In this document: one piece after another, positions 1 to 64,000 of the stretch
How positions within the stretch are numbered: the stretch's first letter is position 1
Layout of the letters: each line of letters begins with the position of its first letter
Translations under genes and position numbers: made by a program
Assembly: GCA_013334335.1 (NCBI GenBank)
Contig: JAAXXR010000005.1
Location: forward strand, 1-64,000
Length of the DNA: 64,000 nucleotides
Source: Chlorobiaceae bacterium
Lineage (GTDB): Bacteria; Bacteroidota; Chlorobiia; Chlorobiales; Chlorobiaceae
Reading direction: 5' to 3'
The notes under the pieces: model-generated
The model's database searches: none
What the model saw: only the letters and a program-made list of their open reading frames with translations
What the model was told of the DNA's origin: nothing

Positions 1-2
1 GC

Positions 3-620
3 TCCCTTTTTGAACCGCCATCCCTCGACCAACCCGACCGAGGATGCTGCGATCAACGCATCCTGTCGCAGTTCCAGGCGGCGATCGTTCAACGACAGAT
101 CGTGACGTTCTCCTATCACTCCTCGCTGGGGGACTCCGTCACTGAGCGGCGCGTCAGGCCGTACCGGCTGCATTACGATCAATCAGGGGGGCTCTGGTAT
201 CTCATCGCCTGCTGTGAAGAGCACAAGAAGATCAGGGCTTTTGACCTCAGCCGGGTTTTCGATCCCGTGCTGACCGAAGACAGCTTCATGCTTCCGTCGC
301 TTTTCGGCATACTGGATTATATCGACCGGCTCTTTCATCATCGCAACAGCACATTTCCCTTTGACATCTCCGTCCGGTTCACGCCCCATCAATCGCGATG
401 GATCAGGTTACGCAAGTGGCACCCGAGCCAGAAATTCGAAGAACATGAAGACGGATCGCTGACCCTCAGCCTGACGCTCTCCTCTCTCGAGGCGGTCAAG
501 CGATGGGTCATGCACTTCGGCGCCCAGGCCGAAGTGTGCCAGCCGAGGGAGTTGCGCAACATGGTCAAACAGGAGGTGACCAGGATGGGGAAGATCTACG
601 GGGTGGAGTACCCGAACTGA
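3..620 (+). CDS. WYL-domain transcriptional regulator, C-terminal part (5' end outside window)
   Basis: The reading frame is open to the left edge, so this is the last 205 codons of a longer gene. The visible part matches the WYL fold: a stretch ending in IVTFSYHS, an RRVRPYRLHY segment followed by WYLIACCE, and then IRAFDLSRV, the usual strand order of the domain. After about residue 115 comes a WCX-like C-terminal extension (SLEAVKRWVMHFGAQAEV). WYL proteins normally have an N-terminal helix-turn-helix and respond to ligands or nucleic acid; that DNA-binding part is not in view. The target genes cannot be told from this fragment. A strong terminator follows 36 bases after the stop, so the gene is transcriptionally separate from rpsL. 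Confidence 0.85.
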   Translation, partial: SLFEPPSLDQPDRGCCDQRILSQFQAAIVQRQIVTFSYHSSLGDSVTERRVRPYRLHYDQSGGLWYLIACCEEHKKIRAFDLSRVFDPVLTEDSFMLPSLFGILDYIDRLFHHRNSTFPFDISVRFTPHQSRWIRLRKWHPSQKFEEHEDGSLTLSLTLSSLEAVKRWVMHFGAQAEVCQPRELRNMVKQEVTRMGKIYGVEYPN

Positions 621-656
621 AGCGTATTCATAAGTCAGCTTCCGGTGACGTATCTC

Positions 657-697
657 AAGGGCAAGGTTCTGATGATTGGAACCTTGCCCTTTATTTA
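657..697 (+). terminator. Rho-independent terminator after the WYL regulator
   Basis: Perfect 13-bp stem: AAGGGCAAGGTTC (657-669) pairs with GAACCTTGCCCTT (679-691) around a 9-base loop, then an A/T-rich tail TATTTATAA. It separates the regulator from the str operon. The interval up to rpsL at 892 otherwise holds only an AT-rich leader with T runs near 790-805; I could not assign a convincing promoter. Confidence 0.9.
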
Positions 698-891
698 TAA
701 TAATGGGAGCGTGGATCGGGCTGGTGGGTGACCGACGCCGAGAAATGTGCGGGAAATCGTGTTTGAAGCAAAAAATAGCACGTCCATGTTTTGTTTTTTT
801 TTGGAAAACTTGTACTTTGGCTGTCCTTACGGATTTTCCTGAATGATTTTTCATCGGAAGTTTCAAACGAAAAAGAAAGAGAGTATATCGT

Positions 892-1293
892 ATGCCGACG
901 ATTCAGCAGCTTATCAGGCACGGAAGAAGTATAAAAGCGTCGAAGACCGCTTCCCCGGCACTGGAAAAATGTCCCCAGAAGCGGGGTGTCTGCACCCGTG
1001 TCTACACGACCACACCGAAAAAGCCGAACTCTGCGCTTCGTAAGGTTGCTCGCGTCAGGCTGTCGAACAAGATCGAGGTGACCGCCTATATTCCTGGCGA
1101 AGGCCACAACCTCCAGGAGCACTCCATTGTGCTGATCCGTGGCGGCAGGGTAAAGGATCTTCCCGGTGTGCGCTACCACATCGTTCGCGGTTCCCTGGAT
1201 ACGTCAGGTGTGTCCGATCGCAAGCAGAGCCGTTCGAAATACGGAGCCAAGCAGCCGAAGGCAGGCGCTCCCGCACCAGCAAAGAAAAGATAA
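892..1293 (+). CDS. rpsL: 30S ribosomal protein S12
   Basis: 133 residues, full length. S12 lines the decoding centre of the 30S subunit and controls accuracy of tRNA selection. The [17 protein letters not shown] segment carries the two lysines whose mutation gives streptomycin resistance in other bacteria, here in the wild-type form. The [13 protein letters not shown] segment carries the aspartate that RimO methylthiolates in many species. The C-terminus is Ala/Pro/Lys-rich. It is the first gene of the str operon (rpsL-rpsG-fusA-tuf), with a purine-rich AAAGAAAGAGAG leader just before the ATG. Confidence 0.98.
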
Positions 1294-1317
1294 ACTGAAT
1301 TTTTAACTCGGATAATA

Positions 1318-1788
1318 ATGGGAAAGAAGGGTTCCGGATACGGTGGGCGCGAGGTTGATTTCCGTTACAAGGATGAGACGGTAGCCCGTCTGATCAATGC
1401 GATCATGCTCGACGGGAAGAAGGCTGTTGCCGCCAAGGTTGTCTACGACGCATTCGACATCATGTCAAACAAGGTCGAGGGTGGCGATGCTCTTGAGGTG
1501 TTCCGCAAGGCGATGAACAACGTCGCTCCGGTTGTCGAGGTTCGCAGCAAGAGGGTTGGTGGAGCTACCTACCAGATCCCGATGGAGGTCAAGCCTTCCA
1601 GGAGAACGGCGCTTGCGTTCCGCTGGATCAAGCAGTATGCTACCAAGCGTGGCGGTCGTTCAATGGCCGAGAGGCTCGCTGCCGAGCTGCTCGACGCAGC
1701 CTCCGAGCAGGGTGCATCGGTCAAGAAGCGTGACGAAGTCCATCGCATGGCCGAGGCCAACAAGGCGTTCGCCCATTTCAGGTTCTGA
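1318..1788 (+). CDS. rpsG: 30S ribosomal protein S7
   Basis: 156 residues, typical bacterial length. S7 nucleates assembly of the 30S head by binding the 3' major domain of 16S rRNA, and it contacts E-site tRNA. The basic N-terminus ([18 protein letters not shown]), the central [12 protein letters not shown] loop and the C-terminal [20 protein letters not shown] are all family-typical. It lies 24 bases after rpsL and 34 bases before fusA, so it is cotranscribed. In E. coli S7 represses the str operon by translational feedback; nothing here proves that for this organism. Confidence 0.98.
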
Positions 1789-1822
1789 GTCTGTTAGGAA
1801 TTATTTAAAATTGGATTGTACA

Positions 1823-3937
1823 ATGACACGGCAGGTTGCGTTAGATAAAGTCAGGAATATCGGGATCATGGCCCATATTGATGCGGGCAAGACCACGACC
1901 ACGGAGAGGATTCTCTACTATACCGGTCGTCTGCACAAGATGGGCGAGGTTCATGAGGGCGGCGCCACCATGGACTGGATGGAACAGGAGAAGGAGCGCG
2001 GCATTACGATCACCTCGGCGGCGACCACCTGTTTCTGGACTCCGAAGTTCGGCAACTTCGCTGGAATCAACCACAGGATCAATATTATCGACACTCCCGG
2101 CCACGTCGACTTCACGGTCGAGGTGGAACGCTCGCTCAGGGTGCTTGATGGCGCGGTTGCGCTGTTCTGCGCTGTGGGCGGCGTCGAGCCCCAGTCCGAG
2201 ACGGTCTGGCGCCAGGCCAACAAGTACGGTGTGCCGAGGATTGCCTATGTCAACAAGATGGACCGCGTCGGTGCGGACTTCTTCGAAACCGTCAAGGCAA
2301 TCAGGGAGCGCCTCGGCGCCAACCCGGTGCCGATCCAGATCCCGATTGGCGAGGGCGAGATCTTCGCCGGATTCGTCGATCTGATCAGGATGAAGGGGAT
2401 CATCTACGATAAAGAGGACGGGAGCACCTACACCGAGGTGGAGATTCCGCACGACCTCGAGAACGAGGCTCGCACCTGGCGCATCAATATGCTTGAAGCG
2501 GTTTCCGAACTCGACGAGACCCTTCTCGAAAAGTACCTGAACGGCGAAGAGATCACCGAAGAGGAGATCCGCAACGTGCTTCGCCAGGCGACACTCACCG
2601 TGACCATCATCCCGGTGCTCTGCGGATCCTCATTCAAGAACAAGGGGGTTCAGTTCATGCTGGACGCCGTCATCGATTGCCTGGCTTCGCCGGTCGATGT
2701 TGGCGCGGTCGAGGGGCACCACCCCAGGACCGAAGAGCCGGTCGTTCGCGAACCGAAGGACGAGGAGCCGTTTGCCGGCCTCGCCTTCAAGATCGCTACC
2801 GACCCGTTTGTCGGCAAGCTGACCTTCTTCAGGGTTTACTCCGGCGTGCTCAATGCCGGCAGCTATGTTCTCAATTCTGTTACGGGCAAGAAAGAGCGCG
2901 TCGGCCGTGTGCTGCAGATGCACTCCAACAAGCGTGAAGAGCGTGACTGCGTCTATACCGGCGACATCGCCGCCGCCGTTGGTCTCAAGGATGTGAGGAC
3001 CGGCGATACGCTCTGCGATGAAAGCAATCCGATCGTGCTCGAGAAGATGGTCTTCCCCGAGCCGGTCATCGAAATTGCGGTCGAGCCGAAAACCAAGGCC
3101 GATTCGGACAAGTTGGGCATTTCGCTTGCCAAGCTCGCCGAGGAGGATCCTACGTTCCGCGTGAAGACCGATGAAGAAACAGGCCAGACGCTGATCGCGG
3201 GCATGGGTGAGTTGCACCTCGAAATCCTTGTCGACCGCCTGAAGCGTGAGTTCAAGGTCGAGGCCAACGTCGGCCAGCCGCAGGTCGCCTATCGCGAAAC
3301 CATCCGCGGTTCAGTCGAGTTCGAAGGCAAGTTCGTTCGTCAGTCCGGTGGCAAGGGCCAGTTCGGTCTGGTCGTCCTCAAGGTCGAGCCGCTCGAAGAG
3401 GGCAAGGGCTACGAGTTTGTCGACGGCATCAAGGGCGGTGTGATTCCGAAAGAGTATGTGCCGGCAGTCAACGCCGGTATCCAGGGGGCCATGAAAGATG
3501 GTGTGGTCGCCGGATTCCCGATGCAGGATATCAAAGTCACCCTGATCGACGGTAAGTATCACGAGGTTGACTCTTCTGAAATGGCCTTCAAGATCGCTGG
3601 TTCCATCGGCTTCAAGGGTGCCGCCAAGAAGGCGAACCCGGTGTTGCTCGAGCCGATCATGAAGGTTGAGGTCATCACTCCGGAAGAGTATCTCGGTGAC
3701 GTCATGGGCGACCTGTCCGGACGCCGTGGTCACATCGAGGGCATGGGTCAGCGCGCAGGCGCGCAGTTCGTGAACGCAAAGGTGCCGCTCTCCGAAATGT
3801 TCGGTTACTCGACGGACCTCCGTTCCATGACCCAGGGTCGCGCTAACTACTCGATGGAGTTCGAAAGCTATCGCGAGGTGCCTCGCAGCATCGCCGAGGC
3901 CATGCAGGAGAAGAGGGTTGGCAAGGATTCTGAGTAA
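1823..3937 (+). CDS. fusA: Elongation factor G
   Basis: 704-residue translocation GTPase. The GTPase motifs are intact: AHIDAGKT (G1), DTPGHVDF (G3) and NKMD (G4), followed by domains II-V (for example [14 protein letters not shown] and the [10 protein letters not shown] loop). The frame happens to stay open 97 codons upstream inside rpsG, but the protein family starts at [16 protein letters not shown], so ATG 1823 is the start. It is the third gene of the str operon, between rpsG and tuf. Confidence 0.98.
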
Positions 3938-3988
3938 AGGTTTTTCATCATCGCATCACTAAACAGATAACAGACAGGGAGAATAGCT

Positions 3989-5170
3989 ATGGCTAAAGAG
4001 TCATACAAGAGGGATAAACCCCACGTAAATATTGGTACTATCGGTCACGTTGACCACGGCAAAACCACCCTGACCGCTGCGATCACCAGCGTTCTCGCCA
4101 AGCAGGGCATGGCCGCTTTCCGTGAGTTCGGCGACATCGACAAGGCACCTGAAGAGAGGGAGAGGGGTATTACCATCTCGACCGCACACGTCGAGTATCA
4201 GACCAAGGCACGTCACTATGCGCACATCGACTGCCCCGGCCACGCTGACTACATCAAGAACATGATCACCGGTGCTGCCCAGATGGACGGCGCTATCCTC
4301 GTCGTTGCCGGTACCGACGGCCCGATGCCCCAGACCCGTGAGCACATCCTGCTTGCCCGTCAGGTGAACGTTCCCGCCCTGGTTGTTTTCCTGAACAAGG
4401 TTGACATCGCAGACCCGGAACTCCTCGAGCTGGTCGAAATGGAACTCCGCGAACTGCTTACCGAGTACGGTTTCCCCGGTGACGATATTCCGATCGTCAA
4501 GGGTTCCGCACTGAAGGCGCTCGAAGGCGACGCTGAAGGCGAGAAAGCGATCATGGAACTCATGGATGCCGTCGACAGCTACATTCCGCAGCCTGTCCGC
4601 GACGTCGACAAGCCGTTCCTGATGCCGGTCGAAGACGTGTTCTCGATCTCCGGCCGTGGTACCGTCGGTACCGGCAGGATCGAAAGGGGCCACATCAAGG
4701 TTGGTGAGGAAGTCGAAATCGTCGGCCTGAAGCCGACCCGCAAGTCGGTCGTTACCGGTATCGAAATGTTCCAGAAGATCCTCGACGAAGGTCAGGCAGG
4801 TGACAACGCCGGTCTGCTCCTCAGGGGTGTCGACAAGACCGAGCTCGAGCGTGGCATGGTTATCGCCAAACCCGGCAGCATCAAGCCGCACACGAAGTTC
4901 AAGGCTGAGGTCTACATCCTGAAAAAGGAGGAGGGTGGCCGCCACACTCCGTTCTTCAACGGCTATCGTCCGCAGTTCTACTTCAGGACCACCGACGTTA
5001 CCGGTTCGGTGACCCTTCCTGAAGGTGTCGAGATGGTTATGCCTGGCGACAACCTTTCCGTCGATGTTGAGCTGATCGCTCCGATCGCTATGGAAGAGAG
5101 CCTCAGGTTCGCTATCCGCGAGGGTGGCCGTACCGTCGGCGCAGGTTCCGTAACCAAGATCGTCGAATAA
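3989..5170 (+). CDS. tuf: Elongation factor Tu
   Basis: 393 residues, the usual EF-Tu length. It delivers aminoacyl-tRNA to the ribosome as a GTP complex. Motifs seen: [16 protein letters not shown] and NKVD for GTP binding, then domains II and III ending in [16 protein letters not shown] good Shine-Dalgarno (CAGGGAG) precedes the ATG. It is the last gene of the str operon and a strong terminator follows. Only one tuf copy is in this window. Confidence 0.98.
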
Positions 5171-5188
5171 TAGGTTGATTGTCTTCCC

Positions 5189-5219
5189 GGGGCGAGGCAG
5201 CGCACTCGCCCCTTTTTTA
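5189..5219 (+). terminator. Rho-independent terminator after tuf
   Basis: Stem GGGGCGAG (5189-5196) with CTCGCCCC (5205-5212), 8-base loop, then TTTTTT. It marks the end of the str operon and leaves only about 30 bases before the GTG of rpsJ, so the S10 operon promoter must overlap or lie upstream of it, or readthrough feeds the next operon. Confidence 0.9.
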
Positions 5220-5247
5220 TAGAAACCATCGAAACAGGGATAGACCA

Positions 5248-5559
5248 GTGGCTGTTCAGCAAAAGATCAGGATTAAGCTCAAGTCCTACGACCATAGCCT
5301 CGTCGATAAATGGGCTTTGAAGATTATTGATGTGGTCAAGCAAACGGATGCCATTATTTTTGGCCCCATTCCGCTGCCCACGAAAACGCATGTGTATACC
5401 GTCAACCGCTCGCCTCACGTCGACAAGAAGTCCCGTGAGCAGTTTGCATTTTCATCGCACAAACGGTTGATCGAAATCATCAACCCGACGGCCAGGACCA
5501 TTGATATGCTGATGAAGCTTGAGCTTCCCAGTGGAGTTGATGTAGAAATTAAGTCTTAA
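5248..5559 (+). CDS. rpsJ: 30S ribosomal protein S10 (NusE)
   Basis: 103 residues starting at GTG 5248 ([18 protein letters not shown]). An in-frame ATG 69 bases upstream would add a tail unlike any S10 and would run across the terminator, so I reject it. S10 is part of the 30S head and, as NusE, joins the antitermination complex with NusB. Family markers: [16 protein letters not shown] and [12 protein letters not shown]. It is the first gene of the S10-spc-alpha superoperon. Confidence 0.97.
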
Positions 5560-5582
5560 CGAAATAGAAAAGGTAATCGGAT

Positions 5583-6212
5583 ATGGGTGCGATTCTCGGG
5601 AAAAAGATCGGCATGACCCGCTTATACAATGATAAGCGTGAAGCTGTTCCCTGCACGGTGATTCAGGCCGGGCCGTGTTATGTGACTCAGGTAAAGAGCA
5701 CTGCTAAAGATGGCTATGAAGCATATCAGTTAGGGTTTGGCGAGCGTGACGAAAAAAAGGTCACCAAGCCTATGGCCGGCCACTACAAGAAAGCAGGGGT
5801 GAAACCCGGCTACATGATGGCCGAATTCAGCAAGACACTCCTCGAGGGTGAGCTGGAAGCCGGAAACCCGATCAGCGTCAGCGTGTTCAGCGAAGGCGAA
5901 AAGATCGATGTGCTTGGCGTATCGAAAGGAAAGGGTTTTGCCGGTGTCGTCAAGCGCCACAACTTTGGCGGCGGTTCCAGAACGCACGGTCAGTCCGACA
6001 GGCTTCGCGCCCCGGGTTCCGTGGGCGGATCTTCCGACCCTTCAAGGACCTTCAAGGGCACCAGGATGGCGGGTCGTATGGGCACCGATAATGTGACGGT
6101 CAGGAATCTCGAGATCGTCAGGATCATGCCGGAATCGAATCTCATTGTCGTGAAGGGAGCTGTGCCGGGTCCGAAAAATTCCTATGTAAAGATTGTTTCA
6201 ACAACAAAGTAA
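5583..6212 (+). CDS. rplC: 50S ribosomal protein L3
   Basis: 209 residues. L3 initiates 50S assembly and sends a loop to the peptidyl-transferase centre. The protein begins [16 protein letters not shown] and contains the [20 protein letters not shown] segment and the long basic [15 protein letters not shown] loop typical of L3, with the glutamine that PrmB methylates in other bacteria. It lies 23 bases after rpsJ with rplD following directly. Confidence 0.98.
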
Positions 6213-6231
6213 ACGCTGAGTGCAGGGAACC

Positions 6232-6858
6232 ATGGAATTAAAAGTACTCAATATACAGGGTGCGGAAACCGGTGAGGTTGTGACGCTGAACGATGAAATT
6301 TTCGGTATAGAAGTTTCCGAGCATGCCATGTACCTCGACGTCAAGGCAATTCTCGCGAACCGCAGGCAGGGAACCCATAAGGCAAAGACCCGCGCGGAAG
6401 TCCGTGGCGGCGGCAGGAAGCCGTTTCGCCAGAAGGGCACGGGCAACGCCCGCCAGGGATCTACCCGTTCGGGCACGATGGTTGGCGGTGGAGCGATTTT
6501 CGGCCCCAAGCCCCGTTCATACGATCAGAAGGTCAACAAGAAAGTCAAGCAGCTTGCCCGCCGTTCGGCGCTGAGCTCCAAGGCATTCGCAGGTCAGATC
6601 GTCGTCGTCGAGGATTTCAGCCTCGAAGGCATCAAGACCAGGCCGGTTGCCGACATGCTGAAGAATCTCGGCCTTGCAGGCAAGAAAACCCTGATGCTGA
6701 CATCTGCCTATGATGCCGTAGTCAGCACTTCGGGCAGGAATATCGAAAAGCTGAACGTCATGGTCGCCGAGAACGCATCGACCTACGACATACTCAACAG
6801 CCAGGCCGTGCTTTTCCAGAAGGCCGCCCTGCAGAAAATAGAAGAAACATTAGGGTAA
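6232..6858 (+). CDS. rplD: 50S ribosomal protein L4
   Basis: 208 residues from ATG 6232 ([10 protein letters not shown]). A GTG four codons upstream is possible, but AGGGA at 6224-6228 sits closer to the ATG context. L4 is an early 23S-binding protein whose extended loop lines the exit tunnel; that loop is visible as [19 protein letters not shown]. In E. coli L4 represses its own operon by attenuation and translation block; no equivalent leader is obvious here. Confidence 0.96.
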
Positions 6859-6889
6859 TTACTGTTTGCCTAAAATAGGAGAGATTGCA

Positions 6890-7207
6890 ATGAAAAACCC
6901 GTTGTTGCGGCCGTGGCTGACTGAAAAGAGCACCAGGCTTACCGAGCAGAAAGGCCAGTACGTGTTCCAGGTCAAGCCGGACGCAGATAAGGAAGATATC
7001 AAGAAAGCGGTTGAGCAGAAGTTCGGCGTCAATGTCACTTCCGTTCGCACGGTGAACTGCCTCGGCAAGTCGAAAAGGCAGCACACCCGCAAAGGCCTTA
7101 TCGCCGGCAAGAAGAGCGACTGGAAAAAAGCGATAGTGACTCTCGGCAACGGGCAGGTAATCGATTACTATGCCGGCGTGTCGGAAAAGAGCGACAACAA
7201 GGATTAA
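6890..7207 (+). CDS. rplW: 50S ribosomal protein L23
   Basis: 105 residues from ATG 6890 ([17 protein letters not shown]), chosen because AGGAGAG lies 6-7 bases upstream. The frame is open 24 bases further but without a family-like sequence. L23 sits at the tunnel exit and docks trigger factor and SRP. The RPWLTEKST opening and the [19 protein letters not shown] core are typical. Confidence 0.96.
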
Positions 7208-7230
7208 CAACTGGATAGATACACATTACG

Positions 7231-8070
7231 ATGGCAATCAGGAAATTAGCACCGGTCACGCCGGGCACGAGGTTCGCATCATATGCAGGGTTCGAGGAGA
7301 TCACCAAGAGTCAGCCCGAAAAAAGCCTTCTTGTGCCGATCAAGAGAACCGGCGGACGTAACAGCAACGGTCGAGTGACCTCACGCCACATGGGTGGCGG
7401 ACACAAGAGGTTTTACAGGATCATCGATTTCAAGCGCAACAAGGATGGAGTACCGGCAAAGGTTGCCTCGATCGAGTACGATCCGAACCGTTCAGCCAGG
7501 ATTGCACTTCTTAGTTATCTTGATGGAGAAAAACGTTATATTCTCGCTCCCAAAGGGATAAAAGTCGGCGACCAACTCGAAAGCGGTGAAAAGGTTGACA
7601 TCAGGGTTGGCAACACGATGCCCCTGAAGAACATTCCGATCGGTACCGACGTACATAATATTGAACTCAAGGCCGGCAAGGGCGGCCAGATGGCAAGGTC
7701 TGCCGGCGCATATGCCGTGCTTGCGGCTCGCGAAGGAAACTATGCAACCCTGAAGATGCCTTCGGGCGAAATCAGGAAGGTCCGTGTCGAATGCCGTGCA
7801 ACCATCGGCGTCATCGGCAATTCGGAGCACGAGAATATCAGCCTTGGAAAGGCCGGAAGGAGCCGCTGGCTCGGTATCCGTCCCCAGACCCGAGGCATGG
7901 CCATGAACCCGGTCGACCATCCGATGGGCGGCGGTGAAGGTAAATCGAAGTCCGGCGGTGGCAGAAAGCATCCGAAGTCTCCTTGGGGTCAGCTTGCGAA
8001 AGGCCTGAAAACCAGGAACAAGAAGAAAGCCTCGACGAAACTGATCGTCCGCGGCAGGAACGCCAAGTAA
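7231..8070 (+). CDS. rplB: 50S ribosomal protein L2
   Basis: 279 residues. L2 is required for subunit joining and peptidyl transfer. The C-terminal segment [18 protein letters not shown] carries the conserved histidine needed for activity, followed by a basic [10 protein letters not shown] tail. N-terminal family markers are [20 protein letters not shown]. It lies 23 bases after rplW in the S10 operon. Confidence 0.98.
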
Positions 8071-8104
8071 ACTTTGTGGTAATTAACAACAAGCAGAGAG
8101 TATT

Positions 8105-8401
8105 ATGCCAAGATCACTGAAAAAGGGCCCCTTCATCGAACTGAAGCTGGAGAAGCGGATCCTTGACATGAATAGCAAAGGCGAGAAGAAGGTGGTCAAG
8201 ACCTGGTCGAGGAGCTCCATGATTTCTCCGGATTTCGTCGGTCATACGGTTGCAGTCCACAACGGCAAGACCCATGTCCCGGTCTATGTCAGCGAAAACA
8301 TGGTGGGCCACAAGCTTGGTGAGTTCGCTCCTACCAGGACGTTCCGCGGCCATGCGGGCGGCAAGGCTGAAAAGGGCGGTTCGGCACCCAGGAAAAAATA
8401 A
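8105..8401 (+). CDS. rpsS: 30S ribosomal protein S19
   Basis: 98 residues. S19 sits in the 30S head with S13 and touches the intersubunit bridge. It opens with [11 protein letters not shown], contains the [22 protein letters not shown] core and [14 protein letters not shown]. The basic tail ([14 protein letters not shown]) is slightly extended. Confidence 0.98.
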
Positions 8402-8431
8402 TCTGAATAACGCGGAAAGGTAAGAGATATC

Positions 8432-8791
8432 ATGCAAGCTAAAGCAATTTTACGGCATACACCGACGTCGCCCAGGAAAATGCGGCTCGTTGCCGGCCTT
8501 GTACGTGGCAAGCAGGTCGACCAGGCGAAAGCCATCCTGCTCAACTCCACAAAAAGCGCAGCACGCAATGTGATGGTTACGCTCAAATCGGCAGTGGCAA
8601 ACTACACACAGCTCAACCCGGACGAAAGGGTGAACGACAACGAGCTGTTCGTGAAAGCCGTCTTTGTCGACGAGGGCTCTTCGCTGAAGAGGCTTCTGCC
8701 GGCCCCGATGGGTCGGGCCTACAGGATCCGCAAGCGGTCCAATCACCTGACCATTGTTGTGGACAAGGTGACAAAACCGGTAACCAAATAA
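8432..8791 (+). CDS. rplV: 50S ribosomal protein L22
   Basis: 119 residues. L22 lines the exit tunnel opposite L4 and is one site of macrolide-resistance mutations. Seen here: the N-terminal [20 protein letters not shown], the central [20 protein letters not shown] and the tunnel hairpin around [17 protein letters not shown]. It is cotranscribed with rpsS and rpsC. Confidence 0.97.
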
Positions 8792-8806
8792 AACAAGGAG
8801 ATAACA

Positions 8807-9571
8807 TTGGGTCAGAAAGTAAATCCAACCGGATTCAGGCTGGGAATCATCAAGGACTGGACTTCCCGCTGGTACGATGACGGACCGGTTATCGCCGAAA
8901 AGATCAAGCAGGATTACGTTATCCGTAACTATGTCCTTGCAAGGCTGAAGAAGGAAAAGGCAGGAATAGCACGCATCGTCATCGAGCGTACGACGAAGCA
9001 TATCAAGATCAATATCTATGCCGCACGTCCTGGCGCCGTCGTCGGACGCAAGGGCGAAGAGATCAACAACCTTTCCCAGGAGCTGACCCGCATCACCTCC
9101 AAAGAGGTCAAGATTGATGTGGTCGAGGTGATCAAGCCGGAGATTGAATCGCAGCTTATCGGTGAGAATATCGCTTACCAGCTCGAAAACCGCGTTTCCT
9201 TCCGCCGTGCCATGAAACAGGCGATCCAGCAGGCCATGAGGGCTGGGGCCGAGGGCGTCAGGATCCGTTGCGCAGGCCGTCTCGGTGGTGCTGAAATCGC
9301 CAGGGCCGAGCAGTACAAGGAGGGCAAGATTCCGCTACACACCCTTCGCGCGAACGTCGACTACGCAAGCGTGACCGCCCACACCATCGCTGGAGCCATT
9401 GGTATCAAGGTTTGGGTTTACAAGGGCGAAGTGCTCGTCCAGAGGCTCGACGCCATCGAAGAGGACGAAATGAAGAAGATGCAGGAACGCCGTGGCGATG
9501 CAAGGTCAAGAGGCCGTCGTGATGATCCTCGCGGTGCGAAACGTCGCCGCCGTCCAGCCAAAAAGGCCTGA
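8807..9571 (+). CDS. rpsC: 30S ribosomal protein S3
   Basis: 254 residues, started by TTG 8807; the strong SD AAGGAG (8795-8800) and the family start [13 protein letters not shown] support this rare codon. S3 contributes to mRNA entry and ribosomal helicase activity. A KH domain is seen with [15 protein letters not shown] as its GxxG loop. The arginine-rich tail ([16 protein letters not shown]...) is longer than in many bacteria. Confidence 0.97.
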
Positions 9572-9616
9572 ACGTCACCAAGTACCATATAATCTGAAAA
9601 GAATGGAGTTGCCGGT

Positions 9617-10036
9617 ATGTTAATGCCAAAGAGGGTTCAATATAGAAAGATGCAGCGGGGACGCATGAAAGGCGTCGCCGGTCGCGGAACTGACGTGTCG
9701 TTTGGTTCGTTTGGCCTGAAAGCGCTTGAGCCGGCCTGGATCACCAGCCGTCAGATCGAAGCCGCCCGTGTTGCCATGACCCGTTTCATGAAGAGGGATG
9801 GAAAAATCTGGATCAGGATTTTCCCGGACAAACCGGTATCGAAGAAGCCGGCGGAAACCCGAATGGGTTCCGGTAAGGGTTCACCCGAGTTCTGGGTTGC
9901 CGTCGTCAAGCCCGGACGCGTCATGTTTGAAGCCGATGGTGTCCCGCAGGATGTTGCGATCGAAGCGTTCAGGCTCGCAGCCAAGAAGCTTCCCATCAAG
10001 ACCAAGTTCATCGTCAGGCCCGATTACGAAGGTTAA
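9617..10036 (+). CDS. rplP: 50S ribosomal protein L16
   Basis: 139 residues. L16 positions tRNA in the A and P sites near the peptidyl-transferase centre. The start [19 protein letters not shown] is the usual one. The [23 protein letters not shown] loop contains the site whose arginine is hydroxylated in some bacteria. Sits between rpsC and rpmC. Confidence 0.98.
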
Positions 10037-10059
10037 AGAGCAAAAGGAACGCATATATC

Positions 10060-10266
10060 ATGAAAAAACACGAAATTGTGGCCATGGGCAAGCAGGAGCT
10101 TCTCGTGAAGATTGAAGAGCTGCAGAACAGGTTGGCCGATATCAACTTTTACAAGGCAATCGAACTGCCTCAGAATCCGATGGTTTTCCGCAATTCCAGG
10201 CGAGATATCGCCAGGATGAAGACCCAGCTCAGGAAGATGGAGCTTCAGGAAAACAGCAAGGCCTGA
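10060..10266 (+). CDS. rpmC: 50S ribosomal protein L29
   Basis: 68 residues, a two-helix protein near the tunnel exit next to L23. The markers ELLVKIEELQNRLADINFYKAI and the NSRRDIARMKTQLRKME second helix are family-typical. It is 24 bases downstream of rplP. Confidence 0.96.
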   Translation: MKKHEIVAMGKQELLVKIEELQNRLADINFYKAIELPQNPMVFRNSRRDIARMKTQLRKMELQENSKA

Positions 10267-10301
10267 CGCCAGGGCGCAGGTAATAAATAACCGGTTTCAA
10301 C

Positions 10302-10601
10302 ATGAACGAAAATCAAATGGGCAACGCAGCAATGTCAGGTGTATCCGAAGCGAGGAGCAAGAAGAAGAGCTGGTTGGGCAAGGTCGTCAGCGACAGCATG
10401 GACAAGGGTATCGTCGTCGTTGTGGAGCGGCGTGTCCAGCATCCTGTCTACAAGAAATATTTCAAGAAGACCACCAAACTCATGGCGCATGACGAGAAGA
10501 ACGAGGCCGCCGTGGGCGACCTGGTTCGCGTGACCGAGTGCCGGCCGCTGAGCAAGCGCAAGAGCTGCAGGCTTGTCGAAATCGTTGAAAAAGCCAAGTA
10601 A
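10302..10601 (+). CDS. rpsQ: 30S ribosomal protein S17
   Basis: Up to 99 residues; the S17 core begins at about residue 22 ([20 protein letters not shown]). S17 is a primary 16S-binding protein of the 30S body. ATG 10302 gives an N-terminal extension; in-frame ATGs at 10317 and 10332 are alternative starts and none has a clear SD. The OB-fold core and the [18 protein letters not shown] end are clear. Confidence 0.95.
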
Positions 10602-10637
10602 ACGGGTTTACTATCACTTTAAAGGGGTTAATGCAGG

Positions 10638-11006
10638 ATGATCCAGAAAGAGACTAATCTGGTTGTTGCCGATAATAGCGGAGCGAAGAAAGTTCGTTGT
10701 ATTCATGTGTTCGGCGGTACCGGAAGGCGTTATGCCTCGATCGGCGACCTGGTCATGGTATCGGTCAAGGCGGCGGTTCCTGGCGGCGTCGTCAAAAAGA
10801 AAGATGTCTGCAAGGCGGTCGTTGTCCGTTGCGTGAAAGAGCAGAAAAGGAAAGACGGCTCATACATAAGGTTTGACGAGAATGCCGTTGTGCTGCTGAA
10901 CGCCCAGGGCGAGCCGAGAGGCACCCGTATCTTCGGGCCGGTCGCACGCGAGCTTCGCGACAAGAGGTATATGAAGATTGTATCGCTCGCCCCAGAGGTT
11001 CTCTGA
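10638..11006 (+). CDS. rplN: 50S ribosomal protein L14
   Basis: 122 residues, standard length. L14 binds 23S rRNA at the subunit interface and is the docking site of RsfS. It opens [19 protein letters not shown] and contains the conserved [11 protein letters not shown] and [13 protein letters not shown] segments. The stop is only 11 bases before a tRNA gene, which is unusual inside this operon. Confidence 0.98.
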
Positions 11007-11017
11007 GGAGCGGACAA

Positions 11018-11090
11018 GCGGGAGTAACTCAGCTGGTAGAGTCACAGCCTTCCAAGCTGTTGGTCGCGGGTTCGAGTCCCGTCTCCCGCT
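11018..11090 (+). tRNA. tRNA-Gly (anticodon UCC)
   Basis: 73-base cloverleaf. Acceptor GCGGGAG (11018-11024) pairs with CTCCCGC (11083-11089), followed by discriminator T. The anticodon stem ACAGC/GCTGT encloses the loop CTTCCAA, giving anticodon TCC, which reads GGA and GGG glycine codons. The D arm (ACTC/GAGT) and T arm (GCGGG-TTCGAGT-CCCGT) are intact. CCA is not encoded. It lies in the same direction between rplN (11 bases before) and rplX (33 bases after), so it is probably excised from the ribosomal-protein transcript. Confidence 0.96.
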
Positions 11091-11123
11091 CAGGTTTATG
11101 AATACTATCATACATGACAAGCC

Positions 11124-11369
11124 ATGAAAACAGCTACTAAAAAGAAGATCAAGCTCCACGTCAAGAAGAATGATGCTGTTGTCGTGATCAGCGGTAACGA
11201 TAAAGGCAAGGCCGGAAAGGTTCTGAAAGTGTTCCCCCAGAAGGGCCGCGTCATCATCGAGGGGGTGAACATCCGCAAGCGCCATATGCGCCCCACCCAG
11301 GCGAATCCCCAGGGATCGATCATCGAGCGCGAGTTTCCCATTCACGCATCGAACGTCAAGAAGAGCTGA
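11124..11369 (+). CDS. rplX: 50S ribosomal protein L24
   Basis: 81 residues. L24 is an assembly initiator bound to domain I of 23S rRNA. The KOW motif is visible as [22 protein letters not shown], followed by [13 protein letters not shown]. It is the first protein gene after the embedded tRNA; the tRNA-processing cut would leave only a short leader on this half of the message. Confidence 0.97.
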
Positions 11370-11386
11370 AAGCAATAAACTAATGG

Positions 11387-11408
11387 CAGGGTGACCAAGA
11401 CCACCCTG
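11387..11408 (+). other. Hairpin in the rplX-rplE gap
   Basis: CAGGGTG (11387-11393) can pair with CACCCTG (11402-11408) around an 8-base loop, 20 bases before the rplE ATG. There is no T tract, so it is not an ordinary terminator. It could be an RNA-stability or translational-control element; the sequence alone does not decide. Confidence 0.4.
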
Positions 11409-11428
11409 AAAAATGGATAAAGGAAGAG

Positions 11429-12016
11429 ATGTCGAAAAAAGTCGAGAATGCCCCGCAGGAGCCCGCAATGCCTGCACGCCTTGAGGTACACTACCGCGAG
11501 AATGTCGTACCAAAGCTCATGGAGCGCTTCAAATACAAGAATGTCATGATGGTTCCCCGGCTCGAGAAGATCTCGGTGAACATCGGCGTCGGTGAGGCGG
11601 CTGCCGAACCGAAACTCCTTGAGACCGCGATGCAGGAGCTTGGCCAGATCACCGGCCAGAAGCCGCAGGTCCGGAAGGCCAAGAAGGCCATTTCAAACTT
11701 CAAGCTTCGCGAAGGCCAGGCTATCGGCTGCCGCGTCACCCTCCGCAGCAAGATCATGTATGAGTTCATGGATCGCTTCGTATCGGTTGCGGTGCCGAGG
11801 ATCCGTGATTTCCGCGGACTGAGCGACACGAGCTTCGACGGTCGCGGCAACTACAACGCAGGCATCAGGGAGCAGATCATTTTCCCGGAAATCGACATCG
11901 ACAAGGTTCCGAGGATCAATGGCATGGATATCAGTTTTGTTACGTCTGCCAACACGGACGAGGAGGCTTTCGAGCTTCTCACCCTGATGGGCATGCCGTT
12001 CAAGAAGAAGAACTAA
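11429..12016 (+). CDS. rplE: 50S ribosomal protein L5
   Basis: 195 residues. L5 binds 5S rRNA and P-site tRNA in the central protuberance. An N-terminal extension of about 15 residues ([16 protein letters not shown]) precedes the usual start; an in-frame ATG at about residue 14 is an alternative. Core markers: [32 protein letters not shown] and [20 protein letters not shown]. Confidence 0.96.
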
Positions 12017-12037
12017 TCACCTTTATCAGAGACCAAG

Positions 12038-12307
12038 ATGGCAAGGAAAAGCATCATAGCGAGAAACGAAAAGAGGAAGAAACTTGTCGAGAAGTACGCG
12101 GCAAAGCGTGAAGAGCTGAAGAAGGCCGGCGATTATGCCGCGCTGCAGCAGCTCCCCCGCGACAGTTCTGCGACCAGGGTCCGCAACCGTTGCGTCCTGA
12201 CCGGACGCGGGCGTGGAAACTATGCAAAGTTCGGACTTTGCCGGCATATGTTCCGCAAGCTGGCGCTGGAAGGCAAAATTCCCGGTATCAGGAAAGCCAG
12301 CTGGTAA
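12038..12307 (+). CDS. rpsN: 30S ribosomal protein S14 (zinc-free type)
   Basis: 89 residues. This is the long, zinc-independent form: it lacks the CxxC...CxxC ribbon of the short form and has the central [14 protein letters not shown] segment. The C-terminus [24 protein letters not shown] is typical. S14 assembles late in the 30S head with S3 and S10. Confidence 0.97.
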
Positions 12308-12370
12308 GCCGGCTTCCCGATACGAAAAAAAAGATGTCTGTTCATTTACGAATGTAACCAACTGTTAGCC

Positions 12371-12766
12371 ATGCCTGTAACGGATTCCATAGCCGATTTC
12401 ATCACCCGGATCAGAAACGCCGGAAGTGCCAAAAACAAGACGACCGATATTCCGTATTCAAAGCTGAGGGAGAACCTCTCGAAGTTGCTTGTAGAGAAAG
12501 GATATATCAAGAACTACACGGTGATCACCTCCGAGCAGTTCCCCTTCATCCGCATCGAACTGAAGTATACCGCTGAAGGACAGCATGCCATCAAGGAGAT
12601 CGCCAGGGTCAGCAAGCCCGGCCGCAGGGTCTACGACGGCAAGGATATCAAGAGGTATCTCGGCGGTCTCGGCCTGTTCATCCTTTCGACCTCGAAAGGT
12701 GTCCTGACCGACAAGGAAGCTCGCGACCAGAATGTCGGCGGCGAGGTCCTGTTCCGTATTTATTAA
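12371..12766 (+). CDS. rpsH: 30S ribosomal protein S8
   Basis: 131 residues. S8 binds the central domain of 16S rRNA early in assembly. It begins [16 protein letters not shown] and ends with [26 protein letters not shown]. In E. coli S8 represses the spc operon at rplE; the hairpin before rplE here (11387-11408) does not obviously mimic the S8 site. Confidence 0.97.
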
Positions 12767-12789
12767 TTTCATAAGCGCTTCAGTATACC

Positions 12790-13329
12790 ATGTCAAGAAT
12801 AGGAAAAATGCCGATCAGTCTTCCTGATCAGGCTAAGGTCGAGGTGAAGGACAATATGATCAGCGTCACCGGCCCCAAGGGATCGCTTACCCAGGCCATG
12901 TGCAATGAAGTTACTATTTCCGTCGCTGATGGAGTCGTTACGGTCCAGAGGATCGATGACACCAAACGCTCCAGGGCGATGCACGGCTTGTACCGCATGC
13001 TGGTGAACAACATGATCGAAGGGGTAACCAAAGGGTTCACCCGTAAACTCGAGATCACCGGTGTCGGTTATCGTGCAGAACTCAAGGGTGATCTGCTTGC
13101 CATGACCCTCGGGTATTCGCACATGATCTATTTCAAGGCTCCCGGTGAGATCAAGATCGAGGTGCCGGATCCGGTCACTGTTCTCATCAGCGGCATCGAC
13201 AAGGCCCTGGTTGGGCAGATCGCCGCAAAGATCCGCTCGTTCAGGAAGCCTGAACCGTATCGCGGCAAGGGCATCAAGTACGAAGGCGAAGTGATCCGTC
13301 GCAAGGAAGGCAAGGCAGCCGGCAAGTAA
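12790..13329 (+). CDS. rplF: 50S ribosomal protein L6
   Basis: 179 residues with the two repeated L6 folds. L6 stabilises the factor-binding region next to the sarcin-ricin loop. The start SRIGKMPISLPDQAKVEV and the C-terminal FRKPEPYRGKGIKYEGEVIR are typical. Lies between rpsH and rplR. Confidence 0.97.
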   Translation: MSRIGKMPISLPDQAKVEVKDNMISVTGPKGSLTQAMCNEVTISVADGVVTVQRIDDTKRSRAMHGLYRMLVNNMIEGVTKGFTRKLEITGVGYRAELKGDLLAMTLGYSHMIYFKAPGEIKIEVPDPVTVLISGIDKALVGQIAAKIRSFRKPEPYRGKGIKYEGEVIRRKEGKAAGK

Positions 13330-13385
13330 CCGGCAGTCCTGAAAGGATATAAAGTCAGGTAATAACATTTACAGGGTTAGAGATA

Positions 13386-13745
13386 ATGAGCCAAATCGAT
13401 AAAGCTGCACGCAGGCAGAAAATCAAGGCACGGAGCAGAGCAAGTGTTCACGGCACCGAGGCAAGGCCGAGGCTTTGCATTTTCAGGAGCCTGTCCCAGA
13501 TCTATGCACAGTTGATCGACGATGACAAAGGCCAGACCATTCTGTCGGCGTCGACGATGTCGAAAGACAGTGCCGGTTTTACCGGGACCAAGAGCGAAGT
13601 CAGCGCCATGATCGGCAAGATGCTGGCCGAAAAGGCCCTTGCAAAGGGCATCACCGCTGTCGTTTTCGACAGGAACGGATTCCGGTATCACGGTCGCATC
13701 AAGGCTCTGGCCGACGGTGCTCGTGAAGCAGGACTGATCTTTTAA
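13386..13745 (+). CDS. rplR: 50S ribosomal protein L18
   Basis: 119 residues. L18 carries 5S rRNA into the 50S subunit with L5. The basic N-terminus ([22 protein letters not shown]) and the [26 protein letters not shown] end define the family. It is followed 24 bases later by rpsE. Confidence 0.97.
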
Positions 13746-13768
13746 AACTTTTCAACGAGAGAAAGTAC

Positions 13769-14287
13769 ATGTCGAAAAAATCTGCCAGGAGCATCAAGCC
13801 CGGTGAGTTGAATCTGAAAGAGAAGCTGGTGCACATCAACAGAACCGCAAAGGTCGTCAAGGGCGGCAAGCGCTTTGGCTTCAATGCGATCGTTGTTGTC
13901 GGAGACAAGGATGGCCATGTTGGATACGGGCTCGGAAAAGCGAACGAAGTTCAGGACGCTATCGCCAAAGGCGTAGAAGATGGAAAGAAGAACGTGGTCA
14001 AGGTGCCGATCGTGAAGGGGACCATCCCGCACCCGATTGTCGCCAAATACGGATCGGCAAAGGTCCTCATGAAGCCGGCAACCCCCGGTACCGGTCTCAT
14101 CGCCGGTGGTGCCGTAAGAGCTGTGCTTGAAATGGCAGGAATTCATGACATCCTCACCAAGTCTCTCGGTTCGTCGAATCCTCACAACGTGGTCAAGGCC
14201 GCAATCAAGGGGCTTCAGAGCATTTCCGACGCGAACGATGTCGCAGAGCGCCGTTCGAAGAGCCTGAAAGAGGTATTTGAAAGCTAA
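13769..14287 (+). CDS. rpsE: 30S ribosomal protein S5
   Basis: 172 residues. S5 works with S4 and S12 in decoding accuracy and mRNA unwinding. The double-stranded RNA-binding segment ([22 protein letters not shown]) and the C-terminal [21 protein letters not shown] are seen. An SD-like GAGAGAAAG lies upstream of the ATG. Confidence 0.97.
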
Positions 14288-14305
14288 AAAGGAGAAATGG
14301 TGATC

Positions 14306-14491
14306 ATGAGCGATAAAATGATTAAAGTTACGCAGGTGCGCAGCGTGATCGGCGGCACCAAGAAGCAGAAGTCGACGATCAAGGCTCTCGGCCTCGGCCG
14401 CCCGAACCACAAGGTTGAACTCAAGGACAACGCCTGCACCAGGGGTCAGATCCGCGTCGTGCAGCACCTCGTGAAGGTCGAAGAGCAGTAA
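14306..14491 (+). CDS. rpmD: 50S ribosomal protein L30
   Basis: 61 residues from ATG 14306 (MSDKMIKVTQVRSVIGG). The strong SD AAAGGAG (14288-14294) would also suit GTG 14300; ATG 14297 is too close to it. L30 is a small 50S protein; the markers are KVTQVRSVIGGTKKQKSTIKALGL and QIRVVQHLVKVEE. Confidence 0.94.
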   Translation: MSDKMIKVTQVRSVIGGTKKQKSTIKALGLGRPNHKVELKDNACTRGQIRVVQHLVKVEEQ

Positions 14492-14526
14492 CAAGCATTC
14501 ATAAAAGAAAGTTGGGGAATCTAACA

Positions 14527-15081
14527 ATGGATTTAAGTTCACTTCGTCCTGCCAAGGGTGCAGTCAAAAACAAGAAAAGGGTCGGTCGCGGCCCCGGTTC
14601 CGGAAATGGCACCACCGCCGGCAAGGGCAACAAGGGTCAGCAGGCGAGAAGCGGCTACCAGCGCCCGATCATTGAAGGCGGCACGGTTCCGATCTACAGG
14701 AGGCTTCCCAAGTTCGGGTTCACACCTCCGAACAGGAAATCGGTGATCAGCGTCAATGTTTCGCAGATCCAGCAGTGGATTGAAAAGGGATACGTGAACG
14801 ACGAAATCGGTGTGCTCGACCTGAAGCATCTCTGCAACGCCAGCAACCAGGACTATTTCAAGGTGCTTGGCAACGGTGACATTTCTTCATCGGTCACCAT
14901 TACGGCGCACTTCTTCAGCAAGACTGCCGAAGAGAAGATCGTGAAGGCCGGCGGCAAGACCACTCAGGCGTTCCGTACCCTCGAAGAGGCTTCGAAGGTC
15001 AACGGCCTGCCGCTTGAAGAAGCACTCCTGAGGCCCAAAGCAAAAGTTGTGAAGGTTGTCAAGAAAAAAGTCAAGCCCTAA
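14527..15081 (+). CDS. rplO: 50S ribosomal protein L15
   Basis: 184 residues from ATG 14527; the upstream in-frame TTG adds only five unlikely residues. L15 is a late assembly protein. The glycine-rich N-terminal arm (KKRVGRGPGSGNGTTAGKGNKGQ) threads into 23S rRNA. The basic tail VVKVVKKKVKP extends beyond the usual end. It precedes secY by 16 bases, as in most bacteria. Confidence 0.96.
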   Translation: MDLSSLRPAKGAVKNKKRVGRGPGSGNGTTAGKGNKGQQARSGYQRPIIEGGTVPIYRRLPKFGFTPPNRKSVISVNVSQIQQWIEKGYVNDEIGVLDLKHLCNASNQDYFKVLGNGDISSSVTITAHFFSKTAEEKIVKAGGKTTQAFRTLEEASKVNGLPLEEALLRPKAKVVKVVKKKVKP

Positions 15082-15097
15082 AAGGGACTGAGGTGCC

Positions 15098-16426
15098 ATG
15101 AAGCTTACCGAGAGTATAAGGAATATCAATAAAATACCGGAGTTACGGCAGCGGATCCTCTATACCCTCCTGCTTCTCTTCATTTACAGGCTTGGATCTC
15201 ACATAACCATTCCGGGGGTGGATGCAGCAGCGGTTTCCGCAGGCTCATCAGCCCACACGAATGATCTTTTCGGCCTGTTTGACCTGTTCGTCGGTGGCGC
15301 GTTCGCACGCGCCTCCATCTTTTCCCTCGGCATCATGCCCTACATCTCCGCATCGATCATCGTCCAGCTCCTCGGCGCGGTCACCCCGTATGTCCAGAAG
15401 CTTCAGAAAGAGGGCGAAGAGGGAAGGCAGAAAATCAACCAGTACACCCGTTACGGCACGATCCTGGTTGCCGCTCTTCAGGCCTGGGGTGTCAGCGTCA
15501 GCCTGGCAAGCCCATCTTCTTTCGGAAAGGTGGTGGTTCCCGATCCCGGATTCCTGTTCACGATTACGGCAGTTTTCATCCTGACGGCAAGCACGGTCTT
15601 CGTGATGTGGCTTGGCGAGCGCATCACCGAGCGCGGTATCGGCAACGGCATCTCGCTGATCATCATGATCGGTATTCTCGCGCGCTTTCCCCAGTCCCTG
15701 GTCGCTGAGGTACAGTCGGTATCGCTTGGCAGCAAGAACTGGATCGTGGAGATGATCATCCTTGCCATCATGGTCTCGATCGTCGCCGTCGTCATTGTCC
15801 TCACCGTCGCCACCCGCAGGATTCCGGTCCAGCACGCCAAGCGTGTCGTCGGTCGAAAAGTCTACGGGGGAGGCACCCAATATATCCCGATGAGGATCAA
15901 CACGGCCGGCGTCATGCCGATCATTTTCGCCCAGTCGATCATGTTCCTGCCCAGCACCTTCCTCTCCTTTTTCCCCGAGAACGAGGTGATGCAGAAGATG
16001 GCTGGTGCGCTTGCCTACGACTCATGGTGGTACGCCGTGATCTTCGGATCGATGATTGTCTTCTTTACCTATTTCTACACGGCCATAGCCTTCAACCCCA
16101 AGGAGGTCGCCGACACCATGCGACGTCAGGGCGGCTTCATTCCCGGCATCAGGCCAGGAAAGGGTACGGCTGAGTTCATCGACAATATCCTGACCAGGAT
16201 TACGCTTCCCGGCGCGATATCGCTCGCGATCATCGCGATCCTGCCGACCTTCCTGACGAAGTTTGGGAACGTCACCCCTGGATTTGCACAGTTTTTCGGA
16301 GGTACCAGTCTTCTGATCATCGTCAGCGTCGGACTCGATACGCTTCAGCAGGTCGAAAGCCATCTGATGATGCGCCATTACGACGGGTTCATGAAAACCG
16401 CGAAGTCAAGGGGCCGTCAGGGCTGA
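15098..16426 (+). CDS. secY: Protein translocase subunit SecY
   Basis: 442-residue channel of the Sec translocon in the inner membrane, with about ten hydrophobic segments. Family markers: RLGSHITIPGVD near the N-terminus, GIMPYISASIIVQLL (plug and TM2 region), MWLGERITERGIGNGISLIIM and ADTMRRQGGFIPGIRPG. It is translated with rplO and followed by map. No adk gene lies between secY and map, unlike in many other bacteria. Confidence 0.97.
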   Translation: MKLTESIRNINKIPELRQRILYTLLLLFIYRLGSHITIPGVDAAAVSAGSSAHTNDLFGLFDLFVGGAFARASIFSLGIMPYISASIIVQLLGAVTPYVQKLQKEGEEGRQKINQYTRYGTILVAALQAWGVSVSLASPSSFGKVVVPDPGFLFTITAVFILTASTVFVMWLGERITERGIGNGISLIIMIGILARFPQSLVAEVQSVSLGSKNWIVEMIILAIMVSIVAVVIVLTVATRRIPVQHAKRVVGRKVYGGGTQYIPMRINTAGVMPIIFAQSIMFLPSTFLSFFPENEVMQKMAGALAYDSWWYAVIFGSMIVFFTYFYTAIAFNPKEVADTMRRQGGFIPGIRPGKGTAEFIDNILTRITLPGAISLAIIAILPTFLTKFGNVTPGFAQFFGGTSLLIIVSVGLDTLQQVESHLMMRHYDGFMKTAKSRGRQG

Positions 16427-16437
16427 ACGGTGACGGC

Positions 16438-17229
16438 ATGATCACGATCAAAAGCGAACGGGAAATAGAACTTATGCGGGAATCCGGTGCCCTTGTGGCT
16501 CGGGTTCTCGACATGCTTCAGCTTGAGATCGCCCCGGGCATGACGACAAAACGCCTTGACGATCTTGCCGAGCAGTTCATTCGTGACCACCATGCCGTAC
16601 CCAGTTTTCTGAATTACGTACCCAAGGGAGAGGTTGGCGTGACACCGTATCCCGCCACGCTGTGTGTTTCGATCAATGAGGAGGTTGTCCACGGCGTGCC
16701 GAGCTCGAAGCGAGTCGTCCGTGAAGGCGACATTGTCTCGGTCGATTGCGGTGTGTATAAAGGTGGATACCACGGAGATGCGGCAAGGACGTTCGTTCTT
16801 GGCGAGATTGCACCGGAGGTGCAGAAGCTGGTGGATGTTACCCGTGAATGTCTTGACCTCGGCATAGCCCAGGCCGTTGCAGGAAACCGTCTCGGCGAGG
16901 TATCTGCGGCAATTGAGGAGCACGCGCGCTCATTCGGATTCAGTGTTATCGAGAACATGGTCGGTCACGGCATCGGAAGCGAGCTTCACGAAGACCCGGC
17001 GGTTCCCAATTACGGCCGGCGAAATTCCGGAGTCAGGCTGCGTAGCGGCATGACGATCGCCATTGAGCCGATGATTGCCCTCGGGCGGTCCCGCAGGGCG
17101 GTCAGCAAACGAGGGGCGTGGGTTGCCGTGACGGAAGACGGAAAACCGTCAGCGCATTTCGAGCATACTATTGCCATCAGGGAGGGTGCCGCAGAGGTGC
17201 TGACCCTGTCGCAGTCGGGAAAAGACTGA
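16438..17229 (+). CDS. map: Methionine aminopeptidase type I
   Basis: 263 residues. It removes the initiator methionine from nascent proteins. The five metal ligands can be placed: the two aspartates in [17 protein letters not shown], the histidine of [12 protein letters not shown], the glutamate of MTIAIEPMI and the last glutamate in HFEHTIAI. The gene lies 11 bases after secY and upstream of infA, the common spc-operon order. Confidence 0.97.
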
Positions 17230-17264
17230 ATACATATCAATCACCAGTTAAGCGGAGAGCTACT

Positions 17265-17483
17265 TTGGCCAAGGAAGAATCAATCGAAATAGAAGGCGAA
17301 ATTCTGGAAGCGCTTCCGAATGCCCAGTTCAGGGTGCGGCTTGAAAACGGACTTGAGGTGCTTGCGCACGTGTCCGGCAAGATCAGGATGCACTATATCC
17401 GCATTCTCCCTGGAGACAAGGTCAAGGTGCAGATCTCTCCTTATGATCTTTCAAAGGGTAGAATTACCTACAGGTACAAGTAG
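17265..17483 (+). CDS. infA: Translation initiation factor IF-1
   Basis: 72 residues from TTG 17265 ([17 protein letters not shown]), preceded by GGAGAG. The longer frame upstream overlaps map and is not family-like. IF-1 occupies the A site during initiation. The OB fold is complete, with [19 protein letters not shown] and the [14 protein letters not shown] end. Confidence 0.97.
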
Positions 17484-17592
17484 AAATATCAATAAATGTC
17501 CAACTTCCGGTTGATTATTAGAGAGGGATATATTACATTAAAAGCCTTTTCATATTTTGGACTGACCGGACAATCTTAGCGTAGGGTTTACC

Positions 17593-17709
17593 ATGAAAAT
17601 ATTTTCGTCTATCAAAAAACGTTGCGAGCACTGCAGGATTATCAAGCGCAAAGGGAAACGATTTGTGATCTGCAAGGTGAATCCAAGCCACAAGCAGCGC
17701 CAGGGGTGA
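17593..17709 (+). CDS. rpmJ: 50S ribosomal protein L36
   Basis: Short 38-residue gene. The protein starts [20 protein letters not shown] and ends NPSHKQRQG. The zinc ribbon is present as CEHC...C...H, so this is the zinc-binding form, unlike the zinc-free S14 in the same operon. It sits between infA and rpsM, the usual position. An AT-rich 109-base gap precedes it. Confidence 0.96.
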
Positions 17710-17743
17710 TCTTCGGAACAAACAACAGACTTGAGAAAAACAT

Positions 17744-18121
17744 ATGAGGTTAGCTGGTGTAAATTTGCCATTGAACAAGCATGCTGTCATCGCACTGACG
17801 TATGTTTATGGTATCGGGAAAAAATCTGCAGAGAACATTCTTCAGAGAGCGGGTGTTGCACCGAACAAGAAGATCTCCGAGCTCAGCGATGAAGAGGCGC
17901 ATGCTATCAGGGAGATCGTCGGCAGTGACTATACGGTTGAGGGTCAGGCGCGAGGCGAGCAGCAGCTTGCCATCAAACGACTGATGGATATCGGTTGCTA
18001 CAGGGGCCTTCGCCACAGGAGATCGCTTCCGGTCCGCGGCCAGCGAACCTCTACCAACGCACGTACCAGAAAGGGCAAACGCAAGACGGTCGCCGGCAAG
18101 AAGAAGGCTACCAAGAAGTAG
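17744..18121 (+). CDS. rpsM: 30S ribosomal protein S13
   Basis: 125 residues. S13 forms bridges between the 30S head and the 50S subunit and touches P-site tRNA. The N-terminal helix-hairpin-helix ([20 protein letters not shown]) and the basic tail with [22 protein letters not shown] are characteristic. It opens the alpha segment of the superoperon. Confidence 0.97.
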
Positions 18122-18168
18122 TAACCCGAGTAATTCAGCAATAAGAGAGATTAAATAGCGACAGACTC

Positions 18169-18552
18169 ATGGCAACAGCGAGCAGGAAAAAAAAGAAAGT
18201 CAAGGTTACGCCTGAAGGTACCGTCCATATCAAGGCGTCGTTCAACAACGTCATGGTGACGATTACCGATACGCTCGGAAATACGGTTTCATGGTCCAGT
18301 GCCGGCAAAAACGGCTTCAAGGGTTCCAAGAAGAACACGCCTTATGCCTCACAGGTGACCTCCGAAGCGGCAGCCAAAGAAGCATACGACCTTGGCATGC
18401 GCCACGTCGACGTGCTGATCAAAGGGCCTGGCGCGGGGCGCGATGCCGCCATCAGGGCCCTCCAGGGCGTCGGTTTTGACGTGAAGACGATTCGCGACAT
18501 CACCCCGCTTCCGCACAACGGTTGCAGGCCGCCCAAGCGCAGAAGGGTCTGA
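18169..18552 (+). CDS. rpsK: 30S ribosomal protein S11
   Basis: 127 residues. S11 shapes the platform and the mRNA path near the E site. Markers: [32 protein letters not shown] and the C-terminal [18 protein letters not shown]. It lies 47 bases after rpsM and 39 before rpsD. Confidence 0.98.
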
Positions 18553-18591
18553 CGACGGTTATCATCAAGAATTATCAATGAAGCAATTGCT

Positions 18592-19203
18592 ATGGCACGA
18601 TTCAGAGGCTCAATTACCAAGGTTTCTCGCAGGTTAGGGATAGCTCTTTCTCCGAAGGCTGAAAAATATCTTGAAAGACGTCCGTACGCTCCTGGTGAGC
18701 ACGGTCAGTCACGCAAGGGCAAAGTGTCGGAATACGCACTTCAGCTCCGTGAGAAGCAGAAGATGAAATACCTCTACGGTATTCTCGAAAAGCAGTTCAG
18801 GACTTACTATAGAAAGGCAGTAGCCCAGCGTGGCGTCACCGGTGACAACCTGGTGAAGCTGCTCGAACGGCGTTTAGACAACGTGGTTTTCCGTTGCGGG
18901 TTCTCCCCGTCGCGCGCAGGAGCCAGGCAGCTCGTGACGCACGGTCACCTGCTCATCAACGGCAAGAAGGTGAACATCCCTTCGTACCTCGTTTCTCCCG
19001 GCGACCTGATCGAGTTCAGGCAGAAGAGCCGCAATCTCGATGCCGTTGCCGATTCGCTGAACAAGGTGTCTGAAACGCGGATTCCCATCTGGATCCAGGT
19101 TGACAAGGCGAACAGGAAAGCTGTATTCCTGGCAGTTCCCGAACGCGAAGCGGTTCAGGAGCCCTACAACGAGCAGCTGGTCGTCGAGTTGTACTCCAAG
19201 TGA
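18592..19203 (+). CDS. rpsD: 30S ribosomal protein S4 (zinc-free type)
   Basis: 203 residues. S4 nucleates 30S assembly on 16S rRNA. The N-terminus has no cysteine cluster, so it is the zinc-free form. The S4 RNA-binding domain is seen around [29 protein letters not shown]. In E. coli S4 represses the alpha operon; here it lies between rpsK and rpoA. Confidence 0.97.
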
Positions 19204-19234
19204 CATTTTTGAGAATCCTTAAGGTATCAAGACT

Positions 19235-20221
19235 ATGATATATCAGATGCAGATGCCTGCAAAGATCGAGGTTGATGAAGCAACCCACACTGGCAGCTAC
19301 GGGCGCTTTATAGCCCAGCCGCTGGAGCGGGGATATGGAGTTACGCTCGGCAATGCCATGAGAAGGGTTCTGCTTGCCTCTCTCCCCGGTACGGCCATCA
19401 CCGGTATCAAGATTGATGGTGTGTATCACGAATTTTCGACGATCGACGGCGTCCGCGAGGATGTGCCCGAGATTGTCCTGAACCTGAAGAAGGTTCGTTT
19501 CAAGTCGAACTGCAAGCGCAGCTGCAAGACCTCCCTGACCCTGACCGGACCGAAAGAGTTCATGGCCGGCGACATTATCGCACAGGAAGGCGAATTCGAG
19601 GTGCTCAACAAGGAGATGCACATCTCGACGATCAACGCAGGTTCCACCCTGAGCATCGATATCTATGTCGGCAGGGGGCGCGGCTATGTGCCGGCCGAGG
19701 AGAACCGGAGCGAAGGTCTTCCGATAGGCTTCATTGCGGTCGACTCGATCTTCACCCCGATCAAGAACGTCAAGTTCACGGTGGAGAATACTCGTGTGGG
19801 GCAGCGCACCGACTACGAAAAGATGGTACTGGATGTCGAAACCGACGGATCGATCACCCCTGACGACTCCATCAGCCTTGCCGGCCGTATCATCAACGAG
19901 CACTTCACGTTTTTTGCCAACTTCTCTCCAACCGAGGAGGAGTTCTCGGAAGAGGAGTACAAGCAGCTCGACGACGAGTTCGAGAGCATGCGCAAGCTGC
20001 TGCAGACCAAGATCGAGGACCTCGACCTTTCGGTCCGTTCGCATAACTGCCTCAGGCTTGCCGAAATCGACACCCTCGGTGACCTGGTTTCAAGACGCGA
20101 AGACGAACTGCTGAACTACAAGAACTTCGGCAAGAAATCACTGACAGAACTGAAAGAACAGCTTGAGAAGTTCAACCTCAAGTTCGGGATGGACATCACC
20201 CGATACCAGATGAAGGGTTGA
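19235..20221 (+). CDS. rpoA: RNA polymerase alpha subunit
   Basis: 328 residues. The N-terminal domain (to about residue 235) dimerises and holds beta and beta'; [25 protein letters not shown] is the conserved dimer segment. The C-terminal domain (about 260-320: [20 protein letters not shown]...[10 protein letters not shown]) binds UP elements and activators. It is cotranscribed with rpsD and rplQ. Confidence 0.98.
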
Positions 20222-20266
20222 AGCAGGCACATTGTTTTATTGAATCGATAAGAGCGGAAATCAGAC

Positions 20267-20734
20267 ATGCGTAAAGTTAAGCCAGCAAGAAAACTTGGGA
20301 GGACTGCCGCCCATAGAAAAGCAACTCTGTCGAACCTTTCGACCCAGCTGCTTCTCCACAAGCGTATCGAGACCACCGAGGCAAAGGCCAAGGAGACTCG
20401 AAAGGTTGTGGAAAAAATGATCACCAAGGCACGCAAGGGAACGCTTCACGCCCAGCGCGAGATCTTCAGTGTCCTGCGCGACAAGGAAGCGGTACGTGCG
20501 CTTTTTGAAGAGATTGTTGGCCGCGTCGGCGATCGCAATGGCGGTTATACCCGCATCATCAAGCTCGTCCCCAGGTTCGGAGACGCAGCAAAGATGGCCG
20601 TCATCGAACTGGTCGATTACGCCGAGGCTCCGTCTGCGAAACCGACGACCATCAAGCAGGATCGTTCAAAGCGCGTGAAGGGTTCCAAGAAGGCGGAAGA
20701 GTCTTCGAAGGGGCCGGAAGAGTCCGCAGAGTAA
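20267..20734 (+). CDS. rplQ: 50S ribosomal protein L17
   Basis: 155 residues. The L17 core occupies roughly residues 1-115 ([24 protein letters not shown]... to [11 protein letters not shown]). About 40 charged residues follow ([25 protein letters not shown]...), a tail longer than in E. coli and probably disordered. It is the last gene of the superoperon and is followed by a large hairpin shared with the convergent rsmG. Confidence 0.96.
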
Positions 20735-20768
20735 ATCCCGGTTCGCCGGTTCCGGCATTCAGTGTATC

Positions 20769-20818
20769 GATAGTCATCGCATGCAGGGTGAGGTTTTCAC
20801 CAGTGTGCGATGACTATC
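20769..20818 (+). terminator. Large two-part hairpin between convergent rplQ and rsmG
   Basis: GATAGTCATCGCA (20769-20781) pairs perfectly with TGCGATGACTATC (20806-20818). Inside, GGTGA and TCACC form a second stem. The structure covers the last codon and stop of rsmG on the minus strand. No long T tract follows on either strand, so it may act as a factor-assisted or bidirectional terminator, or as a 3'-end stabiliser, rather than a standard intrinsic terminator. Confidence 0.6.
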
Positions 20819-21450
20819 TGCTTTTCAGTGAAAAATGAGCTGATCTCCCCGATCGGCAACTGGTCAACCGAAGAGGGAAAACCAAGATGTTTATCCCTTG
20901 AGGAGACCGCATCACCGATTTCCCGGTCCAGCACACCTCCTTTCAGGCAGATCAACACCCCATCCTGCTTCAGTAGCCGGGATGTGTACCCGCACAGTTC
21001 GGCAAGCGGTGCGACCTGCCGGCTCAGTACCGTGTCAAAGGTAAGCCCCTTGAGCTCCTCAACGCGCGAATGGAGCGCCATCACGTTCTTCAGTCCCAGC
21101 TCTTTAGCCATGGACTTGCAGGCAGCGATCTTCTTTCCGGTGGAGTCCACCAGCAGGAACGACGTTTCAGGAAACAGAATCGCCAGAGGTATGCCGGGAA
21201 GTCCTCCGCCGGTGCCAAGGTCGAGCACCGTCTCTCCTTTCCTGAAATCGTGCACCCTGCAGATCAGGAGCGAGTGGAATACATGCTTCAGGATCACCGG
21301 CGCGTCTTCCTTGCGACTGATCAGGTTGACCTTCGAGTTCCACGATTCGAGGAGTCCGGTGTATCTGACCAGCTTTTCAAGCATTTCGCCGGAGGCCGGG
21401 ATGGCATGGTCACGGCAAAGTTCCCGGATAAGGTGCAGGTCGTTCTGCAT
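20797..21450 (-). CDS. rsmG: 16S rRNA (guanine527-N7)-methyltransferase RsmG
   Basis: 217 residues from ATG at 21450 ([15 protein letters not shown]). The frame is open 60 codons further upstream, but that stretch is not family-like and overlaps the leader of the next gene. RsmG methylates G527 of 16S rRNA with S-adenosylmethionine. Motif I is [34 protein letters not shown] before it and [14 protein letters not shown] after it are family features. It converges on rplQ and diverges from the guanylyltransferase gene at 21629. Confidence 0.93.
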
Positions 21451-21628
21451 GTAGGCGTGAGGTGATGCGGACGTTAAAAAAAGTGGACAAATTGAAAAAA
21501 CGATATTTTGCCGCAATTGGCAAATGTTTGCCGTTACCGGCGCTCCGGCCGCATCAAGCCGTTGGATTTTGTTGTAAATTAGTGGTAAGAAGCAGTCAGA
21601 ACCAAGAGATCGAATTTCCGCGTACCAC

Positions 21629-22741
21629 ATGACCCAGAATCCTGACAGTCACCTTTATGCGGTCATCATGGCAGGAGGCGTCGGAAGCAACCTCTGGCCA
21701 TATTCACGCAAAAAAAACCCAAAACAGTTCCAGCGCCTGTTCAATGGATCCTCGATGCTCCAGAATACGGTCGAGAGGATCTCAAGGGCAGTCTCTCTTG
21801 AGAACATCTACATCATCACCGGCCGCCAGCATGCCCGCCTGATCTACGAGTACCTTCCCGACTTCGACGCGAAGAACGTCATCGTGGAGCCTTGTGCGCG
21901 GGATACTGCTCCATGCATCGCCCTGGCGACCACCGTCATCAGGAAGCACGACCCCGACGCCGTGACCGTCGTCGTTCCATCAGACCAGTTCGTGTTCGAT
22001 GAAGAGCAGTTTCAGAGGACGGTACGGAAGGGGGCCCTGCTTGCCCGGGACAAGCAGGGGCTCGTCACCATCGGGATCCATCCGGACCGTCCGGAGACCC
22101 GCTACGGCTATATTCAGAGCGAGAGTGCGGTCATGATAGAAGACGAGGGGGCCCTCTACCCCGACATCCGTCAGTTCAGCGTGAAAACCTTCGCGGAAAA
22201 ACCCGACCTGGGTACAGCCATCCAGTTTCTTCAAAGCAAGGATTTCTGGTGGAACAGCGGCATGTTCATCTGGCATGTCGATACCATCGACCGTGAGTTC
22301 CGGCGTTCGATGCCCGAGCTCCACCAGGATATGATGAACGTTCATGCCCATCTGGGGAGCGATCGCGAAGAGTCGGTCATCGAGGATGTCTACAGTTGGA
22401 TACACCCCATATCGATCGACTATGGCGTTATGGAGAAGGCTGAAAAGGTCTTCATGCTCGCGGGGAATTTCGGATGGACCGATCTTGGCTGCTGGGATGA
22501 GGTGATCAAGGTACTTGCCGGTGAAGGACAGGAAACTGATGGCCCCGAGGTCATCAGGCTCGGCTCGGAGAACGTGTTCATCAGAAAACCGGCGGATAAG
22601 GCCGTGGTCGCCATAGGGGTAAAGGACCTGATCGTCATCGACACCCCCGATGCCCTCCTGATCTGTAATGCGGGCACTTCGCTCGACGTGAGCCGTGCCG
22701 TGGATGTACTGCGGCGTGAGGGACTGGACCAGTACCTGTGA
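21629..22741 (+). CDS. manC: Mannose-1-phosphate guanylyltransferase
   Basis: 370 residues, the single-domain (non-fused) form. It makes GDP-mannose from mannose-1-phosphate and GTP for surface glycans. The nucleotide-binding signature reads [20 protein letters not shown]; the residue that is usually Arg in GxGxRLWP is Asn here. Other motifs are present: [23 protein letters not shown] and [10 protein letters not shown]. It is alone between rsmG and cysS. The substituted residue makes the exact substrate less certain, although overall similarity to the family is strong. Confidence 0.88.
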
Positions 22742-22746
22742 ACTCA

Positions 22747-22766
22747 CCCCGGGTTGGAACCTGGGG
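22747..22766. repeat. Intergenic palindrome, copy 1 (CCCCGGGTT type)
   Basis: CCCCGGGTT-GG-AACCTGGGG, immediately after the manC stop and followed by CAAT. One G-T pair interrupts an otherwise 9-bp stem. A nearly identical element follows the bchB stop (32993-33012), also followed by CAAT. There is no T tract. It lies between convergent manC and cysS. Confidence 0.6.
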
Positions 22767-22839
22767 CAATGGGAAGAATAGAAAACGCAACCGCTTACAG
22801 TACAATTCCCCCGGGCAGAGCGCGTGCGAATGTGCGGCC

Positions 22840-24294
22840 TCAGCCCCTCTTTTTCGACCAGCTTGTTCCCTCCCGGGTGTCCTTGAGCTCGATTCCCCTG
22901 GCGAGCAGCAGGTCCCTGATGGTGTCGCTGGTGGCGAAGTCCTTTCGCGCGCGCGCTTCCTTGCGGAGCTCCAGCAGCACCTCCATCACATCCGCCAGCG
23001 TTTCGCCCCCATCGCCGGATTCTCCGACAATCAGCTCTTCACGGCTTTTCAGGATGCCGAGCACCTCTGCGGCATACGTCTCGAGGTAGGCAATCGCCGT
23101 TGCAGCGCCATCAGCCGAGAGCCCTTCCGGACGGTCAAGCGCACTGTTCAGGGCCTTCGAGAATTCGAAGATCACCGAGATGGCCACAGGCGTATTGAAA
23201 TCGTCGTTCAGCGCATCGATGGTTTTCTCCTCGAATCCCGCCATATCGAGTGTCCCGCTTCCCGCCGGGGCTTCGTACAGGCGCCTGGCCGTATCGTGCA
23301 GTTTCGAGAGGCCGGTTTGCGAAGCCCTGATCGCCGTGTCTGAAAAATCAAGGGGAGATCGGTAATGCGACTGCAGGATGAAAAACCTGATCACCATCGG
23401 ATCGAACACCTTGAACAGGTCCTTGAGGGTCACAAAGTTGCCGAGCGACTTGCCCATCTTGGTGCCGTCGACCGTCACCATGTTGTTGTGCATCCAGAAC
23501 CGTACGAACGGTTTGCCGGTCGCAGCCTCCGCCTGGGCGATCTCGCAGTCGTGATGCGGGAACTTGTTCTCCATGCCGCCGCCGTGAATGTCGATGGTCT
23601 CGCCGAGGTACTTCATGGCCATTGCCGAGCACTCGACATGCCATCCTGGATACCCTTCGCCCCAGGGGGACATCCACTTCATGAGGTGACCCGGCTCGGC
23701 CTTTTTCCAGAGCGCGAAATCGGACGGGACGCGTTTGTCGGAGCGGAGTTCAACGCGAGCTCCCGCCTGGATGGCGGCCTGGTCGGTCCTGCCGGAGAGG
23801 CGTCCGTAACCGGCGAACGATTCGACGGAGAAGTAAATGTTGCCGTTCGACTCGTAGGCGTGGCCTTTTTCGATCAGTCGGGAGATGAGGGCAATCTGTT
23901 CGGGAATGTGCCCGGTTGCCGTCGGTGCGATGTTCGGGCGCAGTACGCCAAGACGGTCCATATCCTCCAGATAGCTTCGGGTGTAGGCTTGGGCGATCTC
24001 CATCGGGTCGACCATTTCAAGCCGAGCCTGCTTCTGGATTTTGTCCTCCCCATCGTCGGCGTCATCGGTCAGGTGGCCAACATCGGTGATGTTCTGCACA
24101 TAACGGACCCTGAATCCCGTATGGCGAAGCCAGCGCACCACCACGTCGAATGACACATAGCTTTTCGCATGCCCCAGATGCGCGTGGCCGTAAACCGTCG
24201 GACCGCAGACATACATGCTGACCAGGCCGGGTATGAGCGGTTCGAATGGGTCTTTGGTGCGGGTGATCGAGTTGTAGATATGCAGAGAGGACAT
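22840..24294 (-). CDS. cysS: Cysteinyl-tRNA synthetase
   Basis: 484 residues, class I synthetase. The HIGH-type motif is [10 protein letters not shown] and the KMSKS motif is KMGKS. Zinc ligands are placed at the Cys in YVCGPTVYG, the Cys of WHVECSAMA, and the His and Glu in [10 protein letters not shown]. The C-terminal part (ending [14 protein letters not shown]) contains the DALR-like and anticodon-binding regions. It is transcribed alone. A 7-bp hairpin (CGCACCC/GGGTGCG, 24323-24341) sits 29 bases upstream of its start and may lie in the leader. Confidence 0.96.
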
Positions 24295-24380
24295 CCGGTT
24301 ATAAGATCAATGGGTTGCAACGCGCACCCGACCTGGGTGCGATGATATGTCGAAGTGCCTTTTGTCACCAAAGTTAAACA

Positions 24381-24418
24381 TTTGGGTTTTCAGGGCAAGG
24401 TTTTTTGGCCCTGCTTTT
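24381..24418. repeat. T-rich intergenic repeat, copy 1
   Basis: It opens TTTGGGTTTT and contains GGGCAAGGTT. About 30 of 38 bases match a segment at 27677-27714 by eye. CAGGGC (24391-24396) can pair with GCCCTG (24408-24413), and CTTTT follows, so this copy also looks like a weak terminator, although no plus-strand gene ends just before it. Confidence 0.5.
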
Positions 24419-24618
24419 CCGGCATGCAGCGCCAGCCCCGATTACTGGCAGAATGAGCCGTTCTTAGTGGTTTTAACCGGCCGGCTGGCCGAGCCTGGGT
24501 GGTGCGTAATGGCCGGGGTTTATGGATGTCTCTGCTTGCCTGTGCCAGTTCCGTGCTCAAGGGTTGAACGTCGAAGATTTCAGGAGCGTTTCCAAATTAT
24601 CCCATGCATGCCCACCCA

Positions 24619-24714
24619 TGTTCCGCTCCGCATTGAGACGGCCGTCAGCTCCATGCCGAAGAGAAATTGATGATAGATGATGTTTGGGACGTGCTCCATA
24701 TGTAAATTCCCGAA
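24619..24714 (-). pseudogene. Degraded gene fragment A (paralogous to 25696-25803)
   Basis: On the minus strand this encodes 32 residues containing MEHVPN, FLFGMELTAVSM and a final T. It aligns without gaps to the 32 residues encoded at 25708-25803, sharing the F start, VPN, LF, M, LT, SM and T positions (12 identities). No start, and no stop at the matching position, so it looks like a decayed copy. The original family is not recognised. Confidence 0.4.
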
Positions 24715-24857
24715 AGAGCGGAGTTGGTGTCATCAGGCGGGGTCATGCATGTTGCTGGCCAACATGTTCCTGATCGCCTCAACACGACATAGCGTAAGCA
24801 GTGAATGGCGTGACTCCGTGCCCTGATTCGGTCGATCAAACTGATCTTTTTTCCGCG

Positions 24858-25079
24858 ATGAACAAGCATTTCGATACTCCGACGGTGGTGGTTATCGTCG
24901 TCACGTTCGTCCTTTTTGTGGTCGCGCTCTTTGTCAAGGGCTTGACGCATGACATCCTGCTGGAGGCAGGGGTGTTTTTGGTGTCGGTAAAACTCATTCT
25001 GATGAGTTACAAAAGCAGCGTGGGCAACGCCAGGGTGTTGGAGGAGTTGGAAGAGATCAAGAAACGGCTGAACAATTAA
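24858..25079 (+). CDS. Small two-TM membrane protein of unknown function
   Basis: 73 residues from ATG 24858 (MNKHFDTPTVVVIVV). An earlier in-frame ATG at 24801 would add 19 soluble residues that look unnatural; neither start has a clear SD. Two hydrophobic segments (about residues 8-26 and 34-50, with GLTHDILLEAGVFLVSVKLILM) are followed by a charged C-terminal helix (EELEEIKKRLNN). Similar short two-helix proteins occur in other Gram-negative bacteria, but I know no function. It lies between gene fragments and a GNAT gene. Confidence 0.7.
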   Translation: MNKHFDTPTVVVIVVTFVLFVVALFVKGLTHDILLEAGVFLVSVKLILMSYKSSVGNARVLEELEEIKKRLNN

Positions 25080-25178
25080 GGTGGATACTCTTGAGCGTTC
25101 GTACACAAGTCGTTATCAGGTACAGCGCCTGGATTGATTGGGTCGGTGGCAGGTGGCGTTACTCAAATTGATGTAGCG

Positions 25179-25679
25179 ATGCATTCCATTGAGTATGCGG
25201 TCAGTCCGATAACTGATGACGATCGCGAATCGATCATGGACATTTTCAACCATTACGTCGAGAACTCGTTCGCGGCATTCCCTGAAAACAAGCTCCCTTA
25301 CGAGGCATTCGACAGGTTCATGCAGATGTCGAACGGATTGCCGACAGGTACGGTGAGAGACCGGGACGGCAAGGTGGTCGGTTTTGGCATGCTGCGGGCG
25401 CATAATCAAATACCGGTATTCGCGCGAACGGCCGAAGTGACCTATTTCATCCATCCGGCCCATACCGGACAGGGGTTGGGAACGCGCTTGCTCGGTTATC
25501 TCGAACAAGGTGCGGTTGGACAGGGAATAACCACGATCCTGGCGAACATCTCCTCCCGTAATCCCGGAAGCATTGCTTTTCATGAACGGAACGGATTCAT
25601 GCCCTGCGGCCTTTTCCGTAATGTCGCAGAGAAGCATGGACAGGTATTTGACGAGGTATGGATGCAGAAAATACTCTGA
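25179..25679 (+). CDS. GNAT-family N-acetyltransferase (phosphinothricin acetyltransferase-like)
   Basis: 166 residues from ATG 25179 (MHSIEYAVSPITDDDRESI); a TTG 15 codons upstream is a weaker option. Acetyl-CoA-binding motif A is EVTYFIHPAHTGQGLGTRLL, with QGLGTRL as the Q/RxxGxG/A loop. The pattern IMDIFNHYVENSFAAF near the start and SIAFHERNGF near the end resemble the PAT/bar-like subgroup, which acetylates small amines. The substrate is unknown. It stands alone in an accessory stretch. Confidence 0.85.
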   Translation: MHSIEYAVSPITDDDRESIMDIFNHYVENSFAAFPENKLPYEAFDRFMQMSNGLPTGTVRDRDGKVVGFGMLRAHNQIPVFARTAEVTYFIHPAHTGQGLGTRLLGYLEQGAVGQGITTILANISSRNPGSIAFHERNGFMPCGLFRNVAEKHGQVFDEVWMQKIL

Positions 25680-25695
25680 AATACGCATCGACCAG

Positions 25696-25803
25696 TCACC
25701 GTACACTTGTTGCTCTCTTCATTGAGGCAGTCGTCAGCCACATGGCGAAGAGCATGAGCTGAAGCGTGCTATTCGGCACTGAATAGCCGCAGGGAATATC
25801 GAA
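25696..25803 (-). pseudogene. Degraded gene fragment B (paralogous to 24619-24714)
   Basis: On the minus strand it encodes FDIPCGYSVPNSTLQL followed by MLFAMWLTTASMKRATSVR and a TGA stop. It matches fragment A over 32 positions. The frame is open further upstream but there overlaps the opposite-strand gene at 25856, and homology cannot be followed. It is probably the 3' end of a lost gene; the family is not recognised. Confidence 0.45.
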
Positions 25804-25855
25804 ATTGTTGAGCCGGTATGATGAGCTTGAAGCTAATAACAAACCATATACTCCA

Positions 25856-26536
25856 ATGAATCGGACAGTACAGGCACTACTCTTCCTGCTTTTTCTGCTA
25901 TGGTTTGCTCCTGGAGTGAACAAGGATTGTTTTGGTGCAAATACGGATAAAAACGTATCGAACGGCATCCGACCAGCAAACCAATACAAAGCTTTGGAGC
26001 TATTGAAACCCGGGACTGCCCGCTATGGCTGGACGATGGATGCCAATGGTATGGTCTCTTTTCGAGGTCGTTTTGTGGTGAAGGCTGATCCTTCATATTC
26101 GGAATTGCGTTTTTCCGGGCAGAGTCCGATTCATGGTGTTCGTTATGTTGTTTTGGCAGATGACAAAGGGAACTGGAACGGCTATGTGTTTTCTGGAAAA
26201 GGCTTGCTGGTCTCGATACCAAATGAGTCTGCGCAATTATTATCAGATGTCATGTTTCTTTCTGAGCATGAACGTCATGCCGTTATTCTTGACGGTGGTG
26301 AACTTCAGGAGCATGCATACCTGGTTAACCTCGAAACCGGAAGAGTCAAAAAACACACCATCGGAAGTCTGACAAGGAGTGATTGTGAGATACAATGGCT
26401 GTGTGAACAACCAGGCAAGTTTATTGGTGACTCGCGATTTCAGCTTACGGTAAAGATCGAAAAAAACCCATGGGATGCGCAGCGGTGTCGTTCCACAAAA
26501 ACACGTTTTGTTAAACTATCAATACCGCTCAACTGA
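25856..26536 (+). CDS. Exported protein of unknown function
   Basis: 226 residues from ATG 25856 (MNRTVQALLFLLFLLWFAPG). A hydrophobic signal sequence covers roughly residues 4-21; the mature part begins near CFGANTDKN. It is rich in beta-type segments, for example MVSFRGRFVVKADPSYSELRF, HGVRYVVLADDKGNWNGYVF and HERHAVILDGGEL, and looks like a soluble periplasmic beta protein. No recognised motif. An in-frame ATG 17 codons earlier would place soluble residues before the signal. No clear SD. Base composition is more AT-rich than its neighbours. Confidence 0.65.
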   Translation: MNRTVQALLFLLFLLWFAPGVNKDCFGANTDKNVSNGIRPANQYKALELLKPGTARYGWTMDANGMVSFRGRFVVKADPSYSELRFSGQSPIHGVRYVVLADDKGNWNGYVFSGKGLLVSIPNESAQLLSDVMFLSEHERHAVILDGGELQEHAYLVNLETGRVKKHTIGSLTRSDCEIQWLCEQPGKFIGDSRFQLTVKIEKNPWDAQRCRSTKTRFVKLSIPLN

Positions 26537-26596
26537 TCAAATGACGAAGGGCAGGAGGTTCTACCGTATGGTTCCTTGTGCGTATCCGGGACATTT

Positions 26597-26709
26597 CCGG
26601 AATCATTCAGTTTTCGGGTTATCTCTCTGATCTCAATCAGCACCAGCATGCCTTCAACCCCATCCCCACGTGAAAGTGGAACAAAGAAATAGCGCCACTC
26701 AGCGCGCAC
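26597..26709 (-). pseudogene. Possible PAS/PAC-domain fragment
   Basis: Minus-strand peptide AEWRYFFVPLSRGDGVEGM then LVLIEIREITRKLND. The pattern (aromatic strand, G-x-V-E-G-M, hydrophobic strand, acidic, I-T-x-K) resembles the PAC end of a PAS sensor domain. There is no complete domain or partner around it. It may be a remnant of a lost sensor gene, or chance. Confidence 0.25.
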
Positions 26710-26722
26710 AACGGAGAGAGAT

Positions 26723-27208
26723 GTGGATACGCAAGCAAAGATGACGATTTGCCTTTGGTACGATGGCCATGCCGAGGAAGCGGCGCGATTTTATGCGAAG
26801 ACCTTTCCGGACTCATCCGTTGGCGCGGTGCACCTCGCGCCGGGAGACTTTCCGTCCGGGAAACAAGGGGATGTGTTGACGGTCGAGTTTACGGTGATGG
26901 GAATTCCCTGCCTCGGTCTCAATGGAGGCGCCGAATTCAAGCACAATGAGTCGTTCTCGTTTCTGGTCGCAACCGCCGACCAGGCTGAAACCGATCGTTA
27001 CTGGAACGCCATTGTCGGCAATGGCGGCGAAGAGAGCGTATGTGGTTGGTGCAAGGACCGATGGGGCCTGTCCTGGCAGATTACGCCCGTCGCGCTCACC
27101 CAAGCGGTAACCGACCCTGATCCCGCCGCCGCCAAACGCGCGTTCGATGCGATGATGGAGATGAAAAAGATCGACATCGCGGCGATCGAGGCGGCCGTGC
27201 GCGGTTGA
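26723..27208 (+). CDS. PhnB-like VOC-superfamily protein
   Basis: 161 residues from GTG 26723, with GGAG six bases upstream. The sequence KMTICLWYDGHAEEAARFYAKTFPDS at the start and CGWCKDRWGLSWQITP near residue 110 are hallmarks of the 3-demethylubiquinone-methyltransferase-like/PhnB subfamily of the vicinal-oxygen-chelate fold. Family members are structurally known but their reactions mostly are not. No neighbour suggests a pathway. Confidence 0.85.
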   Translation: MDTQAKMTICLWYDGHAEEAARFYAKTFPDSSVGAVHLAPGDFPSGKQGDVLTVEFTVMGIPCLGLNGGAEFKHNESFSFLVATADQAETDRYWNAIVGNGGEESVCGWCKDRWGLSWQITPVALTQAVTDPDPAAAKRAFDAMMEMKKIDIAAIEAAVRG

Positions 27209-27322
27209 AGCCGCAATCTGCCATGTGCGCATTTCGTTCGATGGGAAGCTGTGGCAGACGACAGGGTGAGGGTGAATAACCCGTGAAATGGGTATATTCA
27301 GCAAACGCAAACAGGGAGGTGC

Positions 27323-27571
27323 ATGGCAAGGACGTATGAGGTGGGCGACGATTATTTCAGGGAAAAAATAATGGCCGCCGTTTTTCTGGGATTCCGCACC
27401 ACCAACAATCCGTCATCGGTGACGGTTCATCCTGAGCTCATGATGAAGATCAGGGATAATTTCGGGAACAAAGTGGTTGGGCCGAAACGTGTGGGCGATT
27501 CGGAAGTTTTTTGTGGACTGCGGGTGATTGAAGATGCGACGAAAGAGAAGGATTATCTGTCTGTCGGTTAA
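27323..27571 (+). CDS. Orphan 82-residue protein
   Basis: 82 residues from ATG 27323 behind a strong SD (AGGGAGG 27313-27319), so it is probably translated. It has no signal, no TM segment and no motif I know. It holds a hydrophobic start (MAAVFLGFRTTNN), an HPELMMKIRDNFGNK helix and ends VIEDATKEKDYLSVG. Two hairpins follow before engB. Small DNA- or phage-derived proteins can look like this, but nothing here proves it. Confidence 0.65.
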   Translation: MARTYEVGDDYFREKIMAAVFLGFRTTNNPSSVTVHPELMMKIRDNFGNKVVGPKRVGDSEVFCGLRVIEDATKEKDYLSVG

Positions 27572-27666
27572 GCCCGCTGACGCAACGCAGGCAGGGGAAA
27601 GTTGCACCGTAAGCGAAGTAAATCGGAGCGTTGCCCGCCAGGCAACGTCCGCAGGATTCAGTTCCG

Positions 27667-27687
27667 AACCCAAACCTTTGGGTTTTT
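27667..27687 (+). terminator. Palindromic terminator-like hairpin after the 82-residue gene
   Basis: AACCCAAA (27667-27674) and TTTGGGTT (27677-27684) form a stem with an almost absent loop, followed by TTT. It is 95 bases after the stop. It overlaps the start of the T-rich repeat (27677-27714), so it may be part of that element. Confidence 0.45.
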
Positions 27688-27714
27688 CGGGCAAGGTTGT
27701 TTAGCTTCGGTTTT
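27677..27714. repeat. T-rich intergenic repeat, copy 2
   Basis: Begins TTTGGGTTTTT and contains GGGCAAGGTT; it matches 24381-24418 at about 30 of 38 positions. The shared core GGGCAAGGTT also occurs in the terminator at 657-691. Function unknown. Confidence 0.5.
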
Positions 27715-27718
27715 CAGA

Positions 27719-27750
27719 ACGCCGCGAGTCACGCGGCGTGATTATTTTAT
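27719..27750 (+). terminator. Hairpin just before engB
   Basis: ACGCCGCG (27719-27726) pairs with CGCGGCGT (27732-27739), 5-base loop, then GATTATTTTAT. It ends 13 bases before the engB ATG, so engB is either transcribed from a promoter overlapping this hairpin or controlled by it. Confidence 0.6.
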
Positions 27751-27762
27751 GAGGATTCCTGC

Positions 27763-29660
<1,898 letters not shown>

Positions 29661-29676
29661 CTCCACGCGACCACTC

Positions 29677-29988
29677 ATGGCCCTGATGGATATCACGGTT
29701 GTGCCTCTCGGTACCGGGGAGGGAGGCCTGAGTCCCTGGATCGCGGGGCTCGAGGCGCTGCTTGCCAAGAGCGGGCTGCCTTTCCGGCTGCACGACATGG
29801 GGACGACCGTCGAGGGTTCTGCGGACGAGCTGTTCGCCGTCGCGCGCCAGATGCATGAATACTGCTTCCTGCAAGGGGCGTCAAGGGTGTACACCGTCAT
29901 GAAGGTCGACGACCGACGCGACCGGAGGGTTTCGATAGGTGACAAGGTGAGTTCGGTACACGCCTGCATGGCCGCACCGGATAAATGA
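29677..29988 (+). CDS. Thiamine-binding / MTH1187-type protein
   Basis: 103 residues. It has the alpha-beta pattern of the MTH1187/YkoF superfamily: MDITVVPLGTGEGGLSPWI, PFRLHDMGTTVEGSADELF and SRVYTVMKVDDRRDRRVS. Related proteins bind thiamine or hydroxymethylpyrimidine, but that is family knowledge and not provable here. Position after purA may simply reflect cotranscription. Confidence 0.82.
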   Translation: MALMDITVVPLGTGEGGLSPWIAGLEALLAKSGLPFRLHDMGTTVEGSADELFAVARQMHEYCFLQGASRVYTVMKVDDRRDRRVSIGDKVSSVHACMAAPDK

Positions 29989-30082
29989 AAAATATTTTTA
30001 TCTTCGTTCTTCAAATATTCAGGTTTGACCGCCCGAAAGCCTTCAGGGGCCCACGTAGCACCATACATAAAGAATTACTGCC

Positions 30083-31345
30083 ATGATGCCGGTTTCAAGC
30101 GATTGCCAGATTCTCAAGGAGGATAACGTAACCCACAGCTTCTGCGGCCTGGCCTGTGTCGGCTGGCTCTACCAGAAGATCAAGGACAGCTTCTTCCTCA
30201 TCCTCGGCACCCACACCTGCGCCCACTTCCTGCAGAATGCCCTCGGCATGATGATCTTCGCCAAACCCCGTTTCGGCATTGCCCTGATCGAGGAGGCTGA
30301 CCTTTCCAGGGCGGAACCCAAGCTCGAAGAGGTGATTGCGGAGATCAAGCGCGACCACAACCCCTCGGTCATCTTCCTGCTCTCCTCCTGCACGCCCGAG
30401 GTGATGAAGGTTGATTTCAAGGGTCTGGCCCACCATCTCAGCAGTGACACTACCCCGGTGCTCTTCGTGCCGGCAAGCGGTCTTGTCTTCAACTTCACCC
30501 AGGCCGAGGATTCGGTGCTCCAGGCGCTCGTGCCCTACTGCCCCGAGGCTCCTGCCGGTCAGAAGTCGGTGGTGTTCGTGGGCTCGGTCAACGACGTTAC
30601 GGCTGACGACCTGAGGGCGGAAGCCGAAGAACTCGGCATTCCCGTCGGCGGGTTCCTTCCTGAAAGCCGCTTCGACAAGCTTCCCGCGATCGGCCCCGAC
30701 ACGGTGCTCGCTCCGATCCAGCCCTATCTGTCCCGCGTCTGCTCGCGCCTGAACCGTGAACGCGGCTCCGAGGTGCTCACCTCGCTCTTCCCTTTCGGCC
30801 CCGATGGCACCCGGGCGTTCTGGGAGGACCTGGCCGCCATGTTCGGCATAAAGGTGGATCTTGCCGACCGAGAAAAGGCTGCATGGGAAAAGATCAGGAA
30901 GCAGACCGACCTCCTGAAAGGCAAGAAGATCTTCCTGACGGCCGACACCATGATGGAGCTGCCGCTTGCGCGCTTCCTCAAGCATGCCGGCGCCGAAGTG
31001 GTCGAGTGCAGCAGCGCCTACATCAACAAGAAGTTCCATGCGCGCGAACTCGAAGCGCTCGATGGCGTGAAGGTGGTCGAACAGCCGAACTTCCACCGCC
31101 AGCTCGAAGAGATCAGGGCGACGCGGCCGGACATGATCGTGACCTCGCTCATGACGGCCAATCCGTTCGTCGGCAATGGCTTCATCGTGAAATGGAGCAT
31201 GGAGTTCACGCTCATGTCCATTCACAGCTGGTCGGGAGTCTTCACCCTGGCAAACCTCTTCGTCTCGCCGCTCCTGCGCCGCCAAAGCCTGCCGGAGTTT
31301 GACGAATCGGTCTGGCTCGAAGGGATGATGCCCAGCGCGAAATAA
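30083..31345 (+). CDS. bchN: Light-independent protochlorophyllide reductase subunit N
   Basis: 420 residues (419 if the second ATG at 30086 is used). With BchB it forms the catalytic NB component that reduces ring D of protochlorophyllide in the dark. Three cysteines that would bind the NB-type [4Fe-4S] cluster can be placed: C21 (SFCGLAC), C46 (THTCAHF) and C103 (SSCTPEV). The fourth ligand comes from BchB Asp36. It is the first gene of bchN-bchB-bchL; the leader has no strong SD. The upstream AT-rich stretch (29988-30010) could hold the promoter, which I cannot define. Confidence 0.97.
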
Positions 31346-31373
31346 ATTCAATGACGAAAACCAACGAACAACC

Positions 31374-32981
31374 ATGCGTTTAGCTTTCTGGCTGTATGAA
31401 GGAACGGCGCTCCACGGCGTGAGCCGCGTGACCAACAGCATGAAGGGGGTCCATACGGTTTACCACGCGCCGCAGGGCGACGACTACATTACGGCCACCT
31501 ACACCATGCTCGAGCGTACGCCACAGTTCCCGAAGCTCTCCATCAGCGTCGTCCGTGGTCAGGACCTTGCCCGTGGCACATCGCGCCTGCCCAATACCGT
31601 CAAACAGGTCGAGGAGCACTACAACCCTGAGCTGATCGTGGTTGCCCCAAGCTGCAGCACGGCGCTCCTCCAGGAGGATCTCGGCCAGATGGCGCGCTCT
31701 TCGGGGGTTTCGCCCGAGAAAATCATGGTCTACGCGGTCAACCCCTTCAGGGTCAGCGAGAACGAAGCCGCCGAAGGGCTCTTCACCGAGCTGGTGAAGC
31801 GGTACGCCGCCGATTGCCCGAAAACCGAGAGGCCTTCGGTCAACCTGCTCGGGTTCACCTCGCTCGGGTTCCACCTCCGCTCGAACCTGACCAGCCTCCG
31901 CCGCATGCTCACGACGCTCGGCGTCGAGGTCAACGTCACGGCGCCATGGGGGGCGGGGATCGATGACCTCAAAAAGCTGCCGGCTGCCTGGCTGAACATC
32001 GCGCCGTTTCGTGAAATCGGCCTCAACGCCGCCGATTACCTGAAAGAGACCTTCAGCATGCCGGCGATCACCCTGGCTCCGATCGGCGTTCAGGGGACCA
32101 TGAGCTGGTTGAATTCGATCATCGAGGAGATCAATAAAATTGCGGCAGAACGCGGTGTGGCGCCGGTCTGCATGCCTGAACTCAGGAAGTTCTCGTTCGA
32201 CGGACAGAGCGCGCCGAGCGGGGTGCCCTGGTTCGCGAGGACGGCAGACATGGAGAGCTTCAGCAACAAGCGCGCGTTTGTGTTCGGCGACGCCACCCAG
32301 GTGGTGGGCGTGACGAAATTCCTCAAGGACGAACTCGGCATGCAGATCATCGGCGCCGGCACCTACCTGCCGAGTCAGGCCGACTGGGTCCGTTCGCAAC
32401 TCGAAGGTTACCTGCCGGGCGAACTCATGGTGACCGACAAGTTCCAGGAGGTCGCCCAGTTCATCGAGGAGGAGATGCCCGAACTGGTCTGCGGCACCCA
32501 GATGGAGCGGCACAGCTGCCGCAAGCTCGATGTGCCCTGCATGGTCATTTCGACTCCGACGCATATCGAAAACCATCTGCTCGGCTACTACCCGTTCTTC
32601 GGTTTCGACGGTTCCGACATCATTGCCGACAGGGTCTATACCTCGGCAAAGCTCGGCCTTGAGAAGCACCTGATCGATTTCTTCGGAGATGCAGGACTCG
32701 AATACGAGGAGCCCGGGATGGCCGACGTTTCTTCAATCGGCACGCCCATGTCGCACGCCGCCGAGGCGGTGCCGCCTTCGCCGGATGAACCGTCGATGCA
32801 GCCGCAGTCGCTCAACGGCGAAATGAGCTGGACCGGTGAAGCCGAGAAGATGTTGAACAAGGTACCCTTCTTCGTTCGCAAGAAGGTTCGCAAGAATACC
32901 GAGAATTTCGCCCGTGAGATCGGTGAGCCGGTCATTTCAGCCGAGGTGTTCCGGAAAGCGAAGGAGCATCTTGGGGGGTGA
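31374..32981 (+). CDS. bchB: Light-independent protochlorophyllide reductase subunit B
   Basis: 535 residues. Asp36 (APQGDDY) is present, the residue that in other BchB proteins replaces a cysteine ligand of the NB cluster. The nitrogenase-like fold is followed by the C-terminal segment of the BchB family ([21 protein letters not shown]...[13 protein letters not shown]). It starts 28 bases after bchN. A palindromic interval of 154 bases separates it from bchL, unlike the tight bchN-bchB junction. Confidence 0.97.
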
Positions 32982-32992
32982 GCGTTTTTTCC

Positions 32993-33012
32993 CCCCGGGT
33001 TGAAACCCGGGG
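32993..33012. repeat. Intergenic palindrome, copy 2, in the bchB-bchL gap
   Basis: CCCCGGGTT-GA-AACCCGGGG, a perfect 9-bp stem, 11 bases after the bchB stop and again followed by CAAT. It lies just after GTTTTTTCC, so T residues are on the wrong side for a plus-strand terminator. It is the near-identical partner of the element at 22747-22766. Confidence 0.65.
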
Positions 33013-33044
33013 CAATTGAATTGTAAGAGACTCGAATGTCCGTC

Positions 33045-33062
33045 GTCCCGACATGTCGGGAC
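33045..33062. promoter_or_regulatory. Perfect 18-bp palindrome upstream of bchL
   Basis: GTCCCGACATGTCGGGAC is a perfect two-fold symmetric sequence, 73 bases before the bchL ATG. The shape suits a dimeric DNA-binding protein, or a tight hairpin in RNA. No regulator can be named from the sequence. Confidence 0.45.
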
Positions 33063-33135
33063 TCCTGAATCTGGGAATAGAAACCCGGTTGAAGAACGCT
33101 TGAAAATCGACTAACCTATTGAACTGGATTTCATC

Positions 33136-33966
33136 ATGAGCTTAGTATTGGCCGTATACGGAAAGGGTGGTATCGGAAAGAGCACAACCAGCGCAAACAT
33201 CTCGGCGGCACTCGCCCTCAAGGGGGCCAAGGTGTTGCAGATCGGTTGCGACCCGAAGCACGACAGCACTTTCCCGATTACCGGAAAGCTCCAGAAGACC
33301 GTCATTGAAGCCCTTGAAGAGGTCGACTTCCACCACGAGGAGCTGACCCCCGAAGATATCATCGAGACCGGGTTTGCCGGCATTGACTGCCTTGAGGCTG
33401 GCGGTCCGCCAGCAGGCAGCGGCTGCGGCGGTTACGTTGTCGGCGAATCGGTCACCCTGCTCCAGGAGATGGGGATGTATGACAAGTATGACGTCATTCT
33501 GTTCGACGTACTCGGCGACGTGGTGTGCGGTGGTTTCAGTGCACCGCTGAACTATGCCGATTACGCCGTCATCATCGCCACCAACGACTTTGACAGCATT
33601 TTCGCGGCCAACCGGCTCTGCATGGCCATCCAGCAGAAGAGCGTACGCTACAAGGTGCAGCTCGCCGGCATCGTGGCAAACCGAGTCGATTACACCACGG
33701 GCGGCGGGACCAACATGCTCGACCAGTTTGCTGAACAGGTCGGCACGCGCCTTCTCGCCAAGGTGCCCTACCATGAGCTTATCAGGAAGAGCCGTTTCGC
33801 AGGCAAGACCATATTTGCCATGGAGGACAGTGTCGAGGGCAAGACAGAGTGCCTGAAGCCGTATGACGAGATCGCGGACGATATCCTGTCGTCGCAGCCG
33901 ATCGCATCGGTGCCGAAGCCGATCGGCGACCGGGAGATCTTCGATATCGTCGGCGGCTGGCAATAA
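33136..33966 (+). CDS. bchL: Light-independent protochlorophyllide reductase iron-sulfur ATP-binding protein
   Basis: 276 residues. BchL is the NifH-like dimer that passes electrons to BchN-BchB with ATP hydrolysis. The P-loop is GKGGIGKST (from G9). Cluster ligands are C97 (GSGCGGY) and C131 (DVVCGGF), which bridge one [4Fe-4S] between two subunits. Switch II is FDVLGDVVC. It is separated from bchB by two palindromes; no bchH- or bchM-like gene follows directly. Confidence 0.98.
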
Positions 33967-34236
33967 GCTGGTCGGCGCAGACGAAACTCATGAAACGCCA
34001 AAACGGAAGCCGAGGACCACGTTCCCCCGGCAACCGTTTTGACGCTTCGACTGCCGAGCCACAGCTCGGCATTGTGCATTATATGATAACAAGGGAACAC
34101 GATACGCAGGCTTCTCAGCTGAGGTGAGCAATTGAAAAGCATATGAAGATGTGGCGCCTTTGGCGCCATGCCGAGCTGGAGCTCAGCGCTCCCAGGGAAA
34201 TAGCGTTCCAGGGGGATTACCCTGGACAGCCTCTGA

Positions 34237-34347
34237 AGTTATTCCGACCTGCTTGTCGCGGTTCACGAACCCATTGAGTCCATGGAATCCCACGAGGAAA
34301 AACTGTCGAAAGTGATCAGGGATGCGCGTCGATTCTTTGGGAGATAG
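34237..34347 (+). other. 36-codon open frame ending inside a terminator
   Basis: The frame directly follows a TGA. It encodes SYSDLLVAVHEPIESMESH then EEKLSKVIRDARRFFGR and TAG, amphipathic and charged like a real C-terminus. The only in-frame ATG is 34282 (21 codons). No SD is obvious. The stop lies in the loop of the terminator hairpin. It is either a very short gene or the 3' remnant of a lost gene. Confidence 0.35.
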
Positions 34348-34363
34348 GATTCTCCCTCTTTTT
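34339..34363 (+). terminator. Rho-independent terminator in the bchL downstream interval
   Basis: GGGAGA (34339-34344) pairs with TCTCCC (34351-34356), loop TAGGAT, then TCTTTTT. It closes the 36-codon frame and could also end the bchNBL transcript. Confidence 0.75.
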
Positions 34364-34468
34364 GCTCCCCGAACATGGGAGGAATGGTTAACAATTGTAT
34401 ATCTTTTTTTGTATGATCGGCCCGTTGCGGTCGCCTGTAATTATTAAAACGCTCTCAATGGAGGTGGC

Positions 34469-34816
34469 ATGAAAAAGGTTTTTCTTGTATTGGCGGGCAT
34501 GGTGGTGCTGGGCGGTTCGGCCCAGGCAAAACAGAAACCTGCTCCGGCTCCTGAGCTGCCGCGGCAGAGCATGATGATCTGTGACAATACGATGGGGTCG
34601 ATGTGCCCGACGATGGAGATGATGCCCGTCCTGCTCCAGGTGATGAAGCTGCAGCAGAAGCTCGATACGGGGGTATCGGGATCGGAAAGGAAGGAGATCA
34701 TTGCCGACAAGGGCAAACTGATCGACGAGCTCGATGCGGCGATGGTCAGGATGAAGAGCCTGCCGATGCCCTGCATCTCCCAGCCGATGCCGTGCGTGCC
34801 TCCTCCGAAGAAGTGA
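34469..34816 (+). CDS. Small exported Met/Cys-rich protein
   Basis: 115 residues with a clear signal peptide (MKKVFLVLAGMVVLGGSAQA, cleavage after AQA). The mature part of about 95 residues has roughly 12 methionines and 4 cysteines, clustered in SMMICDNTMGSMCPTMEMM and in a repeated PMPC motif (LPMPCIS, QPMPCVP). Between them lies a charged helix (KQQKLDTG... to LIDELDAAMVRMK). Met/Cys-rich periplasmic proteins sometimes bind copper or silver, which is an inference only. Strong SD (GGAGG) and a very strong terminator flank it, so it is an independent unit. Confidence 0.75.
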   Translation: MKKVFLVLAGMVVLGGSAQAKQKPAPAPELPRQSMMICDNTMGSMCPTMEMMPVLLQVMKLQQKLDTGVSGSERKEIIADKGKLIDELDAAMVRMKSLPMPCISQPMPCVPPPKK

Positions 34817-34849
34817 CCGGTCTTGTGGTTTCAATATGAGGCTGACTCG

Positions 34850-34890
34850 GGAACTCCGGGGGAACCGCATTCCCCCGGAGTTCCTGTTTT
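34850..34890 (+). terminator. Strong rho-independent terminator
   Basis: A perfect 15-bp stem: GGAACTCCGGGGGAA (34850-34864) with TTCCCCCGGAGTTCC (34870-34884), 5-base loop CCGCA, then TGTTTT. It ends transcription of the Met/Cys-rich gene. Confidence 0.92.
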
Positions 34891-35017
34891 ATGCCGCCCC
34901 CCTATGCGCCACCGTCCAGCCGAAGGAGCGCGTTCAGTCCTGAGGTGCGTTACTTGTCAGTAACAGTAACCGGTTACGCTTCCGTTGTATGCCTCAAGGC
35001 GTCAGGTCACGTCAGGT

Positions 35018-35590
35018 TCAGAAGGCGCAGGCGTACTTGCAGACGATGGCGTTGTCCTCCTTGCGGATATCCGGCCTGATGGTGGTCTCCTTGTCGACCA
35101 GTTCGCGGAGCAGGGCGGTGAATGTGCCGAGGTAGAAATTGCCGACCACCGGATGTGACGGGTAGGTGACTTTGACCGTGATGTTGGGATAGGGTTTGGA
35201 GCCATAACCGAACTCGCCGCTGCCGGCGAAGGTCCAGGCGTTCTTGCTGATAGCGAAGAGGAACATCTTGAACGCAAGGCCTGGAGGCAGCAACTTGACG
35301 ATCTTCTGAAAAGGGGCCGGAATTCTCACCCGGAGCAGGTATCTGGCCGTGCGCTCGCCCGACTCCTTAAGGATACCGGCCGTGGCCTTTTCGCCAATCT
35401 CCTGTTCGAGTGCCATCACCAGGGCGTGGAATTTCGATTCCTCGGTCATCTCCGTGGGCAGGTTGCCGATCCAGTGGCCCTGGCCGATTTTTCTGAGGAT
35501 CTCTTCGGCCTGTGATTTTCCGCATGCGGATTCGAGGGCGCCCACGGTCTGTATGATGGAGTTGGGTCCGATTCTGGATGGAGTACTCAT
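35018..35590 (-). CDS. bchJ: BchJ-like V4R-domain protein
   Basis: 190 residues. The C-terminal half is a V4R (4-vinyl-reductase-type) domain, seen in the AWTFAGSGEFGYGSKPYPNITVKV and HPVVGNFYLGTFTALLREL segments, with a cysteine in the last CKYACAF. Proteins called BchJ were once thought to be the vinyl reductase of bacteriochlorophyll synthesis; in Chlorobaculum that role belongs to another enzyme (BciA), and BchJ is thought to bind or carry pigment intermediates. It is transcribed 21 bases after the lipoprotein gene. Confidence 0.85.
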   Translation of the reverse strand: MSTPSRIGPNSIIQTVGALESACGKSQAEEILRKIGQGHWIGNLPTEMTEESKFHALVMALEQEIGEKATAGILKESGERTARYLLRVRIPAPFQKIVKLLPPGLAFKMFLFAISKNAWTFAGSGEFGYGSKPYPNITVKVTYPSHPVVGNFYLGTFTALLRELVDKETTIRPDIRKEDNAIVCKYACAF

Positions 35591-35611
35591 GTGATGGTCG
35601 GTGATCTTGTT

Positions 35612-37390
35612 TCAGCGTTTACGACGTTGTTTGCGAACCGGAGGCGCCTCTGTTGAGGTGGCGGGTTGCGTTTTTCCAGAGGGAATGCGGAATGCAGGCA
35701 CTTCGGTGGTCCAGCCTTGGCGGACGTTGGCCGTCATTGCGAAGAACGGGGTGGCCGTTCTGAACGGTTCGAGCGATCCGGCGTCCCACTCGTTTATAGT
35801 GCCGGAAGTTTTGCCGGAGTCGGGGACGAATGCGAAAATGGTATAGCTTCCGGGCGGGAGATTGCGGAACGCGTAGCTGAAGCCACCTCCGGCCGACGGT
35901 TGGACGGTGGTGCGGAAGACGGTCGTCGTCCCTGCCCGGCGTGCTTCGACGACAGCGGCTGCCGTCGTGGTGCCGGTTCCGGTGATCTCCCCATACTGTT
36001 CCGGACCTGCCGAGCTGAAGCGTGAAACCAGCAGGGTGTCATTGCCCCTGGCGCCTGCGAGCGTGGTGATCAGCGCCGGATGGACGGCGACCCGATAGTC
36101 GGCCCCAGGTTCAAAGCCGGCGTCAGGCCTGACAAGCCACGTCCTGTGGTCATACCGTGAAACGGTGATCGGGAGCGGCTGTTCGCCGGATTTTCGTATT
36201 GCCGAGAGCGCAACGGCTTTTCTGACCGAGCTCTCTTCGACCGGCAGGTTGGTTTGCACTTCAATACACGGGCCGGCATCCGGGCGTACCATGTCCAGCA
36301 GGGCGTTCACGGCTTTGTCCGGCGGGAGGATGGTGACTGAAAGTTTCGGCCAGGTGACAGATCTCATGCCTCCGACGAAGGTCAGCTCCTGCGGCTTGCC
36401 TCGGGTGGTGCCGGGAGAGACGGTGAGCGTGTACTGCGATTTCGGGTTCATGACGCCGGTCAGCAGCCTGAAGGTGGACTCCTCTTCGCCGCGGTTAGCA
36501 CCGAAAAACCCCAGCACCGGGAGGGGTGAACCGTCCGACTGTTCGCGGATGGAGATGGTCGAGATATCCAGGGAGCGGGTCGTTACCGGACGGTTGAAGG
36601 TGATCTCGATCTCTCGAGTGTTCACCGGTCGTGCCGATCGGATCGAGACCTCCGTGGTGTCGCCGGATGCGAGACGGACGGAGATGTCGCGCTCTCCGGT
36701 GCTCAATGAGGCGTGTCCGGTGACGCCGAAATCCTCTTTGTTGCGGTCGAAACGGAAGTTTGCGTTTTTGTCGTCAATGGCGACGATGCGGTAATTGCCC
36801 GGAGCGAGGCTTTCGAAACGGAAGTTGCCGGAGGCCTCGGTCTGGGTGGCGTAATCCGGGGTCGAGGGCAGCGAGTCGGGCGGCGACGCGTTCGAGGGAT
36901 CAAGGTTGAAGGCCATGACCGTGATGTTCGGGGCTGGTGCGAGCCTTCGGGCCCAGACGTTGCCTTCGAGCGTGCCGGTGTCGATCGTCGACCCGGTTGA
37001 GAACGGCAGCGACCAGTTGGTGGCGAGTTCGTTGCCGTAGAAGCTTTTCAGTGATTTCCTCAGGGTGATGGTATAGGTCTTCGCAGGACGCAATGGAGCG
37101 GTCAGTCGTATCTCGGCCTCCCTGCCATGCATGACGAGTTCATACTCCTTGATGACCGGGGAGAATATCAGGGACTTTTTCAGTTCCGCCGCGGTGACGT
37201 ACCGGTTGAACTTGATGCGGATGCTCTCTGTCGCGACGTTGAGCGATCCGGGTTCCGGGGATGACGCCGTAACAGCGAGCGGAGCGGTATCCGGAGGGCC
37301 GCCAGTCGGGGGCCGGTCGACTGCGCATGCTCCGGTGAAGATCGGGATGCAGAGTATTGCCAGGAGTTTCAGGCCGGGAAATCGTTTCAC
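35612..37390 (-). CDS. Lipoprotein with N-terminal Ig-like (Big_5) domain
   Basis: 592 residues. Signal and lipobox end in PIFTGACAVDRPPTGGPPD, so the mature protein is probably lipid-anchored at Cys22. An Ig-like domain of the Big_5 type follows (VTASSPEPGSLNVATESIRIKFNR to ATNWSLPFST), then beta-rich repeats including carboxypeptidase-regulatory-like parts (FRFESLAPGNYRIVAIDDKNANFRFD and FSYAFRNLPPGSYTIFAFVPD). Such lipoproteins are common in Bacteroidetes and Chlorobi, with poorly known roles. The upstream gene of a pair with bchJ. Confidence 0.85.
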   Translation of the reverse strand: MKRFPGLKLLAILCIPIFTGACAVDRPPTGGPPDTAPLAVTASSPEPGSLNVATESIRIKFNRYVTAAELKKSLIFSPVIKEYELVMHGREAEIRLTAPLRPAKTYTITLRKSLKSFYGNELATNWSLPFSTGSTIDTGTLEGNVWARRLAPAPNITVMAFNLDPSNASPPDSLPSTPDYATQTEASGNFRFESLAPGNYRIVAIDDKNANFRFDRNKEDFGVTGHASLSTGERDISVRLASGDTTEVSIRSARPVNTREIEITFNRPVTTRSLDISTISIREQSDGSPLPVLGFFGANRGEEESTFRLLTGVMNPKSQYTLTVSPGTTRGKPQELTFVGGMRSVTWPKLSVTILPPDKAVNALLDMVRPDAGPCIEVQTNLPVEESSVRKAVALSAIRKSGEQPLPITVSRYDHRTWLVRPDAGFEPGADYRVAVHPALITTLAGARGNDTLLVSRFSSAGPEQYGEITGTGTTTAAAVVEARRAGTTTVFRTTVQPSAGGGFSYAFRNLPPGSYTIFAFVPDSGKTSGTINEWDAGSLEPFRTATPFFAMTANVRQGWTTEVPAFRIPSGKTQPATSTEAPPVRKQRRKR

Positions 37391-37528
37391 GAATTGTCTC
37401 CCTTCGGTGAGTTGAAGGATAGGGGGGCGCCTAAATTGTTTCTCAGCGTGAAAATTCTTAAATTAAAAACTGAGGGTATTCTATGAAAGCCTTTTGTTGA
37501 AAAAAATATAGCTCATATTGTGCGATAG

Positions 37529-38995
37529 ATGGCCAGAAGAAATTTCAAGGTTCTTTATGTCTCTGGCGAAGTTTCTCCTTTTATAAGGGTCAGTTCGCTG
37601 GCCGATTACATGGCGTCCTTTCCCCAGGCTCTCGAGGAAGAGGGTTTCGAGGCGCGGATCATGATGCCCAAGTACGGCATTATCAACGACCGGAAGTTTC
37701 GTCTTCATGATGTGCTTCGTCTGTCAGATATAGAAGTGCGCCTGAAGGAGAAAAGCGACATGCTGCATGTGAAGGTTACCGCCCTTCCGTCCAGCAAGAT
37801 CCAGACCTATTTTCTCTACAACGAGAAATATTTCAAGCGGAACGGTCTTTTTTCCGACATCCAGCTTGGCGGAGACCATAAGGGAAGCGCCGAAAAGCTG
37901 ATCTTTTTCAGCGTCGGCGTGATGGAGACGCTTGTCCGCCTCGGCTGGCAACCGGACATCATTCACTGCCATGACTGGCATGCCGGACTTGTGCCGTTGC
38001 TGCTCAAAACCCGCTATGCCCAGCACGACTATTTCAAGAAGGTGAAGGTCGTCCAGACCATCCATAACGTCTACCGCCAGGGTGTTTTTCAGTCGAAGGT
38101 TTTCCAGAAGTACCTTCCCGACGACGTCTACTCGGGGCTTGTGTTGCAGGGCGAGGATGTCAACCTGCTCGCCACCGGAGTGAAGTATGCAGACCTGGTG
38201 ACGACCACCTCGAAGCGGTATGCCCACGACATCTCCCACGACGGAGACCTCTCCTGCGGACTCGACAGCCTGCTGCTGTCCCGAGGTGAGCGGTTCCACG
38301 GGATCCGCAACGGCATAGACACCCGGCAGTGGAACCCCCTGACCGACAAGCTGATCAAGAAACGTTTCGGCGTCGAACAGCCCGAAATAAAGCTCGAGGA
38401 CAAGAAGGTGCTCATCGAGGAGCTTGGCCTGCCGTTCGACGAGAACACGCCGGTTGTTGGTGTCGCAGCCAACTTTGACGCGTTCCAGGGTGTGGAGCTT
38501 CTGAAGGCGGCGCTTTCGGGACTGCTCGCGATGGATCTGCAACTGGTGGTTTTCGGCTCCGGCGACAAGGAGTACGAGCAGGTGTTCCAGCAGGCGGCCG
38601 AGGAACATCCGGAAAAAATGGCCCTGAGGACCGAGTTCACCGATGCCTTTTTCCATCAGATGATGGCAGGCCTTGATATCCTCGTCATGCCTTCCAGGGT
38701 AGAGGCCTGCGGCATGGTCCAGATGTTTGCCATGACCTACGGCACCGTACCGGTGGCCTATGCCGGCGGCGGCATTGTCGAGACCATCGATGAGGTGGAG
38801 GGAGACAAGGGTACCGGATTCGTGTTCCATGACTATACGCCCGAATCGCTGCTGGAAAAGCTCTCCGAAGCGCTTGCGCTCTATGCCGATCGTGACCGTT
38901 GGGGCGCGCTCGTGCTCGAGGACATGAACCGCGATTTTTCATGGAAAAGCTCCGCGGAGGAGTATGGCGAGCTCTACCGTCAACTTCTGGGGTAG
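37529..38995 (+). CDS. glgA: Glycogen/starch synthase, GlgA type
   Basis: 488 residues, GT5 glycosyltransferase adding ADP-glucose to glycogen. Both Rossmann halves are present: HCHDWHAGLVPLLLKT in the N-terminal half and MPSRVEACGMVQMFAMTYGTVPV near the C-terminal active site. The N-terminal KTGGL motif, whose lysine binds ADP-glucose in well-studied members, is replaced by RVSSLADYM. The start ATG has no SD, and TTGTTG-16-TATTGT (37494-37521) is a promoter-like pair close to it. A GmhB-like phosphatase follows 7 bases after the stop. Confidence 0.88.
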   Translation: MARRNFKVLYVSGEVSPFIRVSSLADYMASFPQALEEEGFEARIMMPKYGIINDRKFRLHDVLRLSDIEVRLKEKSDMLHVKVTALPSSKIQTYFLYNEKYFKRNGLFSDIQLGGDHKGSAEKLIFFSVGVMETLVRLGWQPDIIHCHDWHAGLVPLLLKTRYAQHDYFKKVKVVQTIHNVYRQGVFQSKVFQKYLPDDVYSGLVLQGEDVNLLATGVKYADLVTTTSKRYAHDISHDGDLSCGLDSLLLSRGERFHGIRNGIDTRQWNPLTDKLIKKRFGVEQPEIKLEDKKVLIEELGLPFDENTPVVGVAANFDAFQGVELLKAALSGLLAMDLQLVVFGSGDKEYEQVFQQAAEEHPEKMALRTEFTDAFFHQMMAGLDILVMPSRVEACGMVQMFAMTYGTVPVAYAGGGIVETIDEVEGDKGTGFVFHDYTPESLLEKLSEALALYADRDRWGALVLEDMNRDFSWKSSAEEYGELYRQLLG

Positions 38996-39002
38996 GATTA
39001 CT

Positions 39003-39599
39003 ATGCCGCAGAAGGTGAGGGTGCTGTTTCTCGACAGGGACGGAACGATCAACCGGGATCTGGGAACCTACGTCACGACGCGTGAGGATTTCGTGCTCAT
39101 CGACCGTGTCGATGAGGCGATCTCGATTGCCAGGGCCTCCGGTTTCAGGATCGTGATCGTCACCAATCAGGCGGGGATTGCCCGTGGCATCGTCACCCCC
39201 GAGCAGGTTGAGGACGTGAACAACTACCTCAACGAACTGCTCGCGATGCAAGGCACCTTCTATGACCGCTGCTACTATTGCCCGTCGCATCCCGACTATC
39301 CCCATCCCGACTACGACCGCTTCAATGATTGCCGGAAACCTTCGCCCCTCATGGTCGAGCAGGCTATCGCCGATTTCCTGCTCGAAGGGATCGAGGTGGA
39401 CAAATCCGAATCTTTCTTCATCGGTGACAAACTGCTCGATGTCGAGTGCGGACTTCGCGCCGGACTGCGGCCGATCCTGGTGCGCACCGGTCATAACGAG
39501 GAGGCGCTCTGCATCAAGCGCGGCGTCGTTCCCGAACATGTCGCCGACGACCTGTATCATGCCGTCGCCAACTATATCCTCCCGGCGATCATTCGCTGA
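39003..39599 (+). CDS. HAD-family heptose bisphosphate phosphatase (GmhB-like)
   Basis: 198 residues from ATG 39003. Motif I is LFLDRDGTIN, motif II includes VTNQAGIARG, and motifs III/IV are KPSPLM and GDKLLDVECG. The zinc loop of GmhB is seen as CYYCPSHPDYPHPDYDRF followed by a cysteine (NDCRKP). The family dephosphorylates D-glycero-D-manno-heptose 1,7-bisphosphate for lipopolysaccharide core, or histidinol phosphate. Coupled to glgA and hemW by short gaps, in a mixed operon. Confidence 0.85.
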   Translation: MPQKVRVLFLDRDGTINRDLGTYVTTREDFVLIDRVDEAISIARASGFRIVIVTNQAGIARGIVTPEQVEDVNNYLNELLAMQGTFYDRCYYCPSHPDYPHPDYDRFNDCRKPSPLMVEQAIADFLLEGIEVDKSESFFIGDKLLDVECGLRAGLRPILVRTGHNEEALCIKRGVVPEHVADDLYHAVANYILPAIIR

Positions 39600-39608
39600 A
39601 GGTGACGC

Positions 39609-40736
39609 ATGCTCTCTCTCTACGTCCATATTCCTTTCTGCCGGGAACGGTGCCGCTATTGCGATTTCTTTCTGGTGACCCGCCTCGACCACGTCGATCG
39701 TTTTTTCACGGCGCTTGCAGAAGAGACCCGCTCGAAGGCTGAACTGCTGAAAGGCGAGCGGATCGGGGCGATCCATTTCGGCGGAGGCACCCCATCCCTT
39801 GTACCGGTCTGGCGGCTCTCGGGCTGGCTTTCGCAGGTCGCCGGCATTGCCGGTATGGACGACGAAACCGAAATCACCCTGGAAGCGAACCCGGAGGACA
39901 TCGATAACACCCGGCTTGACCACCTCAGGGATGCGGGGGTGAACCGGCTCAGCATCGGCGTCCAGTCCTTCACCGACAGAAAGCTTCGCGCGCTCGGCCG
40001 TGCCCACACCGCGGCCGATTCGCTCCGCACGGTCTCCATGGCCATGGAACGGTTCGGATCGGTGGCCGTCGACCTGATGTGCGGCGCAGAAGGCGAGGGG
40101 CCAGACGAGTGGGAAGGAGATCTGCGGATGACGCACTCGCTCAGGCCGCAGCACGTTTCGGTCTATATGCTCACCCTCGAGGAGAAGACGCGCCTCTGGA
40201 GGGACGTATGCCGGGGCACGGTCGAACTGCCTGGCGAGGACGAGCAATCGGCCATGTACCGGGCGGCCCGGATCGCGCTCACCGGCGCCGGCTACCGGCA
40301 TTACGAGGTCTCGAACTATGCGCTCGACGGTTTTCACTCGCGGTACAATCTTTCGAGCTGGAAGCGCGAGCCCTACCTCGGATTCGGCCCGTCGGCGCAC
40401 AGCTTCATGGTTTCCGGCGGCGAGGAGACACGCTTTTCCAACGTCGGCAGCCTCATCAGGTACCTCGACGACCCTCTTGCCGCCGTCGATTTCCGCGAAG
40501 TGCTGACACGGGAGCAGCGCTTCGACGAAGAGGTGTTCCTTTCGCTGAGGATCAACCGGGGCTTGCCGGTCGGGTTCCTGCGAAGCGGGCGCTCGACAGG
40601 GGATGATCGCCTTGATGACGCGCTTGCCGGCTTTCTCGAGAAGGGGTGGATCCGCATCGACGAGGAGGTCGTGACGCTTACGGGGGAGGGATTCCTTTTT
40701 GCCGATCTCGTCGCGGCGGAGCTCATTCATGGTTGA
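39609..40736 (+). CDS. hemW: HemW-like radical SAM protein
   Basis: 375 residues. The radical SAM cysteines are CRERCRYC. Markers FGGGTPSLVPV, LSIGVQSF, HYEVSNYAL and PYLGFGPSAHSF are shared with HemW and distinguish it from true coproporphyrinogen oxidase HemN, which carries a longer N-terminal part. HemW is thought to deliver heme to membrane proteins. It follows the phosphatase by 9 bases. Confidence 0.88.
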   Translation: MLSLYVHIPFCRERCRYCDFFLVTRLDHVDRFFTALAEETRSKAELLKGERIGAIHFGGGTPSLVPVWRLSGWLSQVAGIAGMDDETEITLEANPEDIDNTRLDHLRDAGVNRLSIGVQSFTDRKLRALGRAHTAADSLRTVSMAMERFGSVAVDLMCGAEGEGPDEWEGDLRMTHSLRPQHVSVYMLTLEEKTRLWRDVCRGTVELPGEDEQSAMYRAARIALTGAGYRHYEVSNYALDGFHSRYNLSSWKREPYLGFGPSAHSFMVSGGEETRFSNVGSLIRYLDDPLAAVDFREVLTREQRFDEEVFLSLRINRGLPVGFLRSGRSTGDDRLDDALAGFLEKGWIRIDEEVVTLTGEGFLFADLVAAELIHG

Positions 40737-40968
40737 GCCTTCCGCAGAACAGGACCCCGGTTGTCCATGGCTCGAAGCCGCAGGCGCTTGTCGTATCCGG
40801 TCAGCCGCGAATTTCCGGGAGCACGAAAAAGAGGGTCTGAATTGCGTATATTTCCCGGCCAACCCTCCCGGCGTATTGAAAACGTCATGGGTGGGCCGTC
40901 AGGAAGGTGATGACGCAGGAAACGGATCGCGTGAGCGATAAACCAGGGGCGCCCTCAATGAAAACCGC

Positions 40969-43608
40969 ATGAAGCACAGGAATCTCAACAGGATCATAGC
41001 CTCCGCAGTCTTTTTCGTCACCGAGGCCGTCTACCTTGCGACGATGGCGCCGACCCTGTCGTTCTGGGATTGCGGCGAGTTCATCGCCACCTCGAATACG
41101 CTCGGCATTCCCCATCCTCCCGGAGCGCCTCTCTTTCTCCTGTTCGGGCGTCTGTTCAGCATGTTGCCGCTGCCCCTGGACCCGGGCGCGAAGGTCAATC
41201 TGATCAGCACGATCATGAGTGCCCTGACCGTGATGCTGACCTACCTGACCACCGTTCGGCTCATCGTCATGTACCGCCGGCAAGATGCGGACTCATGGAC
41301 CCCTGCCGGCAAGATATCCGCGTACGGCGGAGCGATCGTCGGGGCCCTGGCGCTGGCATTTTCCGAGAGTTTCTGGTTCAATGCCGTTGAGGCTGAGGTT
41401 TACGCGGCCTCGAGCCTCTTTACGGTGGCGGTGATCTGGATGATGCTGCGTTGGCACGAGGAGGAGCCGGAACCCGGCAACGAGCGCTGGATTCTCGGCG
41501 TGATGTATCTTTTCGGGCTTTCGATCGGCGTGCACCTGCTCTGTCTCCTGGCGGTGTTCTGTATCGCCATGATCTACTATTTCAAGAAGTACGAGCCGAG
41601 CCTGAAGAGCTTCGCACTCATGTTGCTCGTCAGTTCGCTGCTGTTCATTCTGGTTTACAAGGTGATCGTTGTCGGTCTGCCGATACTGCTGAAGAGCTCA
41701 TCATGGTGGGGTTTCTTGTTCGTGCTTGCCGTGCTCGTCGGCGCCGCGTGGTACGCCCACCGGGAGCGTCTCGTGCTGATCAACACCATCTGCATGTCGC
41801 TGCTGCTGATCATCATCGGCTATACGTCGTACACGACGATCTATGTCCGTGCGCAGGCAGCGCCGCCCATCAATGAGAACGACCCCTCGACCATGGAGGC
41901 GTTTTCGTCGTACCTCAACCGCGACCAGTACGGTGAAATGCCGCTCTGGCCCAGGCGATGGTCTCCCGAACCGCTTCACCGTTACTTCTACGATCGCTAC
42001 GACAGCGAACTCGATTATTTCCTGACCTACCAGCTCGGCCACATGTACCTGCGCTATTTCGGATGGCAGTTCATCGGCCGGCAGCACGACGCTGAGGGCG
42101 CTCCGGTCGATTGGACAGTCCTCTGGGGCCTGCCCTTCATGCTCGGCGCAGCCGGCGCGGTGAATCATTTCCGGCGGCAGTGGCCCATGGCCCTGGTGAT
42201 CACGGTGCTGTTTTTCATGACCGGAGCCGCCTTGGTGATCTATCTCAACCAGACGCAACCGCAGCCCAGGGAGCGTGATTACAGCTACGTCGGAAGCTTT
42301 ATTGCATTTGCCCTCTGGATTGGCATCGGCGTCGAGAGCCTGTTCACCGGGATCTCCTCACGCATGCAGCGGATGGGGCAGAAGCAGGGGGTCCTCCTGG
42401 CCGCCGGCATCGTTGCCGCCGGAGTGCTGCTGGTCGACGGACGGATGCTCCAGGCTAACTATCGTACGCACGACCGCTCGGGTAATTACGTACCCTGGGA
42501 CTGGGCGTGGAACATCCTGCAGAGCTGCGACAGGGATGCCATCCTGTTCACGAACGGCGACAACGATACCTTTCCGCTCTGGTACCTGCAGGAGGTCGAG
42601 CGCATCAGGACCGATGTCAGGGTAGTCAATCTGAGCCTGGCCAACACCGGCTGGTACCTGTTGCAGCTCAAGCACGAGAGTCCCAGGGGCGCCAGGCCGA
42701 TCGAGTTCAGTTTCAGCGACGAAGAGATCGCCAATATCAACTATATGCCTGTCGATTCAATGGAGGTGGCCGTGCCGGCAGTCACGGAGCAGCGCCGGCT
42801 TCTGGAAGACGCCAGGCATTCCGCTTCCCGCCTGCCGGGGGTTCCTTCAGACTCGCTCCAGTGGAGGCTCCTGCCGGGCATCAGCTACAAGGGCCAGGGA
42901 TACCTCCGGCCTCAGGACATCGCCGTTTTCGATATCGTCGCGAGCAACTACGGGCGGCGTCCCATTTATTTCGTGCTAACCGTGGACCCCGAGGGGATGA
43001 TCGGACTTGACAGGAACCTCCGTCTGGACGGCATGGTCTACCGGGTCGTGCCGATGCGAAGCGCATCGCCCATGAGTTTCCTCGATCCGGAAATACTGTA
43101 TCGTAACCTGTTCCGGACATACCGGTACCGGAATCTCGGCAATCAGAAGGTGTATATCGAGCAGACTGGTCGTGACCTTGCGGGCAACTATCGCCCGCTC
43201 TTCACCCGGCTTGCCCTCGATCTTGCCTCGACCCCGGCAGCACCGCTCAAGGTGCCCGGGCCGGCAGGCCTATCGGTCGAAATGCAGCGTGGTCGGCTCG
43301 CCGTCGATGTGCTCGACAGGGCGGAGGCGCTGTTCCCCCTGGAACGGTTTCCCGTCACACCGGAGCTTGCCGCATCGGTCGTGTCGATCTATGCAGGCCA
43401 GGGTGTAAAGCAAAAGGCTTATCCGTATATTAAATATCTGGAAACTCTGGCGAGCCAGAGCGACGAACAGCGTGACCCCGCCCTGTTTATTACCCTTGCC
43501 CGAGCCTATCGGGCCATGGGTCGGGATCAGGAGTCAGGAGCGGTGTTCGGAAGACTCAAGCGGGCGCTGCCCGAAATGAGCAGGCAGCTGGATTCCCTAA
43601 TGCAATAG
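40969..43608 (+). CDS. DUF2723-family integral membrane protein (possible glycosyltransferase)
   Basis: 879 residues. About eleven hydrophobic segments lie in the first half (for example ISAYGGAIVGALALAF and LYGIIIGYTSYTTIYV-like region). The opening FVTEAVYLATMAPTLSFWDCGEF followed by GIPHPPGAPLF is the signature of DUF2723, whose members resemble protein O-mannosyltransferases and are common in Bacteroidetes and Chlorobi. The soluble C-terminal part (from about residue 520) has TPR-like helices at its end. A donor or acceptor cannot be named. It directly precedes lpxA, which suggests envelope work. Confidence 0.85.
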   Translation: MKHRNLNRIIASAVFFVTEAVYLATMAPTLSFWDCGEFIATSNTLGIPHPPGAPLFLLFGRLFSMLPLPLDPGAKVNLISTIMSALTVMLTYLTTVRLIVMYRRQDADSWTPAGKISAYGGAIVGALALAFSESFWFNAVEAEVYAASSLFTVAVIWMMLRWHEEEPEPGNERWILGVMYLFGLSIGVHLLCLLAVFCIAMIYYFKKYEPSLKSFALMLLVSSLLFILVYKVIVVGLPILLKSSSWWGFLFVLAVLVGAAWYAHRERLVLINTICMSLLLIIIGYTSYTTIYVRAQAAPPINENDPSTMEAFSSYLNRDQYGEMPLWPRRWSPEPLHRYFYDRYDSELDYFLTYQLGHMYLRYFGWQFIGRQHDAEGAPVDWTVLWGLPFMLGAAGAVNHFRRQWPMALVITVLFFMTGAALVIYLNQTQPQPRERDYSYVGSFIAFALWIGIGVESLFTGISSRMQRMGQKQGVLLAAGIVAAGVLLVDGRMLQANYRTHDRSGNYVPWDWAWNILQSCDRDAILFTNGDNDTFPLWYLQEVERIRTDVRVVNLSLANTGWYLLQLKHESPRGARPIEFSFSDEEIANINYMPVDSMEVAVPAVTEQRRLLEDARHSASRLPGVPSDSLQWRLLPGISYKGQGYLRPQDIAVFDIVASNYGRRPIYFVLTVDPEGMIGLDRNLRLDGMVYRVVPMRSASPMSFLDPEILYRNLFRTYRYRNLGNQKVYIEQTGRDLAGNYRPLFTRLALDLASTPAAPLKVPGPAGLSVEMQRGRLAVDVLDRAEALFPLERFPVTPELAASVVSIYAGQGVKQKAYPYIKYLETLASQSDEQRDPALFITLARAYRAMGRDQESGAVFGRLKRALPEMSRQLDSLMQ

Positions 43609-43618
43609 AGTGCAGTTT

Positions 43619-44416
43619 ATGAGCAGTAGTATTCATGCGACAGCCGTCATCGGCAGCGGGGCACAACTTGGCGAAGATGTGGTGATCGGTCCCTACTCGG
43701 TGATCGAAGACGATGTCATCATCGGCGACAGGACAGTTATCGGTCCGCATGCGCATATCGCCGACGGTGCGCGCATCGGCAGCGAGTGCCGGATATCGTC
43801 AGGCGCGGTGCTTTCCACCGCTCCCCAGGATCTCAAGTTTGAGGGTGAGAAGACCTATCTGTATGTCGGCGACCGGACGGTCATCCGCGAGTGCGTGACC
43901 CTGAACCGGGGTACGAAGGCCAGCGGCAAGACCGTCGTGGGGTCGGATAACCTCATTATGGCCTATGTTCACGCAGGACACGATTGCGTCATCGGAAATC
44001 ATGTCGTGATCGCCAATTCGGTGCAGTTCGGAGGGCATTGCGAGGTGGGCGACTATGTCGTGGTCGGCGGTCTTGCCGGGGTACACCAGTTCGTCAGGAT
44101 CGGCAGATACGCCATGGTCGGCGGGATCTCCCGTGCGGCCCTCGACGTGCCGCCATTCGTCATGGCAGGGGGGCATGCCTCTTTCCGGTATGAAGGCCTC
44201 AACGTGATCGGCCTGAAGCGTCGGGGATTCACTACCGAACAACTTGCCACGATCCGCGACGTCTACCGGGTGATTTTCCAGTCGGGACTGTTGCTGAACA
44301 ACGCCCTCGACACCGTGAGACGCGATATCCCCAATACTCCCGAAGTGGAGGAGATTCTCGCTTTTTTCGAGTCGAATACGCATGGCAGGAAGTTTATCAA
44401 GCCTTTCAAATCATAA
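43619..44416 (+). CDS. lpxA: Acyl-ACP-UDP-N-acetylglucosamine O-acyltransferase
   Basis: 265 residues from ATG 43619; GTG 43610 is an alternative. LpxA makes the first committed step of lipid A. A left-handed hexapeptide beta-helix fills the first two-thirds (repeats such as VIGSGA, VIGPYS, IIGDRT). The catalytic histidine is in HAGHDCVIGN. The C-terminal helices ending in HGRKFIKPFKS are typical. It starts about 11 bases after the DUF2723 gene. Confidence 0.95.
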   Translation: MSSSIHATAVIGSGAQLGEDVVIGPYSVIEDDVIIGDRTVIGPHAHIADGARIGSECRISSGAVLSTAPQDLKFEGEKTYLYVGDRTVIRECVTLNRGTKASGKTVVGSDNLIMAYVHAGHDCVIGNHVVIANSVQFGGHCEVGDYVVVGGLAGVHQFVRIGRYAMVGGISRAALDVPPFVMAGGHASFRYEGLNVIGLKRRGFTTEQLATIRDVYRVIFQSGLLLNNALDTVRRDIPNTPEVEEILAFFESNTHGRKFIKPFKS

Positions 44417-44631
44417 GAACCTTATTCAAGCTATCCTGCAGCACGATTGCTGCGTTGGGTGGAGCTTCAAACCCTCTTGTTTCCAGGGCTTCAGATCGGG
44501 GAAACATGGATCCTGGAGTTTATCGGCAGGGGGGTGAATCCCTGCCGGTGAATTCCGGTTTCTTCGCTCCGGCCGGCCTGCACCCGATCCGCTCATTACG
44601 GTTGATAAAGGTTCTGTAACCAATCTGTATT
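44417..44631. other. lpxA-ROK intergenic region with two hairpins
   Basis: GCAGCA-CGAT-TGCTGC (44438-44453) and CGGCAGGG...CCCTGCCG (44524-44531 with 44540-44547) are two stable stems. Neither is followed by a T tract. The stretch is 215 bases long and contains no plausible gene. It may hold the ROK promoter. Confidence 0.5.
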
Positions 44632-45642
44632 ATGTCTTCTTGGGCCATAGGAATCGATCTCGGCGGAACCAACATCAAGTCGGCGGTCGTCGACGAGGCG
44701 CAGGGCGTCCTCTTTGAGGAAAGCCAGCCGACCGATACGGGTACCGGTCCGGAGGGGGTGGTCAGGCAGCTGGCCTTTCTGGCATCGGAGATCTATCAGC
44801 GCGCCTCCGAGCAGCTCGACACCGGTAGCTTCTCAGGGATCGGTGTCGGGGCTCCCGGCGCGGTCGATCAGTTGAAAGGCTTGCTCTGCTATCCACCAAA
44901 CCTTCCCGGCTGGGGCCGTTACCCGCTTCGTGACGAACTCCAGAAGCGGCTTGAAGAGGCACACGGGATCTCGGCGACGGTGCTTCTCGAAAATGACGCC
45001 AACGCAGCCGCCTACGGCGAAGCGATGTTCGGCGGGGGCAACTCGTTCAGGGACTTCATGCTGGTGACCCTCGGCACCGGAGTCGGAGGAGGCATCATTC
45101 TCGACCGGAAACTCTATCGGGGGCCGAACGGTACGGCCGGCGAGATCGGGTTCACGATCATCGATTTCGAGGGTGAGAGCGTGCATGCCGGTGTTCGGGG
45201 TACGATCGAAAGCCTGATCGGCAAGCAGAAGATCGTCGAGCTTGCCTGCGGCATGCTCAGCGACCCCAAAGCCTCGCCGCGCCTCCTGGAGCTGTGCTCC
45301 CACATCCCGGCAAAGATATCTCCCCGCCACCTTGAACGCGCGGCCATGGAGGGGGACCCCGTCGCCCGCCTCGCCTGGGAGCGGGTCGGGACGATACTCG
45401 GTGTCGGCCTGGCCAACGTCGTTGCGTTGATGGATATCCGCAAATTCGTGATCGGCGGCGGTATCTCGGCGGCGGGGCCACTGATTTTCGAGCCAGCGCT
45501 CATGCAGCTGCACCGCTCCACGCTGCCATCGATGCACGAAGGACTCGAAATTGTCTCTGCAAGGCTTGGGAATACGGCGGGGGTGTGCGGTTCGGCCGCA
45601 CTCTGTTTCGCCTCCGGCCATCCCCGTCGTCGTGATGATTGA
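44632..45642 (+). CDS. ROK-family sugar kinase (glucokinase-like)
   Basis: 336 residues. Signature: phosphate loop IGIDLGGTNIKSAVVD, GVGAPGAVD, catalytic aspartate in LLENDANAAAYGE and LGTGVGGGIILD. The canonical ROK zinc motif (CxCGxxGCxE after the GH histidine) is absent; the corresponding stretch reads FTIIDFEGESVHAGVRG and TIESLIG. So this is a diverged member; glucose as substrate is likely from similarity but not certain. Its stop overlaps the ATG of comF, so both are cotranscribed. Confidence 0.85.
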   Translation: MSSWAIGIDLGGTNIKSAVVDEAQGVLFEESQPTDTGTGPEGVVRQLAFLASEIYQRASEQLDTGSFSGIGVGAPGAVDQLKGLLCYPPNLPGWGRYPLRDELQKRLEEAHGISATVLLENDANAAAYGEAMFGGGNSFRDFMLVTLGTGVGGGIILDRKLYRGPNGTAGEIGFTIIDFEGESVHAGVRGTIESLIGKQKIVELACGMLSDPKASPRLLELCSHIPAKISPRHLERAAMEGDPVARLAWERVGTILGVGLANVVALMDIRKFVIGGGISAAGPLIFEPALMQLHRSTLPSMHEGLEIVSARLGNTAGVCGSAALCFASGHPRRRDD

Positions 45643-46321
45643 GGGGCTTCGGCATATCCTTTTCCCGGAGGTGTGTGTCGCCTGTCACCGGCTGCTCGAT
45701 GCCGGGGATCAACTGCTCTGTCCGGATTGCCTTGCTGAATTCAACCCCTTTCCCGGAGCTGACGCCGGCAGCTCGGCGCTTCATCGGGTGGTCCGGGAGC
45801 ATTTCGGGCCGAAGGCGGCGCCCGCTTTCGCATGGTGCCTCTACCCCTACCGGCATGCAGGCAGGTTGCATGATGCCATGCACGCGCTCAAGTATGAAGG
45901 CATTTATCCCCTCGGTGCGTTGCTGGGCCGTAAACTCGGTGAGCTTGTCGGGAGTTCTCCGTGTACATTTGACGCGATCGTGGCGGTCCCGCTCCATCCC
46001 CTGAAAAAAATCGAACGCTCCTATAACCAGTCCCACAAGATCGCCGAAGGGGTTGCCGGGGTACTCGGCTTGCCGGTGCTTGAAAAGGTGGTGGAACGCC
46101 ACCGCTATACCGGTTCCCAGACGGGCCTGACCTCGACCGCCCGAAGAAAGAATGTTCAGGATGCGTTCCGGCCGGGCAAGGCAACCTGCCCTCCGTGTGT
46201 GCTGCTGGTTGACGATGTGGTGACCACCGGTGCGACGATGGTCGCCGCGGCGAAGGCGCTTCGAGACTCCGGGGCTTTGTCGGTGGCCTTCGCCGCAGTT
46301 GCCCTCACCGAAAAAGAGTAG
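45635..46321 (+). CDS. ComF-family phosphoribosyltransferase-like protein
   Basis: 228 residues from ATG 45635, which overlaps the ROK stop by several bases. N-terminal zinc ribbon: CVACHRLL...LLCPDC. C-terminal PRTase fold: the PRPP loop is LLVDDVVTTGATM. Also LHPLKKIERSYNQS, the ComF signature. ComF members take part in competence DNA uptake in some bacteria and have an unknown role in others. Confidence 0.9.
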   Translation: MIEGLRHILFPEVCVACHRLLDAGDQLLCPDCLAEFNPFPGADAGSSALHRVVREHFGPKAAPAFAWCLYPYRHAGRLHDAMHALKYEGIYPLGALLGRKLGELVGSSPCTFDAIVAVPLHPLKKIERSYNQSHKIAEGVAGVLGLPVLEKVVERHRYTGSQTGLTSTARRKNVQDAFRPGKATCPPCVLLVDDVVTTGATMVAAAKALRDSGALSVAFAAVALTEKE

Positions 46322-46326
46322 TTTTC

Positions 46327-47073
46327 ATGGACCTTTTCTACGTGTTACCTCGTCAGCTCGACCTTGGGCGCAACCATGCCGTGATTGATGGCGACGAGTT
46401 CCACCACCTGACCAGGGTGCTCAGGAAGCGGGAGGGCGATCGGATCGATATCACCGATGGTGCCGGGTTGTCTGCGGAGCTGACCATCGGGAGGATCGAC
46501 AAGCGTTCGCTCGAGGGCTCGCTCCGGAACCGTACGCTGGTCGCCCGGCCTGCGACACGCGTCTCGGTGGCCATTTCGCTGCTCAAATCCCATCACCGGT
46601 TCGACTTTTTTCTTGAAAAGGCGACCGAGCTGGGCGTGGACCGGATCATTCCCATGACGACCAGGCGAACGGTCTCCACTCCGTCATCCGAGAAATTCGG
46701 CCGCAAGGCGGATCGGTGGCGGAGCGTGGTCCACGCTGCAGCGAGACAGTCCAGGCGCCATTACCTTCCCGAGGTGTGTGAACCGCTGGATTTCGCCGAG
46801 GTGTTAAACCTGCCGGGTTACGATCTGCGCCTGATGCCATGGGAGTCGGAAGAGCGTTTGCCGCTGTTTGATGCGGCCGGCAGGAACATCCTCTTCCTGA
46901 TCGGCGGCGAGGGCGGCTTTAGCGACGAAGAGGTCGTGGCCGCAGAAACTGCGGGCTTTTCACCGGTTACCTTCGGCACAACGATTCTTCGGGCAGAAAC
47001 GGCCGGAATCTTCGCCGTGGCTCTCGTTCGGTCGAGGCTGCTCGCCGGGGCTGACCCTCCAGAGCGACTCTAA
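46327..47073 (+). CDS. rsmE: 16S rRNA (uracil1498-N3)-methyltransferase
   Basis: 248 residues. The N-terminal PUA-like part (HHLTRVLRKREGD) is followed by a SPOUT methyltransferase with the trefoil-knot segment LIGGEGGFSDEEVVAAE and TTILRAETAGIFAVAL. It acts on U1498 of 16S rRNA with S-adenosylmethionine. Starts 5 bases after comF. Confidence 0.93.
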   Translation: MDLFYVLPRQLDLGRNHAVIDGDEFHHLTRVLRKREGDRIDITDGAGLSAELTIGRIDKRSLEGSLRNRTLVARPATRVSVAISLLKSHHRFDFFLEKATELGVDRIIPMTTRRTVSTPSSEKFGRKADRWRSVVHAAARQSRRHYLPEVCEPLDFAEVLNLPGYDLRLMPWESEERLPLFDAAGRNILFLIGGEGGFSDEEVVAAETAGFSPVTFGTTILRAETAGIFAVALVRSRLLAGADPPERL

Positions 47074-47176
47074 GCAGGTTTCGGGAGCGGCCGGCCTCCA
47101 TGTTTTGCTCCGTTGGTGAACAGCAGTACATTACCTATCATGACCGGTCCGGTTGCCGGAACCCATCCCCGAACAA

Positions 47177-48292
47177 ATGCCTCGAACTACCGTATCGATG
47201 AACCAGTTGAACATAATGTATATCAAAAAGAGCGTGGTGCTCATCATGACGCTGCTGATCTCGGCGCTCTTTTTTTCGATGATACGCCACTTCCTGCTGA
47301 CCATTCTTCTCGCGGGTATTTTTGCCGGCCTGGGAACGCCCATGTTCAACAGGTTTCAGCGTCTGTTTGGCCAGCGCAGGGGGTTGAGCGCTTCGCTGAC
47401 GATCGCCTTGTTCCTGCTGATCGTCTTCCTGCCGCTTGTCGGCCTCCTGATTGTGGTGGCAAACCAGGCCATTTCCCTGAGCAGCACGGTCATACCGCTG
47501 ATCCGGGAACGGCTCCACAGTCCGGCACCCCTGTATGGCATGTTCTCGCAACTGCCGTTCTCCAGGGATATCGAGGTGTACAGCGATCTTATTCTCAAAA
47601 AAGCGGGCGAGCTCATCGGCTCCCTTGGTGCAGCCCTGTTCGGCAGCGTCTCGGCCATCACCGTCACGGCGGTGTACGATCTTTTTCTGTTCTTCATGTT
47701 CTGGTACACCATGTTTTTTCTTCTCAAGGACGGTGAGGCCCTCATGGAGCGGATTCGCGGCTACATACCAATTGACGATGACGACCAGCACCGGTTGCTC
47801 GACAAGTTTCTCTCCGTCACGAGGGCGACCATCAAGGGTACCCTGGTGATCGGAATCGTGCAGGGGTCCCTTGCCGGTCTGGCATTCGGCGTCGCGGGGA
47901 TCGACAGCGCCGTGTTCTGGGGGGCGGTCATGGCGGTGTTGTCCATCCTGCCGATGATCGGGCCACCGATCATCTGGGTTCCTGCGGTCATTACCCTGGC
48001 GCTGTCCGGCCACTACCTGGAGGCCGCCGGGCTTGGCCTGTTCTGCAGCATCGTGGTGGGGCAGATCGACAATATCCTCAGGCCGGTGCTGGTGGGACGA
48101 GACACGCAGATGCACGAGCTGTTCATCTTCTTCGGAACGCTCGGCGGCATCGGGATGTTCGGGGTATTCGGGTTCATCATCGGGCCGGTGGTCGCAGCCC
48201 TCTTCGTCACGGTGTGGGATATCTATGGGGAGACCTTCAGCGACATGCTCACCGACATCCGGCAGAGGAGAAACGGGAGCGCAGAGCATTAG
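47177..48292 (+). CDS. AI-2E-family (PerM-type) transporter
   Basis: 371 residues from ATG 47177; ATG 47201 is an alternative, and neither start has a good SD. Seven or eight hydrophobic segments, with the family pattern RGLSASLTIALFLLIVFLPL in the N-half and VVGQIDNILRPVLVGRDTQM near the C-end. Members export small molecules or ions; a few export AI-2. It is convergent with ndk. Confidence 0.85.
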   Translation: MPRTTVSMNQLNIMYIKKSVVLIMTLLISALFFSMIRHFLLTILLAGIFAGLGTPMFNRFQRLFGQRRGLSASLTIALFLLIVFLPLVGLLIVVANQAISLSSTVIPLIRERLHSPAPLYGMFSQLPFSRDIEVYSDLILKKAGELIGSLGAALFGSVSAITVTAVYDLFLFFMFWYTMFFLLKDGEALMERIRGYIPIDDDDQHRLLDKFLSVTRATIKGTLVIGIVQGSLAGLAFGVAGIDSAVFWGAVMAVLSILPMIGPPIIWVPAVITLALSGHYLEAAGLGLFCSIVVGQIDNILRPVLVGRDTQMHELFIFFGTLGGIGMFGVFGFIIGPVVAALFVTVWDIYGETFSDMLTDIRQRRNGSAEH

Positions 48293-48335
48293 TCTGGCAC
48301 CGGAGCCGCCAAATAGCCTGGAATGGAAAGAGAGC

Positions 48336-48360
48336 GGCTGCCTCATGCCCTGAGACAGCC
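48336..48360. terminator. Hairpin between convergent AI-2E transporter and ndk genes
   Basis: GGCTGCCTCA (48336-48345) pairs with TGAGACAGCC (48351-48360), one mismatch (C41-A55). It can fold on both strands and probably serves both genes; no T tract. Confidence 0.5.
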
Positions 48361-48371
48361 TCCCCTGCGGA

Positions 48372-48794
48372 TCAGTCGACCCTGACGACCTCTTCGGCGG
48401 CGAAGAAGAACGCGCCCTCGATGGCTGCGTTTTCGACCGAATCGGAACCGTGGATGATGTTTTCGCCCTTGCTGTCGGCATAGAGCTGGCGGATGGTGCC
48501 CGCGTCGGCCTCTGCCGGGTCGGTGGCGCCGATGACGGTCCTGAAGTCTGCGACCGCGTTGTCTTTCTCGAGGATCATGGGCACACAGGGGCCGGAGGAC
48601 ATGAAGTCGACCAGTTCACCGTAGAACGGACGCTCTTTGTGTACGGCATAGAATGCCCCGGCGGTCTCTTTGGTCAGGCGGGTCTTTTTCATGGCCACGA
48701 TGCGGAATCCGGCGCGCTCGATCTTGTCGGTAACGGCGCCGATGAGCTGCTTGCGCACGCAGTCGGGCTTGAGGATGGTGAGTGTTCTTTCCAT
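48372..48794 (-). CDS. ndk: Nucleoside diphosphate kinase
   Basis: 140 residues from ATG 48794 ([17 protein letters not shown]). An upstream in-frame ATG gives an extra 17 residues not typical of the family. The catalytic histidine is in [12 protein letters not shown]. The enzyme equilibrates nucleoside di- and triphosphates. It lies downstream of the CNNM gene on the same strand. Confidence 0.95.
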
Positions 48795-48932
48795 GGCGAG
48801 AGTCATTTGCGTTGTCGAAAACAAGTTCCGTGCGAAGATACGCAATGTCGTCCGATTATGGAAAGGCGCCGCTGAAAAACCGTCGCCATGACGGCCAATT
48901 CAGGGGCTTCCGGTACCAGGCGATTTTCCTTG

Positions 48933-50285
48933 TCAGGCCTTGTCGCGGTCCGGTGGGATTTTTGCTGCGGCATCGTGCTTCAGCTCCACCAGAAGCCTTG
49001 CCACGCGCTGCCCGTCCATCTTGATCACCCGGAACAGGATCTCCTTCCACTCCAGCGTGTCCGAAACGGCAGGTACCTCGCCCAGTTTGTGCATCATGAA
49101 GCCTCCCATGGTGCCGTACCTGGGCTCCTCCTCACCGGTGAAGGTATCAGGGTCGAGAGAGAAGGCGGTCGCGAATTCGTCAACAGGCAGCATGCCGTCG
49201 ACGATCCATGTCCGGTGGCTGCGCCGCACGATTTTGCGTCCGGTATCAAGGTCGTCGGCCGGTACGTCGCCGACGATGCTCTCCAGCACGTCGAAGAGGG
49301 TGATGGATCCCTGGACGGAGCCATGCTCGTCGATGACGAGCGCCATGTGGGCACGGTTTTTCCTGAATACTTCCAGCACCTGAAATGCGGGTATCGATTC
49401 CGGCACGAAGAGCGGGGCCTTCATCGAGGCCCTGACAACATCCTTCACCCCGCCAGGTTTCATGAGTTGCGCGCTGACGAGGTCGAGCGAGCGGACCACG
49501 CCCAACAGGTTATCGAGGTTGCCTTCGGCCACGGGGAAGCGTGATCGACCGCTCGCCTTGATTCGGGCGATGATCTTCTCGTCAGGATCATCGAGGTCGA
49601 GCCACTCGATCTCGGTGCGGGGGGTCATGATGGCGCTGGCCCGCTTGTCGCTCATGCGGAAGATGCGGGAGATCATCTCGTACTCCACCGATTCGAAAAC
49701 CCCCTTATTTGCTCCCTTCCGGATCATCAGCATCACGTCCTCGTCGGTTACCTCCGGCTTTTCCGGCTCATCGATACCCAGCCCTTTCAGGAAGGCGTGC
49801 GTTGATCCGTTGACCAGCCAGACGGCCGGCTGGGCGACGCGGCAGAGCAGGTCGACCAGCGGCGCGATTCTCAGGGAGATCGCTTCTGGATGTCTCAGGG
49901 CGATTTTTTTCGGCACGAGTTCACCGGCGACAAGGCAAACGTAGGTGACCGAGACGACGATGAACAGGAGTGCAAGGCCTTTGCTGTAAGGCTGCAGCGC
50001 CGGAAGCGTGTCGAGCGCACGGGCGAGCTGCGAGGAAAAGGCCACGCCGCCCCATGCTCCTGCAAAGATGCTGTTCAGGGCGATTCCTATCCGGAGCGTT
50101 GACAGGAGCCTGCCGGGATTGTCGAGCAGCACCAGCACCAGACCGGCAGACCGGTATCCGGCATTTTTCAGTTCAAGCAGCCGGGTTGGCCTTGAAGTGA
50201 TAATTGCGAATTCTGCCATTGAGAAAAAGGCGTTGGCCAGAACGAGGAGAATGATGACCAGTGACTCGATACCGTCAGGCTTCAT
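48933..50285 (-). CDS. CNNM/CorC-type membrane protein (DUF21, CBS pair, CorC_HlyC)
   Basis: 450 residues from ATG at 50285 (MKPDGIESLVIILLVLANAF). The DUF21 membrane part covers about residues 1-180. Two CBS motifs follow (about 200-315; AIMTPRTEIEWLDLDD and HMALVIDEHGSVQGSITLFDVLE). The CorC_HlyC domain is at the C-end (VDGMLPVDEFATAF). Such proteins are magnesium/cobalt efflux or sensor proteins. It diverges from the TPR-CHAT gene and lies upstream of ndk. Confidence 0.9.
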   Translation of the reverse strand: MKPDGIESLVIILLVLANAFFSMAEFAIITSRPTRLLELKNAGYRSAGLVLVLLDNPGRLLSTLRIGIALNSIFAGAWGGVAFSSQLARALDTLPALQPYSKGLALLFIVVSVTYVCLVAGELVPKKIALRHPEAISLRIAPLVDLLCRVAQPAVWLVNGSTHAFLKGLGIDEPEKPEVTDEDVMLMIRKGANKGVFESVEYEMISRIFRMSDKRASAIMTPRTEIEWLDLDDPDEKIIARIKASGRSRFPVAEGNLDNLLGVVRSLDLVSAQLMKPGGVKDVVRASMKAPLFVPESIPAFQVLEVFRKNRAHMALVIDEHGSVQGSITLFDVLESIVGDVPADDLDTGRKIVRRSHRTWIVDGMLPVDEFATAFSLDPDTFTGEEEPRYGTMGGFMMHKLGEVPAVSDTLEWKEILFRVIKMDGQRVARLLVELKHDAAAKIPPDRDKA

Positions 50286-50489
50286 GTGTCGTGACAGGCG
50301 CCGTTTTGATGTGGTGGCTCGGAGAGACAAGATTTCTACGGTCAAGATATTCAAAAAAAGATTATTTGCGGTTTTCGGCGAACGTTAAGTGCCGTAGGGT
50401 CATTCTGACATTTACTTCTCATGTCTTGCCCGTGGTGGATTTTATGGGTAGAATTGAAACAGGACCGTTCAACACAGCCAGGCTCATCG

Positions 50490-52565
50490 ATGAGACAACA
50501 CCCCATCCCCTATCTTCTGTTCATCTCTCTTGCAGCAATTCAGCCGTTGCTCTCCTCATGCAACTGGAACCCTGAAGGCGCCGATCCGGCGGCACTTTAC
50601 CGGGAGGCCGCGCAGCTGTACCGGCACAGGAACTACCCGGAAGCGCTCGAAACCTTCAACAGGGCTATCGGCATCGATACCCTGAAGGGATTTCCGAAAC
50701 GAGCCATTGACGCGCTGCAGCTCAAGAGCCGTATCGAGTATATGACCGGGGAGTATTACGAGGCGTTCAGAACCTTTAGTGCACTGGAGCGCCATGCGGG
50801 ACGGACGATGCCGGATTCCCTCCATGCGGACATGGAGCTCAGCCGGGCGCGGATGTACGCAGAACTCGGCAATTTCAGGCAGGCGGCGTCCGTCATGGGA
50901 CGGATACGGCAACCCGATGCGTGGCAGCGCCTTCAACAGGCGGAATTCTGGAAGAGAGGTGGGGCCTGGGCCGAAGCCGCAGCGGTGTATAAAGGTCTTG
51001 CCGTAGCAGAGGACCCCGCGCTCAGGATCGTGGCGCTTGCCGGGCTTCTGGACTGTTCGGTCGCGAGGCGGGATCTCCGGCTTGAAACCCCCGATGCCTA
51101 TGCGGGGAAGATTGCGGCCATCTCCGGCAGGGTCATGTCGATGCAGGCGGAGCCGACGGTGCGTATCCGAGCGCTGCGTATTGCCGCCAAGAGCCTCCAG
51201 CTGCTTGAAAAACAGCGTCCGAACGCAAGTTTCCTGCTCTTCAGAGCGCTTGCCACCGCCCAGCATGCCGGGCTGGCGCGCCTGGACCAGATCCTCCAGT
51301 ACGAGTCGAATGCCGTCATCGTCCGGAAGCCAGACGTGTACCGGAGCGTGATTGAATACTTTGGCCAGAGGAATATGCCCTATGCACGGATGGCCGCGAT
51401 GTTCAGGCTGGGGATGAGCCCTGAGCTCACCGACGCCGAGCGGATCGATGCCCTGAAAGGCGGCCTGCAGATCGGTCAGAATTACCTCATACCATTCACT
51501 GCTACTGCCGATATCCTCCTTGAAAACGAGAGTGTCGGCACCCTCGAGGAACTGCTGATTGCCAACAACCGCTATTTCGAACTCTTCGAGGTGAGCGAGC
51601 AAGCCAAGCTTTTCGATCTTCAGCGGGAGATGCAGGCCTCCGCGATCAATTTCAGGCTTCCGGCAGGACATGAGTCACTGCAGCGCGAAATCATCGAACT
51701 GAATCGTGAAATTTCGGGACTTCTCCAGAGAAAGATCAATATGGTCGAAGAGGGATCCGGTTTCGAGCTGTCGGGCTTGGCCGACAAGGCGATCAGCCGG
51801 AAGCGAGGACGGTTGATCGAGCTTGAGTCCGAGGTTTCAACCATCGACAAGGGGCTCGCTGCGCTGCTCCGTCCGACTCCGGTCACCATGATGACACTCC
51901 AGAAGAGCCTGCGCCCCGACGAAGCGCTCATCAGGCTCTTCATCAGGGACAGCCTCGCCACCAGCATGCTGATCAGCGGACGCGAGATGCAGATCGCGGT
52001 GTCTCAGGTGCCCGGATATCAGGTCAGAACCGGGATTGACGGGCTCCGGAAATCCCTCGAGGATGGCGGCCCAGGCGCTGCGGACCGACTTGCTTATGAT
52101 CCACAGCGGCTCTGGCTGACCGATATCCTTTTACGCTCCCTCGGGGAACATCTCTCAGGATACCGACATCTGCTCTTTGTCGCCGACAGTCCGATTCCCA
52201 TGCATCTTCTCGGCTACGAACGGCTGCTCGGAACAGAAAAACGCATCTCCATTCTTGGTTGTGCCAAGGAGGCCGCCATCTATTCAGTGGATTCCGCCAC
52301 GTCGGGGCAGACACCTGGCATGGCGTTTTTTGATGCTTCACGTCCTGATCTGGCGAGGATATACAAGATGTTTCATTCGTCTGATCGGGTATTTTTGCTC
52401 TGGAAACCCATGTCGAAGGGTGAACTTGCCGATCTCGAAAAGATGCTGGCTGTCCACTTGAAGCGTGACGGGTCTGGCTCCGGGAGCCTCCGGCGGCTTG
52501 CTGCCGGAGAGGGCGCCTTGCCTGATTCCAGGTGGGTCAACATCTCCTCTTACGGGATCGATTGA
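50490..52565 (+). CDS. TPR lipoprotein with degenerate CHAT domain
   Basis: 691 residues from ATG 50490. The signal ends in LLSSC, a lipobox, so the mature protein is probably lipid-anchored. Helical TPR-like repeats follow (YREAAQLYRHRNYPEALETF and others to about residue 400), then a coiled-coil-like stretch, then residues 459-691 matching the CHAT peptidase fold: LRPDEALIRLFI, RLWLTDILLRSLGEHLSGY, LLFVADSPIPMHLLGYERLL, and near the end VFLLWKPMSKGEL. The middle part that carries HLACHG and the Cys of the dyad is missing between 52342 and 52385. So it is probably a protease-dead CHAT. Followed by a RodZ-like gene. Confidence 0.72.
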   Translation: MRQHPIPYLLFISLAAIQPLLSSCNWNPEGADPAALYREAAQLYRHRNYPEALETFNRAIGIDTLKGFPKRAIDALQLKSRIEYMTGEYYEAFRTFSALERHAGRTMPDSLHADMELSRARMYAELGNFRQAASVMGRIRQPDAWQRLQQAEFWKRGGAWAEAAAVYKGLAVAEDPALRIVALAGLLDCSVARRDLRLETPDAYAGKIAAISGRVMSMQAEPTVRIRALRIAAKSLQLLEKQRPNASFLLFRALATAQHAGLARLDQILQYESNAVIVRKPDVYRSVIEYFGQRNMPYARMAAMFRLGMSPELTDAERIDALKGGLQIGQNYLIPFTATADILLENESVGTLEELLIANNRYFELFEVSEQAKLFDLQREMQASAINFRLPAGHESLQREIIELNREISGLLQRKINMVEEGSGFELSGLADKAISRKRGRLIELESEVSTIDKGLAALLRPTPVTMMTLQKSLRPDEALIRLFIRDSLATSMLISGREMQIAVSQVPGYQVRTGIDGLRKSLEDGGPGAADRLAYDPQRLWLTDILLRSLGEHLSGYRHLLFVADSPIPMHLLGYERLLGTEKRISILGCAKEAAIYSVDSATSGQTPGMAFFDASRPDLARIYKMFHSSDRVFLLWKPMSKGELADLEKMLAVHLKRDGSGSGSLRRLAAGEGALPDSRWVNISSYGID

Positions 52566-52697
52566 GCGGTTGTTTGCAGGTGAATGTCGTTAACCGGACG
52601 GTTTAGATGTCTTACATTTGCTCTGAAGCGTTATAATTGATTAACTTGTAATGTTATTTTCTTTGGTGTAATTGCAACTTTAATCTGGTCTTGTTTC

Positions 52698-53120
52698 ATG
52701 ACAGATGAAGTTTCCCCTGGCGGTTCGCTCGCGCAGCTGGTTCGTAAGCTGAAAAACGAGCGGCTTAACAGACAGCTGTCGATCGAAGAGATGAGCCAGA
52801 TCGTCAATTTCAGCGCAGCGCATATCGAAAAGGTCGAGGCCGGGGACTTCACCTTCCTTCCACCCTTGTACGTCTTTTCATTCCTGAGGAAATATGCCGC
52901 TGAGCTCGGTGTCGGCGACGAGCAGCTCCTGGCCCAGTGCCGCAACGAACTGAACGCTCCCGATCGACCTTCGCTCCAGTACGATGCAGCTGCGCCAACC
53001 GAGAGCGACCGCGCATCCTCCCACTCCTCGATACTCCCCATCGACAACTGGAAGTCGTTGGCCGTGCTCGCCGTGCTGCTCATTCTGGCCGCGGTGCTCC
53101 TGTTTTCCCTTGCCCGATGA
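52698..53120 (+). CDS. RodZ-like helix-turn-helix membrane protein
   Basis: 140 residues. The N-terminal HTH_25 fold (about residues 8-75; RLNRQLSIEEMSQIVNFSAAHIEKVEAGDF and SFLRKYAAELG) resembles RodZ and related cytoskeleton-linked proteins. A single TM helix follows near the end (SLAVLAVLLILAAVLLFSLAR). The periplasmic domain of full RodZ is missing. It follows the TPR-CHAT gene by 132 bases; TATAAT at 52632-52637 is a promoter-like element without a good -35 partner. Confidence 0.8.
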   Translation: MTDEVSPGGSLAQLVRKLKNERLNRQLSIEEMSQIVNFSAAHIEKVEAGDFTFLPPLYVFSFLRKYAAELGVGDEQLLAQCRNELNAPDRPSLQYDAAAPTESDRASSHSSILPIDNWKSLAVLAVLLILAAVLLFSLAR

Positions 53121-53291
53121 TCACGTTCCCTTCTTTCCGTTCAGGTTTTTCTTGCAGGTGACGACAAATAAGACTATTTTAATCCATGTTTGGTGATGGC
53201 AGGAACGTTATCTTTCAACATGGTTGTTCATGAGGAATAACCTTATATTCCCCTGCTTCCGGCAAGGGTGACCGAAATTTATAAAGCAGTT

Positions 53292-54494
53292 ATGGCAGCA
53301 CGACAGATTTACTTCGACAACAACGCCACCACTCCGTTGCATCCGGAGGTTAAAAAAGAGATGATAGCGGCGATGGAGATGTTCGGCAATCCGTCGAGCA
53401 TGCATGCCTTTGGGCGCGAAGCCCGGGCAAACGTTGAGGATGCACGCAGAAGGGTTGCCCGTTTCATGGGCGCTGACGAAAGCGAGATCGTCTTCACCGG
53501 CAGCGGATCCGAAGCCAACAATACGGTTCTTTCCCTGTTCGTGTGCCATACCGCCCAGTGTATACCCGGTATGCGCCAGACGATCATCACCAGCAAAATC
53601 GAACATCCCTGTGTACTCGAGACGTCGCAGTGCCTGAAGCATCGCGGAGTCGATGTCAAATATCTCGATGTGGACCGCTACGGGAAGGTCGATCTGCAGC
53701 AGCTTGAGGAGTCCCTCGCCGTCGGCGGTGTGGGTCTCGTTTCGGTGATGATGGCCAACAATGAGATCGGCACCATTCAGGATATTCCGGTAATTTCCGG
53801 TCTCGCCCATCGTTATGGCGCCCTCATGCACACCGATGCCGTTCAGGCGTTCGGCAAGGTGCCGGTGCATGTCGATGAGCTCGGCGTCGATTTCCTGACC
53901 ATATCCGGTCACAAGATCTACGGCCCGAAAGGAATAGGTGCGCTCTATGTCCGCAAGGGGATGCCCTACTGTCCGTTCATCAGGGGAGGACATCAGGAGC
54001 AGGGTCGCAGGGCAGGTACCGAGAACACGCTCGGCATCCTGGGCCTCGGCATGGCCGTAGACATGCGGGCACTCGAGATGGAGGCAGAGGAGGTCCGCTT
54101 GCAGGGGCTGAAGGATATCCTGAGGAAAGGAATCTCCGAGACGATTGATGATGCGCTCTTCAACGGGCATCCGGTCGATTCGCTTGCAAACACCCTCAAC
54201 GTCTCTTTCCCGGGTGCGGAGGGAGAGGCCATTCTGCTCTATCTTGATCTGGCGGGCATCGCCGTGTCGACCGGTTCGGCATGCGCATCTGGCTCGCTTG
54301 ATCCATCACATGTGCTGCTGGCGACCGGTGTCGATGCAGAGCGCGCACACGGTTCCATCAGGATCAGCCTTGGACGGAACAACACCCTGGAAGAGGTGGA
54401 GTATCTGCTGGAGGTTCTTCCAGGGGTCATCAATCGAATCAGAAACATGTCAACGGCTTATATCAAAGGAGGAGTTCATGCTTCAGCCAGGTGA
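53292..54494 (+). CDS. nifS: Cysteine desulfurase NifS
   Basis: 400 residues from ATG 53292; GTG 53268 is possible. PLP-dependent class V aminotransferase fold. PLP lysine is in TISGHKIYGPKG; the active cysteine is in STGSACASGS. FDNNATTPLHPEV is the usual start. It provides sulfur to the downstream NifU; the two coding regions overlap by 17 bases. It may serve nitrogenase-type or general Fe-S assembly. Confidence 0.95.
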   Translation: MAARQIYFDNNATTPLHPEVKKEMIAAMEMFGNPSSMHAFGREARANVEDARRRVARFMGADESEIVFTGSGSEANNTVLSLFVCHTAQCIPGMRQTIITSKIEHPCVLETSQCLKHRGVDVKYLDVDRYGKVDLQQLEESLAVGGVGLVSVMMANNEIGTIQDIPVISGLAHRYGALMHTDAVQAFGKVPVHVDELGVDFLTISGHKIYGPKGIGALYVRKGMPYCPFIRGGHQEQGRRAGTENTLGILGLGMAVDMRALEMEAEEVRLQGLKDILRKGISETIDDALFNGHPVDSLANTLNVSFPGAEGEAILLYLDLAGIAVSTGSACASGSLDPSHVLLATGVDAERAHGSIRISLGRNNTLEEVEYLLEVLPGVINRIRNMSTAYIKGGVHASAR

Positions 54495-55089
54495 ATGGGC
54501 ATATACGGAGAAACTCAAGGAGCACTTCGAAAGTCCGAAAAATATCATGCAGGGTGATAATCCCGATAGCTACGATGGCGTCGGAATGGAGGGTAACCTG
54601 CAGTGTGGCGACCAGATGCTGGTGGCCATCATGGTGGACAAGGAGAAAGAGGTCATTACTGACTGCAAGTGGAAAACATACGGTTGCGCAAGCGCCATCG
54701 CCAGCACCTCCATTCTTTCAGAGATGGTCAAGGGGATGACCCTCGAACAGGCGTTCAATGTCACACCGAAAGATGTCGTCAGGGAACTCGGCGGTCTGCC
54801 GGACCATAAGATCCACTGTTCGGTTCTGGGGGACAAGGCCCTCCGTGCTGCGATCAACAACTACTATATGCGCAATGGCATGGATGACCGCATCAAGAAG
54901 GAGCAGGTGAAAATTGTATGCCAGTGCATGAATGTGACGGATCACGACATCGAGGAGGCGGTGCTCGAGGGGGCCCGGAGCTATTACGAACTTCAGGAGC
55001 GCACCAAGCTCGGTACGGTCTGCGGACAGTGCAAAGAGGAGGCTGAGGCACTGCTCGACAAGTTCAAGCATATCCATTTCGGCGCCTGA
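54478..55089 (+). CDS. nifU: NifU-like Fe-S scaffold (IscU plus BFD-type domain, no C-terminal Nfu)
   Basis: 203 residues from ATG 54478 with a strong SD (AAAGGAGG). It has an IscU-like scaffold (about residues 1-130) with cysteines in LQCGDQM, YGCASAIAS and HCSVLGDKALR, then a BFD-type [2Fe-2S] domain with CQC and CGQC (ending near 200). The C-terminal Nfu domain of longer NifU proteins is absent. It is translated within the last codons of nifS. Confidence 0.93.
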   Translation: MLQPGEWAYTEKLKEHFESPKNIMQGDNPDSYDGVGMEGNLQCGDQMLVAIMVDKEKEVITDCKWKTYGCASAIASTSILSEMVKGMTLEQAFNVTPKDVVRELGGLPDHKIHCSVLGDKALRAAINNYYMRNGMDDRIKKEQVKIVCQCMNVTDHDIEEAVLEGARSYYELQERTKLGTVCGQCKEEAEALLDKFKHIHFGA

Positions 55090-55185
55090 TCCAACAGGCA
55101 CTGCCATGGACCGGAACGTTCACCAAGGGGAGCGTGCCCTGCTCCCCGTCGATATTCCCGACAGCCGAAACCCGGTGGACATCTC

Positions 55186-55632
55186 ATGACCGGGGAAACT
55201 CGACGGCGGGCAATCTTCTTTCCGGTGCTTTTCGCATCGGCCTTCACGCTCAATTTCTGCTGGGAATCATGGCATGGCCTGTTGTATGCGGCCCATCAGA
55301 CCATTCCCGCCATGTCGTACGTCCCCATGATGGTGCAGATGTCCCTGCTCGATGCCCTGTCGGTCGTCGGCATGCAGCTGTTTACCGCGCTTTTTGCCCG
55401 GGCACTGGTATGGTCGCCGGATCTCCGGAGCGTGACCGTGTTTTTTCTTGCCGGGATGATTCCGGCCGGGGGAGTCGAATACGTTTCGGTCAATATTCTG
55501 CACGCATGGTCCTACACTCCTGAAATGCCGACACTGTTCCGGGTCGGCCTGAGCCCCCTGCTCCAGCTTCCGCTGACTGGTCTTGCCGGCGTGTTCCTGT
55601 CCCGGCCTTTTTCCGGATATGGCCGCTCCTGA
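55186..55632 (+). CDS. Small polytopic membrane protein of unknown function
   Basis: 148 residues. Four hydrophobic segments (near residues 9-27, 45-70, 78-100 and 115-137). Fixed features are FCWESWHGLLYA and GVEYVSVNILHAWSYTPEMP. No catalytic motif is recognised; such proteins sit next to nifU in this organism without a known role. It is 96 bases after nifU and 30 before miaB. Confidence 0.75.
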   Translation: MTGETRRRAIFFPVLFASAFTLNFCWESWHGLLYAAHQTIPAMSYVPMMVQMSLLDALSVVGMQLFTALFARALVWSPDLRSVTVFFLAGMIPAGGVEYVSVNILHAWSYTPEMPTLFRVGLSPLLQLPLTGLAGVFLSRPFSGYGRS

Positions 55633-55662
55633 AGCGTTATTTCATCAAAACCTTTTGACCGC

Positions 55663-56994
55663 ATGCTGAAGCCCTCTTCGACACTGTTTTTCATACACAC
55701 CTTCGGTTGTCAGATGAACCAGGCCGATACCGGGATCGTGACGTCCATCCTGCAGGATGCCGGTTTTGAAAGATGCGGGGACGAGGCCGAGGCCGGCATC
55801 GTCCTGCTGAACTCGTGCGCAGTTCGTGAAAACGCCGTTGACCGTATCGGCAACTTCCTGCAGCAGCTCAAAGGGCGCAAGCGCAGGCAGAAGGCACTGG
55901 TCGTGGGCGTGCTCGGTTGCGTACCTCAGTTCGAACGGGAGAGCTTTTTTTCCGCCAATCCTTTCGTTGATTTCATTGCCGGGCCCGACACCTACCGGGC
56001 CCTTCCCTCGATGCTCGACGCCGCCATGGAGGGTAAGCGACAGTCGAGACTCGAGTACGACCATGACGAGACCTACGCGGGTATCGACCCGGTTCGAGAG
56101 GGCAGGATCGGTGCTTTTCTGCCCGTGATGCGCGGATGCAACAACCATTGCGCATTCTGTGTGGTGCCGGTGACCAGGGGACGGGAGCGCAGCGTGCCGC
56201 TCCGAACCGTTGTGGACGAGGTGGCACGGCTTGAAGCTTCTGGATTCCGGGAGGTCACCCTGCTTGGCCAGAACGTGAATTCGTACCGCGACGCTTCGGG
56301 TGGTGAGGATTTTGCGAACCTGCTCAATGCGGTCAGCCAGGCAGCACCGGGCATGCGCATCCGCTTCACCACATCGCACCCGAAGGATATTTCCGAGGAA
56401 CTGGTCCGGATCATAGCGGAGCGGCCGAACCTCTGCAACCATATCCATCTGCCCGTACAGTCGGGATCGTCGAGGATCCTCGGGCTGATGCGCCGAGGGC
56501 ATACGCGTGAGGAGTATCTGCGCAAGATCGACATGATCCGGCATCATATTCCCGATGCGGCCATCACCACCGACCTGATCGCCGGATTCTGCTCCGAATC
56601 CGACGAGGAGCACCGCCAGACCCTGTCGCTTCTGGAGACGGTACGGTTCGATGCCTCGTTCATGTTCTATTACTCGGTCCGTCCCGGCACCTGGGCTGAC
56701 CGGAACCTTGCCGACGATGTCCCGGAGGAGGTCAAGAAGTCCCGTCTTCAGGAGATCATTGAACTGCAGAACGCCATCTCTCAGGAGCGTTTCCGTGAGG
56801 AGGTCGGTCGTACGGTCGAGGTACTTGCAGAATCGGAAAGCCGCCGTTCCGCATCGCAGCTCATGGGAAGGACCGAAACGAACCGCGCCGTGGTATTCGA
56901 CAGAGGACGGTTCGCGCCGGGTGACCTGGTCAGGGTAAGGATCTCCGGTGCTTCTTCGGCGACATTGGTTGGCGTATCTGTGGACGAGGAATGA
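55663..56994 (+). CDS. miaB: tRNA-2-methylthio-N6-dimethylallyladenosine synthase
   Basis: 443 residues. N-terminal UPF0004 cysteines are C16 ([11 protein letters not shown]), one in [10 protein letters not shown] and one in GVLGCVPQ. The radical SAM motif is [11 protein letters not shown]. The C-terminal TRAM domain is present ([12 protein letters not shown]... to [15 protein letters not shown]). It adds the methylthio group to A37 of tRNAs reading U. Its two Fe-S clusters fit the nearby nifS-nifU genes. Confidence 0.96.
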
Positions 56995-57089
56995 ACTGCT
57001 TTCATATGTTTAACGGGAATAGTAAATTGGAGGTTAAGCCACGAGATCAACAATAACCGGCACTTAAGCCGATCCCGAAATCAGTACAC

Positions 57090-58088
57090 ATGCCAGCAGT
57101 CCCACGCATAGGATTCGTCGACAAAATCAAAGCACATCTCGAACTGCTCGATCCGGTCACCTGGATCAGTGTGTTTCCTTGCCTGGCTGGTGGTGTGATG
57201 GCTTCAGGCGCCATGCAGCCGACCGTGCATGATTACCTGCTCCTGTTGGCCCTGTTTTTTCTCTACGGTCCCTTGGGCACCGGCTTCAGCCAGTCGGTGA
57301 ACGACTATTACGACCTTGAACTTGACAGGGTCAATGAACCGACCCGACCCATTCCGTCTGGCAGGTTGACCGAAAAAGAGGCGGGCTGGAACTGGGGCAT
57401 CGTGCTTTTGATCGCCGTACTGCTGAGTTCATGGCTCGGTCTCCACATTGGCGGCCAACGCGGCATGGTTTTCGTAGGTTCCCTGCTGATAGGTCTTTTC
57501 GTTGGATTCATCTACTCCGCCCCGCCGCTCAAGCTGAAAAAAAACATCCTGTTATCAGCACCTGCTGTAGGATTGTCCTACGGGTTTATCACCTATCTTT
57601 CCGCCAACGCACTCTTCAGCGAAATCCGTCCCGAGGTGCTCTGGCTCGCAGGGCTCAATTTTTTCATGGCAGTCGCCCTGATTATCATGAATGACTTCAA
57701 ATCGAAGGAGGGAGACGCGAAAGGGGGCATGAAGTCGCTCACCGTCATGATCGGTTCGAAGAACACCTTTCTGGTCGCGTTCATCATCATCGATCTCGTG
57801 TTCGCCGTTTTTGCCTGGCTCGCCTGGAGCTGGGGTTTCACGGTGCTTTTCTGGTGCGTCCTTACCGGTTTCGCCTTGAACGTGTTCATCCAGATTCCCC
57901 TGTATCGGGACCCGAAGTCGGGTATTACCTTTGTTCAGCACGCAGTGGATGACGGTTTCGGCAACGCCATTGGCAAGAGCGAAGTGCAGGAGCACAGCGC
58001 CTTCCTGAGGTTCCAGGTCGTCAATAATATCCTGTTCCTGACCAACCAGATGTTCGCCGCAGCACTGATCGGCAGCAAATACATGTGA
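57090..58088 (+). CDS. bchK: (Bacterio)chlorophyll synthase, BchK-like
   Basis: 332 residues, UbiA-family prenyltransferase with eight or nine TM segments. First Mg/diphosphate motif: SQSVNDYYDLELDRVNEP; second: IIMNDFKSKEGDAKGG. These enzymes esterify (bacterio)chlorophyllide with a prenyl alcohol. The choice of BchK (farnesyl, bacteriochlorophyll c/d) rather than BchG/ChlG is from remembered gene order after miaB and nifUS in Chlorobaculum. The next gene is a polyprenol-kinase-like protein. Confidence 0.8.
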   Translation: MPAVPRIGFVDKIKAHLELLDPVTWISVFPCLAGGVMASGAMQPTVHDYLLLLALFFLYGPLGTGFSQSVNDYYDLELDRVNEPTRPIPSGRLTEKEAGWNWGIVLLIAVLLSSWLGLHIGGQRGMVFVGSLLIGLFVGFIYSAPPLKLKKNILLSAPAVGLSYGFITYLSANALFSEIRPEVLWLAGLNFFMAVALIIMNDFKSKEGDAKGGMKSLTVMIGSKNTFLVAFIIIDLVFAVFAWLAWSWGFTVLFWCVLTGFALNVFIQIPLYRDPKSGITFVQHAVDDGFGNAIGKSEVQEHSAFLRFQVVNNILFLTNQMFAAALIGSKYM

Positions 58089-58193
58089 GCCTCAGGCTGG
58101 TTTTCGGCATGTCAACCGGCGTCCGGTCGCTTGCCGTCAGCGATGTTCAGGTTGTTTTTTATTCCATCCATCCTATGATAAACCGGAGGAACC

Positions 58194-58901
58194 ATGACCG
58201 AATGGACCTTTTTTTCCCTTCCCCTGGTGTGGCACAACGCCATCGTGACGCTCTTTACCTTCATCTATGTCTTCAGTGTACCGCCGCTGATGGATTATCT
58301 GGTGACCAACCACGGATTGCCTCGCGACATCAGCCGGAAAATCACCCATATCTGCGCCGGTTCCGCCATCGTGTTTCTTCCGCTTTTCCGCGAGGGCGAC
58401 TGGTCGCATTACCTGAACATCACGGTGTTTGCCGTCTGGACGCTGCTCCTGATCCAGAAGGGGCTGTTCGCAGCCGAAGACGATCAGGCGGTCAAGACCA
58501 TGACCCGGACCGGTAACAAACGGGAGTTGCTCAAGGGAACACTCTACTTCGTGATTGTGGCCATGATCTGCGGGACGGTTTATTACAAGCAGTTTTCGGG
58601 AGTGCTTGCCATGGCTGTGCTTGGCTGGGGCGACGGCCTCGCTCCGATCGTCGGCACCAGGCTTGGCAAAATCAAGTACAAGGTGCTCAGCGACAAGAGC
58701 GTCGAGGGCAGCCTCGCCTTCTTTGTCGGAAGCTTCCTGGCCGGACTCTTTTTTGTCAAGCTGATCGTGCCCGAAGCCTACGATCCGGTCAAGATCGCCA
58801 TCATCGCCCTGGTATCGACCATCATTGAAGGGGTCAGCCCGAGAGAGGTGGACAACATTCTCATACCGGTTGCCGTCATCGGATTGGCCGCCGCGCTCTG
58901 A
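58194..58901 (+). CDS. Phytol/farnesol kinase-like membrane protein
   Basis: 235 residues with six or seven hydrophobic segments. It resembles the CTP-dependent VTE5/dolichol-kinase family: the KITHICAGSAIVFLPLF opening, the central LGWGDGLAPIVGTRLG and SVEGSLAFFVGSF, and EGVSPREVDNILIPV near the end. Those enzymes phosphorylate phytol, farnesol or related alcohols. The gene lies about 100 bases after the chlorophyll synthase. A role in supplying or recycling the esterifying alcohol is likely but not shown. Confidence 0.75.
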   Translation: MTEWTFFSLPLVWHNAIVTLFTFIYVFSVPPLMDYLVTNHGLPRDISRKITHICAGSAIVFLPLFREGDWSHYLNITVFAVWTLLLIQKGLFAAEDDQAVKTMTRTGNKRELLKGTLYFVIVAMICGTVYYKQFSGVLAMAVLGWGDGLAPIVGTRLGKIKYKVLSDKSVEGSLAFFVGSFLAGLFFVKLIVPEAYDPVKIAIIALVSTIIEGVSPREVDNILIPVAVIGLAAAL

Positions 58902-58924
58902 ACCCAAGCTGCGAAGAGGGCGCA

Positions 58925-59656
58925 ATGCCGGGACTCTATTTTGTGAGTGATGTTCATCTTGGCCTGCAGGAGCCACTGGCGGAGCGTCAGAAGCTCGACC
59001 GCCTCGAGGTGCTCTTTTCGACGATCCGCAGCCAGGGGGGGGAGCTCTACCTGGTCGGTGACATCCTTGACTACTGGATGGAATATCGCCTCGTGATACC
59101 CAAGGGGTTCACCAGGTTCATCTGCATGTTGTCAGAGCTGGCCCGTAGCGGCATCCGGGTCACCTACCTTGCCGGCAACCACGATTTCTACCTCGGCCGC
59201 TACTTCGACGATGAGCTTGGAGTACGGACGCTTTACGGCCTTCAGGAGGTTCGCCATGACGGAAAACTGTTCCTTGTCGCCCATGGTGACGGACTTGGCG
59301 AAGGGGACCACGGATACAAGTTTTTCGCGCGATTCGTCAGGAACCGGTTCAACCTCGGCCTCTTGACCGGCTTCCATCCGGACCTGGCCACGGCGCTCAT
59401 GAAAAAGTTTTCCACCCTCAGCCGCCACCACAAGCCGATCGACACGAAAGCAGAACCGAAACGCCTGATCGAATATGCGACCGCTCTGGCTCGGGAGCAG
59501 GTTTTTGACTATTTTGTCTGCGGCCACAACCACGCGGCACGCATGGAGACCGTCAGCGAGTCGGGCAGCACCTATGTCAATCTCGGCACCTGGATTGAAG
59601 GGCAGTATCCCTATGGCGTGTACGAGAATGGACAGTTTCAGATCAGGAAAGTTTAA
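58925..59656 (+). CDS. lpxH: UDP-2,3-diacylglucosamine pyrophosphohydrolase LpxH-like
   Basis: 243 residues. Metal ligands are in SDVHLG, GDILDYW, GNHDFY, HGDGLGE and CGHNHAA, the order expected for LpxH and related calcineurin-like phosphoesterases. It cleaves UDP-diacyl-GlcN in lipid A synthesis. It follows the kinase-like gene by 23 bases. A related enzyme family member (LpxI/LpxG-type) is unlikely from the motif order. Confidence 0.85.
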
Positions 59657-59681
59657 GTCAACTATCACACATCAATTCAAC

Positions 59682-60566
59682 ATGAGCAATAGCAGCAAGG
59701 TTTTGAAGCTCGGTTTGCCGAAGGGTAGCCTGCAGGATTCGACCCTCGAACTTTTTGCCAACGCCGGCTTCAAATTTTCAGTACAGAGCCGCTCCTACTT
59801 TCCCTCCATCGATGACGACGAACTTGAGGCCATCCTGATCCGAGCCCAGGAGATGGCCCGCTACGTCTCCCAGGGGGCGTTCGACGCCGGTCTGACCGGA
59901 AGGGACTGGATTATCGAGACCGACGCCGATGTCGTCGAGGTCGCCGATCTTGTCTACTCCAAGGCATCGATGAGGCCGGTACGCTGGGTGCTCGCTGTTC
60001 CTGAGAGCTCGCCGATCAAGTCGGTCAAGGATCTCGAAGGCAAGCATATCGCCACCGAAGTGGTGAACATCACCAGGAAGTACCTTGCTGCGAACGGTGT
60101 CAACGCATCGGTCGAGTTCAGCTGGGGCGCCACCGAGGTCAAGCCGCCGGAGCTTGCCGACGCCATCGTCGAGGTGACCGAGACCGGTTCGTCGCTGCGT
60201 GCCAACAAGCTCAGGATCGTCGAGACCGTGCTGGAGTCGAACACCAAGCTGATCGCCAACCGTGCATCCTGGGAAGATCCGTGGAAGCGCGAGAAGATTG
60301 AAAGCATGGCCCTGCTGCTCCAGGGCGCGATCAACGCCCAGGGCAAGGTCGGCCTCAAGATGAATGCCCCAAAAGCATCGCTCGCCACCATCATGTCGGT
60401 CATTCCCGCTCTGCGTTTGCCGACCGTATCCGACCTGGCGGACGGCCAGTGGGTGGCGCTCGAGGTGATCGTGGCTGAAAAGATCGTCCGCAAGCTCATT
60501 CCAGAGTTGAAGCGTGCGGGCGCTGAGGGGATTTTCGAGTATAATATCAACAAGCTCATCGACTGA
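59682..60566 (+). CDS. hisG: ATP phosphoribosyltransferase (long form)
   Basis: 294 residues from ATG 59682 ([20 protein letters not shown]). The catalytic part occupies the first about 210 residues ([13 protein letters not shown] and [20 protein letters not shown]). The C-terminal ACT-like domain that binds histidine is present (about 220-294). It starts histidine synthesis; no other his genes are in the window. A hairpin and a palindrome follow before cruC. Confidence 0.95.
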
Positions 60567-60603
60567 AGCAGGTCGTTCTCAACCTGCTCTGCTCTTCCCA
60601 TTA

Positions 60604-60621
60604 CCCGGACTTCAGTCCGGG
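60604..60621. repeat. Palindrome CCCGGACT/AGTCCGGG after hisG
   Basis: Perfect 8-bp stem with a 2-base loop (60604-60621), 38 bases after hisG. Nearby GGAGGGTTG/AACCCCCTCC (60661-60679) forms another, imperfect dyad. These recall the other GGGTT/AACCC palindromes in this window, but sequence identity is low. Confidence 0.4.
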
Positions 60622-60733
60622 GTTCCAGGGGCAAGAGGTATGCAGCAGTTCTTGATGTCCGGAGGGTTGAACCCCCTCCTGAGGCGTTCCGGTTGACAGG
60701 TTTCAATCTCATTTTATCAGCTATTGATTTTCA

Positions 60734-60758
60734 GGCCGCCGGATGCGGCCTTTTTTTT
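60734..60758 (+). terminator. Terminator/attenuator abutting the cruC-like start
   Basis: GGCCGC (60734-60739), loop CGGAT, GCGGCC (60745-60750), then eight T residues (60751-60758). The ATG at 60762 follows after only three bases. The structure is a textbook intrinsic terminator. It either ends hisG transcription or attenuates the next gene. Confidence 0.85.
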
Positions 60759-60761
60759 ACC

Positions 60762-61955
60762 ATGCTCCTTTACCAGATCATCATCCTCGTCGGTCTGCTC
60801 GTATTCCTCGGCATCATCCTGAGGAATCTCGTCGACCTGCCCGACCTGCCCTCGGCCAGCGAGGTGCCCCTGCAGGGGCCCAGGGTTTCGGTGCTCGTTC
60901 CTGCGCGGGACGAGGAGCGGAACATCGCTGCCTGCGTCACCACACTGCTTGCCCAGCAGTATGAGGATTTCGAAGTCATCGTGCTTGACGACCACTCTCG
61001 GGACGGCACCTGGCGGGAGCTGCAGAAGCTGGTTGACGGAGCTGGGGGAAAGCGGCTCCGAATCCTGGAAGGAGCGGCGTTGCCGGAGGGCTGGCACGGC
61101 AAGGCCTGGGCCTGTCAGCAACTGGCGACTCACGCTTCAGGAGAGCTGCTGCTTTTCACCGATGCTGATACCCGTCACCGGCCGGAGACACTTCGGCGAT
61201 CGGTTGCGGCGATCGGCTCATGCCGTGCAGGCATGCTCTCCCTGACCCCGGCCCAGGAGCTTGGGACATTCTGGGAGGGGCTCGTCGTACCGCTCGTCTA
61301 CCATATTCTTTTCAGCTACCTGCCCATCGGCATGGTCAGGGCCAGCCGATCCCCGGCTTTTTGCTACGCCATCGGCCAGTTCATCCTGTTCCGACGCGAG
61401 GTTTATCGTCAAATCGGCGGGCATCGATCCGTTTGCCGCAACATCGTGGAGGATGTCTGGCTCTGCAAGAAAGTGAAGCAATCCGGCGGCACGGTCGTCA
61501 CCTTCAATGGCGCCGATGCGGTCAGTTGCCGGATGTATCACGGGCTTTTCGATATCTGGAACGGATTTTCAAAGAATCTCTACGCCGGACTTGGCAACAA
61601 TGCCTTTGTCCTGTTCACCCTCATGCTGCTGGTGGTCCTGTTGTATCTCGTACCCTGGTATTTCGCCGCATCTTCCCTGTTGGGCGGGGCGCTGTCGATC
61701 GACGGCTTCTGGCTACCGGTGGTTCAGATATGCCTGGCCGTCATCAGCCGGCTTATCATCTCGGTCAAATGCCGTCAACCGTTGTGGCCGGGGCTACTGC
61801 ATGCACTTTCCCAGGTGATGCTGCTCCTCATCGCCATGAACTCGCTGCGCCAGACGGCTTTCGGCGGTGGTCCGGTGTGGAAAGGCAGGAGTTACCCGTA
61901 TCATCGGGAGTGCGGGGGAAAAGGGCGGATCGATGGCGGTGACCATGAGCAGTGA
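60762..61955 (+). CDS. cruC: Chlorobactene glucosyltransferase-like GT2 protein (CruC-like)
   Basis: 397 residues from ATG 60762. A TTG at 60693 would extend the frame across the terminator and is less likely. GT2 fold: VSVLVPARDEERNIAACVTTLL, VIVLDDHSRDG, FTDADTRHRPETLRRS, with an N-terminal TM and three or four hydrophobic C-terminal segments. In Chlorobaculum tepidum the CruC enzyme adds glucose to hydroxychlorobactene; identity here is from remembered similarity and gene neighbourhood (bchK, lpxH, hisG). Confidence 0.78.
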   Translation: MLLYQIIILVGLLVFLGIILRNLVDLPDLPSASEVPLQGPRVSVLVPARDEERNIAACVTTLLAQQYEDFEVIVLDDHSRDGTWRELQKLVDGAGGKRLRILEGAALPEGWHGKAWACQQLATHASGELLLFTDADTRHRPETLRRSVAAIGSCRAGMLSLTPAQELGTFWEGLVVPLVYHILFSYLPIGMVRASRSPAFCYAIGQFILFRREVYRQIGGHRSVCRNIVEDVWLCKKVKQSGGTVVTFNGADAVSCRMYHGLFDIWNGFSKNLYAGLGNNAFVLFTLMLLVVLLYLVPWYFAASSLLGGALSIDGFWLPVVQICLAVISRLIISVKCRQPLWPGLLHALSQVMLLLIAMNSLRQTAFGGGPVWKGRSYPYHRECGGKGRIDGGDHEQ

Positions 61956-62075
61956 GACGGTCTGTAGGTTACCAGGAAAATTTATTAAATTGCACGCCAG
62001 CGTAGACCGCTCAACCCGTCTGGTCACGGGCCGTTGCACGGTATTCAAGGCATTCAAATCAAAAGATCAACACCC

Positions 62076-63026
62076 ATGGGTTTCTTGTCCAAAATTTTCG
62101 GGAAAAAGGAAGTAGAGCTTAAGCGTCCGACTGTCAAGGAGGATGTGAACCTCATCAAGACGATGGAAGGCCACCTCGACCGCGTGCTCGGCGTGAAATT
62201 CAGCCCCGATGGCAAAAAGCTCGTGAGTGGCGGCTTCGATGAACTGGTCATGCTCTGGGATGTGGAGGCCGGCAAGGCGATCCATACCATGAAGGGCCAC
62301 GACACCTGGGTTGAGTGCGTCGACTACAGCCGTGACGGACGCAAGCTTGCCAGCGGCAGTACCGACAGCACGGCCAGGATCTGGGATGCCGCTACCGGCA
62401 ACTGCCTGCATCTTTGCAAGGGGCATGACACGGCGGTGCGCATGGTTGCCTTCAGCCCCGACAGCAAAACGCTTGCATCCTGTTCGAGGGACACGACCAT
62501 TCGCCTTTGGGACGTCGAGAGCGGGAAGGAGACGGCACGCCTGCTCGGTCATAAATCCTACATCGAATGCCTCGCCTGGAGCCATGACGGCAAGAAGCTG
62601 GTCAGCTGCGGCGAAGAGCCGGTTTTTCGGATCTGGGACGTCGAGAGTGGCAGGAACGTCGACAGTTACCAGACCGGCGACACCCTGTCCCATTCCATCT
62701 GCTTCAGCCCTGACGACAGCCTCATCGTGCTCTGTGGTCGTGACGCAAAGGTCAAGATTTTCGATGCGGGCAGCGGACAGATGCTCAAGGTTCTCGAGGG
62801 CCATCTGGACGCCGTTCGCGGCGTCTGTTTCAGCCCCGACGGCACGTTGATCGCAAGCGCGGCCAACGACGAGTCGGTTCGGCTCTGGGACGTCAAGGCC
62901 GGCACCCTGCTGCACACCTACCGCGGGCACACCCTTGAGGTGCAGACGGTCGATATCTCGCCTGACGGCCGCGTCATTGCCAGCGGCAGTGATGACCGGA
63001 AGATCAAGTTCTGGGGTATCAGGTAA
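62076..63026 (+). CDS. Seven-repeat WD40 protein
   Basis: 316 residues from ATG 62076 (MGFLSKIFGKKEVELKRP). Seven clear WD40 repeats from about residue 25, for example EGHLDRVLGVKFSPDGKKLVSGG, GHDTAVRMVAFSPDSKTLASC and GHTLEVQTVDISPDGRVIASG, each ending in W/F-D or W-G. They should form one closed beta-propeller. No second domain. The partner cannot be told. A strong terminator follows. Confidence 0.9.
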   Translation: MGFLSKIFGKKEVELKRPTVKEDVNLIKTMEGHLDRVLGVKFSPDGKKLVSGGFDELVMLWDVEAGKAIHTMKGHDTWVECVDYSRDGRKLASGSTDSTARIWDAATGNCLHLCKGHDTAVRMVAFSPDSKTLASCSRDTTIRLWDVESGKETARLLGHKSYIECLAWSHDGKKLVSCGEEPVFRIWDVESGRNVDSYQTGDTLSHSICFSPDDSLIVLCGRDAKVKIFDAGSGQMLKVLEGHLDAVRGVCFSPDGTLIASAANDESVRLWDVKAGTLLHTYRGHTLEVQTVDISPDGRVIASGSDDRKIKFWGIR

Positions 63027-63051
63027 GCGGAGGAGTCAGGGAACTTCTGCT

Positions 63052-63086
63052 GTTCTGCCGGGCTGCCGCCCGGCAGAACTGTTTTC
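63052..63086. terminator. Bidirectional terminator after the WD40 gene
   Basis: GTTCTGCCGGGC (63052-63063) pairs perfectly with GCCCGGCAGAAC (63068-63079), loop TGCC, then TGTTTTC. It lies between the WD40 gene and the convergent ferredoxin gene. Confidence 0.85.
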
Positions 63087-63112
63087 AGCAGATCCTTTCA
63101 GGGCAACGCCCC

Positions 63113-63361
63113 TCAACCGTCGTCGCCGATGGCGTTCGGGGGGCAGGCCGCCATCTGCTCCCGGCAAACTTCGATTTCAGCCTGGGTTTCCGGCTGATAC
63201 GAAACGTACGCATAGCCTTCGATGTCTTCAGAAAAGAATTCAGGAGCTGCAGAGTAGCAGATGGTGCATGCGGTGCAACCCTGACCACCCGGATCATCAG
63301 GCTGGGTGACGTAAAACGGTCCTGCTGCGTTGGCGGAGTGTTTCATTTCACTGTTGGCCAT
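63113..63361 (-). CDS. Ferredoxin-like protein, single cluster
   Basis: 82 residues. Cysteines in GCTACTICYSAAPEFF and in CREQMAACPPNAIGDDG; the spacing CxxCxxC...C near the C-end fits one [4Fe-4S] or [3Fe-4S] cluster of the Fer4_13 type, although the exact count of ligands cannot be fixed by eye. It is soluble, has no signal and lies alone. Possible donor to radical SAM enzymes. Confidence 0.8.
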   Translation of the reverse strand: MANSEMKHSANAAGPFYVTQPDDPGGQGCTACTICYSAAPEFFSEDIEGYAYVSYQPETQAEIEVCREQMAACPPNAIGDDG

Positions 63362-63622
63362 ACCGTTTCTCCTGATTGTGTTGAGCGCTTGTCGGGGATC
63401 GAGGATGTCTCAAAAGGTCAACTGACGGGACACCTTCCGCGCGGCAGCTTTCAGCCACCATCACGCTTTTCTGAGAGCCTCGTCAACATCATGACGCAGA
63501 ATACCGGCAAAGAGTTCCTTCGGACAGGCTGACGGCTGTCAGGGAAGCGCCCCCCTTTTGTCCTCTTCCGGTATCTCCGTATCTTCATGGAAAGTATCTG
63601 AACAACGGTGAACGAGAGGTGG

Positions 63623-64000
63623 ATGGGCATAGTTCTGCTTGATATCGGCAATGTGATCGTTTCGGTCGATTTCGAACCCTTTTGCCGGGCGGTCGCCAGG
63701 GATGGGGGCGCAGGGATGGAGGCCATCCGGAGCCGCTACTGTGACAGCCCCCTTAAGGACAGGCTCGACCGGGGGATGGTTGCGCCAGGTGAATTTCTCG
63801 GAATGCTTGCCGATGATCCGATGACGGTTGACCGGCCACGCTCATTCTTCAGGTCTGCATGGCAGCAGATCTTTACCCCGGTTCCCGGATGCGTCGATGG
63901 TTTGGCGCGCCTGCGGGAGCGGCATCAAATCTGGATCATGAGCGACACCGATCCCCTCCATTTCACCTGGCTGCTCGACACCTATCCCTTCATGAGGGGC
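63623..64000 (+). CDS. HAD-superfamily hydrolase, N-terminal part (3' end outside window)
   Basis: 126 codons, open at the right edge. Motif I is VLLDIGNVIVSVDFEPF, motif II is IWIMSDTDPLHF. The cap region lies between. The phosphatase-type HAD fold is clear; the substrate is not. ATG 63623 is preceded by GAGAGG. A GTG 15 bases upstream is also in frame. Confidence 0.85.
   Translation, partial: MGIVLLDIGNVIVSVDFEPFCRAVARDGGAGMEAIRSRYCDSPLKDRLDRGMVAPGEFLGMLADDPMTVDRPRSFFRSAWQQIFTPVPGCVDGLARLRERHQIWIMSDTDPLHFTWLLDTYPFMRG

Follow-up and report, generated by a model that had tools for sequence, protein, structure and literature searches.

The lipoprotein gene

What remains of a TPR-CHAT protease when its catalytic core is missing, and what could such a protein do in the envelope of a green sulfur bacterium? 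The question is raised by a gene at positions 50490–52565 (plus strand, stop codon included) of the window, the 64,000-nucleotide stretch of Chlorobiaceae DNA analyzed here. The initial annotation had described its product as a TPR lipoprotein with a CHAT domain that seemed to have lost the His-Cys core, and had proposed that it could serve as a sensor or scaffold beside a RodZ-like protein. The coding sequence of this TPR/half-CHAT lipoprotein specifies 691 amino acids and begins with a signal peptide and the lipobox LLSSC (50490–50561, plus strand), in which Cys24 is the predicted lipidated residue. Judged by its sequence, the product is thus a putative bacterial lipoprotein, with both a signal peptide and a lipobox Cys. 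C24 was unchanged in 28 of 28 aligned homologues, and the lipobox was seen in every member whose alignment spans the region, and the position of the reading frame and the predicted lipid anchor stand as annotated. An antisense open reading frame of 371 codons (window 50556–51671, minus strand) lies opposite the lipoprotein gene and is probably a mirror-frame artefact of a G+C-rich gene.

Residues 33–386 (50586–51647, plus strand) are predicted to form an alpha-helical TPR-like superhelix. The Pfam search gave a TPR_2 match with an E-value of 1.1e-3 in the window protein, below the cut-off (19 versus 27 bits), and of 1.2e-7 in the best family member. In the AF2 model the helices occur in pairs, with pLDDT mostly 75–89 across residues 31–200, which is consistent with the description as a TPR-bearing lipoprotein. 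A helical linker (residues 395–458, 51672–51863, plus strand) seen in the AF2 model, which falls within the profile alignment to CHATs, precedes the CHAT-derived domain. This domain comprises residues 459–600 (51864–52289, plus strand) and is followed by a C-terminal tail (residues 601–691, 52290–52562, plus strand), which occupies the place of the missing His-Cys core and has a predicted beta-alpha-beta-alpha-alpha-beta arrangement. The AF2 models were weak, with a mean pLDDT of 64 for the full-length protein and 58 for its C-terminal region (six-sequence alignments).

Homology to the N-terminal half of CHAT

The Pfam CHAT model, PF12770, was not among the families listed for the 28 family members even at E<=10, and searches of Pfam, NCBIfam and PDB sequences with the window protein or the family returned essentially TPRs only. 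Because the Pfam model is blind to this family, the CHAT reading needed testing by other means. A family HMM run over whole genomes retrieved five open reading frames (G109, G152, G074, G146 and G060) at E-values of 1e-12 to 3e-7, with matches at profile positions of about 356–606, and all five were scored independently as CHATs by PF12770. Profile-profile comparisons of the family with CHATs gave probabilities of 98.6–98.8 and E-values of 5e-16 to 5e-17; the hhalign comparison of the C-terminal columns of the family with 31 PF12770 CHATs gave 98.8 and 5e-17. The real hhalign score was 135. Sixty column shuffles averaged 15.1 (standard deviation 2.5, maximum 24.4), and the reversed profile scored 17.5. 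The annotated CHAT homology is accordingly real despite the silence of PF12770.

The securely aligned stretch begins in the helical linker, near residue 400, and ends near residue 600. It includes LRPDEALIRLFI, which starts the three-strand hairpin, LLFVADSPIPMHLL, which corresponds to LiIvPdg.lpFeaL, and ISILGCAKE, which corresponds to IsYlpSas. Three outer CHAT segments had originally been listed as retained; two of them, LRPDEALIRLFI and LLFVADSPIP, are securely aligned, whereas the equation of the third, VFLLWKPMSKGEL, with SLWPVDD lacked statistical support. By profile comparison, the C-terminal region is homologous to the N-terminal half of TPR-CHAT proteases. In the profile alignment, the retained region precedes the HG motif, and it would therefore correspond to the pseudo-caspase half, CHAT1; this assignment draws on the alignment and the published description. 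Fold searches placed Craspase TPR-CHAT chains at an E-value of 1e-4 with the full-length model, amid TPR matches, and at 1e-2 with the domain model, ranked below actin-like matches. These matches are compatible with the CHAT1 reading but not decisive.

Loss of the His-Cys core

Beyond the shared stretch, intact CHATs run on through LPxTxxEv, ATE, HfAtHG, LVVLSACxTG and SLW to a closing WAPFVLxG. The family retains only about 90 residues beyond the IsYlpS strand; its full-length open reading frames encode about 700 amino acids, and the C-terminus is short in all family rows. The His-Gly and Ser-Ala-Cys strands were missing in every aligned member, in four families of the order. C24 of the lipobox was the only conserved Cys, and the last 300 residues were free of Cys in 20 of 28 members. 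The sole invariant His, H572, lies in the N-terminal half within 'PFHLLG' and aligns to 'LPFeaL', not to HG. A dyad hidden elsewhere in the protein was also considered and rejected, as none is conserved and C24 is the sole conserved Cys. Loss of the dyad, suspected from one sequence, is thus common to all relatives aligned, and the protein appears to be a protease-dead CHAT derivative. When the window genome was searched with PF12770 for an active CHAT partner, no CHAT was found.

Invariant residues do exist (H572, D109 and Y688-G689) and might suggest that the protein is an enzyme with a different kind of active site. We regard this as very improbable. The segment around H572 reads 'PF..L' in intact CHATs, and some of these also carry a His at that place; close to H572 there is no evident conserved nucleophile, and profile searches matched no other enzyme family.

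How the tail relates to the lost core depends on its register. Taken alone, the last ~85 columns gave no significant alignment anywhere in CHAT by hhalign with shuffles. In the register of the CHAT C-terminus, 81 of 85 columns were used and 12 of 60 shuffles scored as well, which is not significant. This register, which implies an internal deletion as read in the initial annotation, is favored by length, by a conserved W and by the closing W...YG, and makes it plausible from the sequence that VFLLWKPM is the SLW strand. Alternatively, the domain could have been truncated at its C-terminus, with WVNISSYG at the HlAtHG strand, Tyr in place of His and the end of the protein just past the former His-Gly. 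Extended local hhalign paths do follow this HG-strand register, but the tail alone scored no better in it than shuffles (19 of 60 as good), and the CHAT C-terminus is the better fit by eye, given W638 against SLW, the closing W...YG and the S-P-A-E-A-L motifs seen in some sister-genus proteins. Truncation is therefore possible but rather doubtful, and it is compatible with the adaptor function proposed below. Whichever register holds, internal deletion or truncation, the dyad is gone.

Distribution, age and selection

Of 41 genomes searched, the window's own among them, 31 contained a homologue. Within Chlorobiaceae the gene was present in 62 of 86 genomes, and named relatives carrying it comprise Chlorobiaceae MAGs, Chlorobaculum sp. 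24CR and C. thiosulfatiphilum. All 21 genomes of the window's genus had it as a single-copy open reading frame without internal stops, apart from truncations at contig ends. Elsewhere in the order it occurred in 8 of 12 deeper genomes sampled, in three further families (f2, f3 and f4). Beyond the order, the phylum sample (198 genomes in all) yielded only partial matches, which fell on TPRs or intact CHATs. The family formed one clade (support 90/87) among intact and dead CHATs in an unrooted, long-branched tree built from the shared half.

Pairwise dN/dS values from six pairs were 0.08–0.32 and were alike in the TPR part, CHAT1 and the tail. The gene and its shortened domain are kept by purifying selection; the gene is thus maintained, which makes the loss of the core old rather than a sign of decay. 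That we are looking at a functionless remnant is extremely improbable: 24 of 86 Chlorobiaceae genomes lack the gene and one (G219) has it split, but it is intact throughout the window's genus, contig ends aside, and dN/dS is low. The split copy (G219:C17:32221-34273) consists of two pieces in different frames, covering profile positions 9–525 and 535–687, and reflects a frameshift or an assembly error. As the dyad is absent in all aligned members of four families, the history is explained most simply if the core was lost only once, in an ancestor that lived before the order diversified.

Lipoproteins with a full-length CHAT whose catalytic residues are substituted occur elsewhere in the phylum (families f8, f13 and f29). 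These TPR-CHATs (L145:8151-10931 and L169–L174, one long open reading frame each) mostly have a visible lipobox and keep a full-length CHAT, in which HG is replaced by STEF, STDF and similar sequences and SAC by SNQ, SDE and similar sequences. Descent of the present family from them is not favored, as a 99/99 branch separates the two, although the root is arbitrary. Catalysis seems to have been lost more than once in lipid-anchored TPR-CHATs, as read from a tree that is unrooted and has long branches.

The RodZ-like neighbour in Chlorobiaceae

Downstream of the lipoprotein gene lies a gene for a RodZ-like HTH_25 protein (52698–53120, plus strand; PF13413, E 8.8e-13) of 140 amino acids with one terminal transmembrane segment (residues 112–130). 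A simple scan, which says little, showed no terminator between the two genes. RodZ proper would combine HTH_25, a transmembrane segment and RodZ_C; the window copy lacks RodZ_C, and in the window's genus the protein stops directly past its single transmembrane segment, with no periplasmic domain. RodZ_C can occur in the RodZ-like protein of the sister genus (E 2.7e-8), and some genomes of that genus have a second, longer RodZ-type protein elsewhere.

Among the 86 Chlorobiaceae genomes, 53 carried both genes, 9 the lipoprotein gene only, 11 the RodZ-like gene only and 13 neither (Fisher p = 5e-4 for co-presence, relatedness uncorrected). The RodZ-like gene was the next one downstream, 83–316 bp away, in 51 of the 53 genomes with both; in the remaining two, the genes were on separate contigs near contig ends. 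The co-occurrence anticipated in the initial annotation is therefore borne out within Chlorobiaceae. Its extension to a RodZ-dependent system as a general rule is not supported, because the pair is separable and because the deeper families have the RodZ-like gene elsewhere and a metallopeptidase gene beside the lipoprotein gene instead.

The main rival to the function that we propose arises from this pair: the lipoprotein could be a sensor that reads the state of the envelope and signals through the RodZ-like protein to the cytoplasm, by way of its HTH domain, or to MreB. The tandem pair is conserved in Chlorobiaceae, and MreB was present in 8 of 8 genomes checked. There is also a membrane TPR/CHAT precedent in DdvA (PDB 8rw5/8rot), a transmembrane anti-sigma factor with a CHAT domain, which was the top fold match of the full-length model and fits the CHAT profile; the fold match had a TM-score of 0.16 and an rmsd of 29 A, indicating local similarity at best. 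The sensor explanation is weakened by the window's own genus, in which the RodZ-like protein ends after its transmembrane segment and so has no ectodomain for a periplasmic lipoprotein to meet. Considering also the genomes with only one of the genes and the lack of a RodZ link outside Chlorobiaceae, we consider it unlikely.

The metallopeptidase neighbour in deeper families

In f2, f3 and f4, the neighbour is a polytopic protein of 731–767 amino acids with several predicted transmembrane segments, HELVH followed by GLxEG, and a C-terminal helical part, as at loci L140:8921-11116, L142:3837-6032, L143:7289-9592 and L144:4174-6369. These motifs suggest a gluzincin-like metallopeptidase; the HELVH protein of G031 matched PF13485 at an E-value of 6.6e-7, under the family cut-off. 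The gene adjoins the lipoprotein gene in 7 of 8 deeper genomes, and in the one genome checked for overlap (G025) the two genes share 11 nt, with the peptidase gene starting inside the end of the lipoprotein gene. A search of 12 deeper genomes of the order detected the peptidase in all of them, and two further genomes of the phylum also have it; in 25 Chlorobiaceae genomes, nothing matched it. Four genomes (G028, G030, G033 and G036) have the peptidase without a detectable lipoprotein, and the pairing is thus not obligatory.

Proposed function

The explanation that we favor, with somewhat better than even confidence, is that the protein is a non-catalytic adaptor or scaffold lipoprotein of the envelope derived from a TPR-CHAT protease. 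The homology, the missing dyad, the lipobox, the selection and the gene linkage are observed, and the binding, partners and output are inferred. An ancestral TPR-CHAT protease would have kept its TPR superhelix and CHAT1 and lost the catalytic CHAT2 with His and Cys. By analogy with LbcA and NlpI, the TPR arc and the CHAT1 surface may bind other proteins in the periplasm. In the deeper lineages, the likely partner would be the polytopic HELVH metallopeptidase encoded next to it. No copy of the peptidase was detected in Chlorobiaceae; there, the conserved RodZ-like membrane neighbour suggests that the protein acts close to the machinery of cell-wall elongation.

A bolder and quite speculative version is that the regulatory half of a protease became a lipid-anchored metallopeptidase adaptor and later acquired a cell-shape partner in the peptidase-less green sulfur bacteria, forming an undescribed envelope system. 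In these little-studied envelopes, the gene arrangements hint at a pairing of peptidase and adaptor and at a lipoprotein linked to RodZ.

Comparison with known systems

Active TPR-CHAT and separase proteins are known to contain pseudo-halves of caspase-like proteases. Searches of the open-access literature on inactive CHATs and on CHAT in green sulfur bacteria showed no description of a protein that has TPRs and a pseudo-caspase half only and is maintained across an order. A close parallel to the predicted layout is Csx29 of Craspase (type III-E CRISPR): behind its TPR superhelix stands a CHAT region in which the N-terminal half, CHAT1, is a pseudo-caspase and CHAT2 is the active half (PMC10028731). 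Csx29 differs in having a catalytic half with a dyad (H585/C627 in the Craspase TPR-CHAT; PMC9729208) and a CRISPR effector as its partner, whereas the window protein has a lipobox, no catalytic half and no CRISPR gene among the neighbours read. The half-CHAT family offers a natural test of the role of CHAT1 without a protease. TPR-CHAT proteins of the same phylum detected by PF12770 are homologous to the window protein from the helical linker through the first CHAT half (E 5e-17); unlike them, the window protein lacks the catalytic half and any Pfam CHAT match. DdvA, the top fold match, is likewise a membrane protein containing CHAT, but it is transmembrane and keeps the CHAT His and Cys motifs, whereas the window protein is a predicted lipoprotein without them.

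No CHAT-derived domain is known in LbcA or NlpI. These TPR lipoproteins bind periplasmic proteases (CtpA and Prc, respectively), deliver substrates to them and activate them (PMC8764530). They act on CTP serine proteases, whereas the neighbour here is a membrane HELVH metallopeptidase, and we claim no sequence relation. What the window protein is predicted to share with them is a lipid-anchored, periplasmic TPR architecture, which in the deeper lineages likewise goes together with a neighbouring protease gene.
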